Below, in pieces: positions 1 through 21,287 of a stretch of DNA of 21,287 nucleotides. A program made the position numbers and the translations under genes. Source of the DNA: a virus; IMG/VR virus record IMGVR_UViG_3300021142_000215, positions 1 to 21,287 of that record; one strand, 5' to 3'. Numbering within the stretch: position 1 is the stretch's first letter; each line of letters starts with the position of its first letter. The notes under the pieces are model-generated. The model did not search any database. It saw only the letters and a program-made list of their open reading frames with translations, and was not told the origin of the DNA.

Positions 1-1611
1 GTCATAGAAAGAACCATAAAAACCTTGAACACCGCCACCACCATTTTGACCAGAAAATCCTGAGAATCCGCTGATGCCAGAATAGCCTGATTGTCCAATT
101 GCACCTGAATAACCGCTAATTCCGCTGAAACCAGAATAGCCACTTACACCTGATCCAGAGTATCCAGAATATCCGCTTACTCCAGAACCAGAATAGCCAG
201 AATACCCAGAATAGCCACTAATTCCACTAAATCCTGATAATCCATTTTGTCCACTTATCCCTGAAAATCCAGAATAACCACTAACACCAGAACCAGAATA
301 ACCACTAAAGCCACTCCATCCAGAAACACCAGAGCCTGAATATCCGCTAATTCCTGAATAACCAGAATAACCAGAATAACCAGATACACCTGATCCACTA
401 TAGCCAGAAAATCCGCTAATTCCACTAAAACCAGAATATCCAGAAACACCTGAACCACTATAGCCACTAATTCCTGAATATCCAGAATAACCACTTATTC
501 CTGATCCAGAATATCCGCTATAACCACTTATTCCAGAAAAACCAGACCAACCAGAAATACCACTTCCAGAATATCCTGATATTCCAGAAAATCCTGATAT
601 ACCACTTGCACCACTAATACCAGAATAGCCACTATATCCGCTAACTCCTGATCCTGAATAGCCAGAATATCCTGAAAACCCTGATTGTCCTATAGCACCT
701 GAATATCCAGATATTCCTGAGTAACCGCTAAAACCGCTTATGCCAGAGAATCCAGACCAACCAGATACACCAGAACCTGAAAAACCAGAAATACCGCTAA
801 AACCACTATAACCGCTATAACCAGATACACCTGATCCAGAGAATCCTGATATACCAGAATATCCTGATATACCGCTAAAACCAGATATTCCAGAAGCTCC
901 AGAAAATCCAGAAATACCGCTATAGCCACTAAATCCAGAAATACCGCTTTGACCTGCTGGACCTACAATTTGTCCAACATTAACCCAGCTTGATCCTTCC
1001 CATACATATAAATCACCATTAGATGAAACAATGTAAGCATCATTTAAATTGCCTGTAGGCGGTAAATCTGCTGGAGTTGCAACTGTACCAATGATATTAA
1101 TTGAAGTACCTTGCTGACCTGAATAACCAGAGAATCCACTAAATCCAGATATGCCTGATGCCCCTGAGAATCCAGAAATTCCAGAGAAACCACTAATACC
1201 TGAGAAACCAGAAGCACCATTAATGCCTGAATATCCGCTTATTCCAGACCATCCGCTGATACCTGAAAAACCTGAATAACCAGAAAACCCTGATACACCA
1301 GAACCAGAGTAACCAGACCAACCAGATATACCTGAAAAACCAGACCAACCAGAAATACCAGACCCAGAATAACCTGATATTCCGCTAAATCCAGATTGTC
1401 CAGAAGCCCCAGAAAATCCTGAATAACCAGAATAACCACTTATTCCAGAAAAGCCAGATGGACCATATAGCCCTCTGTCAATATTAATTGTTTGAGTAGG
1501 TGTAGGAGTAACTTCAACCAATAAGCTATTAGCCTGTTGAACATTAATAGCTGTTTGGTTTACTTCGACTGTTACATCACTTACATTGCCTTTAGTGATA
1601 GTTAAGTCCAT
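1..1611 (-). CDS. Tail fibre with Gly-X-Ser (collagen-like) repeats, partial, runs off left edge
   Basis: The reading frame is open from an ATG at 1611 to base 1 (537 codons, no stop), so the C-terminus lies outside the window. Residues 1-49 are a non-repetitive head (MDLTITKGNVSDVTVEV...) that probably attaches to the tail. Residues about 50-165 and 220-520 are almost pure Gly-X-Ser triplets with X = Tyr, Phe, Ile, Trp, Val, Ala or Gln. They contain no charged residue and almost no proline. Thirteen GSG(V/I)SG dipeptide breaks interrupt the triplet register. Residues about 168-217 form a globular insert (GDLYVWEGSSWVNVG) of a type common in phage fibres. After GGGGVQGFYGSFYD (524-537) a C-terminal head domain is expected. 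The start follows the stop of the 1613-2092 gene by one base (TAATATG). The likely role is host recognition. A true collagen triple helix is doubtful because Pro is lacking. That this is a fibre gene is fairly certain; its fold is not. Confidence 0.85.
   Translation of the reverse strand, partial: MDLTITKGNVSDVTVEVNQTAINVQQANSLLVEVTPTPTQTINIDRGLYGPSGFSGISGYSGYSGFSGASGQSGFSGISGYSGSGISGWSGFSGISGWSGYSGSGVSGFSGYSGFSGISGWSGISGYSGINGASGFSGISGFSGISGFSGASGISGFSGFSGYSGQQGTSINIIGTVATPADLPPTGNLNDAYIVSSNGDLYVWEGSSWVNVGQIVGPAGQSGISGFSGYSGISGFSGASGISGFSGISGYSGISGFSGSGVSGYSGYSGFSGISGFSGSGVSGWSGFSGISGFSGYSGISGYSGAIGQSGFSGYSGYSGSGVSGYSGYSGISGASGISGFSGISGYSGSGISGWSGFSGISGYSGYSGSGISGYSGYSGISGYSGSGVSGYSGFSGISGFSGYSGSGVSGYSGYSGYSGISGYSGSGVSGWSGFSGYSGSGVSGYSGFSGISGQNGLSGFSGISGYSGYSGYSGSGVSGYSGYSGSGVSGYSGFSGISGYSGAIGQSGYSGISGFSGFSGQNGGGGVQGFYGSFYD
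101..943 (-). repeat. 9-bp-period repeat tract, second Gly-X-Ser block
   Basis: Nearly continuous 9-bp units (Gly codon, variable codon, Ser codon) repeat across this stretch. Ser codons alternate between TCN and AGY and Gly codons vary in the third base, so the DNA is less repetitive than the protein. Eleven of the thirteen 6-bp GSG register breaks fall here. The tract is coding; reads in other frames yield only low-complexity shadow ORFs. Confidence 0.85.
1117..1464 (-). repeat. 9-bp-period repeat tract, first Gly-X-Ser block
   Basis: This is the shorter of the two Gly-X-Ser tracts of the fibre gene, with the same 9-bp period and two GSG(V/I)SG breaks. It is separated from the longer tract by roughly 170 bp encoding a non-repetitive domain. 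A variant triplet with Asn instead of Ser (GINGAS) occurs once. Confidence 0.85.
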
Positions 1612-1612
1612 A

Positions 1613-2092
1613 TTAGTTCACCACTCCATCGCTACGAACCAAGAATAATAAGAAAATAATGCTATCTTGAGCTGGAGTTGTGCCAGTAGCAGGGAAACTT
1701 AGTTTAATTCTTCCGCTAAATGCAACTGGATCAACTGCTGCAATATTTAATTCTGGGTCTGAGTTAATGACATTCCAAGCAGATTCATCAATAACCAAAG
1801 TGAATAAGCCTTCAGCATCATTTCGATTAGTAATGCTTAAAGTAACTGCACTAGGCTCTGGCACATAGTCGGCAATATCAAAAGATAAGCCATATCGAGT
1901 ATCTTGAAGATTAGAAACTTCTCTGCGGATAATTTGGGCATCAATAGTTACCCCAGTTAAATCTACTGGTATTCCAGCAGTTGTCATCGCAAGATTCCAG
2001 AAAGTCTTTTGGTTATATACCAACTCTCCAGATATACATTGATTATCAAAACCACTTACTTGAGTGATTGTATTTTTGCTAAATAGTGCCAT
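1613..2092 (-). CDS. Hypothetical virion/tail protein upstream of the fibre
   Basis: The product has 159 residues and begins MALFSKNTITQVSGF. A GGAG sequence sits six bases before the ATG (GGAGAAATCATG), which supports this start. The sequence looks all-beta, with alternating hydrophobic stretches such as VDLTGVTIDAQIIRR, ITNRNDAEGLFTLVID and AFSGRIKLSFP, and ends in a hydrophobic strand IIFLLFLVRSDG. There is no signal peptide or catalytic motif. It resembles small beta-sandwich proteins found beside fibre genes in other tailed phages, but I cannot name the family. Its stop lies one base before the fibre start, so the two are probably translated together and may interact, for example as a fibre attachment or baseplate-like adaptor (inference). 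Confidence 0.8.
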   Translation of the reverse strand: MALFSKNTITQVSGFDNQCISGELVYNQKTFWNLAMTTAGIPVDLTGVTIDAQIIRREVSNLQDTRYGLSFDIADYVPEPSAVTLSITNRNDAEGLFTLVIDESAWNVINSDPELNIAAVDPVAFSGRIKLSFPATGTTPAQDSIIFLLFLVRSDGVVN

Positions 2093-2163
2093 GATTTCTC
2101 CGCTACTTGGTTAATCCCTCTAAGTACTCTCAAAGGGTCGAATCATGTATTGTCTTTTTAATA

Positions 2164-2313
2164 TTATGCAGTTGCAGTTGAAGTTGTATTTTCAGATTTT
2201 TGATTTGCTTCTTCTTGGGTTGCTATCATAGCATCATATATTGTTTGTTCTTCTGGAGTATATTCTATTTGAGTTACTTCTCCAGTTTGAACATTTGATT
2301 GAATTATATGCAT
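2164..2313 (-). CDS. Small hypothetical protein, 49 aa, downstream of small tail fibre
   Basis: The frame starts with ATG at 2313 and ends with TAA at 2164-2166. It encodes 49 residues beginning MHIIQSNVQTGEVTQIEYTP. A strong ribosome binding site, AAGGA, lies seven bases before the ATG and overlaps the stop of the preceding fibre gene. The product is acidic and Gln/Thr-rich, with a disordered Ser/Thr tail. The TGEVTQIEYTPEE stretch resembles the motif seen in many short phage proteins next to tail fibres, some of them called tail assembly chaperones, but that is only family resemblance. It fills most of the 230-bp gap between two tail genes, which supports its being real. Confidence 0.65.
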   Translation of the reverse strand: MHIIQSNVQTGEVTQIEYTPEEQTIYDAMIATQEEANQKSENTTSTATA

Positions 2314-2322
2314 ATTTATTCC

Positions 2323-3066
2323 TTATTCATAAAAAATATTAATTGAACCAGTTGCAAAAGTATCAGAACTAATACTTGTTAATTGAACTCTATCTAAAGT
2401 ACCTGATAAAGATACTGTACCTGCCATTGAAGTTGGACCAATATTATTTGAACTATCAGCAATAATTCCCATTGCAACCCAAGTATTTCCAGTAATATTA
2501 GTTAAAACTATGCTTCCACTAAATGTTTCAGAAGAAACAGGTGTATAGCCATTTAAAACAAAACCAGTAGTAATATTACCTGATGCTGTTGTATTGTTAG
2601 CACCAGCACCTAAAGAACCTGCTGTGCTGTTATAGCCTGATGTAGTATAAGAACCACTACCAATTTGTATTTGCATTCTACTTGTGCCACCCTTAGATAC
2701 ACCAGTAAGTATTACAGTAATTCTTTTAACCCAACTAGGAATGCTAATAAAACTTGCTGAAGTTCCGCTTGTTGTATTTATTGCTGTACTTCTTTGTATC
2801 ACTCCTGTAACAGATCCAGAAGAACCATTAATTGATGTAACACCTGAATTTGATACTGTTTGATTAGGAAATGAACCAGAAATAGAAATTCCTGTGCCAG
2901 CTACTAAAGAAGGAGATGAAGTCCCTGTACCGCCATTAGCTACTGGTACTGTGCCAGTAACATTGGCAGCATTACCGCTAATATTTCCTGTAACTGCAGT
3001 ACCAGCTAATTGTCCTGATGAGTTTACGCTATTAGCTAATTGCGAAAGGTTAAATGCCTGTGTCAT
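2323..3066 (-). CDS. Small tail fibre protein
   Basis: The product has 247 residues. The N-terminus MTQAFNLSQLANSVNSSGQ is helical and polar, as in the attachment ends of many phage fibres. It is followed by VPVANGGTGTSSPS, the GGTG motif common in phage fibre proteins. The rest is Gly/Ser/Thr-rich beta structure (residues about 70-247) ending SGSINIFYE, typical of a compact trimeric head domain. There is no charged catalytic cluster. An AGGAG ribosome binding site overlaps the end of the J-like gene, and the ATG lies one base after that gene's TAA. It is probably a side fibre or receptor-binding protein attached near the tail tip. Confidence 0.85.
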   Translation of the reverse strand: MTQAFNLSQLANSVNSSGQLAGTAVTGNISGNAANVTGTVPVANGGTGTSSPSLVAGTGISISGSFPNQTVSNSGVTSINGSSGSVTGVIQRSTAINTTSGTSASFISIPSWVKRITVILTGVSKGGTSRMQIQIGSGSYTTSGYNSTAGSLGAGANNTTASGNITTGFVLNGYTPVSSETFSGSIVLTNITGNTWVAMGIIADSSNNIGPTSMAGTVSLSGTLDRVQLTSISSDTFATGSINIFYE

Positions 3067-3067
3067 T

Positions 3068-6000
3068 TTATACTGCTCCTGTTCTTTGGAATGTCTGTTG
3101 CACCAAAATATTCAAATTGCTAGTGGGGGTATTTGCTAAAGTATAGCTTCCTGTAGTAACTGAATAATCTTGAGTTTCCAACAATAATACCCCATTATTA
3201 TATAAGTTAAAGGCATTAGGGTCAAAACTGAATGGATATAAAGATTGTCCAATTGTTGTGTAAATATCGGTATTTATTGGGTTTCCATTAGGTACACCAA
3301 GGTTATTATTTGTCCATTGGATAACTTCTAAATCGCCAGTTGCAGCACTTACAAATGATATAACTTGCCCTGTAATATTGTAATCTTGAGCATTAACCAC
3401 AGTACCATTAAGGAATAAAAGCTCATTTCCGCTAACAATATTAAATCCAGAGCAAGTATAGTTTGATTGGTTGCTTAAACTTACTGAATTTCTAGTAAAT
3501 GAATTGTAAGTTCCTGTTGAAGTATTTACAGAAGCCATACTAATAATTGTGATAATGTCATCAAGAGTTCTTCCAGTTGCAAAGGTTACATTAGATGCAT
3601 TATCTGTATATTCACTAGGATTTAAAAGAAGTCCATTTTCAAAGACTAAACAGTTACCAGTTATATATTCCGACCCTCTGCTTACACTAAATACAGTTTG
3701 ACCACTAGAAGCATCATAAGCAGTCATAGAATAATCAAAATTATCTGGTGTACTAAAACCAACAACTCGACCATAGACATCAATTGTCAAAGTGGCTACA
3801 GAACTTGTTTTAGTTGTTACTCCTGTACCAAAGTCTAATAACTGAGCCAAAGATGCTACAACTTGCCCTTGTGGGTTATTTGTTACTGCAATCTGACCAC
3901 TTCCCACATTGGTAGTTCCAACTTGAATAACTTGTCCTGTCCTTTGGTTTAAATCAATAATATTTGTGCCATCAGGCAAAGCAAGCCAAATAGATGGGTC
4001 ATAAGTGCCTGTATCACTTGGTACAAAAGCACCAGAGCCAGCAGCTAAATTAGCTCCACCAGTTGCAAAGCTAGTTAAATAGTTTGTGCGATTACAGAAT
4101 AATAAATAGTTAGAAGTACCGAAACTTGCTGGATACCAAGAGTAATCTGATGGGCTAGTGTCTGGAGTTGTTGTATTTTGATTTTTAATACCAAAATAAG
4201 TAGCCCCAGACCTTGTGAAAGTAAACCCTGTACCAGTTGCACTTGTTGCATAAGCCACAGACAAATATCTGCTTGAATATTGGAATGTCAAAGGTCGCCA
4301 ATTGAATACTGTGCTTGCTGGGCTTAATGGAGAAGTAGCTAAAGAATTCACCATTTGAACAAAGAAATACCAATTGCCAGCAGGTATTCCAGTTATTGTT
4401 GTTGGTGGAATTGCTACATTATTACCATAAGTAGTACCAGCAGATTGAACTTGAGTAGTACCAGCAAAGATTAATTGGCTTGTAGAAGGATTAGAATAAG
4501 CTGAATAATAGATATTGGCATATTCCACAATACCTTGGCTACTTGTAGTTACATTAACTTGGAATGATGGTACTGCTGCATTTACTTGTGAATTGCTAAT
4601 AGTTGGAGCTGGAATAGTGCCAAAGATATTAGGATTACTTAGCCCAGTATTTGATGGTGGAGTATATTGAGTAATTGATATATCAGCAAAGACATTAGGG
4701 TCAAATTCTTGCAAAGTCAAAGAAACAGTAATTGCTCCATCCGCTGCAAAGTTTTGCTCTACTTTAAAGATTTGGAATAGTTTAGCAACCCATCCATAAT
4801 TGGCATTGGTTACAGTTACCACATCGCCAGCTTCTAATTCAAGACCAATATAACCAACTTGGCAAGTTACTTGCAAATCTAATCGAGCTTGCTTTAAGAA
4901 TCTAGTAGCTAATAATTGAGCTTGCACATCATTGTTGCAAAGCGGTAATTGAATTGATTGGCTATTTACTGGCTCATTGGCATAAAGCAAAGCAGGATCA
5001 ACTAAATTTAAGTTAATGGTGCTTGTATTAAATGAACTATTTAAAGTTATATCTGGAAATTCACATTGAGCAATATTATAAGTATTAGAAATATCCATTG
5101 AAGTAATAGATAAACTAGATACCATATTGCTATCATTAATATCGATAGCAACTGAATAAGCTGTGCTTTGAGTTACTACACTCCATAATCCTAATATTTC
5201 ATTATATTTAACCAAGCAATCACAGCAATTAGACATTGATTGAATATTATTTAATACTGTTTGATTTGTGTCTATTGCACCATTAAATACAAATCTTGGT
5301 TGAGTTAATGCAACACCTAAATAATTGTTAAAAGTAATAGTTTCGGCACAATAAGCATTTAAAGTTGCAATACTTCCTGTATCAACTTGGCTAGATGGGA
5401 TAGCTGCTCCATAAACTGTATTTGTTAAATAGTCATACAGCACATCTCCTGGGGCACTTCTTGAATTAATAATTTCAAATTGGGTTTGTTGAATACCTGT
5501 AACACCAGCATTTGAGTTATAAGTTAAATGAACAATAGCAAAACAAGTGTTAGTCATTAACTTATTTGAATCCCATTGATAAGTTAATCCACTAGCTTGC
5601 ATAACTTGTATAGCAGTTAAATTACTATTAGCAGGGATATTTGAACCATTAGAATACAAATAGATATTGATATAGCCATTAATAGCAGTATCAATAACAC
5701 CACTAGAAGCATCTTGTAAACCAACAACTTGCGGAGAATTTGCCCCATTAACAAATTGATAAATATTGCTAGAAACCACACCTGGATCAATAGAAATTGA
5801 GAATTGAATGGTTTTAGTGGTTGGATTTATTCCGCTAACTACATAAACAATAGGAGTTCCGCTATTGCTAAAAGTTAAATTTGTGCCAGTTTTAATGGTA
5901 ATACTAGGAGTACCAGTATAAGTAATCTGATTACCAGTTACAGATGCAACTGTAATACCTATGCTATTAAATGAATATCCAGAAAATAATACTCTGCGAC

Positions 6001-6343
6001 CACCATAGAATATATTTCCAAAACTAAATGAATCAGAACCATTGCCAGTAACTTCTGATAATGCTAAGACATAATATAAATCTTGATTATTAGATGAAAT
6101 AGATAAATCAGTAATAGTGCCACCAATATAACAATCACCATAAACTACAGGCAATTTATTATTAGTTGCTGGTTGAACTTGTAAGTTCATAATAGGCAAC
6201 TGTGGAGCATTTGGAATGCTTGGAGCTAATAATTTAGCAATAATGGCTGATGCTGTTAATGTCAAAGCCATAGTAACAACTTCGGCAGTAAACATACTGA
6301 CTACAAAGGTTTCTGCTATCCATGTTGCAATTACTGTGGTCAT
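3068..6343 (-). CDS. J-like central tail tip (tip attachment) protein
   Basis: The likely start is the ATG at 6343, which overlaps the acyltransferase stop as ATGA; the in-frame TTG at 6355 is less likely. This gives 1091 residues. Residues 1-40 are strongly hydrophobic. LPVVYGDCYIGG at about 64-75 is the conserved N-terminal signature of lambda gpJ/TipJ-type proteins. The middle, to about 560, is the beta-rich tip core. Residues about 575-682 resemble a fibronectin type III domain. Residues about 870-1091 contain three degenerate copies of a motif around FxNGxxxxxxDY. In this family the protein closes the distal tube, contacts the receptor and takes part in DNA ejection. Position after the tape measure and two small tip genes matches lambda-like order. 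It is shorter than some J proteins but complete. Confidence 0.9.
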   Translation of the reverse strand: MTTVIATWIAETFVVSMFTAEVVTMALTLTASAIIAKLLAPSIPNAPQLPIMNLQVQPATNNKLPVVYGDCYIGGTITDLSISSNNQDLYYVLALSEVTGNGSDSFSFGNIFYGGRRVLFSGYSFNSIGITVASVTGNQITYTGTPSITIKTGTNLTFSNSGTPIVYVVSGINPTTKTIQFSISIDPGVVSSNIYQFVNGANSPQVVGLQDASSGVIDTAINGYINIYLYSNGSNIPANSNLTAIQVMQASGLTYQWDSNKLMTNTCFAIVHLTYNSNAGVTGIQQTQFEIINSRSAPGDVLYDYLTNTVYGAAIPSSQVDTGSIATLNAYCAETITFNNYLGVALTQPRFVFNGAIDTNQTVLNNIQSMSNCCDCLVKYNEILGLWSVVTQSTAYSVAIDINDSNMVSSLSITSMDISNTYNIAQCEFPDITLNSSFNTSTINLNLVDPALLYANEPVNSQSIQLPLCNNDVQAQLLATRFLKQARLDLQVTCQVGYIGLELEAGDVVTVTNANYGWVAKLFQIFKVEQNFAADGAITVSLTLQEFDPNVFADISITQYTPPSNTGLSNPNIFGTIPAPTISNSQVNAAVPSFQVNVTTSSQGIVEYANIYYSAYSNPSTSQLIFAGTTQVQSAGTTYGNNVAIPPTTITGIPAGNWYFFVQMVNSLATSPLSPASTVFNWRPLTFQYSSRYLSVAYATSATGTGFTFTRSGATYFGIKNQNTTTPDTSPSDYSWYPASFGTSNYLLFCNRTNYLTSFATGGANLAAGSGAFVPSDTGTYDPSIWLALPDGTNIIDLNQRTGQVIQVGTTNVGSGQIAVTNNPQGQVVASLAQLLDFGTGVTTKTSSVATLTIDVYGRVVGFSTPDNFDYSMTAYDASSGQTVFSVSRGSEYITGNCLVFENGLLLNPSEYTDNASNVTFATGRTLDDIITIISMASVNTSTGTYNSFTRNSVSLSNQSNYTCSGFNIVSGNELLFLNGTVVNAQDYNITGQVISFVSAATGDLEVIQWTNNNLGVPNGNPINTDIYTTIGQSLYPFSFDPNAFNLYNNGVLLLETQDYSVTTGSYTLANTPTSNLNILVQQTFQRTGAV

Positions 6344-6765
6344 TGAATTACCCAATCATAAGCTGTTATTTTTGCCCCATATTTTTCAAAATTTGTATTA
6401 TTTAATGATGAAAAATAGAACTCTTTTATATATTTATCTTCTTTTAACTTCTTAGCTATTTTAATATATTCTTTCAATAATCTAACTGAAGTCTTTTTAT
6501 CTTGCCCATACCACATGACTTCTTGAAGAATAAATAAATCTTTTACCCAAAAACAAGGTGCTTTTATTACACACAAAACACCCTTATATTCATCATCAAC
6601 TAATACAAAACCAAGACCAGCATATAGCTTATTTAATTGCTGATTGGCATATTCCTCAGACCATTTAAACTTTTCCTCAACCAAGCCTAATTGATGCTTT
6701 TCTTGGAATTCTTTAAATAGCTTGATTATTTCAGCATTATCAAATTTATTCGCTAACCTAATCAT
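6340..6765 (-). CDS. GNAT-like acyltransferase in the tail operon
   Basis: The product has 141 residues. It begins MIRLANKFDNAEIIKLFKEF, the usual beta1-alpha1 start of the GNAT fold. A central strand pair (GFVLVDDEYKGVLCVI, about 52-67) is followed by FILQEVMWYGQDKKTSVRLL (about 78-97). The latter matches the acetyl-CoA-binding strand and loop, although the usual Q/RxxGxG/A glycines are replaced (GQDKKTS). NTNFEKYGAKIT near the end matches the C-terminal GNAT motif. Related proteins occur inside other phage structural operons. It overlaps its neighbours by 4 nt on each side (ATGA), so it is translated with the tail genes. Substrate is unknown, and the altered loop could mean loss of catalysis. 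Confidence 0.75.
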   Translation of the reverse strand: MIRLANKFDNAEIIKLFKEFQEKHQLGLVEEKFKWSEEYANQQLNKLYAGLGFVLVDDEYKGVLCVIKAPCFWVKDLFILQEVMWYGQDKKTSVRLLKEYIKIAKKLKEDKYIKEFYFSSLNNTNFEKYGAKITAYDWVIQ

Positions 6766-7349
6766 TGTTTACCAAATGGATAGTAAATTGTTGCAATAGT
6801 AGAAACCCTAGCCATAGAAGTATCATTAGGGGTATAAAACTGCCAACTAGCATTATTGGTAAATCTTCCAGCTTGTCTATTCTGCAAAATCATTTGAATA
6901 TTGGCTGCACTAACATTGATAACACCTGAATATTGCCTTACTTCTTCATTCCAAGTTTCTGCAATTTGGAAAGTATCAATAAACCCATAAAAGTATTGAT
7001 ATAAACCACCAGTACCCCCAGAAGTTATTAGTGTGCCATCTGGGTTAAAAAACCCTTTCCACATGGTAAGCTGAGAACCCTTGATATTCTGACCAAGTGC
7101 CCATCCAAGCATAGCGGTATCAATACCATTTAAAGTTATAGATGTCTGATTGGCTGTGGATTTAATATCCCTTTGAATTTTGCCAATGCTGACTAACTGC
7201 CCCAATCCATCAAAAGTTCCAATTCCAGAAACAGTTATTGAACTTGGAGCTGTTGAAAAATAATAAGTACCGCCACTTGTAACAACCTTTATAAAGTCGG
7301 CATATCTTATATTATTTGTATTTTCTATTGGTGTTATTGGGGTTGTCAT
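6762..7349 (-). CDS. Tail tip-associated protein (putative)
   Basis: The product has 195 residues. It is beta-rich with a central segment IGKIQRDIKSTANQTSITLN, and a later FYGFIDTFQIAE followed by VINVSAANIQMILQNRQAGR and TNNASWQFYTPNDTSM. The AGRxTNxxS...D pattern resembles a motif I associate with minor tail proteins encoded between the tape measure and the J-like gene, in the place of lambda M, L and K. I cannot assign it to one of these with certainty. It overlaps both neighbouring genes by 4 nt (ATGA). A role in the tip complex that closes the tube is likely from position. Confidence 0.8.
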   Translation of the reverse strand: MTTPITPIENTNNIRYADFIKVVTSGGTYYFSTAPSSITVSGIGTFDGLGQLVSIGKIQRDIKSTANQTSITLNGIDTAMLGWALGQNIKGSQLTMWKGFFNPDGTLITSGGTGGLYQYFYGFIDTFQIAETWNEEVRQYSGVINVSAANIQMILQNRQAGRFTNNASWQFYTPNDTSMARVSTIATIYYPFGKQ

Positions 7350-8032
7350 AATACACTTTCAAAAGCCTTAAAAGTACCATTCCATTTAATGAATGAATCA
7401 TTAGTCATTGGAATAAGAGTATAAGTAGGGTATCCCTGAAGGATAACAGGGAAAGTAGTGCCTGTATAAGTATTGCCACCCATTGATACAGTTGTTCCAT
7501 ATTGCCCTAGTACTGCTGCTATTGGGCTTACTACCGCGGTAATAAGATTGCGATGAACTGGGATTGTTACAGTTGTTCCGCTTGTGTATTGGACATTTTG
7601 AGTTGCTATATAAGCATATCGACCAACTTGGCAGAAATCGCCAGCTTTCACAATATAAGTACCAGAAGATACACTAGCTGCGGATACATCTAATACTAGA
7701 TTTTTAGCAGCAGAAGCAGAAGTCCAACTGCACAAAGGAATCTGAGTAGGTGTTAAACCGCCTTGATATTGAATATAGTTTAGCCATCCAGTAGAGCCAA
7801 AGTTTAAATATTGCTCCAAAGACTTATCATAGTATCTAAGATTGGCTAAAAGTGGTCTGCTTTGACTATAAAGCTGATAATCATTAGGCTTAAAATCAAA
7901 TTGAAATGGGACTACTGTAACAATCTCACTTGTACTTATTCTTTGATTTCGAGAAATTACCTGACCCACAAATCTTTGGTCATTGATATTTACTTGCTCA
8001 GATATGGCTAGGATAGTAGTTAAATTTGGCAT
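7346..8032 (-). CDS. Putative distal tail / minor tail protein
   Basis: The product has 228 residues and starts MPNLTTILAISEQVNINDQ three bases after the tape measure stop. The sequence is beta-rich without charge clusters or catalytic motifs. A segment around 125-165 (GTYIVKAGDFCQVGRYAYIA) resembles the extended strands of distal-tail or lambda gpM/gpL-type proteins. The gene directly after the tape measure usually encodes the distal tail ring that joins the tube to the tip, and that is the favoured role here (inference from gene order). The ribosome binding site is weak, so translation may be coupled to the tape measure. Confidence 0.8.
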   Translation of the reverse strand: MPNLTTILAISEQVNINDQRFVGQVISRNQRISTSEIVTVVPFQFDFKPNDYQLYSQSRPLLANLRYYDKSLEQYLNFGSTGWLNYIQYQGGLTPTQIPLCSWTSASAAKNLVLDVSAASVSSGTYIVKAGDFCQVGRYAYIATQNVQYTSGTTVTIPVHRNLITAVVSPIAAVLGQYGTTVSMGGNTYTGTTFPVILQGYPTYTLIPMTNDSFIKWNGTFKAFESVL

Positions 8033-8035
8033 AGT

Positions 8036-10039
8036 TTATTTGCTTGTTGGCAATCCTCTTTGTGCGGATTGGTTAGCTGCCCATACCGCTGTTTTATTTT
8101 TAGCTAAAAACTGAGTAGCAGATTGAGTATCAATTGCGGACATATTGGCAATATATGGACCATTGTAAGTAATACCACCACCGCCCATAGAATTGGATAG
8201 TTGATTGTTAGGCACAACAACACCAGATTGTCCTGGGATAATCATCTCTGGACCTTGTTCGCCAACAATATAAGGTGATCCACCAGAAATAGAACCACCA
8301 GATGCTTTTAATCCAACACTGCTATAACTAGCTCCAGCATTTAAAAAGTCGGTAGAAGATGACCCCATCACAGAGCTTAATAGACCACCAGCTCCACTCA
8401 TTAAACCACCAAACAATCCAGAAATAAGATTGCTTGCCATCATCTTGGCTTGAATCTGAATAAGGTCGGCAATAATGGATTGAGTTAAGCTCTTAAAGCT
8501 AAATTTACCTTTTGTTACAAAATTAACAATGGCAGTTTCCATATTGCTAGTAATTGATTTAAAAGCATCAGCTCCAACTTTAGAATAGTTTTTAGCATCT
8601 TCAGAATAAGTTTTAAATGCTTGATTCCATCCAGAATTAAAATCTCTACGCTGTTGTTCATCTTGAGCAATTTTTTCAGCTCTTAATTGATATGATTCTT
8701 TGGCTGCTTGTTTTTCTGCTTTAACACCTTCTAAAGCAGTTTTTCTCATAGCATCTTCTTTTGCATATTGTTTTTTAATATCAGCTTCTTTTTGGTCTAA
8801 AGCTAATATTTGCTTTCTATATTCAAATGCTAATGCCATTTGTTTATTTTGATTATCAGAATATTTATAGGCTTCTAAAGCATATTCATTTTCTTCTTTT
8901 TGAATAATTAAAGATTTCTTTTGATCTTCAATTTTTTGTCTTAATGTATCCAATTGGATACGAGCTGCATTATTAGCTTCTAATTGATCTGCAATTGCTT
9001 TTTGTTCTTCTGGTGTTTTTATTTCTTCACGCACAGCATTAGGATTAGCAGCAGTTACATTTTTCATGCTTATGCTGTATTTAGCTGGTTGAGCTGCTTT
9101 TTGTCTAATCTTTTCTTCTTGCTCTGCTCCCATTGCATATACATATCCAATAACTGCTAACATAGCACTCAAAGCAGAACTAGAAGATAATGAAATATTT
9201 AAAGCCACAGTAGCATCTTTAATTAATTTAAGAGCTTCCACAACTTTCATTAAGCCATTAACTACAGCAACAGATCCCATAGTTACTAATGCAACTTTAA
9301 ATTTCTCAACAGAAATAAGACCTTCTCTAGCAAATGGAGAAATAAGGCTTGTAAAAGCTAAAGTTAAATTATTCATGCTAGTTTTAAGATTATCTGCAAC
9401 TCTAGACATCTTTTCTAATTCGGCTTCATGCTTTCTATAGCCTTCCAAAGACATACCAAGATTCTTGGACATTTCTTCAGCACTAATACCTACACCAGCT
9501 TTTCCTAATAAATCCTTAGAATATTTAATTCTTTGATAAACATCAGGTATTTTTGATAATGCTTGGAATACTCTATTTACTGCTTGTTCTGGAGATAATT
9601 GAGTAAGCTCTTTAAAGCTAACACCCATTCTTTCAAACTGAGTAATAGTTTCCTCATTGCCTTCTTTTGCCTGTTGAATCTTTGAGAAAAGAGTGGACAT
9701 GATTTTAGCTGCACCTTCGGCAGATGCACCAGACCTTTGCAAAGCATCTCTGAATTGCATTGTCTTAGCCATTGATATTCCATAAGCATCAGATAAATCC
9801 CTGATTTCTTTAGAATAAGATAGAGCCTGAGTTAATAGGGTTGCAAATCCAATAGAAGCAACTCCAATGCCACCGCCCAAGGTTTTCCAATAACCTTGTA
9901 GGGTTTTCATTCCCTCACCAAGCTCATTAAAGGACTTTTGTAGGTCTTTAGCTTGTGCTTTAGCCTTGGCTGTCGCTTGATCCCATTCGACAGTAACCAG
10001 ACCTAATTTTACCGATAATGAGCCTATCTGTTGCGACAT
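8036..10039 (-). CDS. Tail tape measure protein
   Basis: The product has 667 residues and is the longest helical protein in the tail block. The N-terminal 60 residues are charged helices (WDQATAKAKAQAKDLQKSF). Hydrophobic stretches occur at about 50-70 and 250-310. A long Glu/Lys/Gln-rich coiled coil covers about 340-480. The C-terminus carries FVTKGKFSFKSLTQSIIADL, typical of lambda gpH-type tape measures, then GGSPYIVGEQGPEMIIPG, a segment very common at tape measure C-termini. The family sets tail length and is ejected ahead of the DNA. At about 0.15 nm per residue the tail would be near 100 nm. The gene follows the chaperone and gp10-like genes and has an AAGGG ribosome binding site. The ATG is two bases after the upstream stop. 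Confidence 0.93.
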   Translation of the reverse strand: MSQQIGSLSVKLGLVTVEWDQATAKAKAQAKDLQKSFNELGEGMKTLQGYWKTLGGGIGVASIGFATLLTQALSYSKEIRDLSDAYGISMAKTMQFRDALQRSGASAEGAAKIMSTLFSKIQQAKEGNEETITQFERMGVSFKELTQLSPEQAVNRVFQALSKIPDVYQRIKYSKDLLGKAGVGISAEEMSKNLGMSLEGYRKHEAELEKMSRVADNLKTSMNNLTLAFTSLISPFAREGLISVEKFKVALVTMGSVAVVNGLMKVVEALKLIKDATVALNISLSSSSALSAMLAVIGYVYAMGAEQEEKIRQKAAQPAKYSISMKNVTAANPNAVREEIKTPEEQKAIADQLEANNAARIQLDTLRQKIEDQKKSLIIQKEENEYALEAYKYSDNQNKQMALAFEYRKQILALDQKEADIKKQYAKEDAMRKTALEGVKAEKQAAKESYQLRAEKIAQDEQQRRDFNSGWNQAFKTYSEDAKNYSKVGADAFKSITSNMETAIVNFVTKGKFSFKSLTQSIIADLIQIQAKMMASNLISGLFGGLMSGAGGLLSSVMGSSSTDFLNAGASYSSVGLKASGGSISGGSPYIVGEQGPEMIIPGQSGVVVPNNQLSNSMGGGGITYNGPYIANMSAIDTQSATQFLAKNKTAVWAANQSAQRGLPTSK

Positions 10040-10041
10040 AA

Positions 10042-10599
10042 TTAACCCTTACCCTTATTCTTTTGAGCAATCTTCTCTATTGCATCCATTATAGCGTACC
10101 CTAATATAGTTTGACATCGACTAGCATTAGCTTCTAAAGCAGGTCTTAAAAATGGATGTGCCCCTTTTGCAGCAGTCCCAAATTCTGAATTTATAAGTCT
10201 TTTATTACCAAATTCTTGAGAAATAGCTACTGGCTTTTTACCTGTCCAAAATGTCTGAAACTTTCCTCTTTTGTTTAAAACTGTTTTTTTAATTGCATCA
10301 TCTCGGATTGGACTTGCATAGACCAAAGCCATAAAAGTTTCACCCTGATAATACTTTTTGTTTTTATCATTGGCAGTTGGTCGGACTACTTTCATAAAAA
10401 TATGCTCTCTAAGCTGTCCTGTATCGCCTTCCCATTCGCCTGGGGCAATAGCTTTAGCCATATCCCAAACTGGTTGCATAGCCTTTCCTAAAGCATTTCG
10501 CCAAATGCGATCAGTCTTTCCTTTACCTATTTCCTCGGAAAGTTCATCCATTTGTTTAAAAAGGGCATCAAAGCCTTCAACTTTAAATGCTTCAGCCAT
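10042..10599 (-). CDS. HK97 gp10-like tail/neck protein
   Basis: The product has 185 residues. The N-terminus KVEGFDALFKQMDELSEEI is the usual helical start of the HK97 gp10 family. It is followed by AKAIAPGEWEGDTGQLREHI, matching the conserved AP...TG.L substrate of that family, and by GTAAKGAHPFLRPALEAN near residue 145-160, its most recognisable C-terminal signature. Members act at the head-tail joint or in tail completion. An AAGG ribosome binding site precedes the ATG and the gene overlaps the chaperone extension by 8 nt. The location is odd, since this family normally sits between the adaptor and the tail terminator, not between the chaperones and tape measure. Confidence 0.85.
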   Translation of the reverse strand: MAEAFKVEGFDALFKQMDELSEEIGKGKTDRIWRNALGKAMQPVWDMAKAIAPGEWEGDTGQLREHIFMKVVRPTANDKNKKYYQGETFMALVYASPIRDDAIKKTVLNKRGKFQTFWTGKKPVAISQEFGNKRLINSEFGTAAKGAHPFLRPALEANASRCQTILGYAIMDAIEKIAQKNKGKG

Positions 10600-10942
10600 G
10601 CTTTCTTACCTTATCAAATGAGAATCCTGGGGCTTGCGACATGAATAACAGTAAGCCATCAGAAGGCTTTGCATCAAATTCTGGGTTCTTTTTGTACTCA
10701 TTCACCCATGAAAATATTTGCTCTGAGCGATAAGCTGGAGTATTTGCAGGTCGAATATAGTTGAAAACCCCTGTAGTAATAGGGGTCAAAGCATCATAGA
10801 TTGCACTATTTCCAAGTAAACCATCAGCATACATAACTTGCAACTCCGTAAATGTTTCTTCATCTAAGGAATCTATGTATTCGGCAGTATGACCATTGAA
10901 GATCATAGCTGCTCTAACTTGCCTTCTTAGGCTACTCCTTAG
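10592..10942 (-). CDS. Tail assembly chaperone T-like extension, reached by -1 frameshift
   Basis: This frame is open from within the slippery run to the stop at 10592 and encodes about 116 residues: LRSSLRRQVRAA, then MIFNGHTAEYIDSLDEET onward. It is -1 relative to the G-like frame, whose stop (10939-10941) lies one codon after the slippery run. Size, position and helical character match the T part of lambda/HK97 G-GT tail chaperones. The fused GT product would be about 289 residues. An internal ATG at 10906 gives 104 residues but has no well-spaced ribosome binding site, so frameshifting is the better explanation. The GT protein is thought to bridge tube protein and tape measure during tail assembly and is absent from the virion. 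Confidence 0.8.
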   Translation of the reverse strand, partial: LRSSLRRQVRAAMIFNGHTAEYIDSLDEETFTELQVMYADGLLGNSAIYDALTPITTGVFNYIRPANTPAYRSEQIFSWVNEYKKNPEFDAKPSDGLLLFMSQAPGFSFDKVRKHG

Positions 10943-11460
10943 TTTTTTTTTGCTGTCTTGTAGTCTGGTCTAATTGCAGAATCAATCTGAGTGATGATTT
11001 CTTTAATCACAACATCTGGGAATTCAGCGACAATATCATCATAAGATTCTGTGATTTGCTCGCCATTTTCCGCTTGTAATAGGTGGAAATATTCCTCAAC
11101 TTGATTTTCATTGATTGCAGTAAAATTTGCAACTGTCCTTATTGAAGTGCCATCCACAATGATGTCCTTATCTTCAACAATGATAGTTTCTTTTTCAGAA
11201 TTAACTGCTTTTAAAAATTCTTCTCCACCATCTTCAAGGGCTTTTCTAACACCTTCAGATAGCTTTAAATAAAGAGCATCCACCTTTTCTTCAGATGGAC
11301 TTGAGATTCTTTCTAGCATTTCTTCCATCTCTTTTTTGAGTGGAATTTTTACCTTTAAATCAAATTTAACTTCACCAACTTCAATGGTGATTTTTTTGAT
11401 TTTTGATTGGTCTTTTACTGCTTCATAGGACTTGCCTAGCTTAGATGCGAGATTGCTCAT
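10939..11460 (-). CDS. Tail assembly chaperone, G-like
   Basis: The preferred start is ATG 11460 with AAGGG five bases upstream; an in-frame GTG at 11466 lies too close to that site. The product has 173 residues and is acidic and helical, beginning MSNLASKLGKSYEAVK. A beta-strand segment KITIEVGEVKFDLKVKIP is followed by a Glu-rich helix EMEEMLERI. It ends TAKKN within the slippery A-run and stops with TAA. Position between tube protein and tape measure, and a second ORF in the -1 frame, identify it as the G member of the G/GT pair. It overlaps the 80-aa gene upstream by 20 nt. Confidence 0.85.
   Translation of the reverse strand: MSNLASKLGKSYEAVKDQSKIKKITIEVGEVKFDLKVKIPLKKEMEEMLERISSPSEEKVDALYLKLSEGVRKALEDGGEEFLKAVNSEKETIIVEDKDIIVDGTSIRTVANFTAINENQVEEYFHLLQAENGEQITESYDDIVAEFPDVVIKEIITQIDSAIRPDYKTAKKN
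10942..10948 (-). promoter_or_regulatory. Programmed -1 ribosomal frameshift site (A AAA AAC within A9)
   Basis: The minus strand reads GCA AAA AAA AAC TAA in the G frame. The heptamer A AAA AAC fits X XXY YYZ in the zero frame, and the A9 run also allows A AAA AAA. A -1 slip continues as CTA AGG AGT with no stop until 10592. A small hairpin (GCCT-AAGA-AGGC) follows about ten bases downstream. An AAGGAG sequence lies just after the slip site. The zero-frame stop immediately after the heptamer is also typical of tail chaperone frameshifts. Confidence 0.8.
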
Positions 11461-11683
11461 TTTCACCCTTTATTATCTTGGAATGTATTGTGTTATTTAA
11501 CTTAATTACATACTCAACAACTTCCTCTGGGGTCATTGTATCAGCATGATTAATTGCTATTTTATAGGCTACATCAATGCCAGTTAATCTTTGCTGTGAA
11601 TAGCCAAACCAATTCTTATTACCAGAACCAGCTTGGCTAATCAAATAGCTTAAAAGGTCATTATTGTTTTGTATTGTTGTCAT
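11441..11683 (-). CDS. Small hypothetical tail-operon protein, 80 aa
   Basis: The product has 80 residues beginning MTTIQNNNDLLSYLISQAGS. An AGGA ribosome binding site lies at good spacing before the ATG (AGGACAAAATG). The sequence is mixed helical, with a C-terminal amphipathic helix TPEEVVEYVIKLNNTIHSKI and a charged tail. No motif is recognised. It lies between the tube protein and the G-like chaperone and overlaps the latter by about 20 nt, so translation is probably coupled. It could be an additional small chaperone or an unrelated accessory gene. Confidence 0.7.
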   Translation of the reverse strand: MTTIQNNNDLLSYLISQAGSGNKNWFGYSQQRLTGIDVAYKIAINHADTMTPEEVVEYVIKLNNTIHSKIIKGENEQSRI

Positions 11684-11699
11684 TTTGTCCTATCTTTTA

Positions 11700-12221
11700 T
11701 TAACTGTTGTTAGACCAACCATATTGGTTGCCACGAGGATGGATAGTAAAAGTACATTTAGCTTCAGCACCAGGAGCAGCATCAATCTTGAACTCAGATA
11801 CTCTGCCTGTAAATGCATAAGCTACTGTATTTGAACCGCTTACCGCCGCGATAACAAAAGTGCGATCAATTACTCCGCTATAAGCATCTGCTCTCATTAG
11901 CAATAAACCAACATCGCTAGGATTCCAAGCTGCTGTGATGCTCAATGAAGTTGGCTTGCTTTGTGTAGGAATGATGTCTGATTGACGAGAACCAGCTACA
12001 GCAAAGTTTGCTGATGCATCATCTTGACCAAATGCAGGGATAGCTTCAACATTTAATTGTTCGCCAGAAGTTCCTAAACCATTAGCAGAAGTACCTACGA
12101 TGTCTTGAACTTCGTCAGTCCATGTAGACAATTGAGATAAAGTTAATGGAGTTGGAGTTGCACCAGTTTGTGCCCAAAGTGAAGCACTAAAGCCAGGTAG
12201 AATTTGATTAGGTAAAGCCAT
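11700..12221 (-). CDS. Major tail (tube) protein
   Basis: The product has 173 residues. It is predominantly beta and Ala/Ser/Thr-rich (GFSASLWAQTGATPTPLTLS at 10-29, SITAAWNPSDVGLLLMRADA near 100, and a final TFTIHPRG). A very strong ribosome binding site (AAAAAGGAAATAAAAATG) implies high expression, as expected for a tube subunit present in many copies. It sits between the tail terminator and the chaperones, the standard place. ISG... Ig-like C-terminal extensions seen in some relatives are absent. The family assignment rests on size, order and composition, and is more certain than any single motif. Confidence 0.82.
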   Translation of the reverse strand: MALPNQILPGFSASLWAQTGATPTPLTLSQLSTWTDEVQDIVGTSANGLGTSGEQLNVEAIPAFGQDDASANFAVAGSRQSDIIPTQSKPTSLSITAAWNPSDVGLLLMRADAYSGVIDRTFVIAAVSGSNTVAYAFTGRVSEFKIDAAPGAEAKCTFTIHPRGNQYGWSNNS

Positions 12222-12260
12222 TTTTATTTCCTTTTTAAAAAGTTTAAACTGATTATCTTG
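12222..12260. other. AT-rich spacer with palindromes before the tail tube gene
   Basis: This 39-bp spacer carries two abutting palindromes: CTTTTTAAAAAG (12231-12242) and AGTTTAAACT (12241-12250). The first overlaps the strong AAGGA ribosome binding site of the tube gene. No loop is possible in the perfect palindromes, so strong RNA hairpins are unlikely. A protein-binding or mRNA-processing role is possible but unproven. Confidence 0.35.
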
Positions 12261-12677
12261 TTAAGTAGGAATATCAATTTGGCAATCCAAAAAGACATGG
12301 TTGAATCCTGTCGTATCATCGAAAGTATTATACAACCAATTTACATCAGCTTTTGCAATGTAAAATCCGCTTGGACCGCCAAACTGCCCACTATACCCAT
12401 GCAATGATTGCAATATAGTATTGCCTATTGCAAACCCATCTTCCACTTTTTGAGTGAAAATACCAATTTGAAATACAGGTCTATCAATGCCTTTTACAGA
12501 TTGAGTTGAGCCTGTATAAACTGGTTGATGAATATTTCTTAAATGCCAAGTAATAAACTTAGGCTCTGTCGCAAAATTCCTATTAAAGTTCGCATAAACA
12601 GGCACAGGAGCAACAATACTAGACAATTGATATTGAACTGCCTTGGCATAATTAACTGGATTTTGTTGAGTTGTCAT
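12261..12677 (-). CDS. Tail terminator / tail completion protein (DUF3168-like)
   Basis: The product has 138 residues. It begins with a helix (NYAKAVQYQLSSIVAPVPVY), then FITWHLRNIHQPVYTG and VFQIGIFTQKVEDGFAIGNT, and ends HVFLDCQIDIPT. This alternation of an N-terminal helix, a beta-sheet and a closing hydrophobic strand fits the gpU/DUF3168 group that caps the tail tube and joins it to the head. The order adaptor, terminator, tube supports the call. It overlaps the adaptor gene by 4 nt (ATGA). There is no unusual feature apart from an LHGYSGQFGGPSGF loop. Confidence 0.75.
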   Translation of the reverse strand: MTTQQNPVNYAKAVQYQLSSIVAPVPVYANFNRNFATEPKFITWHLRNIHQPVYTGSTQSVKGIDRPVFQIGIFTQKVEDGFAIGNTILQSLHGYSGQFGGPSGFYIAKADVNWLYNTFDDTTGFNHVFLDCQIDIPT

Positions 12678-13018
12678 ACTGGCACACTCGGATCATTTCT
12701 ATAGCAAGTGAAAGTTACATTCATGCGATCATTTGTTTCAAAACAATCCTGAATTCTCCAATCAAAACCTCGCCAATAAATACTATAAAGATTCTGATTA
12801 TTTACTATTTCTCTTGTATTTGGAGTGTAATTAAGCACCAATTTAACTAAATCAGTATAAAAGCGAGTGTCTGAAGTTACATTCAGATTGTTATGAACAT
12901 CCATAACTCTCGCTCTAGTATCAAACCACTTTGTGATAGTTGTGTTTTGCTGACCAAAATCATCAGTTGAATTGGTTACTCGATTAACAGTTATATTCTC
13001 ATAGCGAGCAATTGCCAT
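12674..13018 (-). CDS. Head-tail adaptor / head closure protein
   Basis: The product has 114 residues. It has the pattern of the phage head-tail joining family: an opening ENITVNRVTNSTDDFGQQNT (with the typical D-D-x-G), a central RARVMDV strand, then FYTDLVKLVLNYTP, IYWRGFDWRIQDC and the closing NVTFTCYRND. Members form the ring that seals the filled head under the connector. The start codon shares one base with the stop of the homing endonuclease (TAATG). In the usual order it would directly follow the gp6/gp8-like connector, so the endonuclease has come in between the two. Confidence 0.85.
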   Translation of the reverse strand: MAIARYENITVNRVTNSTDDFGQQNTTITKWFDTRARVMDVHNNLNVTSDTRFYTDLVKLVLNYTPNTREIVNNQNLYSIYWRGFDWRIQDCFETNDRMNVTFTCYRNDPSVPV

Positions 13019-13557
13019 TACATCACTCTTTCTAATTTAAATTCAATCCATTTCCCTTTGGATGGATTATTATTCAGTAAATAATTAATACTTCCAATAG
13101 GAATTCCAGTTGCTTTACTAGCTTCTTGCCAACTAGAATATATAACATTATTAATTTTTATAGCTTTTTTATGTGCAATTGAATTTTTTAATTTAGATTC
13201 AGCACTTTTAGGGATTCCACGAACATAAGCCATAGTTTTTTCTATAGCTTCTTTTGTATGCTTTCTACCTTTAAAAGACAAACCACCTAAAGCAGAATTA
13301 CCATCTCCACCTTCTGATTGATTTACTAATTTATATCCCATATCTTTAAAACATGAAATAAGGAATTTTTCATGGGCAAATGCTTCATTTGAAGTAAGCC
13401 ATTCAGCTAATTTTATACTTTTATATCCATGTTTTTTAACAGTATTATGCCAATGTTTATTTCTTGCATCTTTTTTAAACAATCGCATCCCAGAACCTTT
13501 ACCAATATAAAAGATTTTATTTGTATCAAGAGTAATATGTGCGTATGTATAAAACAT
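13018..13557 (-). CDS. GIY-YIG homing endonuclease with NUMOD motifs
   Basis: The product has 179 residues. The catalytic domain opens MFYTYAHITLDTNKIFYIGK, a form common in phage GIY-YIG enzymes in which YTYAHI stands for GIY and FYIG (16-19) for YIG. Candidate catalytic residues are Y5, Y17, R25, H35/H37 and E63 (EKFLI), followed by LVNQSEGGDG. Residues about 97-110 (GRKHTKEAIEKTM) resemble NUMOD3, and 132-162 (INNVIYSSWQEASKATGI) resemble NUMOD1, the DNA-binding helix-turn-helix segments of such enzymes. It is more AT-rich than its neighbours and has no obvious ribosome binding site, so it depends on coupling. It is a free-standing selfish gene between connector and adaptor, not part of the virion. 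Confidence 0.9.
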   Translation of the reverse strand: MFYTYAHITLDTNKIFYIGKGSGMRLFKKDARNKHWHNTVKKHGYKSIKLAEWLTSNEAFAHEKFLISCFKDMGYKLVNQSEGGDGNSALGGLSFKGRKHTKEAIEKTMAYVRGIPKSAESKLKNSIAHKKAIKINNVIYSSWQEASKATGIPIGSINYLLNNNPSKGKWIEFKLERVM

Positions 13558-13560
13558 AAT

Positions 13561-14229
13561 TTACATGATTAAGGGCTTGTATGGTCGCAAAAGAACATCA
13601 ACACCCCAAGGAATCTGATTCAATCCACCTTGTAAGGTATCGCTACGATTGTTATACAAATGAGTTAAAAGCAATAATCCAGCTTGTTTAATGACTGGAT
13701 AGCGAGCTAATGGACTTGCTCCTGTTGTGTATTGAACCACAATAGGATTAGTCATCACCTGATTAATCTCATTAGGAATGCCATTGCATACTACTTTGTT
13801 TCCAGTTGGATCATAGTAATAAGAAGTTTTATCTAATAAAGTAAATACTGGTGGAGTTGAAGAAGTCCAATATCCTACTGAATTAATAACAGTCCCTAAT
13901 TGCCCTTGGTTATCCTGAGATACTTCTGGCAAGTCTAAGCACACTTGTGTGCCTGTCATACCATTAAAAGCCCCATAGTAGACTTTATAGCTGATTGGGA
14001 ATATTGACATACCTAGATAGTCCTCAATCGCCATACGAGTGGCAACCTCAAGCCCTGATAGGTAACTATCTTGGCTTTGGTCATCGAATAAGTTTAGCTG
14101 TTGAGTAATCTCATCAAGAGTAAGCCAAGCTGTTTGAGTATCTCGGCTTACTTGCTCAACTTTTTCATAGCTAAATGGGTTTCTAGCAGTACCTAGAAAT
14201 GGTCCATTTGTTAGACTATCTAATGGCAT
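13561..14229 (-). CDS. Head-tail connector (gp6 / phiE125 gp8-like)
   Basis: The product has 222 residues. LTLDEITQQLNLFDDQSQDS (about 37-56) followed by a helix LSGLEVATRMAIEDYLG is the hallmark of this connector family. A beta-rich middle (YYYDPTGNKVVCNGIPNE) and a final helix YPVIKQAGLLLLTHLYNNR complete the pattern of the longer phiE125 gp8 type. Members form the ring below the portal. The gene has an AAGGA ribosome binding site overlapping the second capsid gene's stop. It ends ATG TAA, only three bases before the endonuclease start. Confidence 0.87.
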   Translation of the reverse strand: MPLDSLTNGPFLGTARNPFSYEKVEQVSRDTQTAWLTLDEITQQLNLFDDQSQDSYLSGLEVATRMAIEDYLGMSIFPISYKVYYGAFNGMTGTQVCLDLPEVSQDNQGQLGTVINSVGYWTSSTPPVFTLLDKTSYYYDPTGNKVVCNGIPNEINQVMTNPIVVQYTTGASPLARYPVIKQAGLLLLTHLYNNRSDTLQGGLNQIPWGVDVLLRPYKPLIM

Positions 14230-14238
14230 GGGTTATCC

Positions 14239-15276
14239 TTAACCGACTAAACGAACACCAGCGAAAACATCTCTAATTGTAGAAACAGTACGCTTTTCAC
14301 AGAACAAGTTAATGAAACCTGGTTGATACTGATCTAAACGCTTAATGCTCATTTCTTCATTGTCTGCAATAGTAACAAATCTCTGCCATGCAGCTAAATA
14401 AACAGGATAGTTGCCAGAACCAGCTACTTGCATATATGGGTTAGGTATTACTGGATGTCCAAAGATATTACCAATTGAGTAACCATCTTTATCGCCAATT
14501 TCCAAGAATAATGGCAATCCACCAGTATCTTTTAACTCACGCAATTGCAAAATAGTTGATGGATGCATCATCCAAGCAGTTGATGGGTCATTCCAGTATT
14601 GTGATGGCAATGCTGAAGCTAAAGAAACTAAATCATTGTAAGCAATGCTTGTTGGTGAATCCTGTTGAACCTGATACATAGTATGTCTACCATTTGTATC
14701 GGCAGAACCGCTAGTACCAAATGATGCTGCACTTGTAGAACCTGTGTAGTAATTTAAACCACGCAAGCCATATACTCCACCAGTTTGAACTGTAGTAGAA
14801 CCAGAAGAATCATCATTCAACATCATTGAAAGACCTTCTTGCTGTGCAAATTCTAAGGCAATATCGCCAACAATTGCACCATCAAGATTATTGATGTCAT
14901 CCATAACTGCGGTACGAATAGGTACTACAGCATTAATAGATTTAACTGAAATTTGCCAAAATGAAGTGGCAATATTTGGTACACCAGAGTTATTGTTGAT
15001 TCCATAGCCCCAAGGGTTTACAGAACCATTTTGAATATTTGTGGCATTACCGATTTTAGCGACAAACGCTTCATCAGAGCCAGTTGTTTTTATTACTCGG
15101 CTTAGACCCCTAATTGGGTTAGCCATACGCAATGCAGCGAATGCATCATCATAAATTACACGACCACCAACACCTGAACCAGAACCAGTTAGTGCTGATG
15201 CTTCATTTAAATTTACTTTAGCTTCGCCTTCTTTTAAGGCTGATTTAACTGCTTCTAGGATTAGATTTTGGCTCAT
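14239..15276 (-). CDS. Second HK97-fold capsid protein, lacking the N-terminal delta domain
   Basis: The start is ATG 15276 with TTGGA seven bases upstream; the in-frame TTG at 15288 lies inside that site. This gives 345 residues. It is clearly homologous to the protein encoded at 15331-16671: ALTGSGSGVGGR, NPIRG, PIRTAVMDDI, EFAQQEGLSMM, GLRGLN, WQRFVTIAD and DQYQPGF all have counterparts in the same order. It begins about 80 residues later than its paralogue and keeps only a short helix (LILEAVKSALKEGEAK) before the capsid core. Thus it lacks the coiled-coil delta scaffold. A terminator-like hairpin separates the two. It could form pentons, be a minor shell subunit, or be a partly redundant duplicate. 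The capsid fold is nearly certain; its role is open. Confidence 0.88.
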   Translation of the reverse strand: MSQNLILEAVKSALKEGEAKVNLNEASALTGSGSGVGGRVIYDDAFAALRMANPIRGLSRVIKTTGSDEAFVAKIGNATNIQNGSVNPWGYGINNNSGVPNIATSFWQISVKSINAVVPIRTAVMDDINNLDGAIVGDIALEFAQQEGLSMMLNDDSSGSTTVQTGGVYGLRGLNYYTGSTSAASFGTSGSADTNGRHTMYQVQQDSPTSIAYNDLVSLASALPSQYWNDPSTAWMMHPSTILQLRELKDTGGLPLFLEIGDKDGYSIGNIFGHPVIPNPYMQVAGSGNYPVYLAAWQRFVTIADNEEMSIKRLDQYQPGFINLFCEKRTVSTIRDVFAGVRLVG

Positions 15277-15291
15277 TTTTAATTCCAATTA

Positions 15292-15329
15292 ATGAAAGAA
15301 AAGGTGGGGGCTTTTGACCCCCGACCTTT
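15292..15329 (-). terminator. Intrinsic terminator or processing hairpin between the two capsid genes
   Basis: On the minus strand AAAGGTCGGGGG is followed by the loop TCAAAAG, then CCCCCACCTTT and a T-rich run TCTTTC. This is an eleven-pair, GC-rich stem with one bulged C and a T-tract on the correct side for minus-strand transcription. It begins right after the tandem stop (TAATAA) of the first capsid gene and ends before the ribosome binding site of the second. It could cut downstream expression or protect the 3' end of the major capsid message. Confidence 0.82.
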
Positions 15330-15330
15330 A

Positions 15331-16671
15331 TTACGCTTTAGTTGCTGTATCAGTAGAGCGATAGCGGATAATACTGAAAGGGTCCTGGACGCTGGTTGCT
15401 AGACGCTTTTCTCCAAAAAATGTAATAAATCCTGGGAGTGTCTGGTCATATCTGCGAAGAACCATATTCAAGCGGTCCACAATTGTGAAACCACGCTGCC
15501 AATCACCAAAGTACATTGGATACAAGCTATCTGTACCTGCTGAAGCAGAATAGATTGCTGGAACATCCAAATACTTATTAACTACAACATCAAAGCCTAA
15601 CAAGCGACCTACGATGCCATCAGTTTCCAATGGAGCCATACGCTCAAAGATTGGTGTGCCATTTTGGTCTACTAAACCACGAATAGCTGCCAACATCAAT
15701 GGATTAACTACAAAGCGAGCTGTAGGTGTCCAGTATTCTTGTGGTAACAAGTAAACAAAGTTTACGATGTCATCAAAAGTTACATGGTTTGTTGTTGCAT
15801 TGCCGTTAGTTGTGATCTGGTCATAAGTAGCGATTGAATGTAAACCGCTTGTAGAACCAGTACCGCTAGAACCGAAAGCTGCTGTAGAAATAGTACCGCC
15901 AGCATAAACGCTGTTAGCACCAGGATATTGATTCAAGCCACGCAAGCCATTAGAACCACCATAAGGCAATGTAGTTGCACCTTGGTCATTGTTCTGAATC
16001 ATGGACAAGCCTTCTTGTTGGCTAAATTCCATCAACATATCATCAACCACATTGGCTTCTAAACCATCAATGTCATCCAAAGCTGCTGTACGGATTGGGA
16101 ACTGCACATTCAAGTCTTGCAAAGTTAATTGCCAGATTGTTGTATCTTCAGTTGTTTGTGCTCCGTTGTTTTGGATTGCATATCCCCATGCTGCACCAGC
16201 ATTACCAGTTTTAGCTCTGAATTGATATGTTGCCCCTTCTGTAGAAACAGTACGAGCCACACCACGCATTGGGTTAATCAAGCGAAGTTTATGGAATACT
16301 GGGTCATAGGCTGTACGACCACCCACACCAGCACCGCCACCAGTCAATGCTGATGATTCAGACATATAAGCTGCATATTGTCCTTCATCTTCAAACATTT
16401 TAAGCTCACGCTCCATTGAACCGCCCTTTTTGTAAAACTTTTTGAGCTGTTCACGAACTGATTTGTTTACATCTTCTTTGATAGACTTAGAAGTATGAAT
16501 GATTGATGGAGCAGACATTTCAGAAATGCGAGCTTCTAAAGTAGCTAACTTTTCTGACAAAGGTACTACTGCTTCTTCAACTTTTGCAACTGCTGCTGCT
16601 TTAGCTTCTTCTACTTTAGCCAATGTTTGGGCTTCGATAGAATCTAGCTTTTCAATAATCTTTTCAGACAT
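15331..16671 (-). CDS. HK97-fold major capsid protein with N-terminal delta domain
   Basis: The product has 446 residues. Residues 1-55 are Ala/Glu/Lys-rich heptad helix (IEKLDSIEAQTLAKVEEAKA), the delta or scaffold domain normally removed by the prohead protease. A charged linker runs to about 103. The core starts at SESSALTGGGAGVGGR (104-119) and includes NPMRG (133-137), PIRTAALDDI (192-201), EFSQQEGLSM (215-224), GLRGLN (242-247) and YDQTLPGF (408-415). It directly follows the protease gene with an AAGGA ribosome binding site overlapping the protease stop. This is the usual protease-capsid pair of HK97-like phages. The strong RBS and full domain set make it the likely main shell protein. 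Cleavage near 85-105 is inferred, not seen. Confidence 0.95.
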   Translation of the reverse strand: MSEKIIEKLDSIEAQTLAKVEEAKAAAVAKVEEAVVPLSEKLATLEARISEMSAPSIIHTSKSIKEDVNKSVREQLKKFYKKGGSMERELKMFEDEGQYAAYMSESSALTGGGAGVGGRTAYDPVFHKLRLINPMRGVARTVSTEGATYQFRAKTGNAGAAWGYAIQNNGAQTTEDTTIWQLTLQDLNVQFPIRTAALDDIDGLEANVVDDMLMEFSQQEGLSMIQNNDQGATTLPYGGSNGLRGLNQYPGANSVYAGGTISTAAFGSSGTGSTSGLHSIATYDQITTNGNATTNHVTFDDIVNFVYLLPQEYWTPTARFVVNPLMLAAIRGLVDQNGTPIFERMAPLETDGIVGRLLGFDVVVNKYLDVPAIYSASAGTDSLYPMYFGDWQRGFTIVDRLNMVLRRYDQTLPGFITFFGEKRLATSVQDPFSIIRYRSTDTATKA

Positions 16672-16681
16672 TTTAGATTCC

Positions 16682-17467
16682 TTATTTAATACGATTAGAT
16701 AATGCTTTCAACAATTCTCTTTCCTCTAGGGCTTTAAGAACTGCATCGGCTTCTTCCACCGCAACAGTTTCACTCTGTATAGGTGTTTCTTCAAGTTTCT
16801 TAGGGGCATCACGCTTTTCTAATACTTGCTTGAAAATACTAGCTGCGGTGGTCGCAACTTTTTTAGATAATCCAGCTTCACGCAAGACTTTCTCTAAATT
16901 TCTTGGGTTGATATGTCCTTCAGCATCAAAACATTCCAACTGCATAACTTCTGCTGCTGGGTTATTTGGATACATAACAACAGAAAGCTCTCTCAAACCG
17001 CCTTTAGTGATTTGGAAATAGGCTTCATCATTATCATCTTCTGCATCATTGCCATCAGCATCAACCATTTTGGCTTCATCAGCATAAGCACCAACTGATA
17101 CACCACCAAATAGATTTGGAGATTCTTTTAACACATTGTAGACATCAGAGCCACCTACTGTATTAAGGAATAGACGACCTTCAGCGGTCATACCGCTTGC
17201 ATCAAAATTAAATTCTGTCCATTCACCAACAGGCATACCCATATCATTATGGTTTAAGAACATTGGCAAAGGTTTACCAGCTTTGGCAAACTCATTAGCC
17301 CATTCTGCAAAGCCTTCTGGTTGGTAATTGAATCTTCTACCATCCAAGCCTTCTCTAGCACCCCAAGTGGTTGCTCTAGCTGAGATTTTTCCGCTTGGGC
17401 TTTGTTGGTCTTTCGACTGCTTTTCTAGGCTTAGTTTTGCTTCGCAAACTAGAGTTAGATTCTTCAT
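16682..17467 (-). CDS. Prohead maturation protease (HK97 gp4 / S78 family)
   Basis: The product has 261 residues. The conserved domain begins at about residue 25 (SGKISARATTWG). The candidate catalytic His is H73 in MFLNHNDMGMPVG, and the candidate Ser is S124 in LFGGVSVGAYAD. LRELSVVMYPNNPAAEV (158-174) is the typical closing motif of the family. A Glu-rich C-terminal helix (182-261) probably acts as a scaffold-like tail. An in-frame TAA just upstream fixes the start at 17467, preceded by GGGG as a modest ribosome binding site. The first 31 codons overlap a small ORF in another frame. The enzyme trims capsid delta domains and itself during head maturation. Confidence 0.92.
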   Translation of the reverse strand: MKNLTLVCEAKLSLEKQSKDQQSPSGKISARATTWGAREGLDGRRFNYQPEGFAEWANEFAKAGKPLPMFLNHNDMGMPVGEWTEFNFDASGMTAEGRLFLNTVGGSDVYNVLKESPNLFGGVSVGAYADEAKMVDADGNDAEDDNDEAYFQITKGGLRELSVVMYPNNPAAEVMQLECFDAEGHINPRNLEKVLREAGLSKKVATTAASIFKQVLEKRDAPKKLEETPIQSETVAVEEADAVLKALEERELLKALSNRIK

Positions 17468-17600
17468 TAATTACCCCATTATTAATAGCTTGATTATTAT
17501 CTTTTATCTTATTTGGGGTTTTATCTTTTAAAGGAAGTTTAACATCATTTTGTTTAACTTGCTTAGATAATACCTTAATTATCTTTTTAATTAAACTCAT
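17376..17600 (-). CDS. Small Lys-rich hypothetical protein overlapping the protease start
   Basis: The product has 74 residues beginning MSLIKKIIKVLSKQVKQNDV. It is strongly basic, rich in Lys and Asn, and mostly disordered. No domain is recognised. It starts one base after the portal stop, with AGGT upstream as a modest ribosome binding site. Without it there would be a 134-bp hole between portal and protease in a tightly packed operon, which favours a real gene. Its last 92 bases overlap the protease start in another frame, so chance cannot be excluded. A role is unknown; a packaging or scaffold accessory is only a guess from position. Confidence 0.5.
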   Translation of the reverse strand: MSLIKKIIKVLSKQVKQNDVKLPLKDKTPNKIKDNNQAINNGVINEESNSSLRSKTKPRKAVERPTKPKRKNLS

Positions 17601-17601
17601 C

Positions 17602-19044
17602 TTATTTACCTATATTCATTTTGCTCTTTTGATTACCGCCACCGCCACCAGTATCAGTTGGTGAACTTCCTGGTATTGGGTCAATTTTTGCAGTCTTAGC
17701 ACCTACAGGTACATTTGTTTGTGAAATCTTAGTGGCATCTGTGCCTAATAGCTCATCAGCACCTTCAATTTTACCAATATTCAAATATTCTCTAGCTTCA
17801 TTAGGTGTCATAATGCCAGAAGCAACTCCAGCAGTTACAAAGTTCATTTGGTCTAATGCTGCACCTTTTAAGAAATCCTTTGTATCAAATCGGATACTTA
17901 AATTTGGATAACCTTTAAGCAATTGCATTTTAAACTTTTGCTCAATATTGATAATCATTGGATACATAGTTGTTTTATAGAACTCATCCAATAATGTCTG
18001 TGTGTTGTTGTATTTGCCTTGTGAAAGACCAAGCATTTGTGGTGGTACACCAAATAATGCACAAATTCTATTAGTTGTTTGCTCTTTTAGCTTAGATGCT
18101 TCTGCATCTTGCAAAGTAAGCATATGGGTTGGTGTCCATGTCATACCTTGGTCTAGAAGAATAGACTGTCCAGGCTTGCTTTGATCTGTAGGCTTTGAAC
18201 CTGTCATGCTAGACCATGCTTCTTTTAAGCGAGCTGCAATTTCTTTGAACTTAGCATCAGGAATCACTTGTGTAGTGCTAAAGATACCAGATGGCTTTGC
18301 CCCATTTTGCATGATGTAGTTAGCATACAAATCAATATCTGTATCTAAAGCTACTAATTCAGTTGCCAAAATAGCTTTGTTGAAACCAGCAGAACCCTGC
18401 CAAGGTTGCTCTGTGCAATGAACTACTTGATGAGCTGCCAATGGTTCATCTTTATTGAAACCATAGGTAGGAGTAGACATTCTGTAAGTCGGATACCGCA
18501 TTGGGTTAATCTGGACTGTGATTAATGTCGCATCCAAGTTATACATCTCAATTGGGGTCTGATTAGGGTCTTTTTGATCTTTGCGATAAAGCAAAGTAAA
18601 TACCTCACCTGCCATCAGATACCACATAACCCATTGATACCAAAACTCATATTGATTCTGAAAGTTATTGGGTTCTTGCATTAAATTAAGAACTTGACGA
18701 GCTTTATTTTTATCCCTTGTACCAGCTTTATCAGATTGAAATACATCTTCAAAAGTGCCATCATCCATCTTGTACATAACTTTGACTGGCAATTGGCTTA
18801 ATGCTCTAGCGATAACACCAATACAGCTCATAATTGTAGAATTTCGGCTTAATACCGACATATCCACAATGCGACCAGCATTAGTAGTGCTTGAAGTAGT
18901 TACATATAGAAGTTGGAATGCAGAGCCTTGTTGTCCATTTTGATTAACTCGAACAACTTGGTTGCCTAATTGGGTCTGACCAAATAGGGTATTTGATTCA
19001 TTTTTTACCGATTTTTTGCCACCGAAAATATCTAAAATACCCAT
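17602..19044 (-). CDS. Portal protein (HK97 family)
   Basis: The product has 480 residues. It begins MGILDIFGGKKSVKNESNTL. STIMSCIGVIARALSQLPVK (about 68-87) is the N-terminal hallmark of HK97-type portals. WYQWVMWYLMAGEVFTLLYR (about 135-155) is the conserved helix. EQPWQGSAGFNKAILATELV matches the family's region before the wing. Residues about 320-360 (TTNRICALFGVPPQMLGLSQ) carry the ICxxFGVPPxxLG motif, the strongest identifier. The C-terminus is disordered and Gly-rich. Twelve copies form the channel at one vertex through which TerL pumps DNA. A GGAG ribosome binding site lies in the 29-bp spacer after the terminase gene. Confidence 0.95.
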   Translation of the reverse strand: MGILDIFGGKKSVKNESNTLFGQTQLGNQVVRVNQNGQQGSAFQLLYVTTSSTTNAGRIVDMSVLSRNSTIMSCIGVIARALSQLPVKVMYKMDDGTFEDVFQSDKAGTRDKNKARQVLNLMQEPNNFQNQYEFWYQWVMWYLMAGEVFTLLYRKDQKDPNQTPIEMYNLDATLITVQINPMRYPTYRMSTPTYGFNKDEPLAAHQVVHCTEQPWQGSAGFNKAILATELVALDTDIDLYANYIMQNGAKPSGIFSTTQVIPDAKFKEIAARLKEAWSSMTGSKPTDQSKPGQSILLDQGMTWTPTHMLTLQDAEASKLKEQTTNRICALFGVPPQMLGLSQGKYNNTQTLLDEFYKTTMYPMIINIEQKFKMQLLKGYPNLSIRFDTKDFLKGAALDQMNFVTAGVASGIMTPNEAREYLNIGKIEGADELLGTDATKISQTNVPVGAKTAKIDPIPGSSPTDTGGGGGNQKSKMNIGK

Positions 19045-19073
19045 ATTAACTCCGCTTTTTTAATTATTATATA

Positions 19074-20744
19074 TCAAAAAGCTCTGAATCCAAATGAACT
19101 TGATACATAAGGATTATCTAAACTGCAATGCATGGCAATAATCATAGCAATAATGCCATCAACTTTAGCAGATTTATCAGCTTCATTCTTTCTTAATTTA
19201 ATATTCCCATTAACATCTTCCCAAACTTCCACATTCCCTAATTGCCATCCTATAAAGGGATTACCATCATGCTTGATATTATGCTGAAGAATTAATTTTT
19301 CTACATACTTAGATGGGTTAGATAATACTGCCATTCCTTGCCCCACCTTTTTGACAGGAATTCCATCATCATATAATCGAGCAACTATATTACCTGCATT
19401 ATAGGCATCATATCCCACTTCTTTGACATCATATTCGGCACATTGATTTTTAATATAGTTATAAATCTCCATATCATCCATTACATTGCCTGGTGTTAGC
19501 TTTAAAGTACCAGAATTAATAGCAACTCTGAATATGTCCTGATAATGCTTTGGTATTAGGTTATATCCTTCTTCTGGCAAAAAGAATTGCCAACTCGCTT
19601 CAAAATCCAATTCTCCATATCTTTTTAGGGTACAGACTGCATTTAAATCTCGAGTAGAAGCTAAGTCGAATCCAATAAATACCGCTTCTGGTTCTTCTTC
19701 TCTAGGCTTGATTAAACACTTTTCATCATCCCAATAAGCTCTATCAACCCATGCAGTATTGGCACTTACATAGATATTAAGGGTCTTACATAAGAATTCA
19801 TTAAGAGTTGCTGGCTTATGCTTGGCTTCTTCGCACCTTTGAGCAATAGCTTCTTGGAATACTGAGATTCCATGCATAGGATTAGCTTTAGCCCAGATTT
19901 CTGGATTTCTCCAATCATCCTGAGGGTCTATAGAATAAAGTAGCCCAAACCATCTAGGGTTATCCGATGCTTCACCATTAAGCATGGATTCAAACATCTG
20001 CATATCCTCATAGAACTTAGTATCCTTTGAGAAACTGGCAGTAGTAATATAAATCCTCAATGGGTTCTGTCTGGCAACCATACCAGAGTGAAGAACCTCA
20101 ATTGAGTTGCGATCCACAATAGCAGCAGCTTCATCCACAATTACACAAGATGGATTCTTACCATCCCCAGTTTTCTTTGTATCTCGGCTTAATGCCTTAA
20201 ACATAGATTGCGAATCATTAACCTTTTTAATCTCATACTTATTAACATTAAACCAGTTGGCAATATCACTAGGTGCTGATTCCACAAAGCCTTTAGCAGA
20301 ATCAAATACAATGGTGGCTTGCTCGCGATTAGTAGCTAAAGTAAATACCTCTGGACCTGCTTCGCCAAATACCAACTCATAAAGACCGATTGCAGAAGTT
20401 AGTGTGGATTTACCAGCTTTCCTAGGAATGAAAACAATAACATCTGTAACCATCCGAATTGAATGGTCTTTTTTGCTTCTGAATCCATATATGGCACATA
20501 CCAAGAATATTTGCCAAGGCTGAAGAACAATAGGTGTCCCAGCATCAGGTCCTTTGGTATGCTTTAAAGTCGCAATGAAACTAAGAAAGTGTTGCGGATA
20601 GTCTGGGTCAAAAAACCATTCCCATTCCTTATTCTCGATTTGATTCAAGAACCGCTGACAAACTAACTTAATATTTCTGCAAACTTCTATTTCACCTTTG
20701 GATACTTGTACCGCATAAAGTACCCCATCTTGCCAATCCATCAT
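19074..20744 (-). CDS. terL: Terminase large subunit
   Basis: The product has 556 residues. The ATPase domain has Walker A PRKAGKST (107-114), Walker B CVIVDE (200-205) and the coupling motif YITTAS (232-237). The nuclease domain has candidate metal ligands D360 (FIGFDLAST), D446 (VGYDAYN) and D529 (KVDGIIAMIIA). WFFDPDYPQHFL and LQPWQIF upstream of Walker A are typical of the HK97-like Terminase_1 group. All catalytic residues appear intact. The gene overlaps the small subunit by 4 nt (ATGA), indicating coupled translation. The enzyme cuts concatemeric phage DNA and drives it into the prohead. Confidence 0.97.
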   Translation of the reverse strand: MMDWQDGVLYAVQVSKGEIEVCRNIKLVCQRFLNQIENKEWEWFFDPDYPQHFLSFIATLKHTKGPDAGTPIVLQPWQIFLVCAIYGFRSKKDHSIRMVTDVIVFIPRKAGKSTLTSAIGLYELVFGEAGPEVFTLATNREQATIVFDSAKGFVESAPSDIANWFNVNKYEIKKVNDSQSMFKALSRDTKKTGDGKNPSCVIVDEAAAIVDRNSIEVLHSGMVARQNPLRIYITTASFSKDTKFYEDMQMFESMLNGEASDNPRWFGLLYSIDPQDDWRNPEIWAKANPMHGISVFQEAIAQRCEEAKHKPATLNEFLCKTLNIYVSANTAWVDRAYWDDEKCLIKPREEEPEAVFIGFDLASTRDLNAVCTLKRYGELDFEASWQFFLPEEGYNLIPKHYQDIFRVAINSGTLKLTPGNVMDDMEIYNYIKNQCAEYDVKEVGYDAYNAGNIVARLYDDGIPVKKVGQGMAVLSNPSKYVEKLILQHNIKHDGNPFIGWQLGNVEVWEDVNGNIKLRKNEADKSAKVDGIIAMIIAMHCSLDNPYVSSSFGFRAF

Positions 20745-21208
20745 CCTTTCGGACCTCTCATTAATTGCTGTGATGTGCTGTTATCTAAAGATTTTGTCTT
20801 TGCTAATCGACCTTTAGGAGTAAGTCCTAATTCATTCATAAGGGCAATGATTGATTTCAAAGTTTCCTTGCGAATTGCAAAATTAGGATTTGGTCCAAAT
20901 GTCTTACCGCCATTATATTCAATTACTAATGGTTCTAATGCTAATGCTTTATTGCATTGAATATAGGTGTCTATCTGATCTGCCAACATTGCCAAGCTAT
21001 GCCTATCCTGTGCCGACCCAATGCCATATACCTGATACAAGAATTCAGAAGTTTCCTCAATGAATTTACTCTTGCTCCAAGAATCTGGATTGGCTACCCA
21101 CTCAGCTTCAGGGATTCTCTCTTTGATGCTTTCTGGAAGCAACTGGGTCTTAGGGGCACTTCCCTTAATGATGTGAAGTTCTGGTGGTAATTTGTTATGA
21201 GCTTTCAT
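20741..21208 (-). CDS. terS: Terminase small subunit, P27 family
   Basis: The product has 155 residues. Helical segments around SKSKFIEETSEFLYQV, DRHSLAMLADQIDTYIQCN and the closing NPNFAIRKETLKSIIALMNE...LGLTPKGRLAK match the P27 family. The final LGLTPxxRxR-like motif is highly characteristic. The protein recognises phage DNA and hands it to TerL. The ATG at 21208 has only a weak upstream site (GGAAAA) and overlaps the stop of a possible six-codon leader (see regulatory entry). The pairing with an HK97-type TerL, directly downstream and overlapping by 4 nt, is standard. Confidence 0.92.
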   Translation of the reverse strand: MKAHNKLPPELHIIKGSAPKTQLLPESIKERIPEAEWVANPDSWSKSKFIEETSEFLYQVYGIGSAQDRHSLAMLADQIDTYIQCNKALALEPLVIEYNGGKTFGPNPNFAIRKETLKSIIALMNELGLTPKGRLAKTKSLDNSTSQQLMRGPKG

Positions 21209-21225
21209 TTTTTTTGATTTTCCAT
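21205..21225 (-). promoter_or_regulatory. Possible six-codon leader ORF overlapping the terS start
   Basis: An ATG at 21225 opens the frame MENQKK, whose TGA stop overlaps the terS ATG as ATGA. The leader contains an A8 run just before the overlap. Only about nine bases lie between the predicted transcription start and this ATG, so it would be nearly leaderless. It could couple or limit terS translation. This may equally be coincidence. Confidence 0.3.
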
Positions 21226-21240
21226 AAAAAGATGGTTTGA

Positions 21241-21269
21241 GTATTACAAACTACCCCCCTCTGTGTCAA
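21241..21269 (-). promoter_or_regulatory. Sigma-70-like promoter for the structural operon
   Basis: The minus strand has TTGACA (21264-21269), a 17-bp spacer, then TAATAC (21241-21246). The -35 box is a perfect consensus match and the spacer is optimal. Transcription would start near 21234, about 26 bases before the small terminase ATG. The spacer holds a run of six G. No equally good promoter was seen elsewhere on this strand in the intergenic gaps. Confidence 0.75.
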
Positions 21270-21287
21270 GAAATGTGGGAATTTCAC

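Follow-up and report, generated by a model that had tools for sequence, protein, structure and literature searches.

Tandem HK97-fold capsid paralogs with a scaffold-like N-terminus on one of the two are conserved in a group of small-genome siphophages and suggest a two-subunit shell

Here, we present an analysis of a capsid gene pair in a 21,287-nucleotide stretch of viral DNA (positions 1 to 21,287 of IMG/VR record IMGVR_UViG_3300021142_000215), which in its full length is referred to as the window. The window is a siphovirus head-and-tail module coded on the minus strand, in which genes for the small and large terminase, the portal, an S78-type prohead protease and the capsid protein MCP-A are followed by those for a second capsid protein, MCP-B, a head-tail adaptor, a GIY-YIG endonuclease and the tail (Table 1). 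Based on PHROG and Pfam, no scaffold-like gene was recognised from the portal to the adaptor. At 1-1611 on the minus strand, the window encodes a collagen-like protein that consists mainly of G-x-S-G repeats and matches tail-fibre families. Both capsid reading frames are intact. The conserved start of MCP-B is the ATG at 15276, which has a GGA ~8 nt on its 5' side and agrees with the start in relatives; the TTG at 15288, from which an ORF finder called the gene (15288-14239), is not the conserved start.

Table 1. Positions of the capsid genes, their parts and neighbouring features in the window
Feature	Coordinates	Strand	Basis
MCP-A (446 aa), major capsid protein with HK97 fold	15331..16671	-	Phage_capsid 116 bits; PHROG 10; fold Z 20.5 to RcGTA
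MCP-B (345 aa), HK97-fold paralog of MCP-A	14239..15276	-	38% identity to MCP-A; Phage_capsid 84 bits; fold Z 22.9 to RcGTA
MCP-A delta-like helical N-terminal region, residues 1-105, removal predicted	16357..16671	-	Low-confidence helices; ends at invariant E105
MCP-B short N-terminal propeptide (predicted), residues 1-25	15202..15276	-	Ends at invariant E25; helix 3-16
MCP-A/MCP-B intergenic hairpin, terminator-like, GC-rich, followed by a T-rich tail	15300..15329	-	-19.5 kcal/mol, z -3.65; 82/82 spacers
S78-type prohead protease	16682..17467	-	Pfam Peptidase_S78 37.2 bits (cut-off 21); PHROG head maturation protease
Portal protein	17602..19044	-	Pfam Phage_portal 213.6 bits
Head-tail adaptor	13561..14229	-	PHROG 442 and 40
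GIY-YIG homing endonuclease, after the adaptor gene	13018-13557	-	
74-aa ORF	17376-17600		No PHROG or Pfam match

A preliminary description of this DNA had proposed that the two products are tandem HK97-fold capsid paralogs, and our data support this. Using BLASTP, we found 140 identities over the 369 positions of the common core (38%, E = 3e-74), a likeness that is not due to chance, and all motifs named in that description are present in both proteins in identical order. Both proteins exceed the curated cut-off of Pfam Phage_capsid (PF05065; 24.2 bits) and match PHROG 'major head protein'. AlphaFold2 models, for which 66 MCP-B and 70 MCP-A sequences served as input, have a mean pLDDT of 72.9 for MCP-B and 64.8 for MCP-A; both models are uncertain at the N-arms and E-loops, as would be expected of parts that fold against neighbours. 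Among the best 50 fold matches, the first for both models is the RcGTA capsid (Z 22.9 and rmsd 5.7 over 262 residues for MCP-B; Z 20.5 and rmsd 3.7 over 256 residues for MCP-A), and the match to HK97 is clear too (Z 18.5 for MCP-B compared with prohead I). RcGTA was also first for each protein in profile searches of PDB sequences. With profile scores above the cut-off and Z values above 20 to RcGTA, both proteins belong to the HK97-fold phage capsid family, and each adopts this fold when modelled alone.

The N-termini of the two proteins are unlike each other. In MCP-A, a region of ~105 residues is modelled, at low confidence, with helices at 2-34, 41-51, 64-81 and 96-104, and its length and place are those of the HK97 delta domain. 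MCP-B has a single helix at 3-16. Accordingly, only MCP-A combines the features of an HK97-type delta domain, i.e., a fused scaffold, an adjoining protease and no separate scaffold gene, as anticipated by the earlier assignment of a scaffold-like region to the first gene only. The same account described the second product as a capsid core plus a short helix; the core was confirmed, while the helix is better read as part of a propeptide of ~25 residues. MCP-B also lacks three surface loops. Fixed differences between the two proteins are limited to five core positions, and such divergent (type II) sites are too few to place MCP-B in the lattice.

The pair is a constant feature of a large phage group. 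In one scan with MCP-A, at least 597 relatives were confirmed in IMG/VR. Loci were gathered with five seeds (MCP-B and MCP-A of the window, MCP-A of phage P19250A, a distant MCP-A and the portal), and the outcome for co-occurrence was identical when MCP-A or the portal, and not MCP-B alone, served as the seed. In 322 loci, the genes for MCP-A and MCP-B are adjacent and in constant order; some of these loci share one contig, and the independent genomes are therefore fewer than 322. At 90% nucleotide identity, the first set comprises 84 non-redundant pairs, and the full set contains 191 distinct sequences following MCP-A. A further 26 loci have MCP-A only, every one of which terminates at most 460 nt past this gene; the two longest already include the first codons of MCP-B. 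Thus, every sampled IMG/VR relative of MCP-A with sufficient downstream DNA has an adjoining MCP-B, and no relative without it was found among them. At least eight contigs that carry the pair measure 36-39 kb, based on which we estimate the genome size of the group at ~36-39 kb. Among 50,697 phage records, the pair is present only in Methylophilaceae phage P19250A (KX815270; 38.7 kb), in which genes 5 and 6 occupy the equivalent position and encode proteins 64% (MCP-A) and 54% (MCP-B) identical to those of the window; the further matches listed are single capsid genes with ~20-23% identity. P19250A is a cultured member of the group and the one isolate carrying the pair.

Three records at the margins of this sample deserve mention. 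In the 75,987-base contig IMGVR_UViG_3300022748_000017, the capsid module occurs twice, in different versions (L283 and L331, with 100% and 76% identity to the L127 query), and the contig probably represents two phages joined in assembly. One contig with the phage module (L215, JAHEYD010000010.1) was placed in a metagenome-assembled genome called Candidatus Nitrosotalea, an archaeon, most likely by a binning error. The marine OM43 phage Venkman has been described as syntenically similar to P19250A (PMC8163748); however, its head module (MT375522, L217) is a different one, with a separate scaffolding gene, a capsid gene of 981 nt and no MCP-A/MCP-B pair, and we rejected it as a relative.

A single split separates all 84 MCP-A from all 84 MCP-B sequences, and the identity between the two proteins is the same within genomes (39.8%) as between genomes (39.6%), arguing for one old duplication. 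The latter comparison also gives no sign of gene conversion between the two genes. The suggestion that the genes arose by duplication therefore holds, with separate clades that retain 38% identity in the window. Median dN/dS values, calculated from 847 non-independent pairs, are 0.185 for MCP-A and 0.191 for MCP-B, the top value for MCP-B being 0.47, and indicate that both proteins are under strong purifying selection; MCP-B changes faster (mean core identity 61%, compared with 73% for MCP-A). These data bear directly on the possibility that the second gene is a decaying duplicate without function. MCP-B is split in two of the 322 loci (L307 and L328); however, MCP-A is split as well (L304), at a similar rate that is compatible with sequencing errors, and all other frames are intact. 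Selection on MCP-B that is not relaxed, together with its presence in every sufficiently long relative, excludes decay as an explanation, and we give it almost no credence.

Co-variation between MCP-A and MCP-B is not informative about direct contact. The correlation of their distances (0.64) is no higher than that of neighbouring gene pairs, and the partial correlation given the portal is 0.34 versus 0.25-0.30 for other pairs. Among 121 non-redundant loci, the nearest relative by MCP-A and that by MCP-B agree in only 40% of the genomes, much as for other pairs of neighbouring genes, suggesting that reassortment inside the head module is frequent.

In both proteins, a hydrophobic-x-E-[A/S]-S site marks the start of the core; its E is invariant at the aligned position in 168 of 168 sequences (84 of each protein) and is the sole invariant residue among the first 31 of MCP-B. 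The site is placed where the RcGTA capsid chain becomes ordered, with residue 31 of MCP-B aligning with RcGTA residue 104. The T4 prohead protease has a consensus similar to A-x-E. In a giant phage, the prohead protease cleaves after A-x-E with a preference for S at P1' (PMC10052503), and residues 99-106 of the RcGTA capsid protein have been described as from the N-termini (PMC7296036). Based on this sequence pattern, hydrophobic-x-E-[A/S]-S is likely a prohead-protease site, and we presume that the S78-type protease cleaves both proteins. Cleavage at the invariant E would remove ~105 residues from MCP-A and ~25 from MCP-B and would leave equivalent mature N-arms on the two. In eight loci (L059, L061, L062, L064, L077, L078, L079 and L159), a domain of ~95 residues (phrog_2859) is fused before the predicted site of MCP-B; it is also found in Roseobacter phage CRP-811 and Synechococcus phage S-CBS1, whose 'major capsid protein' (~820 residues) begins with it. 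Such an extra domain is consistent with an N-terminus of MCP-B that is removable and interior. The short N-terminus with its predicted site would equally suit a protein that is active in the prohead only, as an assembly partner or decoy, and is removed so that it is absent from the virion. We consider this quite unlikely, as the entire HK97 core of MCP-B is under purifying selection and degradation sites are not evident in the protein.

The two genes are separated by a spacer with a median length of 56 nt. A GC-rich hairpin of 6 bp or more is present in all 82 non-redundant spacers and is represented by 76 distinct sequences; in 73 of the 82 spacers, a T-run of at least three residues lies close to the foot of the hairpin. 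In the window, this hairpin is the sole terminator-like site with five G-C pairs. Terminator-like sites are in slight excess in the window (17 found, 11.7 expected by chance); because this number barely exceeds the expectation, the case for the hairpin rests on its conservation. It also rests on the individual folds, since differences in loop length reduce the RNAalifold consensus to four pairs, two of which have changes on both sides. In Rfam, the hairpin had no match. The spacer is also a repeated landing site for homing endonuclease genes in relatives: a GIY-YIG gene lies directly after the hairpin in L075, L293 and L314, and an HNH gene lies between the capsid genes in L150 and L251, while L250 has an identical gap.

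Codon usage points in the same direction as the position of the hairpin. The fraction of codons ending in C is 0.47 for MCP-A and 0.31 for MCP-B, and the preference for such codons is higher in MCP-A in 96% of genomes. Together with the putative protease site, hairpin and codon bias lead us to predict that MCP-A is abundant and MCP-B minor, and these sequence features suggest that MCP-B is expressed at a lower level than MCP-A. Alternatively, the hairpin may protect the mRNA of MCP-A instead of lowering expression of MCP-B. We also considered reversed roles, in which MCP-B would be the abundant shell protein and the scaffolded MCP-A a minor or vertex component. MCP-B is the smaller protein and consists of the core only, and the cleavage site is common to both, as this arrangement would allow; however, the codon bias is stronger in MCP-A throughout nearly all genomes, and MCP-A precedes the hairpin and is the better conserved protein. 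These observations make reversed roles very improbable.

Based on the constant pairing, the long and short propeptides and the higher predicted expression of MCP-A, we favour a shell built of two paralogous subunits, in which MCP-A would form the hexons, carry the scaffold and be abundant, while MCP-B would be minor and most likely the penton subunit, with one protease cutting both. We assign this best-supported reading a probability of roughly 0.52. By analogy with T4 gp24 and its relation to gp23, MCP-B is probably a dedicated vertex subunit. According to this model, MCP-A with its fused delta-like scaffold would be made in large amounts, and transcription would meet the hairpin past its gene, yielding less of MCP-B and of the products downstream. 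Scaffold-less MCP-B would then join the prohead scaffolded by MCP-A, most likely as pentamers at the 11 non-portal vertices; if the head had T=7 geometry, it would hold ~55 copies of MCP-B and 360 of MCP-A. The S78 protease would cut MCP-A after E105 and MCP-B after E25, giving matching N-arms, and the head would mature. A separate penton protein is not a necessity, because HK97, P22, RcGTA and P1 form pentons and hexons from one gene.

Two other placements of MCP-B in the shell must be weighed against the vertices. As a minor subunit mixed into the hexons, or as a factor controlling the size or curvature of the head, MCP-B would fit its conservation, the hairpin and the codon bias equally well, and its lack of a scaffold could dilute the delta layer beneath a capsomer. 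However, we know of no HK97-fold phage that works in this way, and MCP-B without its three surface loops would have to fit into hexamers of MCP-A; we regard such a role as unlikely. A special ring of MCP-B at the portal or neck, i.e., at the twelfth vertex and not at the remaining ones, would agree with the position of its gene directly upstream of that for the head-tail adaptor and with the lower expression level expected of both. Gene order is weak evidence, however, and RcGTA accommodates its portal with ordinary capsid subunits (PMC7296036), which leaves the ring improbable.

Applied to the lineage as a whole, the penton reading leads to a broader proposal, which we advance tentatively and at somewhat less than even odds. 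In these phages of ~36-39 kb, two dedicated subunits would replace quasi-equivalence, with the scaffold on the hexon subunit only and a penton subunit that has the common protease site; the terminator would set their ratio, and those versions of MCP-B that have the extra N-terminal domain before the cut site could carry an internal protein to the vertices. Phages with genomes of ~40 kb, such as HK97 and P22, use one coat gene for pentons and hexons and thereby save genome space, and T4, with a much larger genome, is a rare exception to this rule, as summarised in a 2026 review (PMC13185644). Here, a large, widespread and mostly uncultured group of small tailed phages devotes a full kilobase to another capsid gene, which is retained in every sampled locus. 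Such a system would make hexon/penton specialisation, the one-sided need for a scaffold and the setting of subunit ratios testable, and our reading would assign a function to a gene that is annotated only as 'hypothetical protein' in P19250A and is also present in many environmental contigs. In the open-access literature, we found no report of a capsid pair of this type in a small phage and no description of the P19250A protein as a capsid paralog. Shells made from two HK97-fold genes are already known from T4 and two-component encapsulins; what is new is that the pair occurs throughout a group of small-genome siphophages, with a scaffold borne by just one of the paralogs and a conserved intergenic hairpin.

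Among the systems compared, the Methylophilaceae (LD28) phage P19250A has the equivalent pair in the equivalent place. HK97 shares with the window the order of portal, S78-type protease and capsid, the helical N-terminus of ~105 residues and the fold (gp4 and gp5); however, its hexons and pentons are the product of a single capsid gene instead of two. By profile and fold, the closest solved structure to both proteins is RcGTA Rcc01687 (PDB 6TB9 and 6TSU), which likewise derives from a single capsid gene and forms an oblate head derived from T=3 (PMC7296036). As judged from the titles of the structures, the two-component Family 2B encapsulin of Streptomyces lydicus (PDB 9BJE and 9BIX) is a shell of two HK97-fold proteins, but it is non-viral and works without a protease or portal. 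In its proposed function, the pair has a parallel in T4. The T4 proteins gp23 and gp24 are encoded by adjacent genes, and the propeptide is long in the major protein but short in the minor one. T4 heads contain 960 copies of gp23 and, at the vertices, 55 copies of its paralog gp24; each of the two is processed at the N-terminus (PMC5694885). The two systems share paralogous HK97-fold shell proteins that are conserved together and, as predicted for the pair described here, long and short propeptides that a prohead protease removes. T4, however, is a large myovirus whose scaffold core is separate and whose capsid proteins contain an insertion domain, whereas the phages described here have genomes of ~36-39 kb, a scaffold fused to MCP-A only and a proposed vertex location of MCP-B. 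The pair looks like the product of a duplication independent of that in T4. In a PDB profile search with the MCP-B alignment, the capsids of RcGTA and EcCI2 were retrieved and gp24 was not. We suggest that the pair resembles the T4 arrangement in its working, with the likeness of MCP-B to gp24 being a proposed functional analogy.
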